This document shows positions 1-64,000 of a DNA stretch of 64,000 nt, piece by piece. The position numbers and the translations under genes are program-made. Position 1 is the stretch's first letter, and each line of letters starts with the position of its first letter. The notes beneath the pieces were generated by a model that searched no databases, had not been told where the DNA came from, and saw nothing but the letters and a program-made list of their open reading frames with translations. Source of the DNA: Brevundimonas diminuta 3F5N (lineage in GTDB: Bacteria > Pseudomonadota > Alphaproteobacteria > Caulobacterales > Caulobacteraceae); assembly GCF_900163625.1 (NCBI RefSeq), contig NZ_FUIE01000020.1:62001-126000 (forward strand), read 5' to 3'.

Positions 1-1
1 C

Positions 2-943
2 GCCCTCTACTGGCTGGGCCGTGCGGCCGAGGCGCGCGGCGCCCGCGAGGACGCCCAGCGCTGGTATCAGGCGGGCGCCGAACACTGGCAGACCTTCTAC
101 GGTCAGTTGGCGGCGGAAAAGGCAGGCGCGACGACCCTGACCCTGCCGGGCGAACCGTCCCCATCGGCGGAAGACGTGAACCGCTTCGAAGGCAATGAGG
201 TGGTGCGCGCCACGCGCATTCTGGGTCAGATCGGCGAAAAGACCCTGATGCGGGTCTTCGCCTATCATCTGGATGATGCGCTGCCCTCGCCCTACGACCT
301 GTCTCAACTGTTCGACCTGATGCAGGGCTACGGCGACCAGTTCGGCTCGATGATGGTCGGCCGCGCGGCCAGCCAACGCGGCTTCGTCATGCCCGAGCGC
401 ATGTACCCTATCCGCCTGCCGCAGCAGGTTCCCGGCATGGCGCCGAACGAGTTCGCCCTGGCCATCACCCGTCAGGAATCCAGCTTCGATCCCCTGGTCC
501 GCTCGCACGCCGATGCGCGAGGCATGATGCAGCTTCTGCCCGCGACGGCGCAGGGCGTGGCCCGCCGCATGGGCCGTTCCTTCAGCTCTGAACAGCTGTG
601 GGATCCGGAGGTCAACATGACTCTGGGCAGCTATCACCTGGGCGAACTGATGAACAACTTCGGCGGATCGCCGCTGCTGGCCGCCGTCGGCTATAACGCC
701 GGCCCGGCGCGCCCGCCGCAATGGACCGCCCGCTGCGGAGACCCGCGCCAGGCCCAGGTCGATCCCATCGACTTCATCGAGTGCGCGCCCTTCACCGAGA
801 CGCGCAACTACATGATGCGGGTGATGGAGAACATGCAGGTCTATCGCGCCCGCCTGAACGGCGGCTCAGCGCCGCTGACGCCCTCGGCGGACCTGGCGCG
901 GGGCACGCCGCCCAACACCGGACCGCGTCCCTATCAGCCCTGA
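2..943 (+). CDS. Soluble lytic murein transglycosylase, C-terminal part (5' truncated by window edge)
   Basis: The reading frame is open from base 2, so the start lies outside the window. The visible part holds a helical region (a tetratricopeptide-like or superhelical segment such as WLGRAAEARG) and then an SLT goose-type lysozyme domain. That domain has the catalytic Glu in ITRQESSFDP, the GMMQLLPATA motif and GYNAGPARPPQW. Family members cleave the glycan strands of peptidoglycan in the periplasm and release 1,6-anhydromuropeptides. The proline-rich end (TPPNTGPRPYQP) is a low-complexity tail. The gene converges with the ABC ATPase gene, with two bases between their stops. Confidence 0.9.
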   Translation, partial: ALYWLGRAAEARGAREDAQRWYQAGAEHWQTFYGQLAAEKAGATTLTLPGEPSPSAEDVNRFEGNEVVRATRILGQIGEKTLMRVFAYHLDDALPSPYDLSQLFDLMQGYGDQFGSMMVGRAASQRGFVMPERMYPIRLPQQVPGMAPNEFALAITRQESSFDPLVRSHADARGMMQLLPATAQGVARRMGRSFSSEQLWDPEVNMTLGSYHLGELMNNFGGSPLLAAVGYNAGPARPPQWTARCGDPRQAQVDPIDFIECAPFTETRNYMMRVMENMQVYRARLNGGSAPLTPSADLARGTPPNTGPRPYQP

Positions 944-945
944 TA

Positions 946-1710
946 TCAGTTACTGGGCAGACGGCGGGCCGCCAGCAGCGGCCCGTCCAACGCCTCCAGC
1001 CAGACAGCGTCCAGGTTGAAGACGGTCTTCAGCACGCACGGCGACAGAGCCTCGGTCGGCGCGCCTTCCGCCGCCGTCCGCCCCTGATCCAGCACCACGA
1101 CCCGATCGGCGAAGCGCGCAGCCAGAGTCAGGTCATGCAGGCTAACCAGAACGCCATGCCCAGCGTCAGCGCGCGTCCGCAGCCGCTCAAGCACCAAAAG
1201 CTGGGCGTCGGGGTCCAGACCGGCGATCGGCTCGTCCGCGACCAGCAAGGGAGCGGAAACCGTCAGGGCGCGGGCCAGTAGAACGCGCGCACGCTCGCCG
1301 CCCGACATCTCGGCCACGCCGCGATCCGCCAGATGGCCCACGCCGACCTCGTGCAGCGCGACACGCGCGCGGTCCAGCGCGGCCGCGCCCGCCAGGAAAG
1401 GCGCGCCCAGCGCCGCCAGTTCGACCGCCGGCAGGTTCCACGCGATCGAACGGTCCTGCGGCAGGTAGGCTGCACGCTCGCCGCGCTGACGCTCGGACAG
1501 ACGCCGCACCTCATCGCCGCCCAGGCGGGCCGAGCCTTGCGTCAGCGGCGTCAGGCCCAAGGCGGCGCGCACCGCCGTCGACTTGCCCGCGCCATTCGGC
1601 CCGCACAGGGCGACCACTTCACCCGCCCGCACCGACACGGACGCGCCTTTCAGCACTTCGGCCCCGCCAACGCGGGCATGGGCGTTCTCAAGAGCCAACA
1701 GAAGACTCAC
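946..1710 (-). CDS. ABC transporter ATP-binding protein, Fe-siderophore/corrinoid uptake type
   Basis: A 254-residue ATPase of the FecE/BtuD/HmuV family, which powers import from the periplasm. Visible motifs are Walker A GPNGAGKST (about residues 37-45), signature MSGGERARV, Walker B LLVADEP and the H-loop SLHDLT. The start is taken at the GTG whose GTGA overlaps the stop of the permease gene; the open frame runs further upstream but only as a shadow of the permease. It is the last gene of the TetR / binding protein / permease / ATPase chain. The substrate cannot be told from the sequence; cobalamin or a ferric siderophore is likeliest by family. Confidence 0.9.
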   Translation of the reverse strand: MSLLLALENAHARVGGAEVLKGASVSVRAGEVVALCGPNGAGKSTAVRAALGLTPLTQGSARLGGDEVRRLSERQRGERAAYLPQDRSIAWNLPAVELAALGAPFLAGAAALDRARVALHEVGVGHLADRGVAEMSGGERARVLLARALTVSAPLLVADEPIAGLDPDAQLLVLERLRTRADAGHGVLVSLHDLTLAARFADRVVVLDQGRTAAEGAPTEALSPCVLKTVFNLDAVWLEALDGPLLAARRLPSN

Positions 1711-2696
1711 AGTCGCCACTCCCGCGCCGCGCGCCAGGCGATCAGGGCGAACAAGGGCGCACCGACCAGGGCGGTGAAGACGCCCAGCTTCAGCTCCTGA
1801 TCCGTCGGCAGCATCCGCGCCGCCAGATCGGCGGCCACCAGCATCAAGCCGCCCGCGAGGGCCGATGGCAGAAGCAATCGCCCCGGATCGCCGCGCACCG
1901 CCGCCCGCACCAGATGCGGCGCCGCCAGACCGACGAAGCCGATGACGCCCGCCACAGCCACCGCCGCGCCCGCCGCCACGGCCGCCGCCGCCAGCGCCAG
2001 CACCCGCATTCGCCCCATCGACAGGCCCGACGCCCGCGCCGCCTCCTCGCCCAAAGTCAGCATCCGCAGGCCCGGCGACGCGCTGCGCGCCAACAGGCCG
2101 GCCACCAGAACGGCGGGCGCGACCCAGGCGACATCGATCCAGCTGCGGTTCTCCGCCGAGCCCAACAGCCAGTTCATCACCTCGGCCGAAGCGATGGGCG
2201 ACGGCGACAGATTGAAGATCAGAGCCGTCAACGCCCCCGCGAAACTGGACAGGGCCACGCCGAACAGGATCAGCGCCTCCGGCGTCCGCACCCGCGCGGC
2301 CAGGGCGATCAGCAACCCTCCGCCGACCGTGGCGCCGAACAAAGCCGAAACCTCCACCGCGCCGGGGATCGCCGCCAGCCCCAGCACGATGGCCGTCGCA
2401 GCGGCCAGGGCCGAGGTCGCTGACACGCCGAGCACGCCCGGTTCGGCCAGCGGGTTGCGCAACAGCCCCTGCATCACCGCCCCCGCCAGCCCCAAAGCCG
2501 CGCCTACGAACAGGGCGCAGATCGCTCGGGGCGCGCGCACGAGCCACAGCACCTCGCCAGGCCCTGAGCCCGGATTGCTCAAGGCCGTCATGTAATCGGC
2601 GGCGTTGAAACGGGTTTCACCCAGCGTCACCGCCAGAACGATCGCCGACACGATCGCCGCCGCCAGGCCGATATTCAGCGTCGCAGTCCGCTTCAT
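1707..2696 (-). CDS. FecCD/BtuC-family ABC transporter permease
   Basis: A 329-residue, very hydrophobic inner-membrane protein with the family features LGxxRxP-like entry (LWLVRAPRAICALFVGAALG) and the helix-turn segment GFVGLAAPHLVR that contacts the ATPase. Members form a homodimer of about ten helices per subunit that passes metal chelates from the binding protein into the cytoplasm. The start ATG (MKRTATL) overlaps the stop of the binding-protein gene in an ATGA, and its own stop overlaps the ATPase start. This implies translational coupling. The family is clear; the cargo is not. Confidence 0.92.
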   Translation of the reverse strand: MKRTATLNIGLAAAIVSAIVLAVTLGETRFNAADYMTALSNPGSGPGEVLWLVRAPRAICALFVGAALGLAGAVMQGLLRNPLAEPGVLGVSATSALAAATAIVLGLAAIPGAVEVSALFGATVGGGLLIALAARVRTPEALILFGVALSSFAGALTALIFNLSPSPIASAEVMNWLLGSAENRSWIDVAWVAPAVLVAGLLARSASPGLRMLTLGEEAARASGLSMGRMRVLALAAAAVAAGAAVAVAGVIGFVGLAAPHLVRAAVRGDPGRLLLPSALAGGLMLVAADLAARMLPTDQELKLGVFTALVGAPLFALIAWRAAREWRL

Positions 2697-3487
2697 GACG
2701 CCTGCTCGGCCAACTGCGCTGCGGCGTCCGCCGCGAACCAGGCCGGGCATGTCAGAGTCGCACCGGGCAGTTCAGCCGCCGTCCGACCTCGCATGGCGCG
2801 CTGCATCACCGGATGCCGTCCCGCCCCGCGCCAATCCGAACGCGCCAGATCGAAGAAGCCCTTCACGAAAAGAGCAGGCGGCGTCAGCAGCACGCGTTCG
2901 AGTCCCAGAGGCTGATAACCCGGCCGTTCGACCCCATTGCGAAACCCGGCCGCGCGCAGGACAGCGTCCATCAAGGAGCCAGGGCCGGAGGTGAACCCGC
3001 TGGCCGTGACATAGACGGCCTTGCGCCCTCGGCCTGCGCCTTCAGCCTTGGCCAACTGCGCCTCCATACGCTGCGTCAACGCCTTGCCTCGCTCCGGGCG
3101 CCCCAGAGCCTGAGCGACGACCTGAATGTTCGCGCGGACTCCATCCATATCCGTGGCGTCGGATATGGTGACCGTGCGGACGCCATCGCGCTCCAAGGCG
3201 GCCAGAAGGCGAGCGTCGCCGCCCCAGTAGCGCACCGCCACGTCTGGTCGAAAGCCGACAGCGGCCTCCAACGTCGGTCGCACCCGCCGATGGCCCTGGG
3301 CGTCAGCACGCAGCCAGGAATCAGGATCATCCGCTCTCGGCGACAGGCCCAACTCCGCATCGGGCGCCAGGGCGAGGACAAATTGATCGGCGCATTGATC
3401 CAGGGCCATGACCCGCAAAGGCTGGGCCGCCGCGACGTTGCTCCAACACGCCATCGCCGAAACGACGGCCGTGATCGCGATCTTCAC
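2693..3487 (-). CDS. Periplasmic substrate-binding protein of the Fe-siderophore/corrinoid ABC system
   Basis: A 264-residue protein that starts at a GTG overlapping the TetR stop and opens with a signal peptide (cut likely after WSNVAAAQ). The body matches the BtuF/FecB-type fold: an N-terminal lobe with VMALDQCADQFVLAL, the GFRPDVAVRYW segment typical of 'what binds where' lobes, and a C-terminal lobe with the long connecting helix. Binding proteins of this type deliver vitamin B12, haem or ferric siderophores to BtuC/FecD permeases. Two Cys are present (DQCADQF and LTCPAWF). The position between regulator and permease supports uptake; the ligand stays open. Confidence 0.85.
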   Translation of the reverse strand: MKIAITAVVSAMACWSNVAAAQPLRVMALDQCADQFVLALAPDAELGLSPRADDPDSWLRADAQGHRRVRPTLEAAVGFRPDVAVRYWGGDARLLAALERDGVRTVTISDATDMDGVRANIQVVAQALGRPERGKALTQRMEAQLAKAEGAGRGRKAVYVTASGFTSGPGSLMDAVLRAAGFRNGVERPGYQPLGLERVLLTPPALFVKGFFDLARSDWRGAGRHPVMQRAMRGRTAAELPGATLTCPAWFAADAAAQLAEQAS

Positions 3488-4119
3488 GAGGCGGTCAATC
3501 CTGCAAACAAGGCGTCCATCTGGGTGCGGACCAAGGTCTCACGATCCGCCCAGTCGAAATAAGGCTTGGTCGTCATGATAGAGACCAATCCATGGGCGCT
3601 GGCCCAGATGACCTGCGCCAGCGTGCGGGGATCACCTCGCAGCGCGCCTTGATCGACCGCCTCTTCGACCACGCTGACAAAGGCACGAAACAGGTCGGCC
3701 CCGCTTTGCTGCGCCACGGTCTCGGCGCCGTGGCGTGTCTGGACCTGCGGGGTCAGATAGGCCAGCCGATAGGCGTTGGGATTGGCGAAACCGAACGCGA
3801 TGTAATTCTCGACAATCCGGCGCAGCCGCGCCAAGGGAGGCGCATCCTCAGCCAGGGTCCGTTGGTGTTGCTCGGCCAGGGTGTCGAAGGCGTTGCGGCA
3901 GATCTCGTTGAGGATCTCTCCCTTGTCCGCAAAGTGCATGTAAAGCGCGGTCGACGACAGGCCCACCTCGTCAGCAATCTTGCGAATGGTGGCGCCTTCA
4001 TAGCCCCGCTCGACGAAAATACCTTCGGCCGCCGCCAGGATTTCCGCACGGCGCTCGTGCCCTTCACCCTTGGGTTTGCGTGTCGAACGCGACGATGCGG
4101 CAGGTGCGAGCGACACTCG
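3484..4119 (-). CDS. TetR/AcrR-family transcriptional regulator, first gene of the ABC uptake operon
   Basis: An N-terminal TetR helix-turn-helix domain is plain (RRAEILAAAEGIFVERGYEG, then IRKIADEVGLSSTALYMHF), followed by a TetR C-terminal ligand domain (YRLAYLTPQ, WASAHGLVSI). The start is uncertain: GTG at 4119 has GGGGAG seven bases upstream, while TTG codons at 4131 and 4167 are also in frame. Its stop overlaps the start of the binding-protein gene, so regulator and transporter are one transcript, suggesting self-regulation. A palindrome at 4203-4217 between this gene and the divergent glycosyltransferase is the obvious operator candidate. Confidence 0.88.
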   Translation of the reverse strand, partial: RVSLAPAASSRSTRKPKGEGHERRAEILAAAEGIFVERGYEGATIRKIADEVGLSSTALYMHFADKGEILNEICRNAFDTLAEQHQRTLAEDAPPLARLRRIVENYIAFGFANPNAYRLAYLTPQVQTRHGAETVAQQSGADLFRAFVSVVEEAVDQGALRGDPRTLAQVIWASAHGLVSIMTTKPYFDWADRETLVRTQMDALFAGLTAS

Positions 4120-4202
4120 AATGCTCCCCAAGTTGAACTCCCGTGTGGGGGCCAGTGATAGCCGCAAAAGCCGGCTCCGGCCAAATATATTGCTTTACAT
4201 AG

Positions 4203-4217
4203 ATGTTAGTATAACAT
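4203..4217. promoter_or_regulatory. Candidate TetR operator: perfect inverted repeat ATGTTA-GTA-TAACAT
   Basis: Six-base arms around a three-base centre form a perfect palindrome in the 122-base gap between the divergent TetR-ABC operon and the glycosyltransferase gene. The gap is AT-rich (AAATATATTGCTTTACATAG lies just before it). TetR-family proteins bind such short palindromes as dimers. The assignment to the neighbouring TetR gene is inferred from position. Confidence 0.5.
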
Positions 4218-4241
4218 TGATCTACGAACGGGAGGGCGACG

Positions 4242-5663
4242 ATGCGAAGGGGAACGGTCGCCCGCGCGGACGGCGATGCTCTGAAGTCTGCGCGCATCAC
4301 GCTGACAACCCGTCAGACGCTAGGTCTTACCCTCATCGTCACCGGCGTTTTGGCCGCCACGACAATCGCCCCTTTGTCAGGTTCTGTCGTACTTCTAAGC
4401 CTCCAGATCGGATTCATGAGCCTGGCCGCCTGGAGGCTGTTCCTGCTCTGGAACAGCCGCCTCCAGCACTTGTCCGACACGCCACAGATATGCCCGGACC
4501 CGTCGTGTCCATGGCCCCGCTATACCATTGTGTCAGCCCTGTATCAGGAGACGTCCGTCCTACCGCAACTGATCGAACGGTTGTCCGATATCGACTATCC
4601 GAGAGAACGCCTTGAGGGGTTTCTGGTGCTTGAAACGGACGACGCTGCGACGATCAAGGTTGCTCTGGACCTGCCCAGGCCCGACTGGCTTCAGGTGTTG
4701 ATCGTGCCGCCCGGCGCGCCCAAGACCAAGCCGCGCGCCCTGAACTACGCCCTGGCGCGCTGTAGCGGCGACCTGATCACCATCTATGATGCAGAAGACG
4801 ACCCCGACCCGCTGCAACTGCGCGAGGCCGCGACGCGCTTCATCTACGAAGGCGAAAGCCTGGCCTGCCTTCAGGCGCCGCTACGTATCCGTTGCAGGAA
4901 CAAAGCCAGCGCCAGCCCCTTTCTCGACCGGCAGTTCGCGGCCGAGTACGCCGCTCTGTTCGAAGTCACCCTGCCGGCCATGAGCCGCCTGGGGCTGCCC
5001 TTTCCTCTCGGCGGAACCAGCAACCATTTCCGAGTGCCTGTCTTGCGAGCGCTGGGAGGCTGGGATGCCTGGAACGTCACCGAGGACGCCGATCTGGGCT
5101 TTCGCATCTGGCGCGCCGGCTATCGGCTCGGCGTCATCCAGAGGCCCACGTATGAACCGCCGCCTGGACCCTTGCCGCTCTGGCTGCCGCAACGCACACG
5201 CTGGCTGAAAGGCTATCTGCAAACACTGGCTGTCCATACACGCTACAAAGAGGGAATGGGCTGGCGAGGCTGGGCGGCGTTGGCCGTCACCGTCGGCGCT
5301 GGCGTGGCGTCCGCCGCCATCCACGCCGCCTGCGCCGCCTGGGTGTTCAGCGTGGCCCTGACCTCTATCGTCGCGGGACGCCTGCCTCACTTTTCGCCGC
5401 AAGGCAGTATCGTTCTGATCTCCGGCGTCATTGCCGCCTGGCTTTTGAAGCACCGCGGCGCACGGCAGGCGGGCGCTTCCTATGGCCTGGGCGACATGCT
5501 GGCCTCCCTCGCCTATTGGTGCCTGCTCAGCCTGGCGTTCGCTCACGCCGCCATCCGCCTGATCTTTGAACCGCATCACTGGGACAAGACCCCGCATCAG
5601 GCTGAACCCGAACCCGATATCGCCATGATCAACGGCGCTGACGCTGGACGAGCGGCCGCCTGA
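4242..5663 (+). CDS. Membrane glycosyltransferase family 2 (processive-type, cellulose-synthase-like)
   Basis: A 473-residue GT2 enzyme. Two N-terminal membrane helices (about residues 25-75) precede a GT-A domain with the metal and nucleotide-sugar site DAEDD (from residue 183), the TED motif (Asp282) and the QxxRW motif QRTRW (residues 317-321). Three or four helices follow from about residue 345. Proteins with this plan transfer sugars from UDP-sugars at the inner membrane for exopolysaccharide or related glycan synthesis. GGAGGGCG lies four bases before the ATG. No polysaccharide genes flank it, so the product is unknown. It may share the operator with the divergent TetR operon. Confidence 0.87.
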   Translation: MRRGTVARADGDALKSARITLTTRQTLGLTLIVTGVLAATTIAPLSGSVVLLSLQIGFMSLAAWRLFLLWNSRLQHLSDTPQICPDPSCPWPRYTIVSALYQETSVLPQLIERLSDIDYPRERLEGFLVLETDDAATIKVALDLPRPDWLQVLIVPPGAPKTKPRALNYALARCSGDLITIYDAEDDPDPLQLREAATRFIYEGESLACLQAPLRIRCRNKASASPFLDRQFAAEYAALFEVTLPAMSRLGLPFPLGGTSNHFRVPVLRALGGWDAWNVTEDADLGFRIWRAGYRLGVIQRPTYEPPPGPLPLWLPQRTRWLKGYLQTLAVHTRYKEGMGWRGWAALAVTVGAGVASAAIHAACAAWVFSVALTSIVAGRLPHFSPQGSIVLISGVIAAWLLKHRGARQAGASYGLGDMLASLAYWCLLSLAFAHAAIRLIFEPHHWDKTPHQAEPEPDIAMINGADAGRAAA

Positions 5664-5679
5664 GCGCCTATCAGCGCGC

Positions 5680-6576
5680 ATGGCTCCGGTTCTCTCCTCC
5701 TCGCCCGAAACCCTCGTCACGCGTGGGTGGTCGGACTACGCCCTTCTGGACAGCGGCGACGGTCGCAAGCTCGAGCGTTACGGCCGCTACACTGTCGTGC
5801 GACCCGAGCCCCAGTGCTTCTGGAAGGCGCACGACGAGAACGCCTTCGAGCGCGCCAACGCCATGTTCGATCCGCAGCAGGAGGAAGAGGATTCCGGTCG
5901 CTGGCGCTTCGACGCCCACGGCCCGATCGACGCCTTTCCGCTGAAGTGGCGCGGCGTGAGCTTCATGGGGCGCTTCACCCCATTCCGGCACCTGGCCTTC
6001 TTCCCGGAACAGGCGGCCAACTGGGAATGGCTGGACGCGCGCGTCCGCACCCTGAAGCAACCGAAAATCCTGAACCTGTTCGGCTATACCGGCGTGGCCA
6101 GCCTGGCCTGCTCGGCGGCCGGCGCGCACGTCACCCACGTCGACGCCTCCAAGAAGTCCGTCGCCTACGCTCGCGAAAACGCCGAGCTGTCAGGTCTGGC
6201 CGACCGCCCGATCCGCTGGATCGTCGAGGACGCCCGCAAATTCGTGGCCCGCGAAGTTCGGCGCGGCAGCAAATACGACGGCATCATTCTGGACCCGCCG
6301 AAATATGGGCGCGGCGCTAATGGCGAGGTCTGGCGCCTGTTCGAGGACATGCCGGAGCTGCTGAAAGACTGCGCCTCCTTGTTGTCCGACGACGCCTCCT
6401 TCCTGTTGCTGAACGCCTATGCGGCGCGGATTTCCGGCCTGTCGTTGGCGCACATGATGGCCGAGGCGACCCATGATCGCGGCGGCCGCATCGACTGGGG
6501 CGAACTAGCCCTGTCCGAAGACGGCAAGAACGCCCGCGCCATCGGCCTGTCCTTCTTCGCCAGATGGAGCGCCTGA
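5680..6576 (+). CDS. Class I SAM-dependent methyltransferase (RlmI/RlmK-like)
   Basis: A 298-residue protein with the SAM-binding glycine motif in NLFGYTGVASLACSAAG (about residues 130-146), the acidic loop HVDASKKSV, and the catalytic-type motif IILDPPKYGRG. DPPK motifs are typical of 23S rRNA cytosine methyltransferases of the RlmI/RlmK group, but the N-terminal PUA-like domain of RlmI is not obvious here and the protein is shorter. RNA is therefore the likely but unproven substrate. It is followed with a one-base TGATG overlap by a SpoU-type RNA methyltransferase, which supports a shared role in RNA modification. Confidence 0.85.
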   Translation: MAPVLSSSPETLVTRGWSDYALLDSGDGRKLERYGRYTVVRPEPQCFWKAHDENAFERANAMFDPQQEEEDSGRWRFDAHGPIDAFPLKWRGVSFMGRFTPFRHLAFFPEQAANWEWLDARVRTLKQPKILNLFGYTGVASLACSAAGAHVTHVDASKKSVAYARENAELSGLADRPIRWIVEDARKFVAREVRRGSKYDGIILDPPKYGRGANGEVWRLFEDMPELLKDCASLLSDDASFLLLNAYAARISGLSLAHMMAEATHDRGGRIDWGELALSEDGKNARAIGLSFFARWSA

Positions 6577-7388
6577 TGACCGAACGCCTCATCACCTCCC
6601 TGACCAACGACACGATCAAGGCTGTCCGCGCCCTGCACATGCGCAAGGAGCGCGAGGCGACGGGCCGCTTTCTGGCCGAAGGGCTGAAGTTCATCGGCGA
6701 GGCGCTGGATCAGGGCCGCGCGCCGGTCATGCTGCTGGTCGGTCAGGACGCTCGGCCGCACCCCCTGCTGGACCGCGCCAAGGCCGAAACGCTGAAGGCC
6801 GGCGGCCAGATCATCGTCGTCACCCACGCCATCCTCGAAAAGATCAGCCGTCGCGACAATCCGCAGACGGTGCTGGGCGTGTTCGAGCAGGTCTATACGC
6901 CGCTGGACGCCATCCGGCCGGACGCCAAGCCTTGCTGGGTGGCGCTGGAGCAGGTGCGCGATCCCGGCAATCTGGGCACCATCATCCGCACGGCGGACTC
7001 GGCCGGCTGCGGCGGGGTCATCCTGATCGGCGACTGCGTCGATCCCTTCTCGGTCGAGGCGGTGCGCGCGACCATGGGCTCGGTCTTCGCCGTCAGCATC
7101 AGCAAGGCGTCGCGTGAAGAGTTCCTGGCTTGGCGCGCCTCATGGCCGGGCAGCGTGATCGGCACCCGCCTGGACGCGACGCACGGCTATCGCGACAGCC
7201 CCGTCCGCCACCCCGCCATCATCATGATGGGCAATGAACAGGCGGGCCTGACCGATGAACTGGCCGCCGCCTGCGATCTGAGCGTCAAGATCCCGATGCG
7301 CGGCCGCGCCGACAGCCTGAACCTGGCTGTCGCGACGGGGGTCATGGTCTATGCGGTGACCGACGCGGCCTATGGCTCCAGCCTCTAG
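6576..7388 (+). CDS. TrmH/SpoU-family RNA 2'-O-methyltransferase
   Basis: A 270-residue protein with an N-terminal substrate-binding domain (TNDTIKAVRALHMRKERE) and a C-terminal SPOUT knot. The knot shows motif 1 ALEQVRDPGNLGTIIRTAD, motif 2 IIMMGNEQAGL and motif 3 IPMRGRADSLNLAVATG, which together bind SAM and carry the catalytic Arg/Asn. Members methylate ribose in tRNA or 23S rRNA. The start is set at the ATG that overlaps the previous stop (TGATG); an in-frame ATG 12 bases upstream is possible. The stop shares a CTAG with the convergent transporter gene. Confidence 0.9.
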   Translation: MTERLITSLTNDTIKAVRALHMRKEREATGRFLAEGLKFIGEALDQGRAPVMLLVGQDARPHPLLDRAKAETLKAGGQIIVVTHAILEKISRRDNPQTVLGVFEQVYTPLDAIRPDAKPCWVALEQVRDPGNLGTIIRTADSAGCGGVILIGDCVDPFSVEAVRATMGSVFAVSISKASREEFLAWRASWPGSVIGTRLDATHGYRDSPVRHPAIIMMGNEQAGLTDELAAACDLSVKIPMRGRADSLNLAVATGVMVYAVTDAAYGSSL

Positions 7389-8674
7389 GCCTCGCCCTCG
7401 GTCTTGATGCGGCCCATGCCGATCAGGGCCAGGACCGTCAGCAGGGCCGCGACCGTGAGATAGGCGCCAACCGCCTGAAGGCCATAATGGCCCGCCAGCC
7501 AGGTCGCGGCGTAGGGCGCCAGCGAGGCCCCGAGGATGCCCGCCAGATTGAAGGTCATCGACGCGCCGGTGTAACGCACCGTCGTCGGGAAGGGTCGCGC
7601 CAACGCGGCGCCCAGCGGTCCATAGGTGCAACCCATCAGGCTGAAGCCGATGATGAAGAAAGCCACCACGCCCGCCATGCCGCCGCTGCCGAACAGCGGC
7701 GCCAACACTAGGCCGAACAGGGCGATGGCGATGGTGGTCGCCAACAGCGTCCTTCCCTGCCCCCAGCGATCCGCCGCCAGAGCCGCCAGCGGGATGAACA
7801 GGCCGAAGAAGCAAACCCCCAGCAACTGGATCGGCAGGAACTGCTCGCGCGTATAGCCCATGCTGGTCGTGCCCCAGCCCAGGGCGAAGACGGTCATCAG
7901 ATAGAACAGAACGAAGGTCGCCAGCCCGGCCAGCGTCCCTGTCAGCAGGGCGAACTTGTGGTGCGCCACAAGCGTCAGAGCGGGCGCCTGAACGCGCTCG
8001 GCGCGGTCGATGGCGCGCTTGAACTCGGGCGTCTCGGTGATCTTCAGCCGCATCCACAAGCCGACGATGACCAACAGCGAACTGGCGATGAAGGGGATGC
8101 GCCAGCCCCAGTTCATGAACTGATCCTCGCTCATCACCTGGCCCAGGGCGATGAAGCTCAGGGTCGACAGGATGAAACCGATCGGCGCACCCAATTGCGG
8201 GAACATGCCGAACCAGGCCTTCTTGCCCGGCGGGGCGTTCTCGGTCGCCAGCAGGACCGCCCCGCCCCACTCGCCGCCAAGGCCCAGCCCCTGTCCGAAC
8301 CGACACAGGGCCAACAGCAGCGGGGCGATCACGCCGACCGAATGCCAGGTCGGCAACAGGCCGATGGCGATGGTCGACAGGCCCATGGTCATCAAAGCCG
8401 CCACCAGCGTCGCCTTTCGCCCCACCCGGTCGCCGAAATGGCCGAAGACGACCGCGCCGATCGGCCGAGCGAAGAAGGCGATGGAGAAGGTGGCGAATGA
8501 GGCCAACATAGCCGTCATCCGGTCTCCGCCGGGGAAGAACAGGTCCGGAAAGACCAGCACTGCCGCCGTGGCGTAGATGTAGAAGTCGTAGAACTCGATC
8601 GTCGTACCGATCAGGCTCGCGAACAGAACGCGCCGCTTGGAGGCAGGAGGCGGTAAAACGGCAGCGTCGGTCAC
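7385..8674 (-). CDS. MFS transporter, metabolite:H+ symporter (MHS) family
   Basis: A 429-residue, 12-helix carrier. The start FASLIGTTIEFYDFYIYATA is the hallmark of MHS carriers such as ShiA, KgtP and ProP, and the loop between helices 2 and 3 holds GHFGDRVGRKATL, the MFS motif A. The second half has a related loop at ALAADRWGQGRTLL. The family takes up small organic acids, osmolytes or shikimate with protons across the inner membrane. The cargo cannot be named. It stands alone, convergent with the SpoU gene. Confidence 0.9.
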   Translation of the reverse strand: MTDAAVLPPPASKRRVLFASLIGTTIEFYDFYIYATAAVLVFPDLFFPGGDRMTAMLASFATFSIAFFARPIGAVVFGHFGDRVGRKATLVAALMTMGLSTIAIGLLPTWHSVGVIAPLLLALCRFGQGLGLGGEWGGAVLLATENAPPGKKAWFGMFPQLGAPIGFILSTLSFIALGQVMSEDQFMNWGWRIPFIASSLLVIVGLWMRLKITETPEFKRAIDRAERVQAPALTLVAHHKFALLTGTLAGLATFVLFYLMTVFALGWGTTSMGYTREQFLPIQLLGVCFFGLFIPLAALAADRWGQGRTLLATTIAIALFGLVLAPLFGSGGMAGVVAFFIIGFSLMGCTYGPLGAALARPFPTTVRYTGASMTFNLAGILGASLAPYAATWLAGHYGLQAVGAYLTVAALLTVLALIGMGRIKTEGEA

Positions 8675-8738
8675 GCGGAATCCTTACGGTTGACGCACGA
8701 TCATTGCGGCGTGGCGCATCTATGCGTCAAGCGCAGGA

Positions 8739-11174
8739 TCAGGTTCCGCGAGGCTTGACCCGGTTGGTGGCCGCCGCATTGGCAGGGTCTTCCGGCCAGG
8801 GGTGGCGTGGATAGCGGCCACGCATCTCGCTACGGACCGCCGCCCACGACCCGGCCCAGAACCCCGGCAGGTCTTTCGTCACCTGCACCGGTCGTCGCGC
8901 AGGCGACAGCAGCGACAGCGTCAGGGGAACGCGGCCGCCGCCGACGGTCGGATGAATCTTCACCCCGAACAGTTCCTGCACTCGGATCTCGACGCGCGGC
9001 CCGCCCTCGGCGGCGTAATCGATGCCCGCGCTGCCCAACGGCGTCGTCAGGCGTACAGGCGCCAGATCATCCAGCCTGCGTTGCAAGTCCCAGGGGATCA
9101 AGCCACGCAGGGCCTCGGCCAGCTTGCCGTCGCCGATGTCGGCCAGCGACCGCGCCCCGTCCAGCAGTGGCCACAACCAGTCTTCTCGCGCAGCCAACAG
9201 ACCTTCGTCCGAGACGTCGGGCCAGGCGTTATCCAGTCCACGCAGGAAGGCCAGGCGCGCCCGCAGCGCCCCCGCCTGCTCCCCCCATTTCAGCGCGCCC
9301 AGCCCCCCGGTCTCAATCTCCGACTTCAGCGCCGCCGTCATGGTCGCCCGGTCCGGGGCGCCCACGACCTTTTCATCCAGCACAATCGCGCCGATGCGGC
9401 GGATCCGGCGGATCACCGGCTTGCCCGAAGGTTCGCGCGCCAGCCGATCCTCGACCTCGATCAGACGCGACAGATCGGTTTCCAGCGTTGTCGCGTCCAA
9501 CGCCGCCGCCAGACGGATGCGATCGCGCGCGTCGCCGCCGCCCAGTTCAGCCACGGCCAACCAGGACTCGCGCGCCAGGAGGTCCGTCGGCTCGATAAAG
9601 GCGCCGCGCCCCGAGGCCAGCAGCACCTCGCCCGGCTTGCCCTTGGCGCGCGCGATGCGTTCGGGGAAGGCCTCGGCCAGCAGCAGGCCCGCGTCCGCCT
9701 CGCCATCCCGCCCGCCCCCCGCAGCGCGCGCCCAGCGTTCGGCTAGCTTCATCGCATCGCGACCACGCGGCGAGCGATCCCGCTCCAGCCCCTTCAGGCG
9801 GTCGTGCAGATCGACGCCGTTCCCGCCCAGGCCCGGCTCGCTCAGCACCGCCGCGATCTTCGCACCGCCGAGGGCGTCGCCCTGATCCGAAGCGACCGCG
9901 ACCATGTGCGCCAGACGCGGCGCCAGCGGAATGCGCGTCAACCGTCGCCCGTGCGGCGTCAGATCCCCCTTGTCGTCCAGCGCGCCCAGCCGGGTCAGTA
10001 CTTTGCGCGCCTCAGCCATCGCCCCGGCGGGCGGCGGGTCCAGCAGGGCCAGCCCATCGACCGACTTCGCACCCCAACGCGCCAGATCAAGGGCGAAGGC
10101 GGTCAGGTCCGCCTCCTGAATTTCCGGCCGCTGATGGGCGACCAGACCGCGCGTCTGTTCCTCGTCCCACAGGCGGTAGCAGACGCCGGGTTCGACCCGG
10201 CCCGCCCGGCCGCGCCGCTGTTCGGCCGAGGACTTGCTGACCTTGACCGTCGCCAGTCGGGTCAGACCGCTGGACGGCTCGAAACGCGGCACGCGCGACA
10301 AGCCGCCGTCGATGACCACGCGCACGCCTTCGATCGTCAGGCTGGTTTCGGCCACCGAGGTCGCCAGCACCACCTTGCGGCGACCGGGCGCGGCGGGCTC
10401 GATGGCGCGGTCCTGCTCGCCCTTGTCCAGCGCACCATAAAGGGCGACGACATCGACAGCCGGATCGCGCAGCCGTTCATTCAACCTCTGAACCGTGCGA
10501 TGGATCTCGCCCTGCCCCGGCAGGAAGGCCAGGATAGAGCCGGTCTCGTCGTGCAGGGCCTGGATCACGGCCTTGGCCATGGCGTCCTCGAACCGCTCGA
10601 CCGGGTTGCGGCCCAGATAGCGGATCTCGACCGGGAACATCCGCCCCTCGGCCTCGATGACGGGCGCGTCTTCCAGCAGGCGCGACACCCCGGCGATATC
10701 GAGCGTGGCCGACATGACCAGCAGGCGTAGATCGTCGCGCAGCACCGACTGGCTCTCGCGCGCCAGCGCCAGGCCCAGGTCGGCGTCGAGGCTGCGTTCA
10801 TGGAATTCGTCGAACAGGACGGCGCCGACACCCTCCAGCGCCGGGTCGTCCAGAATCATGCGCGTGAAGACGCCTTCCGTGACGACCTCGATTCGCGTGT
10901 CCGGACCGATGCGGCTCTGAAGACGGGTGCGATAGCCGACGACGCCGCCCGCCTTCTGGCCCAGAGTGGCGGCCATTCTGTCGGCTGCGGCGCGCGCGGC
11001 CAGTCGTCGCGGCTCCAGCACCAGCACCTTGCCGTCGCCCAGCCAAGGCTGGTCCAGCAGGACCAGGGGCACGACCGTCGTCTTGCCCGCGCCCGGCGGT
11101 GCGGCCAGCACGACCGCAGAGCTCTGGGCCAGTGCGGCCTTCAGTGGTTCCAGAACAGCGTGAATCGGCAGCAT
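8739..11174 (-). CDS. hrpB: ATP-dependent RNA helicase HrpB (DEAH/RHA family)
   Basis: An 811-residue helicase. Motifs in order: Walker A APPGAGKTT, motif II in the DEAH class as LFDEFHERSLD, motif III SATLD, motif VI QRRGRAGRVEPG, then the HA2 and HrpB C-terminal regions with PTVGGGRVPLTLSLLSPARR and KDLPGFWAGSW. The last two blocks are specific to HrpB. The start is set at MLPIHAVLEP, as HrpB proteins begin close to the Walker A domain; a GTG 33 bases upstream is also open. The molecular role of HrpB is poorly known. It is monocistronic here, divergent from the APC permease. Confidence 0.93.
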   Translation of the reverse strand: MLPIHAVLEPLKAALAQSSAVVLAAPPGAGKTTVVPLVLLDQPWLGDGKVLVLEPRRLAARAAADRMAATLGQKAGGVVGYRTRLQSRIGPDTRIEVVTEGVFTRMILDDPALEGVGAVLFDEFHERSLDADLGLALARESQSVLRDDLRLLVMSATLDIAGVSRLLEDAPVIEAEGRMFPVEIRYLGRNPVERFEDAMAKAVIQALHDETGSILAFLPGQGEIHRTVQRLNERLRDPAVDVVALYGALDKGEQDRAIEPAAPGRRKVVLATSVAETSLTIEGVRVVIDGGLSRVPRFEPSSGLTRLATVKVSKSSAEQRRGRAGRVEPGVCYRLWDEEQTRGLVAHQRPEIQEADLTAFALDLARWGAKSVDGLALLDPPPAGAMAEARKVLTRLGALDDKGDLTPHGRRLTRIPLAPRLAHMVAVASDQGDALGGAKIAAVLSEPGLGGNGVDLHDRLKGLERDRSPRGRDAMKLAERWARAAGGGRDGEADAGLLLAEAFPERIARAKGKPGEVLLASGRGAFIEPTDLLARESWLAVAELGGGDARDRIRLAAALDATTLETDLSRLIEVEDRLAREPSGKPVIRRIRRIGAIVLDEKVVGAPDRATMTAALKSEIETGGLGALKWGEQAGALRARLAFLRGLDNAWPDVSDEGLLAAREDWLWPLLDGARSLADIGDGKLAEALRGLIPWDLQRRLDDLAPVRLTTPLGSAGIDYAAEGGPRVEIRVQELFGVKIHPTVGGGRVPLTLSLLSPARRPVQVTKDLPGFWAGSWAAVRSEMRGRYPRHPWPEDPANAAATNRVKPRGT

Positions 11175-11331
11175 GGCACGGGCTGTAGCGCCTTCGGCCA
11201 GGGTCACGAAAGCGTCGTCCGCACGTCATCCTTCGTAAACCGCGTTGCGTGCGAGCCCTCAGATGGCTAGCGTCCCCGCCCAAGAAGGCGACCCGGGAGG
11301 GGTCGTCGCATAAGTTTGGGGGCGCACCTGC

Positions 11332-12990
11332 ATGTCTGCAGATGGCGTAAAGCCAGCCGGAAACCGGCTATTTCTTAAAAAATCCATCGCCCAGATTCAG
11401 AAAGAAGCCGCCAAGAGCGAGCTGAAACGGACCCTCGGTCCGATGAATCTGATGAGCCTGGGCATCGGCGCCATCATCGGCGCCGGCATCTTCGTTCTGA
11501 CGGGTCAGGTGGCCTCGGCCCACGCCGGTCCGGCCATCATGTTCTCCTTCGTCATCGCCGGCATCGCCTGCGCCCTGGCGGGCCTGTGCTACGCTGAACT
11601 GGCGTCGACCATGCCGGTGTCGGGCTCGGCCTACACCTATGCCTACGGCACCCTGGGCGAGGTTTTCGCCTGGGTCATGGGCTGGCTGCTGGTGCTGGAA
11701 TACGGCGTCGCGGCCTCGACCGTGGCGGTCGGCTGGTCCGGCTACGTCGTGTCGATCCTGAATGACTTCGGCGTAAGCGCCAGTCTGTTCCCGACAATAA
11801 CCTATCCAGGCGGTGAAGGGCCCCAGTGGGCCACCCCGCTGATCCAGTACGTCGCCTCAGGCGACAACGCAGGCTTCCCGCTGACGGGCACCTTCAACCT
11901 GGTCGCGGCCGTCGGCATCGCCGCCGTGTGCGGCCTGCTGGTGCTGGGCGTGTCGGAATCGGCGAACATCAACAACGCCATCGTCGTCATCAAGATCATC
12001 GTCCTGCTGACCTTCATCGCCGTGGGCCTGCAGTACATCAACCCGGCCAACTGGGACCCCTTCATCCCGCCGCAGGGCGAAAGCTGGGACCAGTTCGGCG
12101 TGGGCGGCATCTTCCGCGGCGCTTCCATCATCTTCTTCGCCTATGTCGGCTTTGAAGCGGTTTCGACCGCCGCCGCCGAAGCCAAGAACCCGTCGAAGGA
12201 CGTGCCGATCGGCATCCTGGGCGCCCTGTTCGTCTGCACCCTAATCTACATGGTCGTGGCCGCCGTCATGACCGGCGTCGTTCCCTACCTGGAGCTGGCT
12301 TCGCCGGCCCCGATCGCTGTCGCCATCGACCGCATGGGTCTGGAATGGGCCAATGTGCCGCTGGCCAGCGCGCCGAGCGGACAGCTGAACATGATCGCCT
12401 TCCTGATCAAGATCGGCGCCATCACCGGCCTATCCTCGGTCATGCTGGTGCTGTGCTACGGCCAGACGCGCATCTTCTACACCATGGCGCGCGACGGCCT
12501 GCTGCCGAAGGCGTTCGCCATGGTGCACCAGAAGTTCCGCACCCCGTGGATCGGCACCATCCTGCTGGGCATCGTCATCGCCATTGCGGCGTCCTTCCTG
12601 CCCATCTCGATCCTGGGCGACCTGGTGTCGCTGGGCACGGCGACGGCCTTCGCCATCGTCTGCCTGTCGGTCATCGTCCTGCGCATCAAACACCCGGAGA
12701 TGGAGCGTCCGTTCCGCGTTCCGGGCGGCATCGTCACGGCCGTGCTGGGCATCCTGGCCTGTCTGACGCTGGCGTCGTTCAACTTCATCCCGATGGTGAC
12801 GCACGCCCTGAACGACAATCCGCTGCCGCTGACCATCCTGGGCGTCTACGCCCTGGTGGGCGCCTTGATCTACGGCCTGTACGGCTTCGCCCACTCGAAG
12901 CTGGCCAAGGGCATCGACATCACCGAGGACACGACTCTGGAATCGGCGGTCGAGGCCATGGGCCACGGCGTGGACAACAAGAAGGACTGA
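11332..12990 (+). CDS. APC-superfamily amino acid permease (cationic amino acid transporter-like)
   Basis: A 552-residue membrane protein with about 12 to 14 helices. The first helix has LGIGAIIGAGIFVLTGQVA, the unwound GAGIF segment of APC carriers that holds the amino group of the substrate. Helix 6 shows IIFFAYVGFEAVSTAAAEAKNP. These are typical of the YfnA/CAT subgroup. It probably imports amino acids across the inner membrane. GGGGGCG precedes the ATG by seven bases. A strong terminator follows at 13044, so it is likely a single-gene unit. Confidence 0.92.
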   Translation: MSADGVKPAGNRLFLKKSIAQIQKEAAKSELKRTLGPMNLMSLGIGAIIGAGIFVLTGQVASAHAGPAIMFSFVIAGIACALAGLCYAELASTMPVSGSAYTYAYGTLGEVFAWVMGWLLVLEYGVAASTVAVGWSGYVVSILNDFGVSASLFPTITYPGGEGPQWATPLIQYVASGDNAGFPLTGTFNLVAAVGIAAVCGLLVLGVSESANINNAIVVIKIIVLLTFIAVGLQYINPANWDPFIPPQGESWDQFGVGGIFRGASIIFFAYVGFEAVSTAAAEAKNPSKDVPIGILGALFVCTLIYMVVAAVMTGVVPYLELASPAPIAVAIDRMGLEWANVPLASAPSGQLNMIAFLIKIGAITGLSSVMLVLCYGQTRIFYTMARDGLLPKAFAMVHQKFRTPWIGTILLGIVIAIAASFLPISILGDLVSLGTATAFAIVCLSVIVLRIKHPEMERPFRVPGGIVTAVLGILACLTLASFNFIPMVTHALNDNPLPLTILGVYALVGALIYGLYGFAHSKLAKGIDITEDTTLESAVEAMGHGVDNKKD

Positions 12991-13043
12991 TCTCGATCGG
13001 TCGGCCTCAAGCCGCGTAGAAACGCAGTAGGCCCAAGACAGAG

Positions 13044-13074
13044 AAAGGCCCCGGAGCGATCCGGGGCCTTTTTT
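13044..13074 (+). terminator. Rho-independent terminator after the APC permease
   Basis: Stem AAGGCCCCGG (13045-13054) pairs perfectly with CCGGGGCCTT (13061-13070) around the loop AGCGAT, followed by a run of T to 13074. Confidence 0.9.
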
Positions 13075-13133
13075 CATGTCCAGACGGGATTGCCGAAACC
13101 GCCGCCCTCGCCTACAGCCTCGGGCGAACCTAT

Positions 13134-13218
13134 GCGGATGTGGCGGAACTGGTAGACGCACCAGATTTAGGTTCTGGCGCCGCGAGGCGTGGAGGTTCGA
13201 GTCCTCTCATCCGCACCA
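13134..13218 (+). tRNA. tRNA-Leu (anticodon UAG)
   Basis: Acceptor arms GCGGATG and CATCCGC pair, A73 follows and CCA is encoded. The anticodon stem CCAGA/TCTGG holds the seven-base loop TTTAGGT, giving anticodon TAG. The long variable arm (about GCGCCGCGAGGCGT) is typical of class II leucine tRNAs. The T arm GGAGGTTCGAGTCCTC is regular. The gene ends six bases before the stop of the convergent NAD(P)HX dehydratase gene. Confidence 0.95.
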
Positions 13219-13224
13219 CGTTCT

Positions 13225-14052
13225 TCAGCCGCTCAGAAGGCCTGTCAGCACAGCAGGAAGCGCCTGCGGCAGGTCCTCAGCGATCAGCCCCGGCCCGAAC
13301 CGGCGCGCCGCTTCCGAGTGGATCCACACCGCTGCCCTCGCCGCATCGAAGCTGTCCATATGCTGGGCGATCAGACCGCCGATCATACCCGCCAGCACAT
13401 CGCCGCTGCCCGCCGTCGCCAGCCAAGGCGAACCGTCGCCGTTGACCGCCAAACGCTCGTCCGGCGCCGCAATGACGGTCGAAGCCCCCTTCAGCACGAT
13501 AACCGACCCTGCACGCCGCGCAGCTTCCTGCGCCGCGCCCTCACGTCCCAGTTCGACCAACAGTCCGGGGAACAGCCGCTCGAACTCGCCTTCATGCGGG
13601 GTCAGGACGTCGTCGCGGTCCAGCCATCCGAACAACTGTTCTGATCGATCGCGAAACAGGGTCAGGGCGTCCGCGTCGACCACCAGCGCAGCCCCCGTCC
13701 GCGCCAAGGCGGCCAGATTCAGCACCGTGCTTTCATTCAAGCCCGCTGCGGGCCCGATCACGACGGCGTCCATCGGATCGGCCAAGGCCTGAAGCTGATC
13801 AGGCGTAGCGAAGCTGGCCAGCATCACCGCCTCCAGCGCCACCGCCAGAACCGGCACCGCGTCCGGCGGGCAGAAGACCTTGACCAGGCCGGCGCCTATC
13901 CTCAACCCAGCCCGAGCCGACAAGCGCGCCGCCCCCGTAGACATGGCCCCGCCGGAGATGACGCCCAGCCGCCCACGCGCGTGTTTGTGGCTCTGCGGCC
14001 CCGGCTGAGGGAGCAGATGACGCCACTCTGACGGACTGTTACCGAACTTCAT
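13225..14052 (-). CDS. nnrD: ADP-dependent NAD(P)H-hydrate dehydratase (stand-alone YjeF C-terminal domain)
   Basis: A 275-residue ribokinase-like protein that repairs hydrated NADH and NADPH. Seen are the N-terminal RGRLGVISGG, AGLVKVFCP, VVIGPAAGL, VDADALTLF, LTPHEGEFERLFPG, IVLKGASTVI and the nucleotide site ATAGSGDVLAGMIGGL, all typical of NnrD. The epimerase half (NnrE), often fused in bacteria, is absent and not found next to it. It is divergent from glnB with about 118 bases between them. No operon partner. Confidence 0.9.
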   Translation of the reverse strand: MKFGNSPSEWRHLLPQPGPQSHKHARGRLGVISGGAMSTGAARLSARAGLRIGAGLVKVFCPPDAVPVLAVALEAVMLASFATPDQLQALADPMDAVVIGPAAGLNESTVLNLAALARTGAALVVDADALTLFRDRSEQLFGWLDRDDVLTPHEGEFERLFPGLLVELGREGAAQEAARRAGSVIVLKGASTVIAAPDERLAVNGDGSPWLATAGSGDVLAGMIGGLIAQHMDSFDAARAAVWIHSEAARRFGPGLIAEDLPQALPAVLTGLLSG

Positions 14053-14080
14053 GTGGATTTCCGTTCACGGAAGGCCTTAG

Positions 14081-14509
<429 letters not shown>

Positions 14510-14514
14510 TCTAA

Positions 14515-14536
14515 CGGCCGCCTCTCGGGGCGGCCG
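14515..14536 (+). promoter_or_regulatory. Intergenic hairpin between glnB and glnA
   Basis: CGGCCGCC (14515-14522) and GGCGGCCG (14529-14536) form a perfect 8-bp stem around TCTCGG. The T-run after it is weak (ATTTCAATT). It may attenuate or stabilise the glnBA message and so set the ratio of the two products; this is inference from position. Confidence 0.6.
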
Positions 14537-14568
14537 ATTTCAATTCCCCAGCTACAGGACCTCCCCCC

Positions 14569-15978
14569 ATGAGCGCCGCCAACAAGATCCTGCAAGAGAT
14601 CAAGGACAAGGACGTCCAGTACGTCGACCTTCGCTTCACCGACACGCGCGGCCGCGTCCACCACGTGACCTTCGACATCGGCATGGTCGATGAGGAGTTC
14701 CTGGAAGACGGGACCATGTTCGACGGTTCGTCGATCGCCGGCTGGAAGGCCATCAATGAGTCCGACATGCTGCTGAAGCCGGACCTATCGAGCGCCTTCA
14801 TCGACCCCTTCTATCAGCAGACGACGCTGTTCATGTTCTGCGACGTGCTGAACCCGGACACGGCCGAGCCCTACAATCGCGACAGCCGCTCCATGGCCAA
14901 GAAGGCCCTGGCCTATGTCCAGTCGTCGGGCGTGGGCGACACCGTCTTCTTCGGACCGGAAGCCGAGTTCTTCGTCTTCGACGATGTGCGCTGGAACACC
15001 GCGCCGCACGACACCCGCTACAGCTTCGACTCCAGCGAGCTGCCGGCCAACACGGGCGCCGAATACGCCGAGGGCAACCTGGGCCACCGCCCGGCGACCA
15101 AGGGCGGCTACTTCCCGGTCAACCCGGTCGACTCCGGCCAGGATCTGCGCGGCGAGATGCTGGCCGTCATGAAGGACCTGGGTCTCGATCCCGAGAAGCA
15201 CCACCACGAGGTCGCCCCCGCACAGCACGAACTGGGCCTGAAGTTCAGCGACCTGCTGACCATGGCCGACCGCATGCAGCTGTATAAGTACGTGATCCAC
15301 AACGTGGCCCACGCCTATGGCAAGTCGGCGACCTTCATGGCCAAGCCGATGTTCGGCGACAACGGCTCGGGCATGCACGTCCACATGTCGATCTGGAAGG
15401 ACGGCAAGCCCCAGTTCGCGGGCGACCAGTACGCCGGCCTGTCGCAGGAGTGCCTGTGGTACATCGGCGGCATCATCAAGCACGCCAAGGCCATCAACGC
15501 CTTCGCCAACTCGACCACCAACTCCTACAAGCGTCTGGTGCCGGGCTATGAAGCGCCGGTGAAGCTGGCCTATTCGGCCAGCAACCGCTCGGCCTCGATC
15601 CGCATCCCGCACGTCACCTCGCCCAAGGCCAAGCGCCTGGAAGCCCGCTTCCCCGATCCGATGGGCAACCCCTATCTGACGTTCGTGGCCCTGCTGATGG
15701 CGGGCCTGGACGGCATCGAGAACCGCATCGATCCGGGCGCCGCCGCTGACAAGAACCTGTATGATCTGCCGCCGGAAGAGCGTCATTCGATCCCGGAAGT
15801 CGCCGGTTCGCTGAAGGAGGCCCTTGAGGCGCTCGACGCCGACCGCGCCTTCCTCAAGAAGGGCGGCGTCATGGATGACGACTTCATCGACGCCTACATC
15901 ACGCTGAAGCAGGAAGAAGTCGCCCGGCTGCAACTGCACCCGCACCCGGTCGAGTTCGACATGTATTACAGCTGCTGA
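14569..15978 (+). CDS. glnA: Glutamine synthetase type I
   Basis: A 469-residue dodecameric GS of the GSI-beta type that makes glutamine from glutamate, ammonia and ATP. Seen are the beta-grasp N-terminal domain with [17 protein letters not shown], the catalytic [28 protein letters not shown], the [14 protein letters not shown] loop, SASIRIP, and the adenylylation site [10 protein letters not shown] with Tyr398. Adenylylation under PII control is therefore expected. Start ATG has CAGGACCTCCCCCC before it, a poor ribosome site. Length matches the family. Confidence 0.98.
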
Positions 15979-16000
15979 TCTCTGGATCAGCCTGGTACAG

Positions 16001-16034
16001 AAAGCCCCGGACGATCCGTCGTCCGGGGCTTTTC
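16001..16034. terminator. Terminator after glnA, probably bidirectional
   Basis: AAAGCCCCGGACGA and TCGTCCGGGGCTTTT form a long GC stem with a short loop (about TCCG). T follows on the plus strand, and the A-run on the left gives a T-tract for the convergent acetyltransferase gene on the minus strand. Confidence 0.85.
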
Positions 16035-16036
16035 AT

Positions 16037-16684
16037 TTACGCTTGGTCGTAACGGGCGGCCGCCTCGGCCAAGGCCTTGATATTGTCAGCGCACAGCAGC
16101 GGGCGCAAAGCCTCGAACTTCGCTTCAGGCCAGCCATAGACGTCGAGCGCCAGCAACTCCTCGATCACGGCGTCGGAGAACCGCTTGCGTATGGGGACCG
16201 CCGGATTACCCGCCACGATGGCGTAGGGCGCTACATCCTTGGTGACGATGGCCCCGGAGGCGACCACGGCCCCCTCGCCGATCGTGACGCCCGGCATGAT
16301 CATGGCGCGCATTCCGATCCAGGCCCCGTCCTTGATCACGGTGTCGCCCTTGCCCTGATAGGCGTCCAGAATGACCTCGGCGAAGGGATAGAGGCTGAAC
16401 CAGTCTGTCCGGTGGGTGTGGTTGCCGCCCAGCAGGATCACAGCCTCGGCGCCGATGCAAACGCAATCGCCGATCCGCAGCTGGTCGATAGGCCACTGCG
16501 GCTCCCATGCCCTCAGGCTGTAGGGATCGCCATAGAGGTAGCGGACGACGCTTTCCTCGAACGAGCCGGTCCAGGCGTTGCTGTAGTAGCTGCGCCGGCC
16601 CTTGATGTGGATGTTCGGATTGGCGACCGTCTCGTGGAGCAGTTCAATCTTGGACCAGTGCCGGTCCGGGGCGGTATGGGACAT
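16037..16684 (-). CDS. CatB/Vat-type hexapeptide-repeat acetyltransferase (xenobiotic acyltransferase fold)
   Basis: A 215-residue left-handed beta-helix protein. Hexapeptide repeats run through IGDCVCIGAEAVILLGG and IKDGAWIGMRAMIMPGVTIGEGAVVASGAIVTKDV, with the catalytic His in GGNHTHRTDW and the C-terminal AGNPAVPIRKRF. The insert before the His is typical of XAT enzymes that acetylate chloramphenicol or streptogramins, but many homologues in soil bacteria act on unknown sugars or metabolites. Nothing nearby indicates resistance. It stands alone and converges with glnA. Confidence 0.85.
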   Translation of the reverse strand: MSHTAPDRHWSKIELLHETVANPNIHIKGRRSYYSNAWTGSFEESVVRYLYGDPYSLRAWEPQWPIDQLRIGDCVCIGAEAVILLGGNHTHRTDWFSLYPFAEVILDAYQGKGDTVIKDGAWIGMRAMIMPGVTIGEGAVVASGAIVTKDVAPYAIVAGNPAVPIRKRFSDAVIEELLALDVYGWPEAKFEALRPLLCADNIKALAEAAARYDQA

Positions 16685-16739
16685 GAAGCGACCTCAAGAT
16701 GCTTGTCAGCGTCCAGATCGCCTCACCGCCCAAAACTGA

Positions 16740-17627
16740 TCAGGCCGCCAGGCCGTCGGCCGTATCAGCCTTCTTGCGGCGCAGCTCGATGATGCGGACG
16801 CACCAGATGGAGACCTCGTAGAGCAGGACCATCGGCACGGCCAGCATCAGTTGGCTGATCGGATCAGGCGGCGTCACCACAGCCGCGACCACGACCACGG
16901 CGACAATGGCGTATCGACGGCCCTTGGCCATCATCTGGCTGTTGATCAGGCCTGCCAGGCCCAGCAGGGTCATTACGACCGGCAACTGGAAGCATAGGCC
17001 GAAGGCCAGGATCAGCGCCGTCACCAGGTTCAGATAGTCCGACACCTTGGGCAGCAGTTCCGCCGCCACGTTCTCGCCGATGATCTGCTGGCTCAGCGAG
17101 AACCACATCACGAAGGGCAGCATGACGTAATAGACCAGCGCCGCGCCCAACAGGAACAGCACCGGCGCCGCGAGCAGGAACGGCAGGAAGGCGCCCTTCT
17201 CGTTGCGATAGAGACCGGGAGCAACGAAGCGGTACAGTTGCCAGGCCAAAACCGGGAAGGCCACGATGACGGCGCCCAGGCCCGCCAGCTTCATCTTGGT
17301 GAACAGGATTTCCAGCGGCGCGGTGTAGATCAGGCGCACGCTGTTGTGGTCCACGTCAGGCACGGGGATCAGCCCCGCCGTGCCCAGGATCAGGCTGAAT
17401 GGCGACACATGGCCGTTCGCGCCCACCGTCTGGTGGAAGGCGGCCGAGACCACATAGGGTTTCACCAGAAACAGATAGAGGGTCTCTGAAAAGGCGAAAC
17501 AGCCGATAAAGGCAATGATGAAGGCGACCACGCAGATCATCAGCCGCGAACGCAGCTCGATCAGGTGATCCATCAGGGGCGCGCGCGAAGCCTCGATCTC
17601 GGCTTCGTCGTGATCAGCGCGGCTCAT
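16740..17627 (-). CDS. tatC: Sec-independent protein translocase TatC
   Basis: A 295-residue, six-helix inner-membrane protein that recognises twin-arginine signal peptides together with TatB. The N-terminal cytoplasmic SRAPLMDHLIELRSRL, the periplasmic-loop segment, FPVLAWQLYRFVAPGLYRNEK and the helix-5/6 GLCFQLPVVM are all characteristic. The start overlaps the tatB stop (ATGA). The insert between helices 1 and 2 (HQTVGANGHVSPF) is longer than in E. coli, as is common in alphaproteobacteria. Confidence 0.97.
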   Translation of the reverse strand: MSRADHDEAEIEASRAPLMDHLIELRSRLMICVVAFIIAFIGCFAFSETLYLFLVKPYVVSAAFHQTVGANGHVSPFSLILGTAGLIPVPDVDHNSVRLIYTAPLEILFTKMKLAGLGAVIVAFPVLAWQLYRFVAPGLYRNEKGAFLPFLLAAPVLFLLGAALVYYVMLPFVMWFSLSQQIIGENVAAELLPKVSDYLNLVTALILAFGLCFQLPVVMTLLGLAGLINSQMMAKGRRYAIVAVVVVAAVVTPPDPISQLMLAVPMVLLYEVSIWCVRIIELRRKKADTADGLAA

Positions 17628-18205
17628 AAATCAACCTTCTTGGTGCGCGCGGCCTTGGGGCGAGAGGCGTCGGCTTTCGTCACAGTCTTCGCAGCAGGCT
17701 TTGCGGCTGGCTTACGCGTCTTGGGCTTAAGCGCTCCGTCGGCAGAAGAAGCGACGCTCGCCTTCCTGGTTCGCGGTTTGGCGACCGATTGCGGCTCCGA
17801 TGCGGACGCAGCGGCGGCGGCCGGGGCCGTATCCGGCCACTCGTCTACGCCCGTGGCCACGGGCTGAGCAGGCGTTTCCACAGGTGCAGCGGCCGGCGCT
17901 TCAATCGGCGCCTCCAGTTCCTTGCGGATGTCCTTGAAGGCCTCGTCCGCATCGGCGCCCAGGGCGTACATCCCCTGCCCCGACCGCAACGCCTCAACCT
18001 CCTTGCGAAGGTCGTCCAGTTCGGACTGGCGCGCCATCTCGTCGAAGCTGGCGCGGAACTCATTGGCCATGCCGCGCGCCTTGCCGACGAACTGGCCGAC
18101 CCGGCGCATGAGCATAGGCAAATCCTTGGGCCCTACGACAAGCAGGGCCACCAGACCGATGACAAGGATTTCGAACCCGCCGATTCCGGGGCCAAGACCA
18201 CCCAT
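17624..18205 (-). CDS. tatB: Sec-independent protein translocase TatB
   Basis: A 193-residue protein with one N-terminal membrane helix (MGGLGPGIGGFEILVIGLVA), the hinge and amphipathic helix VVGPKDLPMLMRRVGQFVGKA, and a long Ala/Lys/Thr-rich cytoplasmic tail. Glu in the helix (GGFEIL) marks TatB rather than TatA. The tail is low-complexity, with repeated KPAAKPAAK-like units. Second gene of tatABC. Confidence 0.93.
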   Translation of the reverse strand: MGGLGPGIGGFEILVIGLVALLVVGPKDLPMLMRRVGQFVGKARGMANEFRASFDEMARQSELDDLRKEVEALRSGQGMYALGADADEAFKDIRKELEAPIEAPAAAPVETPAQPVATGVDEWPDTAPAAAAASASEPQSVAKPRTRKASVASSADGALKPKTRKPAAKPAAKTVTKADASRPKAARTKKVDL

Positions 18206-18228
18206 GATTCAGCGTCTTCCGGCGAGAG

Positions 18229-18444
18229 TCAGCGGTTCAGTTCTTCTTTTTCGGCGTCCGTGCGCGGCAGGGCGCCCGGCGCTTCCTTGCCCTTGGCGTC
18301 CGTGTCGTCCTTCAGGCCGTCCTTGAAGGCGCGAATGCCCTTGGCCGCATCGCCCATGATGCCAGACAGCTTTCCGCGACCGCCGAACAGGACCAGCACG
18401 ACGACGACGACGATGGCCCAATGCCAGATGCTCATGGAGCCCAT
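18229..18444 (-). CDS. tatA: Sec-independent protein translocase TatA
   Basis: A 71-residue pore-forming subunit with helix [18 protein letters not shown], the FGRG-type hinge and the amphipathic helix [13 protein letters not shown], all standard for TatA. A strong ribosome site AGGAGG lies seven bases before the ATG and decides this start (an inner Met is at residue 4). It leads the tatABC operon. At least one likely client, the oligopeptidase B at 31300, is in this window. Confidence 0.94.
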
Positions 18445-18557
18445 GGCGATACCTCCTCAAGGGGACTCACCGAGACGCGGCCCCACCGACTGATTGTTGT
18501 GCGTCATATAGGCTGAGTGATGGCGACGCGCCAAGGGACGCTGTACGCATCGCGGCC

Positions 18558-19010
18558 ATGAGTCTCAACGATCACGTCATCATCCACACCGACGGCGCCT
18601 GCAAGGGCAATCCCGGCCCCGGCGGCTGGGGGGCGATCCTGCAAACCGGCGGAGGGCACGAAAAGGAACTTTGGGGCGGCGAGCCCCTGACGACCAACAA
18701 CCGCATGGAGATGATGGCCGCGATCATGGCGCTGGAGGCGCTAAAACGCCCTTGCCGCGTCGATCTGCACACCGACAGCAAATACGTCATGCAGGGCGTG
18801 ACGGAATGGATGCGTGGCTGGAAGGCGCGCGGCTGGAAGACCGCGGACAAGAAGCCGGTCAAGAACGAAGACCTGTGGCGGCGGCTGGACGAAGCCCGCA
18901 ACCGCCACGAGGTCAAATGGCACTGGGTGAAGGGCCACGCCGGCCACGCCCTGAACGAGCGGGCCGACGGGCTAGCCAATCGCGGCGTGGCGGAGATGCG
19001 TGGGCGCTAG
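18558..19010 (+). CDS. rnhA: Ribonuclease HI
   Basis: A 150-residue enzyme that cuts RNA in RNA-DNA hybrids. The active-site acids are visible in [16 protein letters not shown] (Asp), [16 protein letters not shown] (Glu), [12 protein letters not shown] (Asp) and [11 protein letters not shown] (Asp). The basic protrusion with the repeated Trp ([20 protein letters not shown]) is the substrate-binding handle of the E. coli type. The gene is divergent from tatA. Its stop shares CTAG with the NfeD gene. Confidence 0.96.
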
Positions 19011-19465
19011 ACCGCGCGCACCTTCAGCAGGGGGCCGGAGACCGATTCGATGATCACGCTCTCGCCCGCCAGGGGCGAAGCGCCCTCGATCTCAGCAGGC
19101 CATTCCGATCCCGACACGAAAACCCGACCGCGCCCGCCGACAAAGGCTTCGACCACGCGCGCGCGTTCGCCTACCAGACGGACGTCACGATCATTGATGT
19201 CGGGCTGATCCTTGGGATTGACCCGCTTGATCAGGCGACGCGACAGGATGGTCGATGCCACCGTCAGCGCCGCAAAGACGCCGATCTCGACCGGCAGGCC
19301 CAGTTGCGGCGCCAGGGCGGACAACAGGGCCGTCAGCCCCGCCGCCACCGCCGGCCACAACAGCCATTCGGTCGAGGCCGCCGCCTCTATCCCCAGCAGC
19401 ACCACGCCGATCGCCAGCCAAAGCCAGAACGGCTGGGCGGCGTAGAGGGAGACGAACCAGTCCAT
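19007..19465 (-). CDS. NfeD-family membrane protein, short form
   Basis: A 152-residue protein with two or three membrane helices ([48 protein letters not shown]) followed by a C-terminal OB-fold ([23 protein letters not shown]). This is the short NfeD type that always pairs with a Band-7/SPFH protein. It starts three bases after the QmcA-like gene, on the same transcript. The pair forms membrane microdomain assemblies; the precise function is not settled. Confidence 0.9.
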
Positions 19466-19468
19466 GGC

Positions 19469-20464
19469 TTACTCCGTCGTCGGCACGGAGCCGCCCGAAC
19501 GACGCGGCGCGGCGCGCGCGGCGGTCTGGCGCGCGTCCGTGCGGACCTGCTGTTGCTCCCTGGCCAGGCCGACCAGTTCGCCGACGCCCGCGATGGTGCC
19601 GACCAGCGCGCCCATTTCCGACGGCACGATGACCGTCTTCTGCTGCGGGCTGCGGGCCAGTTCGGCAAAGGCCTCCACATACTTCTGCGCCACAAAGTAG
19701 TTGATGGCGTTGACGTCGCCGCGAGCGATCGCTTCGGACACCATGGCGGTGGCCTTGGCCTCGGCCTCGGCTTCACGTTCACGAGCCTCTGCGTCGCGGA
19801 AGGCGGCTTCCTTGCGGCCTTCGGCTTCCAGGATCGCAGCCTGCTTGGCGCCCTCGGCGCGGGCGATGGCGGCCTGCTTCTCGCCGTCCGCCTCGGTGAT
19901 GACAGCGCGGCGTTCGCGCTCCGCCTTCATCTGGCGGGCCATGGCGTTGGTGATGTCCACCGGCGGCGTCAGGTCCTTGATCTCAATGCGGTTGGCCTTG
20001 ATGCCCCACGGCTCGGTCGCGGCGTCGATGACGTGCAGCAGGCGCGTGTTGATGGCGTCGCGCTGCGACAGCACCTCGTCCAGTTCCATCGAGCCGACCA
20101 CGGTCCGCAGATTGGTCATGCAAAGTTGGGCGATGGCGTAAGGCAGGTTATCGACGCGATAGGCGGCGCGTGCGGCGTCCATCACCTGAATGAAGACGAT
20201 GCCGTCCACCTTCACCATGGCGTTGTCCTTGGTGATGACCTCTTGGGTCGGGACGTCCAGCACCTGCTCCATCATGTTCATGCGGTGGCCGACGCGCTCG
20301 ACGAACGGGGTCAGGATGTGGATGCCCGGCGTGAGGGTCTTGGTGTATTTGCCGAACCGTTCCACCGTGAATTCACGCCCTTGCGGCACGATCTTGATCA
20401 CGCTGAACAGGAAGATGATCGCGAACACCGCGAACATCACAAAGAAAATCAGCGAAAAATTCAT
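19469..20464 (-). CDS. qmcA: SPFH/Band-7 membrane protein, QmcA-like
   Basis: A 331-residue stomatin-like protein. One N-terminal membrane helix (FFVMFAVFAIIFLFSVI) is followed by the Band-7 domain (VERFGKYTKTLTPGIHILTPFVERV, TKDNAMVKVDGIVFIQV, RTVVGSMELDEVLSQRD) and a long coiled-coil rich in Ala, Glu and Arg (about residues 200-270). The end TVIVPSEMGALVGTIAG is typical. The operon with NfeD is the standard YbbK/NfeD arrangement. Confidence 0.92.
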   Translation of the reverse strand: MNFSLIFFVMFAVFAIIFLFSVIKIVPQGREFTVERFGKYTKTLTPGIHILTPFVERVGHRMNMMEQVLDVPTQEVITKDNAMVKVDGIVFIQVMDAARAAYRVDNLPYAIAQLCMTNLRTVVGSMELDEVLSQRDAINTRLLHVIDAATEPWGIKANRIEIKDLTPPVDITNAMARQMKAERERRAVITEADGEKQAAIARAEGAKQAAILEAEGRKEAAFRDAEAREREAEAEAKATAMVSEAIARGDVNAINYFVAQKYVEAFAELARSPQQKTVIVPSEMGALVGTIAGVGELVGLAREQQQVRTDARQTAARAAPRRSGGSVPTTE

Positions 20465-20489
20465 AAGGCCCTCCAGTTGGACCGGGAGC

Positions 20490-20942
20490 TTAATCGCCGC
20501 AGCCGTCCCGCGCCACCGAATCCGGTTCCGTCAGCATGACATCCGCGTCAGCCATCCTGCGCGCCATGCGAATGATGCGTCGCGTCTCGTCCCAATCCAC
20601 CTTGGCCAGAGCCGCCTCGAACGGGAAAAAGACCGCTTCGGCGGCGTCGTCGCCAGCGACCGGCTCGCCGGACATCCAGACCGCCGCATAGTCGATTAGG
20701 ACATAGTGCCGCCCCGCCTCGGGAAAGAGGCCGTCCACCACGTCGACCAGACCGATCAGTTCGGCCTCCACGCCCGTCTCCTCGCGCAGTTCGCGCAGGG
20801 CGGCGTCAGCCAGGCGTTCGCCCGGCTCCAGTCGGCCGCCAGGCAGGCTCCACTCCCCCACACGAGGCGGCGTGCCGCGCCGGATCAGCAGCACTTCATC
20901 GCCTTTCAAACACACTACGCCCACGGCCGGCGTCGGAATCAT
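20490..20942 (-). CDS. Nudix hydrolase
   Basis: A 150-residue protein with an intact Nudix box, from GGRLEPGE through [10 protein letters not shown], which binds Mg and cleaves nucleoside diphosphates linked to another group. The start is placed at [14 protein letters not shown], since the first strand of the fold begins here; the frame extends 17 codons further without support. The WSLPGG entry resembles ADP-ribose pyrophosphatases and NADH hydrolases, but the substrate is not determinable. It lies 25 bases before the QmcA gene on the same strand and could be co-transcribed. Confidence 0.88.
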
Positions 20943-21019
20943 GTTTTGCCCTTGAATTGACCGCCAGAAGGCAAGGTTTTGCGCTTCCACCACGGGCTGC
21001 CTTTTGCCACAAGGCCGAT

Positions 21020-22423
21020 ATGACCCTCCCGACGCCAGAATCCCTCGCTGAACTCAAGGCCGCCCTGCCCGGCGCCTGGACCCAGGACGCCGCCGAAATG
21101 GCGCCGTGGCTGACCGAATGGCGCGGCCGCTGGACGGGGCAGACGCCGCTGCTGCTGCAACCGCGTACGACCGAGGAAGTCGCCCGCGCCGTCGAGATCT
21201 GCGCCCGTCACGGCACAGCCGTGGTGACGCAGGGCGGCGGCACCGGACTGGTCGGCGGCCAGATCCCTTATGGCGAGGTTCTGCTGTCCACGCGCAAGCT
21301 GCGGACGGTGCGCGACGTGACGCCGCTGGACGACGCCATGACGGTCGAGGCGGGCGTAACCCTGCTCGAGGCGCAGGAACTAGCGAAGGAGAAGGACCGC
21401 TTCTTTCCCCTCAGCCTCGCGGCCGAGGGTTCGGCCACCATTGGCGGCGTGATCTCGACCAATGCGGGCGGCACAGCCGTCCTGCGTTACGGCATGATGC
21501 GCGATCTGGTGCTGGGCATCGAGGCGGTCATGCCCGACGGTCAGGTGTTCAACGGCCTGAAACGCCTGCGCAAGGACAACACCGGCTATGACCTGAAGCA
21601 GCTGTTCATCGGCGCCGAAGGCACCCTGGGCGTCATCACGGCGGCGACGCTGAAGCTGTTCCCCATCATGCGCAGCCGCGCCACCGCCATCGTCGGCCTG
21701 GAAAGCCACCACGACGCCGTCGTTCTGCTGGCCCGCGCCAAGGCCGAGACGGGCGGCGGGGTCGAGGCGTTCGAGCTGATGAAGCGGCTGGGCATGAGCC
21801 TGGTGCTGAAGAACATCCCCGACACGCGCGAGCCGCTGGAATCGACGCCGCCCTGGTATGTGCTGATCGAACTGACCTCGGGCGAGCCGAACGGCGCCGA
21901 GGCGGCGATGGAGCGCCTGCTGACCGCCGCCTTCGAGGAAGGCCTGATCATGGACGCCGCCATCGCCCAGAACGACGCCCAGAAGGCCGAATTCTGGCGT
22001 CTGCGCGAAGAGCACTCGGCCGCGCTCAAACCGGAAGGCGGCGGATGGAAGCACGACGTTTCGGTGCCCGTCTCGCGAATCGCGGACTTCATCGACGAGG
22101 CGACAGCCGCGGTTGAAAAATTCCACCCCGGTTGTCGGGTGTCGGTCTTCGGCCACGTCGGCGACGGCAATCTTCACTATGATGTGATCCCCGGCGTCGG
22201 CGAAGACGTGCCCGCCTTCATCGCGCGCTGGATGGAAGGGTCAGAGGTCGTGCATGACGTGGTCGCCCGCTACGATGGGTCGATTTCCGCTGAACACGGT
22301 CTGGGGCGGCTGAAAACCGACGAGGCCCGGCGTTATAAATCACCGCTTGAAATCGCAACGATGCAGGCGATCCGTCAGGCCATCGATCCGCAGCGGATCA
22401 TGAACCCAGCGGTCCTCTTCTGA
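21020..22423 (+). CDS. FAD-linked oxidoreductase, D-lactate / 2-hydroxyglutarate dehydrogenase type
   Basis: A 467-residue vanillyl-alcohol-oxidase-fold enzyme. The FAD-binding PCMH domain shows [38 protein letters not shown] and [18 protein letters not shown]. The C-terminal substrate domain ends with [13 protein letters not shown] and the [13 protein letters not shown] motif of GlcD/D2HGDH enzymes, then [13 protein letters not shown]. It likely oxidises a D-2-hydroxy acid, passing electrons to a quinone, cytochrome or flavoprotein. The start is MTLPTPESL; an upstream extension in frame reads through the divergent Nudix leader and is not supported. Confidence 0.93.
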
Positions 22424-22518
22424 TGATTGACGACCGTATGTGACGTTTCAGGCGGTTCAAAACGTCGTCGAAGCGGCCTATGAGGCCCGCTCTTGAGACG
22501 CATAGGGAGTCGATCGTT

Positions 22519-23292
22519 TTGCTGATCGTCCTGTCCCCGGCCAAAAAGCTGGACTTCAACCCGCCCGCCACCGACGCCCCCGTGACGCCACGGCGATGCG
22601 CTGATGAGACCGCCGAACTGGCCAAGGTGACGCGAGGGCTGAGCCGTGCGGACTTGCGCCGCCTGATGTCGATCTCCGACGCCCTGGCTGAGTTGAACTA
22701 TCAGCGCTTCCAGGCTTTCGACAATGAAACACCGGAGGGCGCGCTGCAGGCCGTCTTCGCCTTCGCCGGCGATGTCTATGAAGGGTTGTCGGCCCGCACC
22801 CTGTCGGCCGACGACCTGACGTGGGCTCAGGACCACCTGCGTATTCTCTCGGGCTTCTACGGCCTGCTGCGGCCGCTGGATGCGATTCAGCCCTATCGGC
22901 TGGAGATGGGCATCCGGTTGAAGACCAAGCGCGGCGCCACCCTCTATGACTTCTGGGGCGAGCGCATCTCGCTGCGCCTGAACGAAGACGCCGAAAAGCT
23001 GTCCGAACAGACCCTGGTGAACCTAGCCAGCCATGAGTATTTCGGCGCGGTCGACGCCAGGGCGCTGAAACTGCCGGTCGTGACTCCGCACTTCAAGGAA
23101 AAGAAGGACGGCGAGGCCCGCATCATCTCCTTCTACGCCAAGAAGGCGCGCGGCGGTATGGCCCGTTTCGCCATCGAGAACCGGCTCGAAAAGGTCGAAG
23201 ACCTGAAGGCCTTCGATCGCGACGGCTACCGCTTCGACAAGAGCCTATCGACGGACACGGACTGGATATTCATCAGGGAAGGAAAATCCTGA
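22519..23292 (+). CDS. yaaA: YaaA-family peroxide stress protein (UPF0246)
   Basis: A 257-residue protein with the family signatures IVLSPAKKLDF at the start, GLYEG-like AGDVYEGLSA, ILSGFYGLLRPLD, PYRLEMG, YDFWGERI, NLASHEYF, FKEKKDGEARIISFYAKKARG. In E. coli YaaA lowers free iron during peroxide stress and binds DNA. The start is a TTG with AGGGAG nine bases upstream; no ATG fits the conserved beginning. It stands between the FAD oxidase and 3-hydroxybutyrate dehydrogenase genes. Confidence 0.93.
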   Translation: MLIVLSPAKKLDFNPPATDAPVTPRRCADETAELAKVTRGLSRADLRRLMSISDALAELNYQRFQAFDNETPEGALQAVFAFAGDVYEGLSARTLSADDLTWAQDHLRILSGFYGLLRPLDAIQPYRLEMGIRLKTKRGATLYDFWGERISLRLNEDAEKLSEQTLVNLASHEYFGAVDARALKLPVVTPHFKEKKDGEARIISFYAKKARGGMARFAIENRLEKVEDLKAFDRDGYRFDKSLSTDTDWIFIREGKS

Positions 23293-23357
23293 TCGCCAGA
23301 TTGAACGACTGCGGTTAGGTTGCATTGCAGCATCATCATCCACGGGTTCTTTCTGTC

Positions 23358-24155
23358 ATGTTCGCGATGAACGATCTCAAGGGCCGCGTCGCGGTCGTAT
23401 CCGGCTCGACCTCGGGCATCGGACTGGCGCTGGCGCGGGCCGTGGCCTTGTGCGGCGGCGATGTGGTGCTGAACGGCCTGGGCGACCCCGTCGTCATTGA
23501 GAAGACGCGCGCGGACCTGGCCGCCGAAACCGGCGTGCGCGTCCTCTATCATCCCGCCGACATGACCCAGCCGGATCAGATCGAGGACATGATCGCCACG
23601 GCGCATCGCGAACTGGGCCGCCTCGACATCCTGGTCAACAACGCCGGCATCCAGCACGTCGAGGCCGTCGAAAACTTCCCCGCCGATGCATGGGAGAAGA
23701 TCATCGCCATCAATCTGTCCTCGACCTTCTACGCCACCAAGGCGGCGATTCCGATCATGAAGGCGCAAGGGCGCGGGCGGATCATCAACATCGCCTCGGC
23801 CCACGGTCTGGTCGCCAGCCCGTTCAAGTCCGCCTATGTCGCCGCCAAGCACGGGGTGATCGGCTTCACCAAGACGGTGGCGCTGGAGTTGGCGCAGGAT
23901 AACATCACCTGCAACGCCATCTGCCCCGGCTTCGTCGAGACGCCGATCGTCGCCAAACAGATTGAGGATCAGGCCCGCACCCGCGGCATGAGCGAGGAAG
24001 ACGTGATGAAGAACGTCATCCTGGGCTCGCAGCCGACCAAGCGTTTCGTCACGACTGACGAGCTGGCGGGCATCTTCCTCTATCTGGCGTCGGACCTCGG
24101 CGCCTCGGCCAACGGCGCTCACTTCTCCATCGACGGCGGCTGGACGGCCCAATAG
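23358..24155 (+). CDS. bdhA: 3-hydroxybutyrate dehydrogenase (SDR family)
   Basis: A 265-residue short-chain dehydrogenase. Cofactor site SGSTSGIGLALARA, NNAGIQHV, the catalytic Ser in NIASAHGLVAS, YVAAKHG with the Tyr/Lys pair, and the lid CPGFVETPIVAKQIEDQA are typical of D-3-hydroxybutyrate dehydrogenases that link ketone body and poly-hydroxybutyrate breakdown to acetoacetate. Start at ATG 23358 or at 23367, three codons on. A patatin-like gene follows on the same strand after 39 bases that hold a small CGGCC/GGCCG hairpin; this pairing is seen in other alphaproteobacteria and fits lipid or PHB turnover. Confidence 0.9.
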   Translation: MFAMNDLKGRVAVVSGSTSGIGLALARAVALCGGDVVLNGLGDPVVIEKTRADLAAETGVRVLYHPADMTQPDQIEDMIATAHRELGRLDILVNNAGIQHVEAVENFPADAWEKIIAINLSSTFYATKAAIPIMKAQGRGRIINIASAHGLVASPFKSAYVAAKHGVIGFTKTVALELAQDNITCNAICPGFVETPIVAKQIEDQARTRGMSEEDVMKNVILGSQPTKRFVTTDELAGIFLYLASDLGASANGAHFSIDGGWTAQ

Positions 24156-24194
24156 GTTTCACTCGGCCATAAGGGCCGCAAGACGGAGAGTTTG

Positions 24195-25220
24195 ATGGCG
24201 ACAAAGCGCAAACCCGTCTGTCTGGCCTTGCAGGGTGGCGGCGCCCACGGCGCCTTCCAATGGGGCGTGCTGGACCGGCTGCTTGAAGCCGATGTGCTGG
24301 ACGTGCGCGCCGTCACCGCCGCCTCAGCCGGGGCGATGAACGCCGCCGCCCTGATCACCGGGCTGGAGCGCGGCGGCGCAGAAGGCGGGCGTGAAGCTCT
24401 CGATTATTTGTGGCGCGAGGTGAACCAGTCCGGCGGCCGCAATGTCTTCGGCGACAGCTCCGTTTGGTCCAAGGCACTGACGCCCGACTGGCTGAAGGGC
24501 ACGCCGATGTGGCAGGCAGGTCAAACCCTGGCTCTGTCGATGAGCCCCTATTCCTTCAACCCCTTCAATCTGAACCCATTGCGTCGGGTGCTGGAGACGG
24601 CGGTGGATTTCGAGGCCCTACGCACGTCCTCCATCCGCATGTTCGTCTCGACGACTGCTGTGCGCGCGGGTCGATCTCGCATCTTCAAGTCCGATGAAAT
24701 GGCGCCCGAGGTGCTGCTGGCCTCGGCTTGCCTGCCCCAACTGTTCCAGGCGGTCGAGATCGAAGGCGAACCCTATTGGGACGGCGGTTATCTGGCCAAT
24801 CCGGCGCTGTGGCCCCTGTTCTACACTGACACGCCGGACGATATTCTGCTTCTGCCGCTCAACCCGTTCCAGCGTGACGAGCCGCCGCGCGAAGCAGGCG
24901 ACATCAACGACCGGCTGAACGAGATCGTCTTCAACGCCCCGTTGGTCGCCGAACTGAGGGCCATCGCCTTCGTCCAGGACCTGATCGCCGAGGGCAAGCT
25001 GAAGCCCGGCGAGGACCGACGGCGCAGCATCCGCATCCACGTCATCGAGGCCGACGAATGGCTGGGAGATGAGTCGCTGCACTCCAAATTCGACACGGAG
25101 TGGACCTATCTGAACAAGCTGAAGCAGCACGGCCGGACAGCCGCCGAGGCATGGCTTGAAAGCTGCCTGCCAAAGGTCGGCAAGGCGTCCAGCGTGGATA
25201 TAAAGGCGCGGTTTCTTTAG
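24195..25220 (+). CDS. Patatin-like phospholipase
   Basis: A 341-residue acyl hydrolase. The oxyanion hole GGGAHGAFQWG, nucleophile elbow TAASAGAMNA (GxSxG class) and the catalytic Asp in YWDGGYLANPA are intact, giving a Ser-Asp dyad. A C-terminal region after about residue 220 (NDRLNEIVFNAPLVAELRAI) matches the extra domain found in bacterial patatins of this type. No signal peptide is seen, so it probably acts in the cytoplasm or at the inner membrane face. Start is the ATG after TTTG; GGAGAG lies close upstream. Its stop overlaps that of the convergent tsaC. Confidence 0.9.
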   Translation: MATKRKPVCLALQGGGAHGAFQWGVLDRLLEADVLDVRAVTAASAGAMNAAALITGLERGGAEGGREALDYLWREVNQSGGRNVFGDSSVWSKALTPDWLKGTPMWQAGQTLALSMSPYSFNPFNLNPLRRVLETAVDFEALRTSSIRMFVSTTAVRAGRSRIFKSDEMAPEVLLASACLPQLFQAVEIEGEPYWDGGYLANPALWPLFYTDTPDDILLLPLNPFQRDEPPREAGDINDRLNEIVFNAPLVAELRAIAFVQDLIAEGKLKPGEDRRRSIRIHVIEADEWLGDESLHSKFDTEWTYLNKLKQHGRTAAEAWLESCLPKVGKASSVDIKARFL

Positions 25221-26155
25221 CCCACGAAGCCCGCCGCTCGACGCAGGCGGTCGTTGATCGCTTCGCCCAGCCCCTTGGCCGGAATGGGCGACACGGCGAT
25301 CCCGGCGGGCTTTGTGCGATCCGCCTCACGCAACAGGCGGAACAGATTGGCCGCCGCCTCGCGCAGGTCGCCGGTCGGGCTGAGACTCCAGCGCGGGTCG
25401 CCGACGCCAGCGCCGAAGCCCAGCAGGATTTCGCAGTCCCTGACGCCCTCCGCCTCAATCCGCACCGGCGCGTCGGGCGCATAGTGCAGCGCCAGACGCC
25501 CCGGAGAGCGATGCCCCTGCCCGCCTTCAGCCAGCGGCCCGACAACCGCCTCGATCTCTTCGCGCGTGACGGAGCCGGGACGCAGCAGGGCGACCTGACC
25601 GTCCAGCACCGAGACGACCGTGCTTTCCACCCCCACGGCGCAGGGGCCGCCATCGACAGCCGCGCCCACCGCGTGGCCCGTCTCTTCCAGAGCGTCATCG
25701 AAGGTCGTCGGACTGGGCCGTCCCGAGCGATTGGCCGAGGGCGCGACGACAGGCCCGCCAAATGCGCCGATGACCGCCCGCGCGCGCGGATGCCCCGGCA
25801 CGCGCACCGCCACGCTGTCTAGCCCCGCCCGCGCCAGATCACTCACCCGTTCACGATCGCGCACCGGCGCCACGATGGTCAGCGGTCCCGGCCAGAACGC
25901 CTCAGCCAGCGCCCGCGCCTTTGCGTCGAACACGGCGATCGCCTCGGCGTCCACGGCGTTGGCGACATGGGCGATCAGGGGATTGAAGCGCGGCCGCCCC
26001 TTGGCCTCGAAGATTCGCGCCACCGCCTGCGGGTTGGAAGCGTCAGCCGCCAGTCCATAGACCGTCTCGGTCGGCAGGATGACCAGACGCCCCGTTTTCA
26101 GCGCCTCGGCGGCGATTTCGGGGCTGTCGCCCCTGGCGGGTCGGTCGGCGGGCAC
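25217..26155 (-). CDS. tsaC: L-threonylcarbamoyladenylate synthase (Sua5/YrdC family)
   Basis: A 312-residue Sua5-type enzyme that makes threonylcarbamoyl-AMP for t6A in tRNAs reading ANN codons. The YrdC domain shows GRLVILPTETVYGLAADA, FEAKGRPRFNPLIAHV, WPGPLTIV, VAVRVPGHP and APSANRSGRPSPT. A C-terminal Sua5 domain follows from about residue 205 (LALHYAPDAPVRIEAEG), so this is the long form and not plain TsaC. The start is GTG at 26155 with AAGGAAAGG upstream; an upstream in-frame stretch has no support. Confidence 0.92.
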   Translation of the reverse strand: MPADRPARGDSPEIAAEALKTGRLVILPTETVYGLAADASNPQAVARIFEAKGRPRFNPLIAHVANAVDAEAIAVFDAKARALAEAFWPGPLTIVAPVRDRERVSDLARAGLDSVAVRVPGHPRARAVIGAFGGPVVAPSANRSGRPSPTTFDDALEETGHAVGAAVDGGPCAVGVESTVVSVLDGQVALLRPGSVTREEIEAVVGPLAEGGQGHRSPGRLALHYAPDAPVRIEAEGVRDCEILLGFGAGVGDPRWSLSPTGDLREAAANLFRLLREADRTKPAGIAVSPIPAKGLGEAINDRLRRAAGFVG

Positions 26156-26292
26156 GGTCGGCCTTTCCTTACGCGGCGTCAGCCGTTCAAACAGAGGGCC
26201 ACAGTGCGCGGAAACTCGACCAAAGTCCAAGCAGGCTTGCGCCCGGCGACGCGGCGGCCGACAGAAGCGCAACGTCTTTCTGAGGATAACCG

Positions 26293-28077
26293 ATGAGCTA
26301 CCGCGCCCCCGTCCGTGACATCGCCTTCGCCCTCGACGCCGTGGCCGGGATCGGCCAGGTGGCGGCGACCGGCGCCTTTCCCGATTACGACGCCGATGTC
26401 GCCTCGGCCGTGCTGGACGCCGCCGGTCAGTTTTCGGAAGAGGTTCTGGCTCCGCTGAACCGACCCGGCGATCTGGCGGGCGCCAAATACGCCAACGGCG
26501 CCGTGACGGCCGCCCCCGGTTTCGCCGACGCCTATCAGCAGTTTGCAGCGGGCGGCTGGACCAGCCTGACCGCCTCGGTCGAGGCCGGCGGTCAGGCCCT
26601 GCCCAAGGCGCTGGAGCTGGCCGCCTATGAAACCGTCCACTCGGCCAACATGGCCTTCGGCCTGTGTCCCATGCTGTCGCTGGCCTCCATCGAGGCGCTG
26701 GAGCAGGTCGGCAACGAACACCAGAAGGCGACCTATCTGCCCAAGCTGGTCAGCGGCGAATGGACCGGCGCCATGGTGCTGACCGAACCGCACGCCGGGT
26801 CTGATCTCGGCGCCCTGACGGCGACGGCGGTTCCCAACGGCGACGGAACTTATGCCCTGACCGGCCAGAAGATCTTCATCACCTGGGGCGACCACGACGC
26901 CACGGACAACATCGTACATCTGGTGCTGGCCCGCCTGCCCGACGCGCCTGCGGGTCCGAAGGGCATCAGCCTGTTCCTGACGCCCAAGTTCGCGGTCAAC
27001 GCCGACGGTTCGCTGGGCGAACGCAACGCCTTCCGCCCGGTCGGCGTCGAGCACAAGCTGGGCATCCACGCCTCGCCCACCTGCGTCATGAGCTATGAAG
27101 GCGCCCGCGCTGAACTGGTCGGGCAGCCGAACCAGGGTCTGGCCCATATGTTCGTCATGATGAACGCGGCGCGTCTGGCCGTCGGCGTCGAAGGCGTCGG
27201 CATCGCCGAGCGCGCCTATCAGCACGCCCTGGCCTATGCGCTGGAACGCCGTCAGGGCCGCAGCGCCTGGACCGGCGAGAAGGACGCGCCGATCTTCGAC
27301 CACCCCGACGTGCGCCGGATGCTTTCGGTGATGAAGGCCAAGGTCGCCGCCGCCCGCGCCATCTGCCTGTCGACCGGCGTCGCCGCCGACCTGGCCCGCC
27401 ACGCCGCCACTGAGGAAGAGCGCAAGGCGTGGAAGGGTCGCGAAGATCTGTTCACCCCCATCGCCAAGGCCTGGTCCACCGACGTCGGCTGCGAGGTCGC
27501 CTCAATGGGCGTTCAGGTCCACGGCGGCATGGGCTTCATCGAGGAAACCGGCGCGGCCCAATACTATCGCGACGCCCGCATCACCCCGATCTACGAAGGC
27601 ACCAACGGCATTCAGGCCATGGATCTGGTGGGACGCAAACTGTCGATGGACGGCGGCGAGTCGGCCAAGGCCCTGATCGCCGAAATGAAGGCCACGCTGG
27701 CCCAAATCGATCGCCTGTATGCCGGCAAGCCGGTCGAGCGCTTCGCCACCGCCATCGAGGCGGTCGAGGACGCCACCCTGTGGCTTCTGGACGCCAAGTC
27801 GGACCCGGCCCGCGCGGCCGACGTGCTGGCGGGCGCTGACGCCTATCTGAAACTGATGGGCGACGTGGTCGGCGGCTGGATGCTGGCCAAGGGCGCCCTG
27901 GCGGCCAAGGCGAAACTGGACGCCAATGACGGCGACGCCGCCTGGCTGCAGGGCAAGCTGGACCTCTATGAAGTCTACGCCGCCAACGTCCTGGGCCACG
28001 TCTCCAGCCGTCTGGCCGCCGTGGGACAGGGCGGCGATCTGCTGCAACGGATGAGCGTTGAAGCCCTGGCGGGCTGA
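26293..28077 (+). CDS. Acyl-CoA dehydrogenase, DmdC-like long form
   Basis: A 594-residue FAD enzyme. The dehydrogenase core shows VLTEPHAGSDLGALTATA, the GQKIFITWGDHD segment, and QVHGGMGFIEETGAAQYYRDARITPIYEGTNGIQ split across the C-terminal helices, with the likely catalytic Glu in IYEGTN. A further C-terminal domain (from about residue 470) is typical of DmdC, the 3-methylmercaptopropionyl-CoA dehydrogenase, and of related enzymes of unknown acyl-CoA preference. No DMSP gene is next to it, but a DmdB-like CoA ligase lies at 44065. AGGAT before ATG. Confidence 0.92.
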   Translation: MSYRAPVRDIAFALDAVAGIGQVAATGAFPDYDADVASAVLDAAGQFSEEVLAPLNRPGDLAGAKYANGAVTAAPGFADAYQQFAAGGWTSLTASVEAGGQALPKALELAAYETVHSANMAFGLCPMLSLASIEALEQVGNEHQKATYLPKLVSGEWTGAMVLTEPHAGSDLGALTATAVPNGDGTYALTGQKIFITWGDHDATDNIVHLVLARLPDAPAGPKGISLFLTPKFAVNADGSLGERNAFRPVGVEHKLGIHASPTCVMSYEGARAELVGQPNQGLAHMFVMMNAARLAVGVEGVGIAERAYQHALAYALERRQGRSAWTGEKDAPIFDHPDVRRMLSVMKAKVAAARAICLSTGVAADLARHAATEEERKAWKGREDLFTPIAKAWSTDVGCEVASMGVQVHGGMGFIEETGAAQYYRDARITPIYEGTNGIQAMDLVGRKLSMDGGESAKALIAEMKATLAQIDRLYAGKPVERFATAIEAVEDATLWLLDAKSDPARAADVLAGADAYLKLMGDVVGGWMLAKGALAAKAKLDANDGDAAWLQGKLDLYEVYAANVLGHVSSRLAAVGQGGDLLQRMSVEALAG

Positions 28078-28100
28078 TCGCCGTTCTATGACTTGAGCGT

Positions 28101-28139
28101 AAAGCGCCTCCTGTGCCACCTAGGCGCGGGAGGCGTTTC
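28101..28139 (+). terminator. Hairpin after the acyl-CoA dehydrogenase that also covers the ribosome site of the next gene
   Basis: CGCCTCC (28105-28111) pairs with GGAGGCG (28129-28135), with flanking AAA and TTT making it terminator-like. The right arm contains GGGAGG, the ribosome-binding site of the secreted protein gene starting at 28142. Folding would end the upstream transcript and hide the site in read-through RNA. Confidence 0.5.
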
Positions 28140-28141
28140 GT

Positions 28142-28936
28142 ATGAATCGAGCAGTCAGCGCGGCTATCCTGGCCACGGTCATTGTCGGGTCGAGCACGGC
28201 CGCCCTTGCCGATGATAAGGCCAGGCGTAAGGGAAATCCCGTCGTCATCGAAAGTCCGGCCTGGGTTGTTCCGCCACAGGTTGATGGCGACGACTACCCC
28301 ATCTTCGCCGCCTATCTGGGCGTGAACGGCTCTGTCAGCCTGGAGTGCATGGTCACTCCGCAGGGAAGCCCCGCAAACTGCCTGGTCCAGGAAGAGCGGC
28401 CGACAGGGCTGGGTTTCGGCGACGCCGCCAAACGCATCATTCTTCGCCATCGTCTGACGCCGCGCCGCGTAAACGGGGTGGCGACTCCGGCCAAGTTCGT
28501 GGTTCGCCTGCCTTTCACCGCCGACTATGACGACCCAGAAAACGCCGCCGCACCTCCCATCACGCCCTGGGACGGACCGGAGCCCTCGGCGCCCCAACTC
28601 GCCAATGCCCGCGAAGTCATCGAAGCTGTCGGCATCCCGCCTGTCGCCGAGCGATTGGGGCTGGATGAATTGCCGGAAAGCCGGCGAGCAGCCATCCAAG
28701 CATGGGCGGCCGAGTTGTTTCCACCTGATGCTGACCTCGCAGAGGTGATGGCGCTCGGCATGGCGCGACTATGGGCCAAGGAAGCTTTGGATCGCTTTGT
28801 CCTGGGAACAGAAGCGCCTCAAATCACCGAAGCAGAGGCCAACGCGGCATACGCAGGGCCGGATTTCACCGCCATCGACGCCGAAATGAAGCGCCGCTAT
28901 TGCGCCGCCTATGACTGCGGAGACGCACGGAGATGA
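28142..28936 (+). CDS. Secreted TonB C-terminal-like protein, first of three tandem paralogues
   Basis: A 264-residue protein with a signal peptide (cut likely after SSTAALA). Residues about 45-125 resemble a TonB C-terminal domain: VNGSVSLECMVTPQG, then GLGFGDAAKRIILRHRLTPR and VVRLPF. No membrane anchor or proline-rich spacer of a real TonB is present. After a linker ITPWDGPEP, an alpha-helical part ends in the motif KRRYCAAYDCGD. Two Cys in the TonB-like domain and the C-x4-C end suggest disulphides. The function is unknown. Its stop overlaps the next gene start in ATGA. Confidence 0.75.
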   Translation: MNRAVSAAILATVIVGSSTAALADDKARRKGNPVVIESPAWVVPPQVDGDDYPIFAAYLGVNGSVSLECMVTPQGSPANCLVQEERPTGLGFGDAAKRIILRHRLTPRRVNGVATPAKFVVRLPFTADYDDPENAAAPPITPWDGPEPSAPQLANAREVIEAVGIPPVAERLGLDELPESRRAAIQAWAAELFPPDADLAEVMALGMARLWAKEALDRFVLGTEAPQITEAEANAAYAGPDFTAIDAEMKRRYCAAYDCGDARR

Positions 28937-29700
28937 CCGTGACGGCTCTACTCTTGACCGCGCTCGCACTGGCGCCGATGCCTGAAGAGCAGAACACCCC
29001 GCCGGTCGCCTGGGTCACACGCCCCGCCCCGACATCGGACGACTTCCCTCCCTTCGCCGCCGCCATGGGCATCAACGGCTGGGTCGAGGTGAACTGCCTG
29101 GCGACGGCGGAAGGGCTGCCCAACGCCTGCACCGCCATGCGCGCCCGTCCGGATGGACTGGGCTTCGCCCAGGCGGCGGTCCGCATAGTCGAACGAGCAC
29201 GGTTAACGCCTGCCGCGCCCACCGCCTTGCCCGAGAAACGCGTATTCACGGTGCGCGTGCCGTTCAATGCTTCGCCATTCAACACGGAAGAGCCGACGCC
29301 TTGGTCTGGACCGACACCCAACGCCGCACAAATGGAAGGCGGCCGTCGCTTCGCCCGGCGCAGCGTCGAGCCCGCCATCCGGCTGAGACGTTATTGGCGG
29401 CTGGACCAGATGCCTCCCGAAATGCGCCGGACGACCGAAGGCTGGATCGCCGAACTGTTCGGAAATCTGGAGACGGAGCGCCAAAGACAGGGCCTGGTCA
29501 TGGCGCGCGTCCTGGCCCTTCGCGGCTTGGACGCCCTGCCGCCCAAGCAGCCGGATGACTGGAGCGAAGCCTGGACTCCTCAGTTGCGTGAGGCTGGCAG
29601 GGATGTCTTCCCTAGAACACCGATGATCGAACTGCGTCGTCGATACTGCGCCCGATACGACTGCGGCCCCGCGGCGCTGTCGGCCGACACCACGTCCTAA
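28933..29700 (+). CDS. Secreted TonB C-terminal-like protein, second tandem paralogue
   Basis: A 255-residue protein with the same plan as its neighbours: a short hydrophobic leader (TVTALLLTALALAP), DDFPPFAAAMGINGWVEVNC, the Cys pair, GLGFAQAAVRIVERARLTP, VRVPF, linker PTPWSGPTP, a helical region and the C-terminal motif RRRYCARYDCGP. It is translationally coupled to the first copy (ATGA). Divergence between the copies is large, so the duplication is old and each copy has been kept. Its leader is short for a signal peptide, so export is likely but not certain. Confidence 0.72.
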   Translation: MTVTALLLTALALAPMPEEQNTPPVAWVTRPAPTSDDFPPFAAAMGINGWVEVNCLATAEGLPNACTAMRARPDGLGFAQAAVRIVERARLTPAAPTALPEKRVFTVRVPFNASPFNTEEPTPWSGPTPNAAQMEGGRRFARRSVEPAIRLRRYWRLDQMPPEMRRTTEGWIAELFGNLETERQRQGLVMARVLALRGLDALPPKQPDDWSEAWTPQLREAGRDVFPRTPMIELRRRYCARYDCGPAALSADTTS

Positions 29701-29721
29701 GAACGCACAGGAAACCTGAAC

Positions 29722-30438
29722 ATGATGACGCTTCTGGCGAGCCTGGCCCTACTGGCTGAACCCGTTCAGTGGGAGACGCGCCCTGTCGTCGAACGACATG
29801 ACTACCCGGCCCTGGCCAAGGATTTGCGGATCAACGGAACCGTCACCCTCGAGTGCGCCAACAACGAAGACGGCGCCTTGGCTCGATGCGCCGCCATGTC
29901 CGCAAACCCTGCCGACGCGGGCTTCCAGGAAGCGGCGCTGGCGATCGTGTTCCGTGGGCGCGTCGCCCAGCCCGCGAATGTCCCTTTCACGATCAAACTG
30001 CCCTTCAGCACCCTGACCGAAGGCGACGAACCGCTGCGTCAACCATGGGAAGGCCCTGAGCCTGGCCCCGAGCATATCCAGGCCGCCCAGGCTTTTACCG
30101 ACAGCTTTTATGGCGGCAGCCGCTCCGCGACCGAACGCTCGATCCGTGACTGGAAAGTCGACGAAATGCCTCCTGAGAAGGCAGCCCTTCTACGCGCCTG
30201 GATGGCCGAGCTATACCCTGACCTTGAAACCGAGAAGGCCTGGCACGCCGCAGGGGTCGCCCGCGTACTGGCACGACACGGCCTGGACTATCTGCCGACC
30301 AAGAAGCCGATCGGCTGGGATGTCTGGTACGCTCAAGTCACACAAGCTAGCCCGGAAGACCCGGCCCTGATCAGGAACGAGATGCGCCGCCGCTACTGTG
30401 CGGCGTTCGACTGCGGTTCCGGCGCGGCGTCTGACTGA
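29722..30438 (+). CDS. Secreted TonB C-terminal-like protein, third tandem paralogue
   Basis: A 238-residue protein with a short N-terminal hydrophobic leader (MMTLLASLALLAEP). RINGTVTLECANNEDG, the Cys pair, GFQEAALAIVFRG, IKLPF, PWEGPEPGPEH, an acidic helical part and MRRRYCAAFDCGS match copies one and two in order. It begins 21 bases after copy two. The last 46 bases overlap the convergent serine protease gene. A second in-frame ATG follows directly after the first. Confidence 0.72.
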   Translation: MMTLLASLALLAEPVQWETRPVVERHDYPALAKDLRINGTVTLECANNEDGALARCAAMSANPADAGFQEAALAIVFRGRVAQPANVPFTIKLPFSTLTEGDEPLRQPWEGPEPGPEHIQAAQAFTDSFYGGSRSATERSIRDWKVDEMPPEKAALLRAWMAELYPDLETEKAWHAAGVARVLARHGLDYLPTKKPIGWDVWYAQVTQASPEDPALIRNEMRRRYCAAFDCGSGAASD

Positions 30439-31226
30439 TCCAGCAGGGCGATGGCCTCACGCACATATTGGGCGTGGGCGACGACGCCCAGGTCCATGCC
30501 TTCGCCGCCGCCCTGCACTTCTTGAACCAGCACTCCCGCTATGAAGGGATGCTCCGGCACGGGCGCCCCCGGCACGCGACGCGCAGCGGGCGTCCAGAAG
30601 ACCGGGCCGCCGGAATTGCCCTGAGCGACCACGAAGTCGAGCAGGAAGATCGGGAAATGCCTGATTGGCGTCAGCGGCCAGGAACTGATCCGCCCCAAAC
30701 GCAGGATCGGAAAGCCCGCCCGATTGGCCGAAAGCCCATGCGGATAACCCAACGCCAGCAACTCATCCCCCGGCCCCATGCGCCAGCGATCGAAAGCCTC
30801 GGCATCGGCCAGCCATCCCGCGGGAATCGCCGCCTGTGCGAAGGCCGGCGGGGCCGTGACCTCCATCACCGCCACGTCGCGTTCCGGGTGCGCGGTCCAC
30901 AGCGGCGCGCCGCTGGCGTCGCGGATCGCCAGGCTTCCGGGCGTGAACTTCCAGGCGCCGTCCGCCTCGGCCGTGCGCCAGCCGATCCGCGCCTCGTTTC
31001 CGGGCATGACGTCCAGCACATGCCGCGCCGTCACCAGCACCACGCGCGGCGCGCCGTCAGGCCGGGGCGCGGCGATCAGGAAGCCTGTGCCGACCTTCCT
31101 CTGACCGTCGCTGATGGCCTGATCCAGTTGCACGGTGGCGTTGATCACGCCGACCGTCAGATCCCATTCGGGCGGCGGGGCGGCGACGACGGCGGGTTGT
31201 TCGGGCGGAAGATCCTGAATGATCAT
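30393..31226 (-). CDS. Trypsin-like serine protease (S1/V8 fold), no signal peptide
   Basis: A 277-residue chymotrypsin-fold protease. The catalytic triad is complete: His69 in VTARHVL, Asp117 in PERDVAV, Ser205 in AQGNSGGPVF. The N-terminus (MIIQDLPPEQPAVV) is Pro-rich and carries no evident signal peptide, so it may be cytoplasmic or exported by another route. There is no PDZ domain, unlike DegP. The 3' end overlaps the convergent third TonB-like gene by 46 bases. Substrate unknown. Confidence 0.83.
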   Translation of the reverse strand: MIIQDLPPEQPAVVAAPPPEWDLTVGVINATVQLDQAISDGQRKVGTGFLIAAPRPDGAPRVVLVTARHVLDVMPGNEARIGWRTAEADGAWKFTPGSLAIRDASGAPLWTAHPERDVAVMEVTAPPAFAQAAIPAGWLADAEAFDRWRMGPGDELLALGYPHGLSANRAGFPILRLGRISSWPLTPIRHFPIFLLDFVVAQGNSGGPVFWTPAARRVPGAPVPEHPFIAGVLVQEVQGGGEGMDLGVVAHAQYVREAIALLDQSDAAPEPQSNAAQ

Positions 31227-31299
31227 GACGCCATTTGACGCCGAGCGTCGCCGGGCACAAGGTCCGGCTCAAATCATATTCTAGGGGGAAGCCCACGCC

Positions 31300-33477
31300 A
31301 TGAACCGTCGCGAACTGATCGCCTCGACCGCCGCCGTCGGCTTGGTCGCCGCCTCCCCTGCTATCGCCCGCCAGACTACCGGAGCCTCAATGTCCAAACC
31401 CACGCCGCCCGTCGCCAAGAAAGTCCCCGTCCGCATCGAGCAGCTGGGCCGGGTCCGCGTCGACGACTATCAGTGGATGAAGGACGACAACTGGCAGGCC
31501 GTGCTGCGCGATCCCTCGCTGATCAAGGCTGACGTCAAGGAGCACCTGACCGCCGAGAACGCCTATCGTGAAGCCATGATGGCCTCCACCCTGCCGCTGC
31601 AGGCCACGATGTTCGAGGAGATGAAGGGCCGCATCAAGGAGGACGACAGCTCTGTTCCCGCCGCCGACGGCCCGTGGGAATACTACGTCCGCTACAACAC
31701 CGGCGACCAGCACCCCCTCTATTGCCGCCGTCCGCGTGGCCAGAAGGACGGCGAGGTCATCCTGCTGGACTGCAACAAGCTGGCCGAGGGCAAGGCCTAT
31801 TCCGAAGTTTCCGCTACCGAGCACAGCCCCGACCACGCCCTGTTCGGCTATGCCGAGGATGCGCAGGGTTCCGAAGTCTACAAGATCTATGTGAAGGACC
31901 TGGCTACCGGCGAGGTTCTGCCCAACCCGATCGAATCGGCCAGCGCCAACTTCACCTTCTCGCCCGACAGCCAGTGGATCTTCTGGACCAACCGCGACGA
32001 CAACGGCCGCCCGGACAAGATCTTCCGCCGCCCGGCGCGCGGCGGCGAGACTGCTTTGGTCAATGCGGAAACCGACGAGGGCATGTTCCAGGGCGTCGGC
32101 CGCACCGCCGACGACGCCTTCATCGTCATCTCCATCGCCAATCAGGAAACCTCAGAAAGCCGCATCATACCGGCCGCCAACCCCACGGCGACGCCCGTAG
32201 TGGCCGAGCCGCGCCACGTCGGCCGCCTGTATGACCTCGACCACTGGGGCGACCGTTGGGTGATCCGCACCAACGCCGACGACGCCGTCGACTTCAAGGT
32301 CATGGAAGCCCCGACCAACGCCCCGGCCAAGGCTAACTGGAAGGACCTGATCCCCCACACGCCCGGCCGCTTCATCGAGGGCGTGGCTCTGGTGAAGGAC
32401 TATCTGGGCCGTCAGGAGCGCGCCGAAGCCAACACCAAGATCGTCATCCGCAACCGCGCCGGCGCCGAGCACGAGATCGCCGTGGACGAGCCCGCCTACG
32501 CCCTGTCGCTGGGCGGAGCGTCGGAGTTCGACACCACGGTCATGCGCTATGGCTACAACTCGCCGTCGACGCCGACCTCGACCTATGACTACGACCTGAA
32601 GACCCGCGAGCGCACCCTGCGCAAGGTTCAGGAAATCCCCTCGGGTCACAATCCAGCGGACTATGTGGTCGAGCGCCTGAACGCCCCGGCTTCTGACGGC
32701 GAACTGGTACCGGTGACGGTGCTGCGTCGCAAGGACACGCCGGTCGATGGTTCGGCGCCGCTGCTGCTCTACGGCTACGGCTCCTACGGCATTCCGATGG
32801 CGGCCAGTTTCGCGACCAACCGGCTGTCTCTGGTGGATCGCGGCTTCATCTACGCCATCGCCCATATCCGCGGCGGCTCGGACAAGGGCTGGAACTGGTT
32901 CCTGACCGCCCGGCGCTTCACCAAGAAAAACACCTTCACCGACTTCATCGCCGCCGCCGAACATCTGATCGCGCGCAACTACACCAAGGCCGGAAACATC
33001 GTCGCCGAGGGCCGCTCGGCCGGCGGCCTGCTGATGGGGGCCGTCACCAATATGCGGCCGGACCTGTGGGCGGGCGTGATCGGCGGCGTGCCCTTCGTCG
33101 ACGTCATCAACACCATGAGCGACACCAGCCTGCCGCTGACCCCGCCGGAATGGCCCGAATGGGGCAATCCGCTCGAGGACGCCGCCGCCTACGACTACAT
33201 GCTCAGCTACAGCCCGTACGATCAGATCGAGGCCAAGCCCTACCCGGCCCTGCTGGCGACCGGCGGCCTGTCCGACCCCCGCGTCACCTATTGGGAGCCG
33301 GAGAAGTGGGTGGCCAAGCTGCGGCCGGCCTCGACCTCGGGCAAGCCGGTGCTGCTGAAGATCAACATGGAGGCGGGCCACTTCGCCTCGTCAGGCCGGT
33401 TCGATTACCTGAAGGATATCGCCCACGACTACGCGTTCGCCGTCTGGGCGGTCGAGAAGGGCTGGGAAAAGGCGTGA
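31300..33477 (+). CDS. ptrB: Oligopeptidase B / prolyl oligopeptidase (S9A), with twin-arginine signal
   Basis: A 725-residue serine peptidase. An N-terminal Tat signal (MNRRELIASTAAVGLVAASP, cut near AIARQ) precedes the seven-bladed propeller and the alpha/beta hydrolase domain with Ser573 (EGRSAGG), Asp659 (LSDPRV) and His694 (EAGHFAS). Oligopeptidase B cuts short peptides after Lys or Arg. GGGGGAAG is a strong ribosome site for ATG 31300. A second in-frame ATG at 31390, just past the signal peptide, has GGAG five bases upstream and could give a cytoplasmic form. The stop overlaps the next start (GTGA). Confidence 0.92.
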   Translation: MNRRELIASTAAVGLVAASPAIARQTTGASMSKPTPPVAKKVPVRIEQLGRVRVDDYQWMKDDNWQAVLRDPSLIKADVKEHLTAENAYREAMMASTLPLQATMFEEMKGRIKEDDSSVPAADGPWEYYVRYNTGDQHPLYCRRPRGQKDGEVILLDCNKLAEGKAYSEVSATEHSPDHALFGYAEDAQGSEVYKIYVKDLATGEVLPNPIESASANFTFSPDSQWIFWTNRDDNGRPDKIFRRPARGGETALVNAETDEGMFQGVGRTADDAFIVISIANQETSESRIIPAANPTATPVVAEPRHVGRLYDLDHWGDRWVIRTNADDAVDFKVMEAPTNAPAKANWKDLIPHTPGRFIEGVALVKDYLGRQERAEANTKIVIRNRAGAEHEIAVDEPAYALSLGGASEFDTTVMRYGYNSPSTPTSTYDYDLKTRERTLRKVQEIPSGHNPADYVVERLNAPASDGELVPVTVLRRKDTPVDGSAPLLLYGYGSYGIPMAASFATNRLSLVDRGFIYAIAHIRGGSDKGWNWFLTARRFTKKNTFTDFIAAAEHLIARNYTKAGNIVAEGRSAGGLLMGAVTNMRPDLWAGVIGGVPFVDVINTMSDTSLPLTPPEWPEWGNPLEDAAAYDYMLSYSPYDQIEAKPYPALLATGGLSDPRVTYWEPEKWVAKLRPASTSGKPVLLKINMEAGHFASSGRFDYLKDIAHDYAFAVWAVEKGWEKA

Positions 33478-34016
33478 TTGTCCGGCCGTTTGCGGAGGCC
33501 GACCTGGCGGCCGTGACGGCCATCTACGCCGACAGTGTGCTGAACGGCACGGGGACGTTCGAACTGGACGTCCCCTCGACCGACGACATGCGGGCGCGCC
33601 TGGCCGCGCCCGCCGCGCTCGGCCTGCCCATCCTGATCGCCGAAATCGACGAGACGGTCGCTGGCTACGCCTATGCCGCACCCTATCGCCTGCGCGCGGC
33701 CTATCGCTTCATGGTCGAGGACTCGATCTACGTCGCAGAAGCGTTTCGCAACCTCGGCGTGGGCAAGGCGCTGTTGGACGCCCTGCTCAGCGCATGTGAA
33801 GCCCTGGGAATGCGTCAGATGGTGGCGGTGATCGGCGACAGCGCCAACACCGGCTCCATCGCCCTGCACGAAGCGGCGGGCTTCGCCCATGTCGGCGCCT
33901 TCCGCGACGCCGGATGGAAGTTCGACGGTTGGCGCGACGTCGTCTTCATGCAGAAGGCGCTCGGCCTCGGGGGCGCAGCTCCCCCCGACGCCCACGGCCT
34001 GGATTGCGGCCGCTAG
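33474..34016 (+). CDS. GNAT acetyltransferase, phosphinothricin-acetyltransferase-like
   Basis: A 180-residue GNAT protein starting at a GTG that overlaps the ptrB stop. Features of the PAT/Bar subgroup are present: VRPFAEADLAAVTAIYADSV at the start, YAYAAPYRLRAAYRFMVEDSIYV, the acetyl-CoA loop RNLGVGKALLDALL, and GFAHVGAFRDAGWKFDGWRDVVFMQK. Members of this group acetylate phosphinothricin, methionine sulfoximine or other amino acids. It is coupled to the peptidase, so the substrate may be an amino acid released from peptides; that is inference. Confidence 0.87.
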   Translation: MIVRPFAEADLAAVTAIYADSVLNGTGTFELDVPSTDDMRARLAAPAALGLPILIAEIDETVAGYAYAAPYRLRAAYRFMVEDSIYVAEAFRNLGVGKALLDALLSACEALGMRQMVAVIGDSANTGSIALHEAAGFAHVGAFRDAGWKFDGWRDVVFMQKALGLGGAAPPDAHGLDCGR

Positions 34017-34119
34017 AGTCTGAATTCGCAGATTTTTTAGCAAAAGCGCCACAATGCGCTTGACCGAAAGCGCGACGAACCGTATTCGCCCCTCCTCTCC
34101 TCCTCGCGGGGAGAGAAAC

Positions 34120-34196
34120 GCGGGTGTAGCTCAGTTGGTTAGAGTGCCGGCCTGTCACGCCGGAGGTCGCGGGTTCGAGCCCCGTCACTCGCGCCA
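34120..34196 (+). tRNA. tRNA-Asp (anticodon GUC)
   Basis: Acceptor GCGGGTG pairs with CACTCGC (one G-T), G73 follows and CCA is encoded. The anticodon stem CCGGC/GCCGG holds the loop CTGTCAC with anticodon GTC. D arm AGCTCAGTTGGTTAGAGT and T arm GCGGGTTCGAGCCCCGT are regular. Confidence 0.96.
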
Positions 34197-34224
34197 CTCC
34201 TTCTCAGAGATGAGGGAGTGGCGC
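34191..34224 (+). promoter_or_regulatory. Inverted repeat that includes the 3' end of tRNA-Asp
   Basis: GCGCCACTCC (34191-34200, whose first six bases are the tRNA 3' end) is perfectly repeated in reverse at 34215-34224 (GGAGTGGCGC), with an inner CTCA/TGAG pair. The T-run of a terminator is missing. It could fold in the precursor and mark the 3' end for processing, or be a weak terminator. The rest of 34225-34362 holds only AT-rich repeats (TATAGCA twice) and a GAAGCGCGCTTC palindrome; no gene is seen. Confidence 0.45.
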
Positions 34225-34362
34225 GCCACCCCGCCCTAAACCTTATAGCATTTACTAAAGCATATAGCATGATGAAGCGCGCTTCGTCGTGTCGCACACT
34301 TCGTGCTCATATGCTGAACAGGCCCTTCAGTCGGCCCTCCCCCTCCAACCAATAATGGCCAC

Positions 34363-34395
34363 AAAAAAAGACGGCGGATCGATTGATCCGCCGTC
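34363..34395 (-). terminator. Rho-independent terminator of the first TonB-dependent receptor
   Basis: GACGGCGGATC (34370-34380) and GATCCGCCGTC (34385-34395) form an 11-bp perfect stem around GATT. The seven A at 34363-34369 give a T-tract on the minus strand, right after the receptor stop. Confidence 0.92.
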
Positions 34396-34419
34396 CAGTC
34401 TTCATGGTATTTTCGCTAC

Positions 34420-37416
34420 TTAGAAGCGGGCAGTCAGACCCACGAAGTAACGACGACCCAGTACATCATAGGTCGACGGGTCCGTGTTCGCCTGGATGTT
34501 CGGCGAGTACAGCGGCGGCTGCTCATCAAACAGGTTGTTGACGCCAACTCGCAGCGAAACTGCGTCATTCACGTCATAGGTTGCGCGTAGATCGAAATAC
34601 CACATCGAATCCACGCCAGTACCTGCACCACCCGTAACAGTGTTGCTATGCACCATCTCGTCAATGAAGCGAGCCGTACCCGTGACCGAGAACGGATCCA
34701 AACGCCAGCTCGTGCTAATCGTATGGCGCCATTCCGGCGTCGCCGACCCCGTGCCGGTGCCAATGGTGCCAACATAATTACGCACCGGATCCAGCGGAGT
34801 AGTCTGGGTCTCGTACTTTTCGACCCAGGTCGACAGCACGTTGAAGTCCAGCGCACCAGCGCCGCCCAGTTCGAAACCAACGCCGAAGTTGAAGTCGACG
34901 CCGCTGGTTTCCGTCATCGCTTGGTTACGCGACAGCTGAACAACATTCTGCACCGAACCATTGGCCTGGTTGCGCTCGAACAAACGACACCAATCGTTGT
35001 TCGCGTCATAGGTCGGGTTCGCGTTGTCCAGGTTGAAACAGCGCTGAACGATCGTGCCCACCCCGATCGAAGCAATAACGTCTTCGATCTTGATCGACCA
35101 ATAATCCACCGACAGATAGAGGCTATCAGCCCAACCGCCCGTGTTGAAGGGTGAACGCGCCACGAAACCAGCGGTCCAAGAGTTAGATTCCTCCGGCTTC
35201 AGGTCCGGGTTGCCGCCCGTAATGGCAGGAATCTGACCCGACCAGGTAAAGTTAGCGCCACCGGCCACAGCCGACTGCGCCTGGCACAGTTGCGTAATCT
35301 TAGCGCCGTTCGGACCATTGCGGCTGTACTCCGCAGTGGCCGGCAAGCGAACGTCACACGGATCAAGACGGTTGAAGGACGGGAAGTTATTCACCTGAGG
35401 GGCAAACAGCTCCGAAATCGTCGGCGAACGAACCGCCGTCTGATAACCACCGCGTGCGCGGAGCCAATCATTCACTTCCCACTCGAGGTTCGCCTTCCAG
35501 CTATTGGTCGTGCCCGAATGAGAATTCTCCGAAACACGATAACCCAGCGACAGCGACACATCCTTGGCGAAAGCCACATCCTTGACGACCGGAACCAGCA
35601 GTTCGGCAAAGATATCCTTCCAGTTCAGGAAGCCCGAAGTCGGCAGTTGCTGGTTAAAGCCGGCCACCAGACCAGGCTGCAACCCGCTGTCCGGACGGAA
35701 ATCAAAATCCAGTTCACGATAGCTGGCCCCGAAAGCGCCTTGAACCGGGCCGGCAGGCAACTGGAACAGATCACCGTTGACTGAGGCTTCAACCACGGAT
35801 TGCTCAACGACCGTCAGGTTCTTGGCCTCAAGGCTGACCCAAGCCGCACAGCTGGCATCAATCGGCGCGGCTCCGAACAGGTTGAGGCCATTCGGGCAAG
35901 CACCTCCAGAAAGCGCGGCTTGCTGAGCGATCGTCGGCGCCCGGAAGGCAGCGACGCGTGCATCATACGCCGCCTGGCTCTCAGTGGCGCCCTTGGCATC
36001 AATATGGCCGAGCAGTTGGCCAACACGATCACGCCGGACGTTGCCGCCTTGGATTTCGTTCAGAGACGTGCGACCATATGAAGCATAGACATCATAGGTC
36101 CAGGTGTTGGTCCGAGGCAGCGAACCCTTGGTGCCCAACAAAACCTGCCAGACGTCATGGGTGCTGAAGCCAGTACGGCCGCCCAAGTCGTTGAACCGCT
36201 TCGAGAAGGCGAATGGATCGTTCGGACGAGCGCGCGCCGCCAGGAGCGATCCCAGTTGCGATCCGATGAACGGGTTGCTGACCGCCACGTTCCAGCCCGT
36301 CGAACCGCCGGCTGGCGTCGGAGCGAGTTCCTGCTTGGCGTTATAGTTGGTGTACAGCGCCTGGACGTAAGGCTTGAAGTGGTCGTTCAGCTCATAGTTC
36401 ACGCGCGTGAACAGGTTCCAACGCTCCATCGGCAGGACCAGGATGTTGTCCGGCTCGAAGTTGTACGAGAAGATATTCGGTGCAAACGCCGTAGCGACAG
36501 CAGAGTCCGGTCCTTTGTAGCCGTACATATTGTAGACGCTGCTGGTTTCTAGACCCGTACAGAACAGGCTTCCATCCGGATTGAATCCGAATCCAGCCCA
36601 GCCGCCCGAAGCGTCGCAGTTGTTCGGACCGCCAAATAGGCCATTCACGAAACCTTGCGTCGGAGTGTTGGCACCTAGTGCAACCGAGCCGCCAGGGAAG
36701 ATAGACGTCGTTGTAGAAGCTTGCGAAGCAAAATCACGCGTGCCCTTATACATGACCTCGCGGTTGAAGTAGCTGGCGTTGAAAACCGCATTACCCTTAC
36801 CGTCGCCGAATTGGCCGCCGAAGGTAATGTCAGTGCCCCACTCCTGCCCGTCGCCTTCTTCGGTGAGACGGTATTGGGAGTCGATCTGAATGCCTTCGAA
36901 GTCATTCTTCATGATGAAGTTGACCACGCCCGACACGGCGTCCGCACCATAGGTCGAGGCCGCGCCTCCGCTGATGATCTCAACGCGATCAATCAGAGCT
37001 GCGGGAATGGTGTTGACGTCGACAGTGCCGCCGGCGGTCGAGCCCATGGGGCGACGGCCATCCATCAACACCAAGTTACGGCCCGAGCCCAGGCCACGCA
37101 GATCGATGAAGGCGCGCCCGTTCGAGCTTGGATTGTTCGACTGCGAGCTGAGACCCGCAGTCACCTGCGGGAGAGTGTTGAGATACTGTTCGACAGTGGT
37201 CGAACCGGAGTGCGTCATGTCTTCCTGTTGGACAGTCAGGATCGGGCTCTCCGAGACGGCGTCGCGTCGAGCAATACGCGAGCCCGTCACCACGACCTCA
37301 TCGACACGTGAAACCTCATCCTGCGACGCGCTCTGCGCGAACGCGGGCGCGGCGAAGCCGATAGCGGCCACCCCAGCGATCATCGTGGTCGCCAGCAATC
37401 GCTTGCGATGTTCCAT
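34420..37416 (-). CDS. TonB-dependent outer membrane receptor (first of the duplicated module)
   Basis: A 998-residue receptor. Signal peptide (MEHRKRLLATTMIAGVAAIG, cut after APAFAQ), a TonB-box-like DEVVVTGSRIARRD, the plug domain (VEQYLNTLPQVTAG, FIDLRGLGSGRNLVLMDGRR, IISGGAASTYGADAVSGVVN) and a large barrel ending in YFVGLTARF with terminal Phe. GGAGGAA 13 to 19 bases before this ATG supports the start over one seven codons upstream. The substrate is not evident; such receptors import siderophores, B12, glycans or peptides. A small secreted protein gene is divergent from it. Base composition is lower in GC than in the flanking genes. Confidence 0.93.
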   Translation of the reverse strand: MEHRKRLLATTMIAGVAAIGFAAPAFAQSASQDEVSRVDEVVVTGSRIARRDAVSESPILTVQQEDMTHSGSTTVEQYLNTLPQVTAGLSSQSNNPSSNGRAFIDLRGLGSGRNLVLMDGRRPMGSTAGGTVDVNTIPAALIDRVEIISGGAASTYGADAVSGVVNFIMKNDFEGIQIDSQYRLTEEGDGQEWGTDITFGGQFGDGKGNAVFNASYFNREVMYKGTRDFASQASTTTSIFPGGSVALGANTPTQGFVNGLFGGPNNCDASGGWAGFGFNPDGSLFCTGLETSSVYNMYGYKGPDSAVATAFAPNIFSYNFEPDNILVLPMERWNLFTRVNYELNDHFKPYVQALYTNYNAKQELAPTPAGGSTGWNVAVSNPFIGSQLGSLLAARARPNDPFAFSKRFNDLGGRTGFSTHDVWQVLLGTKGSLPRTNTWTYDVYASYGRTSLNEIQGGNVRRDRVGQLLGHIDAKGATESQAAYDARVAAFRAPTIAQQAALSGGACPNGLNLFGAAPIDASCAAWVSLEAKNLTVVEQSVVEASVNGDLFQLPAGPVQGAFGASYRELDFDFRPDSGLQPGLVAGFNQQLPTSGFLNWKDIFAELLVPVVKDVAFAKDVSLSLGYRVSENSHSGTTNSWKANLEWEVNDWLRARGGYQTAVRSPTISELFAPQVNNFPSFNRLDPCDVRLPATAEYSRNGPNGAKITQLCQAQSAVAGGANFTWSGQIPAITGGNPDLKPEESNSWTAGFVARSPFNTGGWADSLYLSVDYWSIKIEDVIASIGVGTIVQRCFNLDNANPTYDANNDWCRLFERNQANGSVQNVVQLSRNQAMTETSGVDFNFGVGFELGGAGALDFNVLSTWVEKYETQTTPLDPVRNYVGTIGTGTGSATPEWRHTISTSWRLDPFSVTGTARFIDEMVHSNTVTGGAGTGVDSMWYFDLRATYDVNDAVSLRVGVNNLFDEQPPLYSPNIQANTDPSTYDVLGRRYFVGLTARF

Positions 37417-37510
37417 GGAAATCAATTCTTCCTCCATTAAAATGAAGGAGCGCAGCGGAAAGCGGATATTCCCAAAAACGCCGACACCCCCAACCCAACC
37501 TCAATTTCTA

Positions 37511-37525
37511 ACGATTCGAAATCGT
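37511..37525. promoter_or_regulatory. Palindrome ACGATT-CGA-AATCGT in the 275-base gap between receptor and secreted protein
   Basis: A perfect six-base inverted repeat with three-base centre, about 95 bases before the receptor start. The whole gap (37417-37691) is AT-rich and holds the divergent promoters. A TTGACA-like hexamer is seen near 37645, but no matching -10 box is convincing. The palindrome is a candidate operator for both genes. Confidence 0.4.
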
Positions 37526-37691
37526 GGCTGACCTTGCATTTATCTCCATATTTGAACTCATTCATTCGTCTTTACGATATCAACGCGAGTTAGCCCTCAG
37601 CCTGTCTCAAAATCGCCACATATATAGCCAAATAGCCCAGAAATTGACACTTACAAATCAACCCTCAACTTGAAACAAGATTTCAAAAAAC

Positions 37692-38219
37692 ATGAAAATA
37701 TTGACAATTCCACCCCTTTTTCGTCCCTATTCGGCCTTTATCCTTCTCGCCCTGCTCGCGGCCGGAAGCGCCAAAGCCCAAAACACCCCCTCCGCCTTCG
37801 AAAAGTTGTCCGAATGCCAGGACCTCATCGCAAACGAACAACGACTAGCCTGTTACGACGAGCGCATGACCGAGCTCCGCGCCGCAGCAAACAACGGCGA
37901 AGTCGTAATCGTGGAGCGCGCGCAGGTTGATGCCGCCAAAAGAGCTGTATTCGGTTTCTCAACACCCAACCTTCCGGCCGTGTTCGGAGGAGAAACTATA
38001 GAAAGCTTGGAATCTACGCTCGAGCGTGCTGCCGCTGCTTCGGATGGCGCCTGGATTTTCTACCTGGCAGACGGCTCGACATGGCGGCAGATCGACAATA
38101 CGCGCGTCACTAACCCTAGGGCTCGCCAAGGGGAAGAAGTTCGCGTTCGCAAGGCCGCGCTAGGCAGCTACTTTCTCAACCTCGGCTCGAGTCGGGCCGT
38201 CCGCGTGCGACGCGAGTAA
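37692..38219 (+). CDS. Small secreted protein of unknown function, paralogue A, divergent from a TonB-dependent receptor
   Basis: A 175-residue protein with a signal peptide (cut after GSAKAQ). After it comes a Cys pair motif, LSECQDLIANEQRLACYDER, then VVIVERAQVDAAKRAVFGFS with TPNLPAVFGG, and a C-terminal beta-rich domain GAWIFYLADGSTWRQID then EVRVRKAALGSYFLN and SRAVRVRRE. The paralogue at 41804 matches in all these blocks. No enzyme motif is seen. The C-terminal domain resembles a small beta-barrel, and the protein should be periplasmic. The ribosome site is poor (ACAAGATTTC), with an AT-rich leader. Confidence 0.8.
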   Translation: MKILTIPPLFRPYSAFILLALLAAGSAKAQNTPSAFEKLSECQDLIANEQRLACYDERMTELRAAANNGEVVIVERAQVDAAKRAVFGFSTPNLPAVFGGETIESLESTLERAAAASDGAWIFYLADGSTWRQIDNTRVTNPRARQGEEVRVRKAALGSYFLNLGSSRAVRVRRE

Positions 38220-38246
38220 CTCACCAAAAGCGCCTTGAGGCGCACA

Positions 38247-38289
38247 AGAAAAAGGGGGCGATGGATAGTAAATCCTTCGCCCCCTTTCC
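38247..38289. terminator. Bidirectional terminator between paralogue A and the second receptor
   Basis: AAAGGGGGCGA (38251-38261) pairs with TCGCCCCCTTT (38277-38287), and an inner GGAT/ATCC extends the stem. A-rich bases on the left and T-rich bases on the right serve both converging transcripts. Confidence 0.88.
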
Positions 38290-38304
38290 TTATGTTATAA
38301 AGAT

Positions 38305-41300
38305 TTAGAAGTTTGCTGTAACGCCGAAGAAGAAGTAACGACCCATGGCGTTATAAAGCTGCGGGTAGGTATTATTGTTACCCGTCGTCCCCACGCTATA
38401 GGATAGAGGGGGATCGGAGTCGAAGACGTTGTTCACGCCAGCGCGCACCGAAATATTATCCCTCATCTGCCAAGTTCCGGCCAGATCGAAATAGTTCTGG
38501 GAGTCCAGAACGCGATCGATACGGTCGCTCGGCGAGTTGTTCAGGCTGCCATCCGAACCCAGCACCGCGATTTCGGCTTCACCATAGTAGCGCCAGGTGC
38601 CGTTCAGGTTCAGACCATCAATCGGGGTGTTCCAGTCAACACGGAAGCGGTGACGCCACTCGGGGTTCGGCACGCCGCACTGGTTGGCGTAGAAGCCGGC
38701 GCAGTCATACGTCGAACGGGCCAGCCCCAGACCGGTGTCGGTCTCAAGCTTGTCCAGCCAGGTGCCAACAAGGGCGAAGCCCAAGCTGCCGACACCGTTC
38801 CAGCCAAAGTCCGCCAAGTCGACGTTGTAGTTAGCTGCAACGTCGACGCCCGAAGTCTTCAGGCCGCCGATGTTGGTGTTCAGGTCCACCACGTTGCCGG
38901 TGCCGACCCAAAGCTGACCGTTAGCGTTCCGCTGGATGTTGTTACAGGCCGTCATGAAGCCGCCCTCGTAACAGGCGTCCAATGCGTTCTGCGGGCCGAC
39001 CGATGAGATCAGGTTGTCAATCTGGATGTCGAAGTAGTCGAGCGTCAGGTTGAAGCCCGGCAGGAACTCAGGCGTGAAAACCACGCCGAAAGTCAGAGTG
39101 TCCGAGCTTTCCGGCGTCAGGGTCGTCTCCCCGCCCTGCAGCACATTGTACTGACCGGCGGGGCTGCTCAGGTTGCCGCCGTCAGCTTGGCCTTGCGACA
39201 CCTGCCAGGGATTGGTGCCCACGCAGGCAGCTTGCGAGGCGGTTCCGTCCTCGTTCGGGTCGGTGAAGTCGCAGGGATCATCATCCATATCGAACAGGTT
39301 GAAACCCTGCGCGGTGAACAGTTCGATGACGTTCGGCGCACGCACAGCGCGCTGAGCGCTAGCCCGGAAACGAACCGAGGGAACAGGCGCCCAGTCGCCG
39401 CCGATCTTCCACGAATCCGTACCGCCGCCGAGGTCGTACTCCGAGTGACGATAGGCTAGGTCGAGCGACAACTGGTCAGCGAAAGCCATGCCTTCTGCGA
39501 TCGGAATCTGAGCCTCGACGAAGACGTCGTAAACTTGGTTCGCGCCATTCAAGCCCAGGGTCGGACCGCCCTGACCGGCGCCGTCGCCGCTCGAGAACGA
39601 CACGTCAGGCGTCAGATCCAGAGCGTCACGGCGATATTCGCCGCCGAAGGCCGCCTGCACGCTACGCGTCGCCCAGGGCGACTTCACGCCATAGGCGCCC
39701 AGATCGACCGTCAGCGAACCCGAAGCCACCTGCTGGGTCGTCCAGCCAGTCGCAACCAGCGGCACCTGCAAATAGTTCAGAGCCTCCTGCGACACGCCGC
39801 CCGGTTTGAAGATGTCGTAAGGGACGCAGTCGGCGTCGATGCCGGCCAGCACGGACCGGCAAACCGGCGTGTTGGTGCTGGGATCCAGCACGACGTCCAG
39901 GGCACGCGCCAAGCGGGTGTTCGAAAACTCATTGCGGTAGATGTTGGTGAACTGCGCACGCGAGTACTGGATCGACAGATCGTAGCTCCAGGCGTCATTC
40001 AGATCGCCGCGAGCGCCGATCACGCCGCGATACGACTGGAAGCGGATGTCGGACTGACGTCCGCCGCCTTCAACGTTACGCCGCCCGATGTACAACGGCA
40101 CCAGGTTGGGATCCTCCAACAAGCGGAAAGCCTCGTTGCCGCCTGGCGTGGTGGAGCCGGGAGCCGAAAGCGAGAAAGTCTTGTCGTCGTTCTCGATCAC
40201 CCAGGTATTGTAGGCGGCGGTAGCTTGCGCACCACAGCCAAGCGCTGCCGCCTGCTGTGCGTTCAGCAGCGGACTGTCGCAGTTAATGAACGACGAGCCG
40301 TCGGTGGTGCGGAAGCCGTTCTTGAACTCACCGAAGAAGTTACCCGACGGTGCGATCTGAGCGATCGTCGAGTAATCGCTATACATGAGCTGGGTGTACA
40401 CTTCGATCTTGTCGGTCACGTCGTAATGACCAAAGACCCCCAGCGTGTACCGCTCATCAGGGCGCTGGAAATAGTTGGACGGACCAAAATTATAGGCATC
40501 CGTCGCGCCAACATAGTTACGGAATCCAGCGTTATTCACCGTATAGGCGAAGCTCGGCAGCGGATTGACGTCAATGTCATCCGTAGTGGGGTCGCCGTCG
40601 GTATCGATCAGGAATTCATTGCCGCCGAAATCCGTAAACTGCCCAGGGAATGACGTACCTGAACCGCCGCAGTTGAATTCACCGGGGGGCGTGCTGGCCG
40701 CCGGCGCCGAGAGCGAACAGGCCGAGTAATCGTAGTCGCGTCCCAGAACCTTATTATTCTTCCGATAGCCGGCATACAGCGTGATGTTGCCGCGATCATC
40801 GGGGGCGTTGACGCCCATCAGCAAGTTCACTTCACGGCTGAACCCCGTGTAAACATTATCGTCGGGCAGCTGGTACTGTGATGGGTTGGAGGCGGAACGA
40901 CGCGCGATAACGTCACGCAGATTGCCTACGCCGTCATAGTCGTTGTTGTGCTGGTTGAAACCGTACTGGGCGTCGATCTCGATGCCCTCGAAGTTACGGC
41001 GCATGATGAAGTTCACAACGCCGGCGATAGCGTCCGAACCGTAGACGGCCGAAGCGCCGCCAGTCAGCACTTCAACGCGCTCGACCATCTGGCCGGGAAT
41101 CTGGTTCAGGTCAGCCGCGTCGTCCTGCGGCGAGCCGTAACCCATCCGCTTGCCGTCAATCAGCACCAGAGTGCGCGACGAGCCCAGGTTTCGCAGCGAC
41201 ACCGTCGCCGTGCCGGAAGCGCCGTTGGCGACCGTCGAGTTCTGCGCGGCGAAAGCTTGAGGCAGTTGGGTGACCAGGTCTTCAACGCGGGTTACGCCCT

Positions 41301-41526
41301 GAACGTCGATGTCTTCGCCCGTAACCTGGGTCACAGGGCTGGTGGTGGTCAGATTCGGCTGACGCAGACGCGAGCCGGTGACGACGATGTCGCTGACCTG
41401 GCTCGGCTGATCCGCCTCCGGATTCGGCGTGGTCTGAGCCGCAGCGGGGGCGGCGAAGCCCACCAGCGCAAGGCCCGCGATCATCGTCGACGCCAACAGA
41501 CGCTCACGTTTGATCTGAAAATTCAA
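38305..41526 (-). CDS. TonB-dependent outer membrane receptor (second of the duplicated module)
   Basis: A 1073-residue receptor with signal peptide ending APAAAQ, TonB-box-like SDIVVTGSRLRQPN, plug (VEDLVTQLPQAFAAQ, VSLRNLGSSRTLVLIDGKRM, VEVLTGGASAVYGSDAIAGVVN) and a barrel ending MGRYFFFGVTANF. The start is a TTG with AGGAGG seven bases upstream; no ATG lies at the right place, and the signal peptide begins directly after. Plug and signal peptide resemble the first receptor, but the barrel is about 75 residues longer and carries many Asp/Asn-rich loops. Substrate unknown. Confidence 0.92.
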   Translation of the reverse strand: MNFQIKRERLLASTMIAGLALVGFAAPAAAQTTPNPEADQPSQVSDIVVTGSRLRQPNLTTTSPVTQVTGEDIDVQGVTRVEDLVTQLPQAFAAQNSTVANGASGTATVSLRNLGSSRTLVLIDGKRMGYGSPQDDAADLNQIPGQMVERVEVLTGGASAVYGSDAIAGVVNFIMRRNFEGIEIDAQYGFNQHNNDYDGVGNLRDVIARRSASNPSQYQLPDDNVYTGFSREVNLLMGVNAPDDRGNITLYAGYRKNNKVLGRDYDYSACSLSAPAASTPPGEFNCGGSGTSFPGQFTDFGGNEFLIDTDGDPTTDDIDVNPLPSFAYTVNNAGFRNYVGATDAYNFGPSNYFQRPDERYTLGVFGHYDVTDKIEVYTQLMYSDYSTIAQIAPSGNFFGEFKNGFRTTDGSSFINCDSPLLNAQQAAALGCGAQATAAYNTWVIENDDKTFSLSAPGSTTPGGNEAFRLLEDPNLVPLYIGRRNVEGGGRQSDIRFQSYRGVIGARGDLNDAWSYDLSIQYSRAQFTNIYRNEFSNTRLARALDVVLDPSTNTPVCRSVLAGIDADCVPYDIFKPGGVSQEALNYLQVPLVATGWTTQQVASGSLTVDLGAYGVKSPWATRSVQAAFGGEYRRDALDLTPDVSFSSGDGAGQGGPTLGLNGANQVYDVFVEAQIPIAEGMAFADQLSLDLAYRHSEYDLGGGTDSWKIGGDWAPVPSVRFRASAQRAVRAPNVIELFTAQGFNLFDMDDDPCDFTDPNEDGTASQAACVGTNPWQVSQGQADGGNLSSPAGQYNVLQGGETTLTPESSDTLTFGVVFTPEFLPGFNLTLDYFDIQIDNLISSVGPQNALDACYEGGFMTACNNIQRNANGQLWVGTGNVVDLNTNIGGLKTSGVDVAANYNVDLADFGWNGVGSLGFALVGTWLDKLETDTGLGLARSTYDCAGFYANQCGVPNPEWRHRFRVDWNTPIDGLNLNGTWRYYGEAEIAVLGSDGSLNNSPSDRIDRVLDSQNYFDLAGTWQMRDNISVRAGVNNVFDSDPPLSYSVGTTGNNNTYPQLYNAMGRYFFFGVTANF

Positions 41527-41544
41527 AGCTCGTCCTCCTGAGTT

Positions 41545-41618
41545 GTGGTCGACTCCGGCGAAGTCCACCCCCACCCGTCGACCACGGATACAGCTAAGTT
41601 CCGTATCAATCGGAACTT
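41545..41618. promoter_or_regulatory. Two inverted repeats upstream of the second receptor
   Basis: GTGGTCGAC (41545-41553) is repeated in reverse at 41577-41585 with 23 bases between, directly before the receptor ribosome site. AAGTTCCG (41596-41603) and CGGAACTT (41611-41618) form a second perfect 8-base repeat with a 7-base centre. A third, imperfect repeat (AAATTGC 41688-41694 / GCAATTT 41709-41715) lies nearer the secreted-protein gene. These lie in the 277-base divergent gap 41527-41803. They may be operators or leader hairpins. Confidence 0.45.
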
Positions 41619-41803
41619 CATTCGGCATCCGATCAGAAGGTTAGGCATGGAGCACGACTACAGACCACGCAAATTACATGGGCGATAAAATTGCGCCGCA
41701 GCTATGTCGCAATTTCGCCACGCAAGGACTCCTAGTGACACGCAATCATCTCGCATGCGATGGTACTCACTCTTCAAACTCACAATTTCGGAATGTGCCA
41801 AAA

Positions 41804-42346
41804 ATGCGAACGATGTTGACCTTCTGCGTTGCAATGATCGGCACATTCGGCCTCACCTGCGACACATTGGCGCAAGTTCAATCCTCCGAGCGTTCGGCGC
41901 TCCTGAGCGCGCTCTCGGGATGTCGCGCCATGCCGGACGCCGCCGCTCGCCTGAACTGTTTCGACAGAACGGCGGATGCTTTGGATACGGCGGAACGCCA
42001 GGGCGACCTTGTGATTATGGAGCGCCAACAGATTCGCGAAGCGCGGCGCCAGCTCTTCGGCTTCAGCGCCCCGGCCCTCCCCACGCTCTTCGGCCGTGGC
42101 GGCGGGGGGGCCGATACTGAGCCAGAGGTCGATTCCGTTGAAACGACCTTGGTGAGCGCCGGTCAGGATCATGAGGGTAAGTGGACTTTCCGCCTGGCCG
42201 ATGGCGGTGAGTGGCGACAGATCGATTCAGCGCCTGTCCGCTTCCAGAATCGAAACGGCACGGAAGTCAGGGTGCGCCGCGCAGCCCTGGGCAGCTATCT
42301 GTTGACCGCCGGCAAGAGCCGCGCCGTTCGTGTCAAACGACAGTAA
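41804..42346 (+). CDS. Small secreted protein of unknown function, paralogue B, divergent from a TonB-dependent receptor
   Basis: A 180-residue protein with signal peptide (MRTMLTFCVAMIGTFGLTCD, cut after TLAQ). The Cys motif LSGCRAMPDAAARLNCFDR, LVIMERQQIREARRQLFGFS with APALPTLFGRG, and the C-terminal WTFRLADGGEWRQID, EVRVRRAALGSYLL and SRAVRVKRQ parallel paralogue A. A Gly-rich hinge (RGGGGA) is specific to this copy. The start is the ATG that begins a normal signal peptide; the frame is open 42 codons further but reads as the intergenic region. Confidence 0.8.
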   Translation: MRTMLTFCVAMIGTFGLTCDTLAQVQSSERSALLSALSGCRAMPDAAARLNCFDRTADALDTAERQGDLVIMERQQIREARRQLFGFSAPALPTLFGRGGGGADTEPEVDSVETTLVSAGQDHEGKWTFRLADGGEWRQIDSAPVRFQNRNGTEVRVRRAALGSYLLTAGKSRAVRVKRQ

Positions 42347-42452
42347 TCGGAAGCGAACGGCATACGCTCTCTCGTGAGTCCGGCTATGATCCGAATTGCT
42401 CTCCTTTGAGGAGAAGCGGTTGCAGGATTCGCTCACGCAAGGGAGGCTGGCC

Positions 42453-43370
42453 ATGATCCCCTATCTCCGTCAGTTCGACTTCGCCTATGGGCGGCGCGAT
42501 CAGGTCTCCCCGTTGATTCAGCGCGTGATCGCCGACAATCCGGGGCCATTCACCTTCACTGGCACAGGAACCTATATCGTCGGGCGCAACTTGCCGGGCG
42601 CCGAGGTTGCAGTGATTGATCCTGGACCAGATGACGAGGCTCACCTTTCAGCCCTGCTTCGCGCGATCGAAGGTCGAACCGTCAGTCATATCCTGGTGAC
42701 GCACACCCATCGGGACCATGCACCTCTCGCCCGCCCGCTGGCCGAGGCCGTCGGCGGCGCGCCGATCCTGGCGGCTCAACCACCCGTGCGGACCCTGCAC
42801 GCCTCAGGAGCGCTAGACGAGGACGATGACGCCGACTTTCATCCCGACGAGGTTCTGACGGGGGGCGAGCGGATCGAAGGCGACGGATGGACGCTGGAAG
42901 CCATGCCCACGCCAGGGCATGCCTCAAACCATATGGCCTTCGTGCTGAGACAGGAGAACGCCCTGTTCAGCGGCGACCATGTGATGGGCTGGTCGACCAC
43001 TGTGGTGGCTCCGCCGGACGGCGACATGGTCGACTATATGAACAGCCTGGACGCCGTGCTGGCGCGTGGCTTCTCGACGATATGGCCGACGCACGGCCCG
43101 GCGATCACCCAGGTCGCGCCCTTCTTGAAGGCTTATCGCGACCACCGGCTGGAGCGTGAGGCCCAGATCATGGCTCGACTGGCCTCAGGAGATCAGAGGA
43201 TAGCGGACATGATCCCCGCCCTATACGCCGCCGTCGATCAGCGCCTGTGGCCGGCCGCCAGCCTTTCGGTGCTCGCGCACCTGATCAAGCTGGAAAAAGA
43301 GGGGCGTGTTCAGGCATCCCCTCAGCCGGAAATGGCCGCGACCTGGCGACTAAACGATCCCGCCCTTTAG
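42453..43370 (+). CDS. Metallo-beta-lactamase-fold hydrolase (LACTB2-like)
   Basis: A 305-residue MBL protein. The zinc ligands are visible in VTHTHRDHAPL (HxHxDH), PTPGHASNHMAF and FSGDHVMGWSTT, with the last His in WPTHGP. A C-terminal winged-helix part (ALYAAVDQRLWPAASLSVLAHL) matches LACTB2 and related endoribonuclease or hydrolase proteins. Start is the ATG after GGGAGG; an upstream ATG at 42396 is less supported. Substrate unknown. Its stop overlaps that of the convergent DUF1499 gene. Confidence 0.9.
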   Translation: MIPYLRQFDFAYGRRDQVSPLIQRVIADNPGPFTFTGTGTYIVGRNLPGAEVAVIDPGPDDEAHLSALLRAIEGRTVSHILVTHTHRDHAPLARPLAEAVGGAPILAAQPPVRTLHASGALDEDDDADFHPDEVLTGGERIEGDGWTLEAMPTPGHASNHMAFVLRQENALFSGDHVMGWSTTVVAPPDGDMVDYMNSLDAVLARGFSTIWPTHGPAITQVAPFLKAYRDHRLEREAQIMARLASGDQRIADMIPALYAAVDQRLWPAASLSVLAHLIKLEKEGRVQASPQPEMAATWRLNDPAL

Positions 43371-44047
43371 GGTCTCAGCTCCGCAACCACGGCCTTGGCG
43401 AGGCGACAGGCCTCATCACCGACCTGAAGGCTGTCGCGCCCGGCGACGCGGACATCTGTGCGGCCGGGACGGATCCGGACGGTGACATCATGCGTCAGGC
43501 CAAACCACGCGCCTTCCTTGCGTCCATCCACGCGGAACGGCGCCGTGCCCAGAACCGTGAACCCCGCCTTCTCAAGCGCCCAGGCTGCGGTTTCCGGCGC
43601 GACCTGGGTCGGCGCAGAGGCCAAACCCTCGCAGGCCTGAGACCGGGTTTCAGGCACGCGCGCGAGGCGCCGCTCGGCCGCTAGAATGCGCGCAAAGGCT
43701 GGCGGCTCCGACGGATCGGTCGTCACATCGCGCGGCGCATCGGTAAAACGGCGTTGCTGAATCAGATAACCGCCCAGGGTCACGCCTGCGATCGCCAGCG
43801 CCGCCCCTGCGATTCCCAACAGCCGACGCTCGCGAAACGCCATCAGGCAGGCCGTCAGGGCGGCCGCCAGGCCCAGGTAGGCCAGCACCCGCCCCGCCTT
43901 CAGGGCCAGCACGCCCAAGCTGAAATCGGCGCTCCACACGCCCACCCGCGCACCGCAGACCGCAACCAGCAACAACGTCGGCGCGAGAAACGCAACGAGC
44001 AGCAGCATCACGGCCAGAGACTGGCCTTTGGGGCGTGTGGTCGACAT
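43367..44047 (-). CDS. DUF1499-family membrane protein
   Basis: A 226-residue protein with three membrane helices in the first 100 residues (MLLLVAFLAPTLLLVAV, LAYLGLAAALTACLMAF, LLGIAGAALAIAGVTLGGYL), then a DUF1499-like soluble domain (about 105-226) with VTTDPSEPPAFA and TVRIRPGRTDVRVAGRDSLQVGD. The domain function is unknown. It lies 17 bases downstream of the acyl-CoA ligase gene on the same strand, so they are probably co-transcribed. Confidence 0.8.
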   Translation of the reverse strand: MSTTRPKGQSLAVMLLLVAFLAPTLLLVAVCGARVGVWSADFSLGVLALKAGRVLAYLGLAAALTACLMAFRERRLLGIAGAALAIAGVTLGGYLIQQRRFTDAPRDVTTDPSEPPAFARILAAERRLARVPETRSQACEGLASAPTQVAPETAAWALEKAGFTVLGTAPFRVDGRKEGAWFGLTHDVTVRIRPGRTDVRVAGRDSLQVGDEACRLAKAVVAELRP

Positions 44048-44064
44048 GGCGTCCTCCGTCGCTA

Positions 44065-45696
<1,632 letters not shown>

Positions 45697-45869
45697 TCGG
45701 CGTCTTCCCTCGTCTATGCGCCTTGGTTGAAAGCGGCGCTTGCACCCACGCTAAGACAGGTGAACCGCGACAAGCAACGTGACGCAAGGGAAGGCCGGCC
45801 GCGACAGATCGCCGTTTCAACGCACGATCAAGGCTTGCATCCAGCTCCATCCGGGTGAATGAGCCGCCC

Positions 45870-46514
45870 ATGACCATACTGATCGCCATCACCGGCGGCT
45901 CGGGCTCTGGCAAGAGCACCCTGGCCGAGGCCCTGATTTCCTCGTTGCCAGAGGGCGTCGCCACCCTGTTGCGCGAAGATTCCTACTATCTGGATGCGGC
46001 GTCCGTGCCCGGCTTCGATGCGACGACGCACGATTTTGACGATGTCGCCGCTCGCGATCACGATCTGCTGATTTCCGACCTGACCGACCTCAAGGCCGGG
46101 CGCAGCGTGACCGCTCCGCTCTACTCCTTCATCCATCACGGACGCGAGCCAGGCGGCGAGCCGGTTCCGGCAGCCCAGGTTGTCGTCGTCGAAGGCACGC
46201 ATCTGTTGTGCACGCCCGCCTTGACCGCCCTGTTCGACATTCGGGTTTTCGTCGACACTCCGGCGGATATCCGCTTCATCCGCCGACTGCTGCGCGATCA
46301 AACCGAGCGTGGACGCACGGCCGAATCGGTCATCCATCAATACCTCGCCACCGTCCGTCCCGGTCACGAACGCCTGACGGAACCCTCGCGGGTTCATGCC
46401 GATTTCATCGTCGCTGACGCCACCGCCGCGGTCCGTCTGGAAGACCCTCAGGCCGTCGTGCGCCTGGCCGCGCCAGTGTTAGCCCATCCGCTGCTTGAAG
46501 CTTGGCTGAGCTAA
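45870..46514 (+). CDS. udk: Uridine kinase-like P-loop kinase
   Basis: A 214-residue protein with Walker A GGSGSGKST, the base/ribose-binding LREDSYYLD and ATTHDFDDVAARDHDLL, PLYSFIHHGRE, and VVVVEGTHLL, in the order of uridine kinases (ATP + uridine to UMP). The lid has RFIRRLLRDQTERGR. It is slightly divergent from classical Udk, so pantothenate- or phosphoribulokinase-like substrates are not excluded. ATG 45870 is preferred over 45855, because GGGTGA is too close to the latter. Confidence 0.82.
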   Translation: MTILIAITGGSGSGKSTLAEALISSLPEGVATLLREDSYYLDAASVPGFDATTHDFDDVAARDHDLLISDLTDLKAGRSVTAPLYSFIHHGREPGGEPVPAAQVVVVEGTHLLCTPALTALFDIRVFVDTPADIRFIRRLLRDQTERGRTAESVIHQYLATVRPGHERLTEPSRVHADFIVADATAAVRLEDPQAVVRLAAPVLAHPLLEAWLS

Positions 46515-46601
46515 CGCCTTTCGCTCGACGCGTTAACCGAGATCGTTGCAATCGTGGCAAATTAAAGGCAGGATCATCACCTAACGATTGGTGACAATCC
46601 G

Positions 46602-47216
46602 ATGACCGTTTCGGTCCATGTTCTCGAAGACCCCCGACGTGACGCCTTGGTGCGCCAAGCCCGGCTGCATTTCGTCGAGGAAGGCTATGCCGGCACCAAG
46701 ATGGAGCCCATAGCCAGAGAAGCTGGCGTATCGACAGCCACCCTCTACGCCATGTTTGAAAACAAGGCGGCGCTCTTCGCCGCCGTGATTGACGAGGCTT
46801 CCGCCGATTTCGCCGAGCGGATGGCCAAGGTGAAAGGCTGCAACGGCCCGGCGCAACCCAGGCTGAACAGTTTCCTGACCACCTACGCCGTTTTCATCAG
46901 CGACCCGTTCGTCAGGGCCATCTTTCGCCTGGTCATGACCGAGCGCCGCCGTTTTGAGAGCCTGGCGAGCGCCTTCTATGAGCAGGCCAAGCAGGATTTC
47001 GGCACGGTGCTGGTCTCCGCCCTGGCCGAAATGGCCGCCAAGGGCGAGTTGAAACTCAACAAGCCGTCCTGGGCCGCCAGCCAGCTGATGGGCATGGTGG
47101 AGCACCCCCTGTTCTTTGTGCCGACAGTGACCGGGGATCAGGTTCTGCCGGCTCGATCCCCTGCCGCAATCGCCGAGGACGCCGTGGAGACCTTTCTGGC
47201 TCGCTACGCCGTCTGA
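46602..47216 (+). CDS. TetR/AcrR-family regulator (AefR-like C-terminal domain)
   Basis: A 204-residue regulator. HTH region ALVRQARLHFVEEGYAGTKM and IAREAGVSTATLYAMFENKA, then a C-terminal domain with FLTTYAVFISDP, FRLVMTERRRFESL and FLARYAV typical of the AefR type that controls efflux or quorum functions. No target gene is adjacent except the uridine-kinase-like gene upstream and convergent pdxH. It appears monocistronic. Confidence 0.87.
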   Translation: MTVSVHVLEDPRRDALVRQARLHFVEEGYAGTKMEPIAREAGVSTATLYAMFENKAALFAAVIDEASADFAERMAKVKGCNGPAQPRLNSFLTTYAVFISDPFVRAIFRLVMTERRRFESLASAFYEQAKQDFGTVLVSALAEMAAKGELKLNKPSWAASQLMGMVEHPLFFVPTVTGDQVLPARSPAAIAEDAVETFLARYAV

Positions 47217-47235
47217 GCGGCTTCAAGACCGTCCT

Positions 47236-47904
47236 CTAGGGCCACAGACGACTGCGGCTCCAAGACTGATCTTGCGTCGTCCGATCAAAGCGCAGACGGT
47301 CGTGCAGGCGGAAAGGACGATCGCGCCAGAACTCGATCTGCACAGGCTTGACCCGCCAGCCGGTCCAGCGATCCGGACGAGGCACCTCCTGACCGTCAAA
47401 GCGCGCGGTCTGTTCCGCCACCCTCGCTTCCAACGTCGCCCGGTCCGCCAGGGGGCGCGACTGGTCCGACACCCAGGCGCCGATGCGGCTTTCACGCGCC
47501 CGACTGGCGAAATAGGCGTCAGCCTCTGCCGCGCTGACCGGCTCGACCGGGCCGCGAACACGCACCTGACGGCGCAGGCTCTTCCAGTGGAACAGCAGGG
47601 CGGCGCTTGGGTTGGCCCACAACTGACCGCCCTTGGCGCTTTCCTGGTTGGAGAAGAAGGTGAAGCCTCGCGCATCGACATCCTTCAACAGGACCATGCG
47701 CACATCGGGATAGCCGTCGGCGTCAACCGTGGCCAAGGCCATCGCGTTCGGATCGTTGGGTTCAGCCGCTCGCGCGGACTCCAGCCATTCCAGGAACAGG
47801 GCGATCGGCTCGTCTCGTTCGAAAAGGGTTTCGTCCGCGTTCGCTTCAAGCTGGGCGGCATAGTCTGCACGAGACGGGCTGGGCGGGATCACAGACTGGG
47901 TCAT
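47236..47904 (-). CDS. pdxH: Pyridoxine/pyridoxamine 5'-phosphate oxidase
   Basis: A 222-residue FMN enzyme that makes pyridoxal phosphate. FMN and substrate motifs are visible: [26 protein letters not shown] in two parts, [48 protein letters not shown]-like segment, and the C-terminal [20 protein letters not shown]. The end RLWP is the conserved tail. Divergent from the J-domain-like gene, an order familiar in Caulobacterales. Confidence 0.96.
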
Positions 47905-48019
47905 GTCGGACCTATAGTCCCGCTTGAGGTTCTCGTCACACAGCCTTCGTTCAATCCTGCGTCAGCTTTGCAAACAAGGTTAACCCTGTCTTGACCATGT
48001 GGCCCGCACAGTGGCCTTC

Positions 48020-48751
48020 ATGCGCGCAGACAGCCTCTCCATTATGGATGCTCGGCGCCTGCTCGGCCTGAACGGCCCCGCGGGGCCGCAGGCGTTGGCC
48101 GCCGCTTTCCGCGTCGCTATCAAGGCTTCCCGACCGGATCAGCCTGGCGGCGACGCCGAACGGTTCCGTCGCACAATCGCCGCCTATCGCCTGTTGCAGA
48201 CCGAGACGCGCGCCCTGCCCGCGCCAAGCAAGGATTCAGAGGCTCCCGGCGTCCAAGCTGCGCCCGCCGCGTCCATTCCGCCGCCGCTTATAGTGTTGAC
48301 GCCGATGCAGGCTCTCAGCGGAGGCAGCGTGATCGTCAAGGCTTGGGGTCGGAGCCTGCTGGTCCACGTTCCGCCGGGCGTGCGGACCGCCGACCGCATC
48401 CGTCTGAAGGGCTGCCCTGCTCTGCTATGCGTCTTGGTCCGGCCCGCTGACGACCTGTCTGTTCTGGGAGCGGACCTCTTTATGGATTGGCCCATCGCGC
48501 CGCGTTTGATGCGCGACGGCGGACGCATAGAGATCGACACACATGCCGGGCTACAGGCCGCCTGGCTGGTGCCGGACATGGTCGAGCCCGTGCGGCTGCG
48601 CCTTCCCGGCCTCGGTCTGCCCGCGCGAGGGAAGCGCCCCGCCGGCGACCTGTTCGTCAAGCTGGTTCCTTCTGACGACCTGCCTTCGGCCGCCGAGGAT
48701 ATGCTGCTTCGCTTCACTCGGGTCTGGACGCCGGAGCGGATGGCGGCTTAA
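48020..48751 (+). CDS. J-domain-like protein with DnaJ C-terminal domain but no HPD
   Basis: A 243-residue protein. The first 70 residues form a short J-like domain ([20 protein letters not shown], then [12 protein letters not shown]), where the canonical HPD reads RPD (Arg38-Pro39-Asp40). A Pro/Ala linker follows, then a DnaJ C-terminal substrate domain ([36 protein letters not shown] and [20 protein letters not shown] in blocks). There is no zinc-finger region. Loss of His means it is unlikely to stimulate DnaK in the usual way. The start is uncertain: GTG 47999 and ATG 48044 are alternatives. It lies 11 bases before aroC. Confidence 0.72.
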
Positions 48752-48762
48752 GCCTCGCCATC

Positions 48763-49848
48763 ATGTCGCACAACACCTTCGGCCACCTGTTCCGCATCAC
48801 CACCTGGGGCGAAAGCCACGGCCCGGCCATCGGCTGCGTCGTTGACGGCTGCCCGCCGCTGATCTCGCTGACCGAAGCCGACATCCAGCCCTGGCTGGAC
48901 CTGAGGAAGCCCGGCGGCAGCCGCTTCGTCACCCAGCGGCAGGAGGCCGACCAGGTCCGCATCCTGTCCGGCGTCTATGATGACGGAAACGGCCCGGTCA
49001 CGACCGGCACGCCGATCAGCCTGATGATCGAGAACACCGACCAGCGCTCCAAGGATTACGGCGAGATCGCCCGCGCCTTCCGCCCTGGCCACGCCGATTA
49101 CGCCTATCAGGCCAAGTATGGCGTGCGCGACCACCGCGGCGGCGGTCGCTCATCGGCCCGCGAAACGGCCAGCCGTGTCGCGGCGGGCGCCGTGGCGCGC
49201 AAGGTGCTGGGCGAGACTATCCGCATCCGCGCCGGAGTGGTCCAACTGGGCCCGCACCGAATTTCCGATGAGGCGATCGACTTCGACGCCGTTTACGACA
49301 ACGCCCTGTTCGCCGCCTCGGCCGAAGTCGTGCCCGTGTGGGAGCAGTATCTGGACGGCGTGCGCAAGGCAGGCTCATCCATCGGCGCCGTGGTGGCGCT
49401 GGAGGTTACGGGCGTTCCCGCCGGCTGGGGCGCGCCCCTCTACGCCAAGCTGGACGCCGAACTGGCCTCGGGCCTCATGTCCATCAACGCCGTCAAAGGC
49501 GTCGAGATCGGCGCGGGCTTCGGCGCTGCCGAACTGTCGGGCGAGGACAACGCCGATGAGATGCGCTTGGGCGACGGCGGCCAGCCCGTCTTCCTGTCGA
49601 ACAAGGCGGGCGGGGTTCTGGGCGGTATCTCAACCGGCCAGCCGCTGACGGCGCGCGTGGCGTTCAAGCCTACCTCCTCCATCCTGACCCTGCGCCAGAC
49701 CATCAACCGTGACGGGGCCGAGGTCGATCTGCGCACCAAGGGCCGCCATGACCCCTGCGTCGCCTTACGCGGCGTCCCGGTGGTCGAGGCCATGGCCGCC
49801 ATCATTCTGGCTGACGCCAAGCTGCGACACCGCGCCCAGATGGGCTGA
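48763..49848 (+). CDS. aroC: Chorismate synthase
   Basis: A 361-residue FMN-dependent enzyme that forms chorismate from EPSP, the last shared step to aromatic amino acids. Signatures are [56 protein letters not shown] and the C-terminal [20 protein letters not shown], all intact. Starts 11 bases after the J-domain-like gene, so is likely co-transcribed. Confidence 0.98.
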
Positions 49849-49934
49849 CGGCCAATAAGAAACAAGCACGGTTGCAAATGAGATTTGGCGATCCTATCTA
49901 GGTCTCAAGCATTCCTCGGATGGGAGACCGAACC

Positions 49935-50630
49935 ATGATCGACATCAGACCTTTCAACACGCTCGGCGGCGCCAACCACGGCTGGCTGAACGCCAAGCAC
50001 CACTTCTCGTTCGCCAACTACTACGATCCCAATCGCATGGGCTGGGGTCGGCTACGCGTCTGGAACGACGATGAAATCGGCGCCCGGTCGGGCTTTCCAC
50101 CTCACCCGCACGCCGACATGGAGATCATCACCTATGTTCGCACCGGCGCCATCACCCACGAAGACTCGATGGGCAACAAGGGCCGCACCGGCGCGGGCGA
50201 CGTTCAGGTGATGAGCGCAGGCACAGGCGTGCGTCACTCCGAGTTCAATCTCGAGAACGAGACGACCACCCTGTTCCAGATCTGGATCGAGACCGACAAG
50301 CCGGGCGCCCAGCCCTCCTGGGGCCAGCGCGAGTTTCCCAAGAACGACCGCTCGGGCCGCTTCACCGTCGTCGCCTCGGGCGATCCGACGGACGAAGCCC
50401 TGTCGATCAACGCCGACGCCAGGATCCTGGCCGCCACGCTGAAGGCCGGCGAAAGCCTGTCCTATGACCTGGCCGCCGGGCGCCGGGCCTATCTGGTGCC
50501 CGCCGTGGGACAAGTGGAGGTCAACGGAACCACGCTGAATGCTCGCGACGGCGCCGGCATCGTCGACGAACCGACAATCACCATTACGGCCAAGCAGGAC
50601 GCCGAACTGGTCATGGTCGACAGCCTGTAG
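49935..50630 (+). CDS. Pirin family protein
   Basis: A 231-residue bicupin. The N-terminal cupin has the metal ligands in GFPPHPHADMEIITYV and GTGVRHSEFNLE, the pirin signature including LEYLxxG-like EIITYVRTG. A degenerate second cupin follows (GRRAYLVPAVGQVEVNG). Bacterial pirins include quercetinases and redox-linked regulators. The start is ATG 49935 after GGGAGA; the ORF begins five codons earlier at another ATG. A terminator follows. Confidence 0.9.
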   Translation: MIDIRPFNTLGGANHGWLNAKHHFSFANYYDPNRMGWGRLRVWNDDEIGARSGFPPHPHADMEIITYVRTGAITHEDSMGNKGRTGAGDVQVMSAGTGVRHSEFNLENETTTLFQIWIETDKPGAQPSWGQREFPKNDRSGRFTVVASGDPTDEALSINADARILAATLKAGESLSYDLAAGRRAYLVPAVGQVEVNGTTLNARDGAGIVDEPTITITAKQDAELVMVDSL

Positions 50631-50654
50631 GACCACGCTGATCGAAAGATCACA

Positions 50655-50686
50655 GGGGGCGCTCGAAAGAGCGTCCCCTTTCTTTT
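50655..50686 (+). terminator. Rho-independent terminator after the pirin gene
   Basis: GGGGGCGCTC and GAGCGTCCCC form a 10-bp stem (one G-T) with tetraloop GAAA, followed by TTTCTTTT. Confidence 0.92.
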
Positions 50687-50726
50687 GCGCGCTGACAGAA
50701 GGCGCTGGCCACGGCAGACTGCCCCA

Positions 50727-50990
50727 ATGATCCAGCGCTTTTCCGCCCTCGCCCTCTGCCTGTCCTCCGCCCTGATACTTCAGGGCTGCGTCGCGGGCGC
50801 CGTCGTCGGCGCCGGAGCCGCCATGGTCGGCGGCGCGGCCAAGGTGACGGGCGCCGCCGTCGGCGCAGGCTTCGACGCCGTCACCACCTCGGACGAGGAA
50901 ACCAAGGCCAAGCGCGAGCGCGAACAGCGTGAATACGAACGCGAACAACGCCGCTGCGAAGAGAGGCAGCGTCAGGGCAAGGACTACTAG
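50727..50990 (+). CDS. Small lipoprotein with Gly/Ala-rich segment and charged tail
   Basis: An 87-residue protein. The signal peptide ends in the lipobox LILQGC, so Cys20 is lipidated. A Gly/Ala/Val-rich stretch (GAVVGAGAAMVGGAAKV) resembling a glycine zipper is followed by a highly charged Glu/Arg helix (EREQREYEREQRRCEERQRQ). The start is ATG 50727, which gives a normal signal length. The type is widespread and uncharacterised in the envelope of Caulobacterales. Confidence 0.8.
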   Translation: MIQRFSALALCLSSALILQGCVAGAVVGAGAAMVGGAAKVTGAAVGAGFDAVTTSDEETKAKREREQREYEREQRRCEERQRQGKDY

Positions 50991-51078
50991 GCTCCTTCGG
51001 CTTCGAGACGTTACACCGACAACCCATTGAATCTCTTTTCGCCGACTGCTAACCGCCACGGCTCGCAGAAGGAGATTT

Positions 51079-51138
51079 ATGCGCAGAGCCCTCCATTGAG
51101 CCCGCCCACGCGGGATTCCTGCGCCTGATTGGGCGCAG
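51079..51138 (+). promoter_or_regulatory. Possible leader: six-codon ORF followed by two hairpins
   Basis: AAGGAG six bases before ATG opens an ORF Met-Arg-Arg-Ala-Leu-His-stop (51079-51099). It is followed by CCCGC/GCGGG (51101-51114) and CTGCGCC/GGCGCAG (51119-51138), the second leading into TCTCTGTTT. This is the layout of an attenuator before the GNAT gene at 51171. Whether the ORF is translated is unknown. The other bases of the 180-base gap 50991-51170 show nothing. Confidence 0.35.
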
Positions 51139-51170
51139 TCTCTGTTTGCATATCTATCTGCGGAAAATTC

Positions 51171-51623
51171 ATGTCACACATGGACACGATCATTCGTGCC
51201 TATAGCCCGTCGACCGACACGGCCTCGCTGTCGGACATCTGGCTGCAAGCCTCCATCCTCGCGCACGCCTTCATCGGCGAGGAACGTCTTCTCGAACAGC
51301 AGGGCCTGATCGAGACCGAATATCTTCCCAACGCGGAAACCTGGGTCGCTTGCCGTGAAGGCCAGCCGGTCGGCTTCATCAGCCTGATCGACTCTTTCAT
51401 CGGCGGCCTTTTCGTCGCTCCCGACCAGCAAGGCCACGGTATCGGGCGCGCCTTGATCACGCACGCCCTTTCACTGAAAGGAACGCTGATGCTGGAAGTC
51501 TATACGGGCAACGAGCAAGCGATGCGCTTCTACGAAGCCCTCGGCTTCCGTGAGCAATCGCGCCGGGCGACAGACGATTCAGGCCTGCCCTTCGAAAACG
51601 CCCAGATGCTTCTGGCGGCCTAA
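51171..51623 (+). CDS. GNAT-family N-acetyltransferase
   Basis: A 150-residue protein with GNAT motif A, GGLFVAPDQQGHGIGRALI, the acetyl-CoA pyrophosphate loop, preceded by VACREGQPVGFISLID. Motif B is MLEVYTGNEQAMRFYEALGFREQ. The start is set at MSHMDTIIRAY. The substrate is unknown. Its N-terminal half resembles YafP/PhnO-like enzymes. A possible leader with hairpins lies just upstream. Confidence 0.86.
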   Translation: MSHMDTIIRAYSPSTDTASLSDIWLQASILAHAFIGEERLLEQQGLIETEYLPNAETWVACREGQPVGFISLIDSFIGGLFVAPDQQGHGIGRALITHALSLKGTLMLEVYTGNEQAMRFYEALGFREQSRRATDDSGLPFENAQMLLAA

Positions 51624-51661
51624 GGCCACCCGGCAGGGCGGTTCGCCGCCCTGCCCTCGCC

Positions 51662-52297
51662 CTATCGCACCCCGATATACTTGTGCGTCTGAACGCTGAG
51701 GCGCCATTGCGGGTGGGTCAGGCAGTATTCGATGGCGGCGGCGGTGTTGGCGGCCTGATCAGGACCATCCATCGGCTGAAGCCAGAAACGCTCAAAATCG
51801 AGGTGTTCGAAACGGTCGGGCATGGCCAGGGGCTGAGGAAAGACCAGCTTCAATTCCTGACCAGACGCCTGGACCACGGGCGCGTCAGCCTTGGGGCTGA
51901 TGCAGATCCAGTCGACGCCGTCCGGCGCCGCCAGGGTGCCGTTGGATTCGATGGCGATCTCGAACCCGCGCGCGTGCAGGGCGTCGATCAGCGGCGCATC
52001 CAACTGCATCAACGGCTCACCGCCCGTGCAGACCACCAGCTTGGGGTCGCCCTCGCGACCGCGCCACATCCCGGCGACGTGGTCGGCCATCAGGTCGGCG
52101 GTCTTGAACTTGCCGCCGCCGTCGCCGTTCACCCCGACGAAATCGGTGTCGCAGAAGCTGCAGATCGCGGTCGCGCGGTCCCGCTCCAGCCCGCTCCACA
52201 GGTTGCAGCCGGCAAAGCGCAGAAAGACCGCCGGGCGCCCCGCCTGCCCGCCCTCGCCCTGCACCGTCAGGAAAACTTCCTTGGCCGAATAGGTCAT
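51662..52297 (-). CDS. queE: 7-carboxy-7-deazaguanine synthase (radical SAM)
   Basis: A 211-residue radical-SAM enzyme that ring-contracts carboxytetrahydropterin to CDG in queuosine synthesis. The cluster ligands are in a C-x14-C-x2-C arrangement (from FAGCNLWSG to ICSFCDTDF), as in many proteobacterial Que[13 protein letters not shown] and [20 protein letters not shown] follow. The ATG overlaps the queC stop (ATGA), so the two are coupled. Length is typical. Confidence 0.95.
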
Positions 52298-53010
52298 GCG
52301 GCCGCCCATTGCGCATAACCCGCAGCGCGAAGTTCGCAGGCCGGGCACGCACCGCAGCCATAACCCCAGACATGACGGTGCGTTCGGTCGCCCAGATAGC
52401 AGGTGTGGCTGAACTCGATGATCGCCTCGACCAGGGCGCGACCGCCGATCTGATCCGCCAATTCCCAGGTCTGGGCCTTGGTTAGGAACATCAGCGGCGT
52501 CTCGACCGGCACGGACTTGTCCAGACCCAGCGACAGTGCGCGGGCCGTAGCCTGGATCGTGTCGTTGCGGCAGTCCGGATAGCCGGAATAGTCGGTCTCG
52601 CACATGCCGCCGATCAGGACTTCCAGCCCCCTGCGATCGGCCAGAGCCGCCGCCGCGACCAGGAAAATCAGATTGCGTCCCGGCACGAAGGTGTTCGGCA
52701 GGCCGCGTGCATCCGCCTCAATGGCGCGTTCGGTCGTCATCGCCGTCTCGCCAATGGCGCCGAAGCCCGTCAAATCGACCACATGATCGTCACCCAGACG
52801 ATCGGCCCATTGAGGCAGGGCTTTAACCAGTTCCTCGCGAACAGACTGGCGCGCCTGCATCTCGACCGCATGACGCTGGCCGTAATCGAAACCGACGGTC
52901 TCCACCCGATCGAAACGCTCCAACGCCCAGGCCAGGCAGGTGGCGCTGTCCTGACCGCCCGAAAAGAGGACAAGAGCTGTTTTTTCAGAGTGTTGCACGA
53001 TTGCGCTCAT
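52294..53010 (-). CDS. queC: 7-cyano-7-deazaguanine synthase
   Basis: A 238-residue ATP-pyrophosphatase-type enzyme that turns CDG into preQ0. P-loop [53 protein letters not shown], the zinc Cys cluster near the end (SHTCYLG and [13 protein letters not shown]) are all in place. The ATG start is 36 codons into the open frame. A hairpin in the leader covers the ribosome site (see separate entry). First gene of the queC-queE pair. Confidence 0.95.
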
Positions 53011-53016
53011 GACAAA

Positions 53017-53035
53017 CCTGCGGTCGGCCCGCAGG
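53017..53035 (-). promoter_or_regulatory. Leader hairpin covering the queC ribosome site
   Basis: CCTGCGG (53017-53023) and CCGCAGG (53029-53035) form a perfect 7-bp stem. On the minus strand its 3' arm carries the only AGG-containing ribosome site (GCAGG, six bases before the ATG). It could keep queC translation low. The consensus of known preQ1 riboswitches is not recognisable. The rest of 53036-53207 holds promoters presumably, but none is assigned. Confidence 0.4.
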
Positions 53036-53207
53036 CCGCGCGCATTCGAAAAAAGGAACCAGGGTCGGATAGATGGGACGTCGCCTCCTATACGCCAGAG
53101 CGACGGGCTCGGCAAAGGACGCGAGACTGAAGAATAAACGAGGCGGCTTAACCCTTCCGCAAAAGATTCTCTGAGATTGTAAAAGAACCTCAGTAGGAGC
53201 CGGCCGA

Positions 53208-54800
53208 ATGCCGACGATTGAAGTGCTGACCGACCGCGTGGAGCCGGTGGCGAAAACCGCCATGACCGGCGACATTCTCGCGCGGTTCCAGCGCGAGCCG
53301 GACACCATGGTGATACCGGTCGTCGATGGCGATCGACCTGTCGGCCTGATCGAGCGTGGAGATTTCCTGCTGAAGCTGGCCGGCCCGCTGGGCCAGAGCC
53401 TGTATGGCGCGCGCGAAGTCATCCACGTGATGGACCCGGAACCCGCCGTAATCGAATCCGGCGTTCGTGTGGACGCCTTTTCATCCATCATCCTGAAGAG
53501 CGGCCCCGGCGCCTTGATGCGCGGCTTCATCGTCACACGCGGCGGGGCCTATCGCGGCGTCGGCACAGCTGTGGCCCTGCTTCGCGCCATCAATGAGGAC
53601 CAGCGTCACGAGAACCAGCGTCTGGTCGAGCAACTCCGTTCCTCCGACGCGGCCGAACGCGCGCTCCAGACCGCGGCGCGCGACAAAAGCCGCTTCATGG
53701 GCCTGCTGAACCGCGAACTCAGCACCTCCATGAACGGAGTGCTGGCCGTGGCCGAGTTGCTGCACCGTCAGCCGCTGAATGAAGCCGCCAAGGCCCATGC
53801 CCGAACCATCATGGATTCAGCCGAGGACATGCTGGACAGCCTGCGCGACGCCCTCGACCTGGCTCGCGCCGAGGCGGGCGAACTGCAGATCACGACAACC
53901 GCCACCCCCCTGCGCACCCTGATGGACGAGTTACAGAGCCATTGGTCGCCGCGCGCGGCTCAGGACGGCGTCACCCTGATGGTCGGCTATGAAGGCGACA
54001 CGGAACTGGCGGCCATGGTCGATGCAGACCGCCTGCGCCAAGTGTTCAACAACCTGATCGGCAATGCGCTGAGCTTTGCCCGTCACGGCATGGTCGAAGC
54101 CAGCCTCAAGGCGCACGCCCACGGCGACCGCGTCCAGATAGAGGCTCGCATCCGCGATGATGGCCCCGCCGACGAAAGCCGCACCCGCGGCCTGCTTGAT
54201 GCTTCGGAGCCGGATAGCGGATTGGGCCTGGCGATCAGCCGACGCTTGATCGAATGCATGGACGGCCGCATCTGGGCCGAAAACAATACGGGTCGCGGCG
54301 CCACCTTCGCCTTCGACCTGTCTGCGCCGATCGCCTTCATCGAGCGCCACGAACCGACCAACGTCGCCGATCTGGACGGCCTTCACCTCCAGGCGCGCCC
54401 GCATGTGCTGATCGCCGACGACAACGCCACCAACCGCGTCGTGGCGCAGGCCTTGTGCGAGATGTTCGGCTGCACCTCCGAAACCGTCGAGGATGGTCAG
54501 GAAGCCGTCGAAGCCGTTCAGTCGCGCCCCTTCGACCTGATCCTGATGGACATCAAGATGCCGCGCCTCGACGGCGTCGGCGCGACACGCGCCATTCGCG
54601 CTCTCGATGGGCCTCAGCGCGACATTCCGATCATCGCCCTGACCGCCAACGCAGATCCGGACGACGCCAAGGCCTATCTGGCCGCTGGCATGGCCGCCGT
54701 GGTGGAGAAACCCATCAAGCCGGAACGCCTGCGCCTGGCCATGAACACCGCGCTTGAACCGACGAACGCCGCCCCGGCTCGCGCAAGAGACGTCGCCTGA
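53208..54800 (+). CDS. CBS-domain hybrid histidine kinase/response regulator lacking the phosphoacceptor His
   Basis: A 530-residue protein. Residues 1-125 look like two CBS units ([48 protein letters not shown]), followed by a coiled-coil. The dimerisation helix has [20 protein letters not shown], where the usual SHELRTP reads NRELSTS, so residue 169 is Arg, not His (codon CGC). The ATPase domain shows the N box [12 protein letters not shown] and [20 protein letters not shown] receiver domain (from about 400) is intact with Asp448 in LILMDIKMP and the Lys in VVEKPIKPE. It may act as a pseudokinase or as a receiver-only output. TAGGAG is before the ATG. Confidence 0.85.
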
Positions 54801-54806
54801 CGGCGC

Positions 54807-55844
54807 TCAAACTGTCGCCAGATCGCCCAGGGGTTCTTCATCATCCTCGTCATAGCCGACGAGACGCAAGGCTTGCGCCTTCACACCTTTCAGCTCAGCC
54901 CAGCGCAGCAGGCCTTCCTCGCGCCCGTGCGTGATCCAGATTTCTTCCGGCGCCAGTTCCTCGAAAGTCTGGATCAGTTCGGGCCAATCCGCATGATCCG
55001 AAATGACCAGGGGCAGTTCCACGCCCCTTTGACGCGCCCGCGCCCTCACGCCCATCCAGCCAGAGGCGAAGGCGGCCACCGGATCGGCGAACCGGCGCGC
55101 CCAGCGGTCCTGAACGGCTGAAGGCGGCGCGATCACCACCTCGCCGCCCAAGGCCCCTGCTTTCAGTCCCGTAGCGGGCGCCAGCGGCCCCAGGTCGATC
55201 CCTTCGTTCTGATAGAGACGATTCAGACGCTCGAGCGCGCCGTGCACATGAATGGTCCGATCCCACCCCGCCTCGCGTAGCAGGCAGATCACCCGTTGCG
55301 CCTTGCCCAAGGCGTAGGCGCCGACCAGATGGGCGCGCTCAGGAAACTGCGTCAGAGAATGAACCAGGCGCGCAATCTCCTCCCGATCCGGCGGGTGAAC
55401 AAAGACCGGCAGACCAAATGTCGCCTCCGAAATGAAGACATGGCAGGGAACCGGTTCGAACGGCAAACAGGTCGGATCGCGTCGCCGCTTGTAGTCGCCG
55501 GACACCACCATGGTCAGGCCGCCTCGCTCGATAACGGCCTGAGCCGAGCCCAGCACATGCCCGGCGGGCGCAAAACGCACCGCCACGCCGTTGATCTGCG
55601 TCGTCTTTCCGTAAGCGGCGGGCTGCGTCCGCCCGGCGAAGTCGGGTCCGTATCGTTCGGCCATGATGGCCAGGGTCTCGGGCGTCGCCAACACGGCGCC
55701 ATGCCCCGGCCGCGCATGATCAGAATGGCCGTGCGTGATCACCGCCCGGTCGACCGGTCGCACGGGATCCACATAGAAGTCGCCGACAGGACAATAGAGC
55801 CCCGCCGGCGCCGGCCGCAGAAGATCTTGAGGTCGGATCATCAA
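54807..55844 (-). CDS. Ligase-associated DNA exonuclease (MBL/beta-CASP-like)
   Basis: A 345-residue metallo-hydrolase with HGHSDHARPGHGAVL (HxHxDH), MVVSGDYKRRRDPT, FISEATFGLPVF and VISDHADWPELI, plus WITHGREEGLLRW, the pattern of the 'ligase-associated DNA exonuclease' family. That family usually sits next to an ATP-dependent DNA ligase and a DEXH helicase, but neither is near here. It ends seven bases from the end of the convergent kinase gene. Start may be this ATG or the next. Confidence 0.87.
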   Translation of the reverse strand: MMIRPQDLLRPAPAGLYCPVGDFYVDPVRPVDRAVITHGHSDHARPGHGAVLATPETLAIMAERYGPDFAGRTQPAAYGKTTQINGVAVRFAPAGHVLGSAQAVIERGGLTMVVSGDYKRRRDPTCLPFEPVPCHVFISEATFGLPVFVHPPDREEIARLVHSLTQFPERAHLVGAYALGKAQRVICLLREAGWDRTIHVHGALERLNRLYQNEGIDLGPLAPATGLKAGALGGEVVIAPPSAVQDRWARRFADPVAAFASGWMGVRARARQRGVELPLVISDHADWPELIQTFEELAPEEIWITHGREEGLLRWAELKGVKAQALRLVGYDEDDEEPLGDLATV

Positions 55845-55913
55845 CCTATCCGCTCGCTGGACAAGGAGGCCCCCGACGGGCGACCAAGGCGAGACTCAAC
55901 ACAGGACGCCTCG

Positions 55914-56384
55914 ATGACGGATTCGTTCCTAGACACCTTATTGCCGCAACTCGCATCCGGCGCGGCCCATACCCACGCCCTGGGTTTCGCGTTCGAGGGC
56001 CTGGACGGAGACCGCGTCCGCATCCGCGTTCCCTATCGTGATGATCTGGTCGGCGATCCCGAGACCGGCGTCCTGGCCGGGGGTCTCGTCACCACTCTGC
56101 TGGACCACGTCGGCGGTCTGGCCGTCTGGGTGGGGCTGGGAACGTTTCGACCTGTGGCGACGCTCGATCTTCGCGTCGACTATATGCGCGCCGCAGCGCC
56201 AGGGCGCGACCTGCTGGCCGAGGCGCGATGCTATCGCCTGACGCGCAATCTCGCCTTTGTGCGCGCCTGGGCCTTCGAGGATGATCCGGCCGATCCCGTC
56301 GCCGCCGCCCAATCCGCCTATATGGTCAGCGCCGAAGGCGATCACCGCGCCGGCGCGAACCTGAAATCCAGGACCGTCGCATGA
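55914..56384 (+). CDS. PaaI-family thioesterase (hot-dog fold), first of a pair
   Basis: A 156-residue hot-dog protein: VRIRVPYRDDLVGDPETGVLAGG then VTTLLDHVGGLAVWV and VATLDLRVDYMRAA, typical of PaaI thioesterases, where the Asp in LLDHVGG is catalytic-site associated. Such enzymes split acyl-CoAs. It overlaps its partner in ATGA, and the two may form a heteromer or divide substrates. The start follows GGACGCCTCG. An acyl-CoA ligase and dehydrogenase are elsewhere in this window. Confidence 0.85.
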   Translation: MTDSFLDTLLPQLASGAAHTHALGFAFEGLDGDRVRIRVPYRDDLVGDPETGVLAGGLVTTLLDHVGGLAVWVGLGTFRPVATLDLRVDYMRAAAPGRDLLAEARCYRLTRNLAFVRAWAFEDDPADPVAAAQSAYMVSAEGDHRAGANLKSRTVA

Positions 56385-56788
56385 CCGCCTCCCTGCTCGA
56401 CAGCCTGCCCTACGCCCGCTTCCTGAACCTCCAGACGCAGATGAACGGCGACGAGATCACTGTCGTCATGCCATTCGCCGACAAATTGATCGGCAACCCG
56501 ATGCTGCCGGCTCTGCACGGCGGCTCGACCGCGGCCCTGCTGGAGATGACGGCCATGGCCCAGGTCTCGCTGACCTATCCACGACTGCGGCTGCCGCGCC
56601 CGATCAACGTCACCGTGGCTTATCTTCGCTCTGGCCGCCCCATCGACGTCTATGCGCGCGCCAGGATCAACAAGGCGGGACGCCGTGTCGCCCATGTCGT
56701 CGCCGAAGCGTGGCAGGACACCCGGCAGGAACCGATCGCCTCTCTCACCGCTCACTTCCTGCTGGACCCCGAAAACGCAGGATCGTGA
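56381..56788 (+). CDS. PaaI-family thioesterase (hot-dog fold), second of a pair
   Basis: A 135-residue hot-dog protein: MPFADKLIGNPMLPALHGGSTAALLEMT then INVTVAYLRSGRPIDVYARA. Glu replaces the Asp of its partner at the centre (LLEMTAMA). It is coupled to the upstream gene by ATGA. The similarity between the two is low outside the fold, so the pair is ancient. Substrate unknown. Confidence 0.85.
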   Translation: MTASLLDSLPYARFLNLQTQMNGDEITVVMPFADKLIGNPMLPALHGGSTAALLEMTAMAQVSLTYPRLRLPRPINVTVAYLRSGRPIDVYARARINKAGRRVAHVVAEAWQDTRQEPIASLTAHFLLDPENAGS

Positions 56789-56868
56789 CACGCGACGGTG
56801 CGACAACGTCAATTGTAAAATTTGTAAAGAAAATCCTACCCAAATTAGTTAATGCACGTTAACACTTT

Positions 56869-56893
56869 CTCGTTGTTCTTTTTCAACGAGGGG
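56869..56893 (+). promoter_or_regulatory. Leader hairpin touching the ribosome site of the next gene
   Basis: CTCGTTG (56869-56875) and CAACGAG (56884-56890) form a perfect stem with an eight-base T-rich loop (TTCTTTTT). The ribosome site GAGGGG (56888-56893), seven bases from the ATG, overlaps the right arm. The region before is AT-rich (56810-56868). Confidence 0.45.
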
Positions 56894-56899
56894 TAAGTC

Positions 56900-57247
56900 A
56901 TGGATCGCAACGAAGTCATCGCCGGTGTCGCTGGCGAACTGCACGCCACCGAAAAGGCGCTGGATGACGCCATCGCCCACGCCGCCACCCTGGTTCAGGC
57001 CATGATCGGCGCGCGCTCTGCTCTGTCGCTCTCGGCCGTCGCCGCCGCAGGCTCCCAGACCAAGGCGATGGAAGCCATCTCCGCTCTCAGCACCGCTCGT
57101 GAAGCCCTGATCGCTTGCCACGCCGAACTCGCGAAAGACCATCGCCGTCTCGGTTACGGCACCTACGCCCTCGGTCCGCTCGACAAGCCCAATGAATGGG
57201 ATAGCCGCCCAATGGGTAGCCAAGAGCGTCACCTGCGCGTGGCGTGA
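56900..57247 (+). CDS. Conserved-type small helical protein of unknown function
   Basis: A 115-residue protein, mostly Ala-rich helix: ELHATEKALDDAIAHAATLV, GARSALSLSAVAAAGSQTKA, STAREALIACHAELAKDHRR, then a polar end YGTYALGPLDKPNEWDSRP and RHLRVA. No motif for an enzyme or DNA binding is seen. It could pack as an antiparallel coiled coil. The ribosome site GAGGGG with ATG is strong but may be masked by a hairpin. A terminator follows at 57305. Confidence 0.7.
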   Translation: MDRNEVIAGVAGELHATEKALDDAIAHAATLVQAMIGARSALSLSAVAAAGSQTKAMEAISALSTAREALIACHAELAKDHRRLGYGTYALGPLDKPNEWDSRPMGSQERHLRVA

Positions 57248-57304
57248 ATTCGGCGTAATCTTACGCATCAGCTATCCGGCTTCAAACTAGCTTGGTGTAG
57301 CTTG

Positions 57305-57337
57305 GCCCCCATCGTTGTAGAGACGATGGGGGCTTTT
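57305..57337 (+). terminator. Rho-independent terminator after the small helical protein
   Basis: GCCCCCATCGT (57305-57315) pairs with ACGATGGGGGC (57323-57333) around TGTAGAG, with TTTT after. It lies only three bases before the TTG taken as the start of the next gene. Confidence 0.88.
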
Positions 57338-57339
57338 CA

Positions 57340-57774
57340 TTGTTCGAATTCATCGCAGGCTACATAGGCGCGGCTAGCGTCCTGCTCGTGTGCTTTTTTG
57401 CGCTGACAAAGGGAGGCCCCCCCGAGCGAATCGGCGCGATCGTGGTTCTGTGCGGCTGGTTCCTCTCGATACTAGCCCAACGCTATTTGGGTTATGTCGC
57501 CACCCAATGGCCAGTGCTGCTGATTGATCTGATTGCTCTGGTGGTTTTTGTGGCCCTGGTCTGGAAGTCTCCGCGCACCTGGCCGGTCTGGGCCAGCGCT
57601 TTCCAACTTCTGTCTGTCGCAAGCCATGTCATGGTTCTCATGAAACTTCGGCCTGAAATTTCTGCCTTCTATACAGTCGTCAACATGGCTGGTTACGGCA
57701 TCATCATCGCCCTGGGCGTTGGAACCTTCTTCGCTTGGCAGGAGCGGCGGGCGGCGGGCGTAGAAATTTCATAG
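57340..57774 (+). CDS. Small integral membrane protein of unknown function
   Basis: A 144-residue protein with four predicted helices (YIGAASVLLVCFFALT, IGAIVVLCGWFLSILA, VLLIDLIALVVFVALVW, GYGIIIALGVGTFF). There is no recognisable family motif. The start is a TTG directly behind a terminator, so there is almost no room for a ribosome site unless GGGGGC of the stem serves; a leaderless or read-through message is possible. It precedes the S24-type regulator by 60 bases on the same strand. Confidence 0.7.
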   Translation: MFEFIAGYIGAASVLLVCFFALTKGGPPERIGAIVVLCGWFLSILAQRYLGYVATQWPVLLIDLIALVVFVALVWKSPRTWPVWASAFQLLSVASHVMVLMKLRPEISAFYTVVNMAGYGIIIALGVGTFFAWQERRAAGVEIS

Positions 57775-57788
57775 GTAGATATTCCTAT
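57771..57788. promoter_or_regulatory. Inverted repeat ATAGG-N8-CCTAT before the S24 regulator
   Basis: Five-base arms overlap the stop of the membrane protein gene and lie 47 bases before the regulator's start. It could be an operator of the S24-type regulator. The repeat is short, so chance is possible. Confidence 0.3.
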
Positions 57789-57834
57789 TCCACCCAGGTA
57801 ACCTGACGCCTCGCGTTTCTCGGAACCTGCGCCA

Positions 57835-58470
57835 TTGCCCTTGTCCCATGCCCAGATCTGGAAGGCCATCGACGCCCTGGCGCGACATGAGGGCATTTCG
57901 GCCTCGGGTCTTGCGCGGCGGGCGGGGTTGGACGCCACCAGCTTCAATCCATCCAAGCGACTAGGCCCGGGCCAGCCTCCTCGGCCTCGTTGGCCCTCGA
58001 CGGAAAGCCTGATGCGCGTGCTTCAGGCGAGCGAGCTAAGCTTGGCTGAATTCGCCGCACTCGCCGATGACGCCGCGCCGCAGCGTCGCGCCATACCGCT
58101 TCTGGGCCTCGCTCGCGCGGGCGACGAAGGCTTCTTCGACGACGCCGGCCTGCCTATGGCCGAAGGGTGGGATCAAACCGATCTTCCGACTCACAAGGAC
58201 AGTCTGTTCAGCCTGACCATCGACGGAGATTCCATGGAGCCGGTTTACCGACCAGGCGACAGGGTCATCGTCGACCTGGACGCTACAGAGGTCCGGCGCG
58301 GCGACCGGGTGGTGGTTCGCACCGCGGGGGGCGAGACCCTGGCCAAGGAGATCGCAGCCCTGAATGGCCGCGAAGTCGTTCTGGCTTCACTCAATCCGCA
58401 CTATGAGCCGCGTATCCTGCCACGCGACCAAGTCCTGTGGATGGCCCGCATCCTTTGGGTCAGCCAGTAG
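57835..58470 (+). CDS. LexA/CI-like transcriptional regulator with S24 peptidase domain
   Basis: A 211-residue protein. Residues 5-75 form a HTH-like domain (IWKAIDALARHEGISASGLA then RRAGLDATSFN). The S24 domain carries Ser133 in DGDSMEPVYRPGDRVIVD and Lys171 in ETLAKEI, the Ser/Lys self-cleavage dyad with the same spacing as LexA. The expected cleavage site (Ala-Gly) is in LLGLARAGDEGFF. The start is a TTG; no ATG fits. It is probably a repressor cut on stress or a prophage-like regulator that has become chromosomal. Confidence 0.85.
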   Translation: MPLSHAQIWKAIDALARHEGISASGLARRAGLDATSFNPSKRLGPGQPPRPRWPSTESLMRVLQASELSLAEFAALADDAAPQRRAIPLLGLARAGDEGFFDDAGLPMAEGWDQTDLPTHKDSLFSLTIDGDSMEPVYRPGDRVIVDLDATEVRRGDRVVVRTAGGETLAKEIAALNGREVVLASLNPHYEPRILPRDQVLWMARILWVSQ

Positions 58471-58478
58471 AACAGCAA

Positions 58479-58512
58479 AAGGCCGCCCCTTGCGGGACGG
58501 CCTTCGCATTTT
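58479..58512. terminator. Terminator between the S24 regulator and the SH3 gene
   Basis: AAGGCCG (58479-58485) pairs with CGGCCTT (58498-58504), with an inner CCC/GGG pairing. CGCATTTT follows on the plus strand and AAAA lies at the left for the convergent transcript. Confidence 0.75.
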
Positions 58513-58538
58513 GATCGACGCGGGGGAGAATCCGCCGA

Positions 58539-59018
58539 TCAGTTCGGCGCTACGTAACGAGCGTTGACCCAACCGCCGCCAGCGATCTGCACCCACTCGC
58601 CTTCAGAACCCACGGCCGTGAAGGGTTGGCCAGCCGACAGGCTGCCGGTCTGGCGATATTGTGCGCCCGGTCCGGTGCGGATCCGCAGGTTGGAGGTTGC
58701 GCGGTACATATTGGCGTTGCTTTGGCTCGCGGCGCGCGTGCGCTGCTGGTTGCAGCCGATATAGGAACCGGCCGCTGCGCCCGCGCCGGCGCCGACGACG
58801 GCGCCCAAGGCGCGTTCATTCTTCGACACCTGGCTGCCCGCCAGGCCGCCCAGCACAGCGCCGATGGCGGCGCCAGCCTGCTGACGGCCGCCCGGCGCGT
58901 CGCAGTTGGTGATTCCGTTAGCCTGAGGCATGGCGCTGGCTGTCATAGGCACAGCGGCGGCAGCCAGAGCGGCGAACATTGCGGTGGCGGCCAAACCCGC
59001 CTTGAAGGTCTTCGACAT
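58539..59018 (-). CDS. Envelope protein with glycine zipper and SH3b domain
   Basis: A 159-residue exported protein. Signal peptide (cut after TASAMPQA), a 17 kDa-antigen-type glycine zipper (QQAGAAIGAVLGGLAGSQVS and GAVVGAGAGAAAGSYIG) with Cys residues (ITNCDAPGG, GCNQQ), then a C-terminal SH3b domain (NLRIRTGPGAQYRQTGSLSA then GEWVQIAGGGWVNARYV). SH3b domains often bind peptidoglycan. GGAGAG upstream of the ATG supports the start. Role not established. Confidence 0.87.
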   Translation of the reverse strand: MSKTFKAGLAATAMFAALAAAAVPMTASAMPQANGITNCDAPGGRQQAGAAIGAVLGGLAGSQVSKNERALGAVVGAGAGAAAGSYIGCNQQRTRAASQSNANMYRATSNLRIRTGPGAQYRQTGSLSAGQPFTAVGSEGEWVQIAGGGWVNARYVAPN

Positions 59019-59352
59019 GAGGCTCTCCTGTCATCGAGTTGTCGATGAAGGGACAATGCCTCGCCCAAGCTGAAGGCTCCCCCAGCCTCGTCGTTATATG
59101 CCGTTCATCTTTCTTGCTGGGCGCAGAAGCGCCTGACGCTCCGGCGCATCCAAGTCCGTATGAGAAAAACAGATATTGTTCATTTCCTCCCCCATTCGGG
59201 GGATGGGCAGAGGCCGCATTGTCGTGCGCTATGGCGTCCATGGGCGCACTTGGAAAAGCAGACGTGGCTCTGGATGTGCTGTGGCGCAGCCTTTACGGCC
59301 AGCCGCTGCCGATCTCCGGCTCTGCCGAGCTCGCCCTGCAGGTCATTATGGA

Positions 59353-59487
59353 ATGCGAGCGAAAATCATGGTCCCCAGCACCCGTACCCGACGCCATCGC
59401 CGATCAATCTGGTTGCCGTCCCCGTTTGAGAGTTTGCTCTTGATGCTGGCTGTAGCGTCCTTGGTCGGGGCCGTCTTCGTCGCCTGA
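59353..59487 (+). CDS. Doubtful 44-residue membrane ORF in an otherwise empty 527-base gap
   Basis: ATG at 59353 opens a basic stretch (STRTRRHRRSIWLP) followed by one hydrophobic helix (FESLLLMLAVASLVGAVFVA), the plan of small inner-membrane proteins. No ribosome site is visible (ATTATGGA). An alternative frame in the same place runs as GALGKADVALDVLWRSLYGQ from about 59240. The gap 59019-59545 otherwise shows only GC-rich non-coding sequence and the lysS terminator. Confidence 0.25.
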   Translation: MRAKIMVPSTRTRRHRRSIWLPSPFESLLLMLAVASLVGAVFVA

Positions 59488-59504
59488 CCAGCCCATAACG
59501 AAGA

Positions 59505-59531
59505 CGGGCCGCTGATGACATCAGCGGCCCG
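59505..59531 (-). terminator. Terminator of lysS
   Basis: CGGGCCGCTGAT (59505-59516) pairs perfectly with ATCAGCGGCCCG (59520-59531), loop GAC. On the minus strand TCTTCGTTATG follows, a weak T-rich tail. It lies just after the lysS stop. Confidence 0.75.
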
Positions 59532-59545
59532 AAACCCCTTGATCC

Positions 59546-61219
59546 TTAGCCCTCGGCGAGGCTGCCTGAGGTGCCCTTCTCGATCAGGTCGATCGTCTGG
59601 GACAGGCCATAGATAGCAGCGAACGATCCGAAGCGCGGCCCCTGCGAAGCGCCCAGCAGCACCTCATACAGCGCCTGGAACCAGGCCCGCAGCGGCTCGA
59701 ACTCATGCGCCTTGCCCACGGCGTAAACCTCGCCCTGGATGATCTCGCCATCGGTCGTGTCAGCGGGCAGAGCCTTCAGGCGTTCCGCCAAGTCCAGCAG
59801 CGCCGCCTTCTCCTTGTCGTCGGGCAGACGATAGGTCTTCGAGGGCTTCACGAAGTCCTCGTAGTAGTTCAGCGCATAACCCATCAGACGGTCCAGCACC
59901 GGCTCGTTGTCCGGCGTAGCGTCAGGCAGATACTTGGCGAAGTAGGCCCACAGCTGGTCTTTGGTCGAGGCGTTGGCCACGCCGACCAGGTTCAGCAGCA
60001 GGGCGAAGGACACCGGCGAGGCGCTCTCAGGCGGTTGGCCCGAGTGGATATGCCAGACGGCGTTGTCGATCTGTTTGGCCGGTTCCTGCGTCTTGTACTG
60101 CTCGATGAAGGACAGATAGTCGTCCGTCGCGCGCGGAATGACGTTGAAGTGCAGGCTCTTGGCCGACTTCGGCGACTGGAACATGTACCAGGACAGGCTC
60201 TCGGGCGTGCCGTAGCGCAGCCAGTCCTCCATCGTCAGGCCATTGCCCTTGGACTTGGAGATCTTCTTGCCCTCGATGTCGAGGAAGAGCTCATAGTTGA
60301 AGCCTTCAGGCGGGACGCCGCCAATGGCGCGGCACAGCTTGGACGACTCGCGCACGCTCTCGATCAGGTCCTTGCCCGACATCTCATAGTCGACGTCCAG
60401 CGCCGTCCAACGCATGGCCCAGTCCGGCTTCCACTGCAGCTTCACATGGCCGCCGGTAACGGGAACCTCGGTGCGGCCGCCAGCGGGGTCGTCAAAGACG
60501 ATGGTCCCGCGTTCGATGTTGCGCTCCAGCGTCGGCACCTGCAGCACATGGCCGGTGATCGGGCTGATCGGCAGGAAGGGCGAATAGGTCGCCCGGCGCT
60601 CTTCGCCCAAAGTCGGCAGCATGATGCCCATGACCTTGTCGAAGCGCTCCAGCAGGGTCAGCAGGGTCGCGTCGAACCGGCCCGACCGATAAGTCTCGGT
60701 CGAGGACATGAACTCATAGTCGAAGCCGAAGCTGTCGAGGAAGGCGCGCAGGCGGGCGTTGTTGTGCGCGCCGAAGCTGTCGTGCGTGCCGAACGGATCG
60801 CGCACCTTGGTCAGCGGCAGATGCAGGTCTTCGCGCAGCATCTCCGGGTTGGGGATGCCCTCCGGCACCTTGCGCAGGCCGTCCATGTCGTCGCTGAAGG
60901 CGATCAGGCGGGTGGCCCAGTGATCGCCGGTCAGGGCGCGGAACGCGTTGCGCACCATGGTCGTGCGCGCCACCTCGCCGAAGGTGCCCATATGCGGCAG
61001 GCCCGACGGGCCGTAACCCGTCTCAAGGATCACTGGCTTGTTCAGCGCCTCGAAGGTCGCCAGAGCCTCGTCCGCCTTGCCCGCGTCGATCAGCAGTTTC
61101 GCGGCGTCGCGCTCTGCGTCGGACAGCCGTTTTTTGAGCACGTGGGCCAGCAGGTTGCGCGCTTGCTCAAACGGCCACGAACGGGCCTCACGGGACAGGG
61201 TTTCGAGGTTCTCTAGCAT
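59546..61219 (-). CDS. lysS: Lysyl-tRNA synthetase, class I
   Basis: A 557-residue class I LysRS (LysK type), the form of alphaproteobacteria, spirochaetes and archaea. The HIGH-like motif is GYGPSGLPHMGTF and the KMSKS-like motif is EGKKISKSKGNGLT, which bind ATP. FEYMSSTETY-like and DYEMSGKDLIESV are in the catalytic core. The start is MLENLETLS; the upstream in-frame ATG has no support. Convergent with nothing close; a terminator at 59505 ends it. Confidence 0.96.
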   Translation of the reverse strand: MLENLETLSREARSWPFEQARNLLAHVLKKRLSDAERDAAKLLIDAGKADEALATFEALNKPVILETGYGPSGLPHMGTFGEVARTTMVRNAFRALTGDHWATRLIAFSDDMDGLRKVPEGIPNPEMLREDLHLPLTKVRDPFGTHDSFGAHNNARLRAFLDSFGFDYEFMSSTETYRSGRFDATLLTLLERFDKVMGIMLPTLGEERRATYSPFLPISPITGHVLQVPTLERNIERGTIVFDDPAGGRTEVPVTGGHVKLQWKPDWAMRWTALDVDYEMSGKDLIESVRESSKLCRAIGGVPPEGFNYELFLDIEGKKISKSKGNGLTMEDWLRYGTPESLSWYMFQSPKSAKSLHFNVIPRATDDYLSFIEQYKTQEPAKQIDNAVWHIHSGQPPESASPVSFALLLNLVGVANASTKDQLWAYFAKYLPDATPDNEPVLDRLMGYALNYYEDFVKPSKTYRLPDDKEKAALLDLAERLKALPADTTDGEIIQGEVYAVGKAHEFEPLRAWFQALYEVLLGASQGPRFGSFAAIYGLSQTIDLIEKGTSGSLAEG

Positions 61220-61268
61220 GTATCGGGCTTTGACGCCTTGGAGGCCCGGGGTCAACAGCGGCGGCGTT

Positions 61269-61727
61269 TTACAGCCGCGCTTCGGCGTTCCTCGGCAGTT
61301 GCATCTGGTTCTCGAAACTCATGGCCAGATCGCCGTCTTGATTGATCACCGTCGTCTTGGTGCGGACGACGCCGCGATCAGGCTGGCTCTTCGACGGGCG
61401 TATATCGATGATCTCACGGCGCACTGTCAGGGTGTCGCCGGGACGCACGGGCCGCACCCACCACAGGGCGTCGACGTTCATGCCCAGCAAAGGCGTCTGG
61501 CCAAAATAGGCCTCGTCCACGAACTGACGCATGACGCGCGAACAGACGTGCCAGCCGCTGGCGATCAGGCCGCCGAAACGCCCCACCTCGGCCGCCGCCT
61601 TGTCGATGTGCATGGGTTGCGGGTCGAACTCGGTCGCGAAGGCGATGATCTCGGCTTCGGTCATGGTGAAGGGCTCGCTGTCCCAGCTTTCACCGACGGT
61701 CAGGTCGTCCAGATAGCGATCGGTCAT
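61269..61727 (-). CDS. MaoC-like (R)-specific enoyl-CoA hydratase-type protein
   Basis: A 152-residue hot-dog protein. The MaoC motif FATEFDPQPMHIDKAAAE with the catalytic Asp and His, FGGLIASGWHV and VRPGDTLTVRREI are intact. Members hydrate enoyl-CoA or similar thioesters. GGGAG nine bases before the ATG supports this start; the open frame reaches far upstream only as the shadow of queA. Divergent from queA with 114 bases between. Confidence 0.92.
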   Translation of the reverse strand: MTDRYLDDLTVGESWDSEPFTMTEAEIIAFATEFDPQPMHIDKAAAEVGRFGGLIASGWHVCSRVMRQFVDEAYFGQTPLLGMNVDALWWVRPVRPGDTLTVRREIIDIRPSKSQPDRGVVRTKTTVINQDGDLAMSFENQMQLPRNAEARL

Positions 61728-61841
61728 ACACTCAAACTCCCATTGCTCAGTCTGACATAGCGGCTGAGACGGTTTTCGCCAGTCGACTTTCCGCGGGGCT
61801 TCGCTTGACCGGAAAGGCGGGGCGTGAGCATTGCCCGCCTC

Positions 61842-62936
61842 ATGCGGACATCCGATTTCGACTTCGACCTGCCCGAGGCGTGCATCGCCCTGCGCCCCGC
61901 CGACCCGCGCGATTCCGCACGGTTTCTGATCGTGAAGGGCGGCGATCTTCAGGACCGGATCATCCGCGACCTGCCGGATTTCCTGCAACCGGGCGACGCC
62001 CTGGTCTTCAACGACACCCGCGTGATCCCCGCGCGCCTGTCGGGCGTGCGCCATCGCACCGGACCGGAAGGCGACCTCCTGTCGGTCCCTGTCGAGGCGA
62101 CCCTGCACCACCGCGACGCCCCCGATGTCTGGAGCGCCTTCATGAAACCCGGCAAGCGGCTGAAGGTCGGCGACCGCGTTCGGTTCGGACGCGAGGAAGA
62201 CAACGCCTGCCTTCTGGGCCAGGTCGACGCCGAGATCATCACCAAGGGCGAGGACGGCCTCGTCACCCTGCGCTTCGATCTGGCGGGCCCAGTGCTGGAC
62301 GACGCCATCCGCGAGGTCGGGGTCATGCCCCTGCCCCCCTATATCGCGGCCAAGCGGGCCGAGGACGATCAGGACCTGAAGGATTATCAGACCGTCTTCG
62401 CCGAGCACGACGGCTCGGTCGCGGCGCCGACGGCGGGTTTGCACTTTACCCCTGCCCTGCTGGACGCCATCCGCGCGCGCGGCGTGACGACCCATGCCGT
62501 GACACTGCACGTCGGGGCAGGCACCTTCCTGCCGGTCAAGGCGGACGACACCGCCGACCACAAAATGCATTCCGAGTGGGGCGAGGTCGCGGCCGAGACC
62601 GCCGCCGCCCTGAACGCCGTTCGCGCGGCGGGCGGGCGCATCGTCTGCGTGGGCACCACCTCGCTTCGCCTGCTGGAGAGCGCCACGACCAAGGACGGCG
62701 TGGTCCAGCCCTTCCACGGCGACACGGCCATTTTCATCACGCCGGGCTATCGCTTCCGCGCCTGCGACGTGCTGATGACCAACTTCCACCTGCCGAAGTC
62801 GACGCTGTTCATGCTGGTCAGCGCCTTCGCCGGGCTGGAAACGATGCGCGCCGCCTACGCCCACGCCATCGACAGCGGCTACCGCTTCTATTCTTATGGC
62901 GACGGAAGCCTGCTGTTTCGGGAAGACGCCCAATGA
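61842..62936 (+). CDS. queA: tRNA preQ1(34) S-adenosylmethionine ribosyltransferase-isomerase
   Basis: A 364-residue enzyme that adds the ribosyl group of SAM to preQ1 in t[36 protein letters not shown]-like [90 protein letters not shown] are all characteristic. A GTG 18 bases upstream is an alternative start. The neighbour is not tgt, as is usual, but a small nucleotidyltransferase-like gene coupled by ATGA. Confidence 0.96.
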
Positions 62937-63409
62937 GCCACATCGACGATCTGCCCGAAAATCTGGCCGCGACCTTCGACATCCTGGCTTCGGCGGCCAG
63001 TGAGCTTCAAGACCCCTGGTGGGTGTTCGGCGGCGCCGGCATGGCGCTGTCGGGCCTGTCGGAATGGCATGTGCCTGACGTCGATGTGATGACCAGCCCG
63101 CGCGACGCGCGGCGTCTGATCGAGGCTCTGCACGGCGAAACCGTGGAGGACCCCGGCGAAGGCCTGTTCCGATCGCAGGTCTTCGGCCAGATCCTGACCA
63201 CGCCGGTGCCGGTCGAGGTCATGGCGATGATGGACGTTCGCGCAGGCGCAGATTGGACGCCGGTCATCTTCACCACACGCCAGGCGATCGAGTTCGACGG
63301 GGGAATGCTCTACATCCCCACCGTCGCCGAACAGATCGAGAAATGCCGACTGTTCGGCCGCCCCAAGGACCTGCAGCGCGCGGAGCGTCTCGAGACGCTC
63401 CTGCGCTGA
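62933..63409 (+). CDS. Small nucleotidyltransferase-like protein coupled to queA
   Basis: A 158-residue protein. [14 protein letters not shown] then [16 protein letters not shown] gives the GG/x9-13/DxD pattern of pol-beta nucleotidyltransferases. [17 protein letters not shown] carries a possible third acid (Glu). Domains of this kind are found in AbiEii-like, aminoglycoside- and tRNA-nucleotidyltransferases. The ATG overlaps the queA stop. No helical antitoxin or HEPN partner lies next to it, so a toxin role is not supported. Function unknown. Confidence 0.72.
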
Positions 63410-63417
63410 GACTGGGC

Positions 63418-64000
63418 TCAATACCGGAAGCGCAGACCCACGGTGTAGAGGCTCTCTTCGTAGCGCACATCGCGCGGATAGACGCCCTCGCCGTCATCGT
63501 AGAACGACCGGAACGGCTGGCCCAGGATATTGGTCGCATCGAAGCTGACGGTGATCTGTTCAGTCGGCGACCAGCCCGCCGAGAAGTCCAGCCGCGCCAC
63601 GTCGTCGACGTGCTCGCCGATGACGCCGTTGCCGAACTTCGTGCGCAGATTATAGGCCAGCCGCGCCGTCCACGGCCCGTTTTCGTACATGCCGGTCAGG
63701 TTGTAGGAATATTTCGACACATAGGGCAGCGCTCCGTCGATATAGGTCGCGTTGGCCTGCACCCCGAACGACCGCGCCCATTCAGGCACGACGTCGTAGT
63801 CGAAAAAGGTCGTGAAGGACGCCTCGACGCCCTGCAGCACGGCGTCGTTCAGATTGACCGGCCGCGTGACGCGCAGGACGCCATAGACTGGATCGTCCAC
63901 GTCCATGGTCTGATCGGCGATGAAGCCTGAAATCTCGCGCCGGAAAACAGCCAGCGTCGCAGCGCCGGTATCAGCGAAATAGCGCTCCAGCGTCAGGTCG
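63418..64000 (-). CDS. TonB-dependent receptor, C-terminal part (continues beyond the window)
   Basis: The frame is open to the window edge with no start. The barrel end is clear: repeated aromatic beta-strands (YGVLRVTRPVNLNDAVLQGV, AGWSPTEQITVSFDATNILG, YEESLYTVGLRFRY) and a terminal Tyr, typical of outer-membrane receptors of the TonB type. The strand DATNILGQPFRSFY is a well-kept segment of this group. The plug and signal peptide lie outside, so the ligand cannot be suggested. Confidence 0.88.
   Translation of the reverse strand, partial: DLTLERYFADTGAATLAVFRREISGFIADQTMDVDDPVYGVLRVTRPVNLNDAVLQGVEASFTTFFDYDVVPEWARSFGVQANATYIDGALPYVSKYSYNLTGMYENGPWTARLAYNLRTKFGNGVIGEHVDDVARLDFSAGWSPTEQITVSFDATNILGQPFRSFYDDGEGVYPRDVRYEESLYTVGLRFRY

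Follow-up and report, generated by a model that had tools for sequence, protein, structure and literature searches.

A family of small exported proteins (SP), which on its sequence is unnamed and has been assigned no function by any library searched, is encoded divergently from TonB-dependent receptors (TBDR) twice in the window, the 64,000-nucleotide stretch of Brevundimonas diminuta 3F5N that was analyzed. The same divergent pairing is conserved in Caulobacteraceae and Sphingomonadales, and genes for an oligopeptide importer adjoin SP in other genomes. SP is tentatively read as a periplasmic accessory of TBDR-driven nutrient uptake, most likely of oligopeptides or peptide-like compounds. No description of the protein or of the pairing was found in the full-text literature searched, mostly outside subscription papers and including parts of PMC7142613, PMC3400609, and PMC3751524.

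Two Receptor Modules Lie Side by Side

The original prediction of a TBDR on the minus strand facing a small exported protein on the plus strand, twice, was borne out by the open reading frames and by Pfam (Table 1). The Plug (PF07715) and barrel (PF00593) domains scored over the curated cut-off in both P0003 and P0004, which by these matches are TonB-dependent receptors of about 1000 aa. The predicted gaps of 275 and 277 bases were recovered as well, and their sizes hinge on the choice of starts because these were read by eye. For receptor 1, the ATG at 37416 was picked on its GGAGGA site and signal sequence (the longest ORF reaches 37437), for receptor 2 a TTG behind AGGAGGA was taken (the longest ATG ORF reaches 41628), and for SP2 the likely start is the ATG at 41804 (longest ORF from 41678). 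Each divergent pair presumably has a common control region; scans for promoters and terminators gave 4 and 7 hits vs. 2.5 and 8.7 expected in shuffles, the promoter scan performing no better than shuffles, and these hits are not used for any statement on regulation.

Table 1. Coordinates of the two modules and of a neighboring gene in the window.
Feature	Positions	Strand	Remarks
Prolyl oligopeptidase (S9), context only	31300..33477	+	Pfam S9_N and S9
Receptor 1 (P0003), TonB-dependent receptor, 998 aa	34420..37416	-	Plug and TonB_dep_Rec_b-barrel above the Pfam cut-offs
Divergent intergenic region 1, 275 bases, GC 0.42	37417..37691	.	Shared control region presumed
SP1 (P0001), small exported protein, 175 aa	37692..38219	+	Family profile match, E 3e-51
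Receptor 2 (P0004), TonB-dependent receptor	38305..41526	-	Plug and barrel above the Pfam cut-offs
Divergent intergenic region 2, 277 bases, GC 0.52	41527..41803	.	Shared control region presumed
SP2 (P0002), small exported protein, AlphaFold model pLDDT 86.6	41804..42346	+	Family profile match

The two modules had also been described as a tandem repeat, and this held for their adjacency but not for a recent origin. Receptor 1 and receptor 2 share 29% identity and fall in different supported subfamilies of the receptor tree, which rules out a recent tandem duplication of the whole module. Therefore, these are paralogous modules that lie side by side.

The SP Family and Its Predicted Fold

SP1 and SP2 are 46% identical over 145 aa (E 8e-39), and the motifs that had been quoted as common to both are present. 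Two cysteines are invariant in the family alignment, as are F65-G66, W117, and R159 (numbered by its first row). The protein is predicted to consist of a helical hairpin carrying a cysteine pair, a flexible linker and a six-strand beta-barrel. Searches with Foldseek and VIA-align, using the full SP and the barrel alone, returned no match at E <= 0.001 and no Z >= 8, which is not proof of a new fold; the best structural Z was 6.4 for the hairpin and 5.6 for the barrel (ribosomal S4e-type barrels). No convincing relative was detected among solved structures by sequence search (best E 0.3). A weak NCBIfam match of the over-long P0002 ORF to a ketoacyl-synthase (E 0.0015) was taken as spurious. 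The SP tree resolves poorly at depth, with a support of 45 at two nodes.

The cysteine-pair N-terminus of SP ("C...RLxCYD") recalls VasI/TagO (PF11319, TIGR03360), and PF11319 was matched by 46 of 53 family members at E <= 0.1 (best 5e-5). However, P0002 reached 15.3 bits vs. the curated PF11319 cut-off of 26.5, P0001 and P0002 scored 14.5 and 12.9 vs. the TIGR03360 cut-off of 124.2, and the match in both proteins was limited to an N-terminal stretch of about 25–35 profile positions. The hairpin appears to resemble VasI weakly, and no type VI genes were seen among the SP neighbors scanned, a minority of all neighbors.

An exported partner co-encoded with a TBDR is also a feature of SusC/SusD and RagA/RagB. 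RagAB is a peptide importer, and SusD and RagB are surface lipoproteins of about 500 aa whose genes lie on the strand of the receptor. SP differs from them in size (about 150 aa when mature), in its divergent gene and in its predicted fold; SP1 has 175 aa, the SPs gave no SusD-type Pfam match, and no lipobox was seen in them by eye.

Conservation of the Pairing

SP homologs were scored for a divergent TBDR beside them, as the original prediction had proposed. Such a receptor was located within 5 kb on the 5' side in 94 of the 108 fetched Caulobacteraceae SPs and within 2.2 kb in 91, and 1.35% (about 1.4%) would be expected by chance at the latter distance when about 40 receptors are placed at random in 3.25 Mb. 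SPs were found in 42 of 61 Brevundimonas genomes, with a divergent TBDR at 40 of 45 SPs, and the same arrangement was observed at 10 of 11 SPs in Sphingomonadales (membership of the order was verified for six genera). P0004-type receptors occurred in 28 of the 42 SP-positive vs. 3 of the 19 SP-negative Brevundimonas genomes (Fisher p 2.8e-4, with phylogeny not corrected). In the groups near the source genome, the homologs are not scattered away from receptors and the pairing is not confined to a single genome.

The partnership that had been proposed was supported in these groups but is too narrow a description farther away. Among the 65 SPs fetched from beyond Caulobacteraceae, 39 had no TBDR within 5 kb on the 5' side on either strand (23 of 43 from other Caulobacterales and 16 of 22 from other alphaproteobacteria), and many loci had Opp genes as neighbors; thus, the partner of SP is not always a receptor. 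Within Caulobacteraceae, 14 of the 108 SPs lacked a divergent TBDR within 5 kb, among them two full-length loci of the same genus (L047 and L048).

The common neighborhood of SP and TBDR may be due in part to shared descent, and the synteny of related species does extend beyond the pair, for example to a metH-like gene and an acyl-CoA ligase that surround it. That the two genes are adjacent by descent with no functional link has, however, only a very slight chance of being correct. The outer neighbors vary while SP and TBDR persist, and two receptor subfamilies are involved. Genome G735 carries the P0004-type pair in inverted orientation and on the opposite side of the P0003-type pair, with an SP still facing each receptor, and in other lineages TBDR and SP are encoded on the same strand (L142, L146, L148, and L180–L182).

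A single clade of partner receptors was ruled out, the partners being scattered through the class of receptors of about 1000 aa. The tree was built from 203 receptors, of which 90 were left after thinning and 58 were labeled as partners; this label undercounts, as some divergent receptors more than 2.5 kb away carry the non-partner label. Since the partners form no single clade, one substrate class for all of them is uncertain. SP–SP and receptor–receptor similarities were correlated (0.49 over 96 pairs), a value that shared ancestry alone can give. SP1 scored nearest the SPs of P0004-type modules and receptor 1 nearest another receptor subfamily, so SP/receptor pairs are not strictly co-inherited.

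Company with receptors of several subfamilies is what a general helper would keep, and two invariant cysteines in a flexible two-domain build would also fit a periplasmic factor that serves the assembly or quality control of large TBDRs (perhaps also of OppA-type proteins), aiding their folding or their delivery to the outer membrane, and that does not contact the substrate. This role is considered unlikely, given that the source genome has 41 barrel matches, i.e., about 40 receptors, vs. two SPs, and that many SP loci carry Opp genes and no TBDR within 5 kb.

Oligopeptide Importer and Enzyme Neighbors

An oligopeptide ABC importer is a recurrent neighbor of SP that was absent from the original prediction. 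An OppA-cluster gene was divergent on the 5' side of SP in 49 of 161 loci and an OppB/C-cluster gene convergent on the 3' side in 52 of 161, where the OppA, OppB/C, OppD/F, and S9 labels denote clusters, from each of which one or more members were checked by Pfam, never more than a few. The Opp neighbors sampled in other genomes matched the SBP_bac_5, OppC-type permease and oligo_HPY ATPase families over the cut-off. Opp/Dpp importers (SBP_bac_5, BPD_transp_1, oligo_HPY) adjoin SP at many Caulobacterales loci and some from other alphaproteobacteria; textbook Opp operons are not known to include an SP-like gene. The window locus differs in having no Opp genes, the sole SBP_bac_5 of the genome being on another contig (C81), and such genes were found at SP in 1 of 25 same-genus sources (L073). 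Additionally, Pfam-checked S9 peptidases were found at related SP loci, and the cluster of the prolyl oligopeptidase of the window (d23) adjoins OppA and SP in L153–L155 (L154 member checked by Pfam).

An OppA-cluster gene was divergent from SP in 24 of 40 sources from other Caulobacterales and in 4 of 20 from other alphaproteobacteria, with two to four copies at L136, L139, L147, and L150. SP could accordingly belong primarily to the oligopeptide importer, the TBDR having been added later in Caulobacteraceae and Sphingomonadales and Opp lost or moved there. This order of events is rather improbable, as the named Brevundimonas and Sphingomonadales loci keep the TBDR pairing and gave no Opp-profile match in the stretches fetched, and as the same-strand pairs occur in other lineages.

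Moreover, genes for a TPR-sulfotransferase, an Asp/Asn-hydroxylase and a 2OG-oxygenase were detected in the vicinity of SP and its receptor in Sphingomonadales and at some Phenylobacterium loci. The TPR-enzyme labels are home-made cluster profiles, some of which overlap Opp ORFs on the map, and their identity rests on the Pfam-checked members at L053, L059, L066, L068, L221, L222, L228, L247, L261, and L271; that of 2OG4 rests on L115 and L253. SP might be a target or regulator of these enzymes, a modified secreted protein being sensed via the receptor. This is very improbable, since the ORF list and Pfam revealed no such enzymes at the window locus and since the family has kept the build of a folded protein with two domains. 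Under a wider proposal, which is also unlikely, SP would be the common periplasmic adaptor of an undescribed alphaproteobacterial class of TBDR uptake or signaling systems. It would couple any receptor of the class to one of several exchangeable back ends, either OppABC or a set of TPR-sulfotransferase, Asp/Asn hydroxylase and 2OG oxygenase, and these would import a peptide ligand and modify it chemically.

A Possible Role in Peptide Uptake

Under the preferred reading, in which SP assists TBDR-driven uptake, the signal peptide would export SP, probably to the periplasm, where the cysteine pair of the hairpin may form a disulfide. SP would be co-produced with the receptor or with an OppA-type binding protein, which is probable because one divergent control region would be common to both genes. 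Its place of action would most likely be the inner side of the outer membrane, either where the receptor faces the periplasm or on the way from receptor to binding protein, and it would help to pass on or hold the substrate ahead of inner-membrane import. A ligand-binding or plug-binding function, as put forward in the original prediction, is putative. The pairing counts, the inversion in G735, the Opp neighbors, the S9 peptidases and the predicted fold were counted for this reading; the Opp-less window locus, the 1 of 25 same-genus Opp figure, the unpaired SPs, the lack of a single receptor clade and the loose co-inheritance were counted against it.

In such bacteria, TBDRs number in the dozens and mostly have no known substrate, and SP marks a subset of them. 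The presence of SP, Opp genes and S9 peptidases at related loci leads to a testable prediction, peptide uptake. SP is a candidate factor for the step in which substrates leave the TBDR and traverse the periplasm, and these results suggest that it is a component so far missing from a pathway of nutrient uptake, probably of peptides.

Two receptor modules in the window

The window encodes on its minus strand two TonB-dependent receptors (TBDRs) of about 1000 aa, each back to back with a small ORF on the plus strand (SP1 and SP2) whose N-terminus resembles a signal peptide when judged by eye. The divergent gaps of 275 and 277 bases given in the original prediction were reproduced with the start codons in the table. 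SP1 and SP2 were 46% identical across 145 aa and the receptors 29%; the latter belonged to different supported subfamilies in the receptor tree. Plug and barrel domains scored above the Pfam cut-offs in both receptors, and nothing above cut-off was found for SP1 and SP2 with Pfam and NCBIfam. Additionally, an exported-looking protein matching the TonB C-terminal domain (PF03544) was detected close to the receptors, and the top-scoring relative of receptor 1 elsewhere in the genome was an ORF read through one in-frame TAG.

Coordinates of the features in the window and in other regions
Feature	Region	Position	Strand	Remark
Receptor 1 start	window	ATG 37416	-	start choice underlying gap length
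Receptor 2 start	window	TTG 41526	-	AGGAGGA upstream
SP2 start	window	ATG 41804	+	start choice underlying gap length
PF03544 protein	window	29722-30438
S9 prolyl oligopeptidase	window	31300-33477
Receptor 1 relative	G000:C84, same genome	27365-30220
Tandem SPs	L168	8906-10695
Tandem SPs	L185	8462-10040
Receptor-SP-receptor-SP	L146	1386-8864		one strand

AlphaFold2 modeling of SP2 with the 53-row family alignment (pLDDT 86.6, pTM 0.51) predicted a two-domain fold. The invariant C20 and C32, which may form a disulfide, were placed on two helices, and a third helix immediately preceded the invariant F65-G66; the helices were followed by a low-confidence linker and six strands, the barrel modeled alone reaching a pLDDT of 89.7. 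G47, W117 and R159 were also invariant in the alignment. The N-terminus showed a weak likeness to VasI (46 of the 53 members at E ≤ 0.1, best 5e-5), and comparison of the SP2 model and of the barrel alone with the PDB gave no convincing relative.

Distribution and receptor pairing

Homologs were found with SP1 as the query in 131 of 199 Caulobacteraceae genomes (17/22 genera), and with the 53-row alignment in 128 of 150 Caulobacterales genomes (31/31 genera), 20 of 385 in the class sample and 55 of 398 in the phylum sample.

The original prediction suggested that each small protein works with its receptor. Pairing was scored in the window and in 100 further regions, which came from 91 of the 130 other matching Caulobacteraceae genomes. 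Of the 108 SPs in this set, 94 had a divergent receptor no more than 5 kb away on their 5′ side (54 at distances up to 600 bases, 37 at 600–2200 and 3 at 2200–5000). Two more had a same-strand receptor and 12 had none; L111 and L117 were short contigs, and in L108 one receptor was common to two SPs. The chance expectation within 2.2 kb is 1.35%, for about 40 receptors placed at random in 3.25 Mb (the window's genome gave 41 receptor hits). A second set, the best 80 of 190 loci, covered Brevundimonas, Phenylobacterium, Caulobacter, unclassified alphaproteobacteria and 11 Sphingomonadales (placement verified for Chakrabartia, Glacieibacterium, Hephaestia, Tsuneonella, Sphingosinicella and Rhizorhabdus). 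Here 73 of 82 SPs, including 10 of 11 in Sphingomonadales, had a divergent receptor within 5 kb, three of the nine misses sitting at contig ends; this set overlaps the others because several of its loci come from the same genomes. The predicted partnership was supported in Caulobacteraceae and Sphingomonadales; in regions picked from the matches of the order and class searches, 23 of 43 SPs in other Caulobacterales (15 divergent, 5 same-strand) and 16 of 22 in other alphaproteobacteria (2 and 4) lacked a receptor within 5 kb on the 5′ side. We have very little doubt that the linkage itself is real.

In Brevundimonas, 45 SP copies were present in 42 of 61 genomes, and 40 had a divergent receptor match within 1.5 kb: 25 of the receptor 2 (P0004) type, 14 of the receptor 1 (P0003) type and a weak P0004 match in genome G711. 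Among the five misses, SP and receptor matches lay on separate contigs in G716, G724 and G727, only a partial receptor match 2.2 kb away was found in G720, and the receptor match overlapped the SP in G717. P0004-type receptors occurred in 28 of the 42 genomes with an SP but in 3 of the 19 without one (Fisher p 2.8e-4, kinship ignored). Both modules were adjacent in G735 as in the window, with the P0004-type pair inverted on the opposite side and every receptor still facing an SP, which we read as SP and receptor genes moving as a unit. The partner receptors did not form a single clade in the receptor tree. The best-scoring relatives of SP1 were SPs of P0004-type modules and receptor 1 was nearest another subfamily; therefore, the pairs are not strictly co-inherited.

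Peptide importer and modifying-enzyme neighbors

Many loci carried an oligopeptide-binding gene (SBP_bac_5, OppA) divergent on the 5′ side of the SP and OppB/OppC permease genes convergent on the 3′ side. OppA-cluster genes were detected in 52 of 161 sources (49 in this arrangement: 21 in Caulobacteraceae, 24 elsewhere in Caulobacterales and 4 in other alphaproteobacteria) and OppB/OppC-cluster genes in 53 (52 in this arrangement), sampled members being confirmed by Pfam. Two to four OppA copies were divergent from the SP in L136, L139, L147 and L150, from other orders or families, with OppD/F-type ATPase (Pfam-checked in L136) and permease genes on the other flank. Of the 25 sources belonging to the window's genus, L073 alone carried Opp-cluster genes; none was found at the window's own locus, and the genome's single SBP_bac_5 gene is on another contig. 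An S9 prolyl oligopeptidase recurred in the window, in L047 and adjoining OppA in L153–L155 (L154 checked), and a second S9 type in L046 and L165.

Tandem SPs adjoined OppA-cluster genes in L168 and L185, from another Caulobacterales family, and no receptor was found across either fetched region. L146, from a different alphaproteobacterial family, showed a tandem doubling with an operon layout, its second SP match being weak (E 7e-5).

In 16 Caulobacteraceae loci (L115 checked), a 2OG-Fe(II) oxygenase gene on the same strand as the SP separated the SP from the receptor. Genes for TPR-sulfotransferases, Asp/Asn hydroxylases or TPR-2OG oxygenases were nearby in Sphingomonadales and some Phenylobacterium loci, after the receptor in L221, L222, L261 and L271 and past the SP in L228, L247 and L271. 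Clustering of such genes with TonB receptors was seen in L066, L068, L221, L222 and L261 (Pfam-checked), and by cluster label only in L113 and L252.

Systems that pair a TBDR with a dedicated partner are already known. Our full-text literature search, with most subscription papers outside it, found no description of this partner family, of its divergent layout or of an SP alternating among receptor, Opp genes and TPR-type modifying enzymes. The SP is probably periplasmic and may be co-regulated with its receptor. It would act between the receptor and an inner-membrane importer in the transport of a peptide; we consider the chances that the substrate is peptide or peptide-like about even, and a role of the SP in hand-off or receptor contact is a more tentative suggestion.
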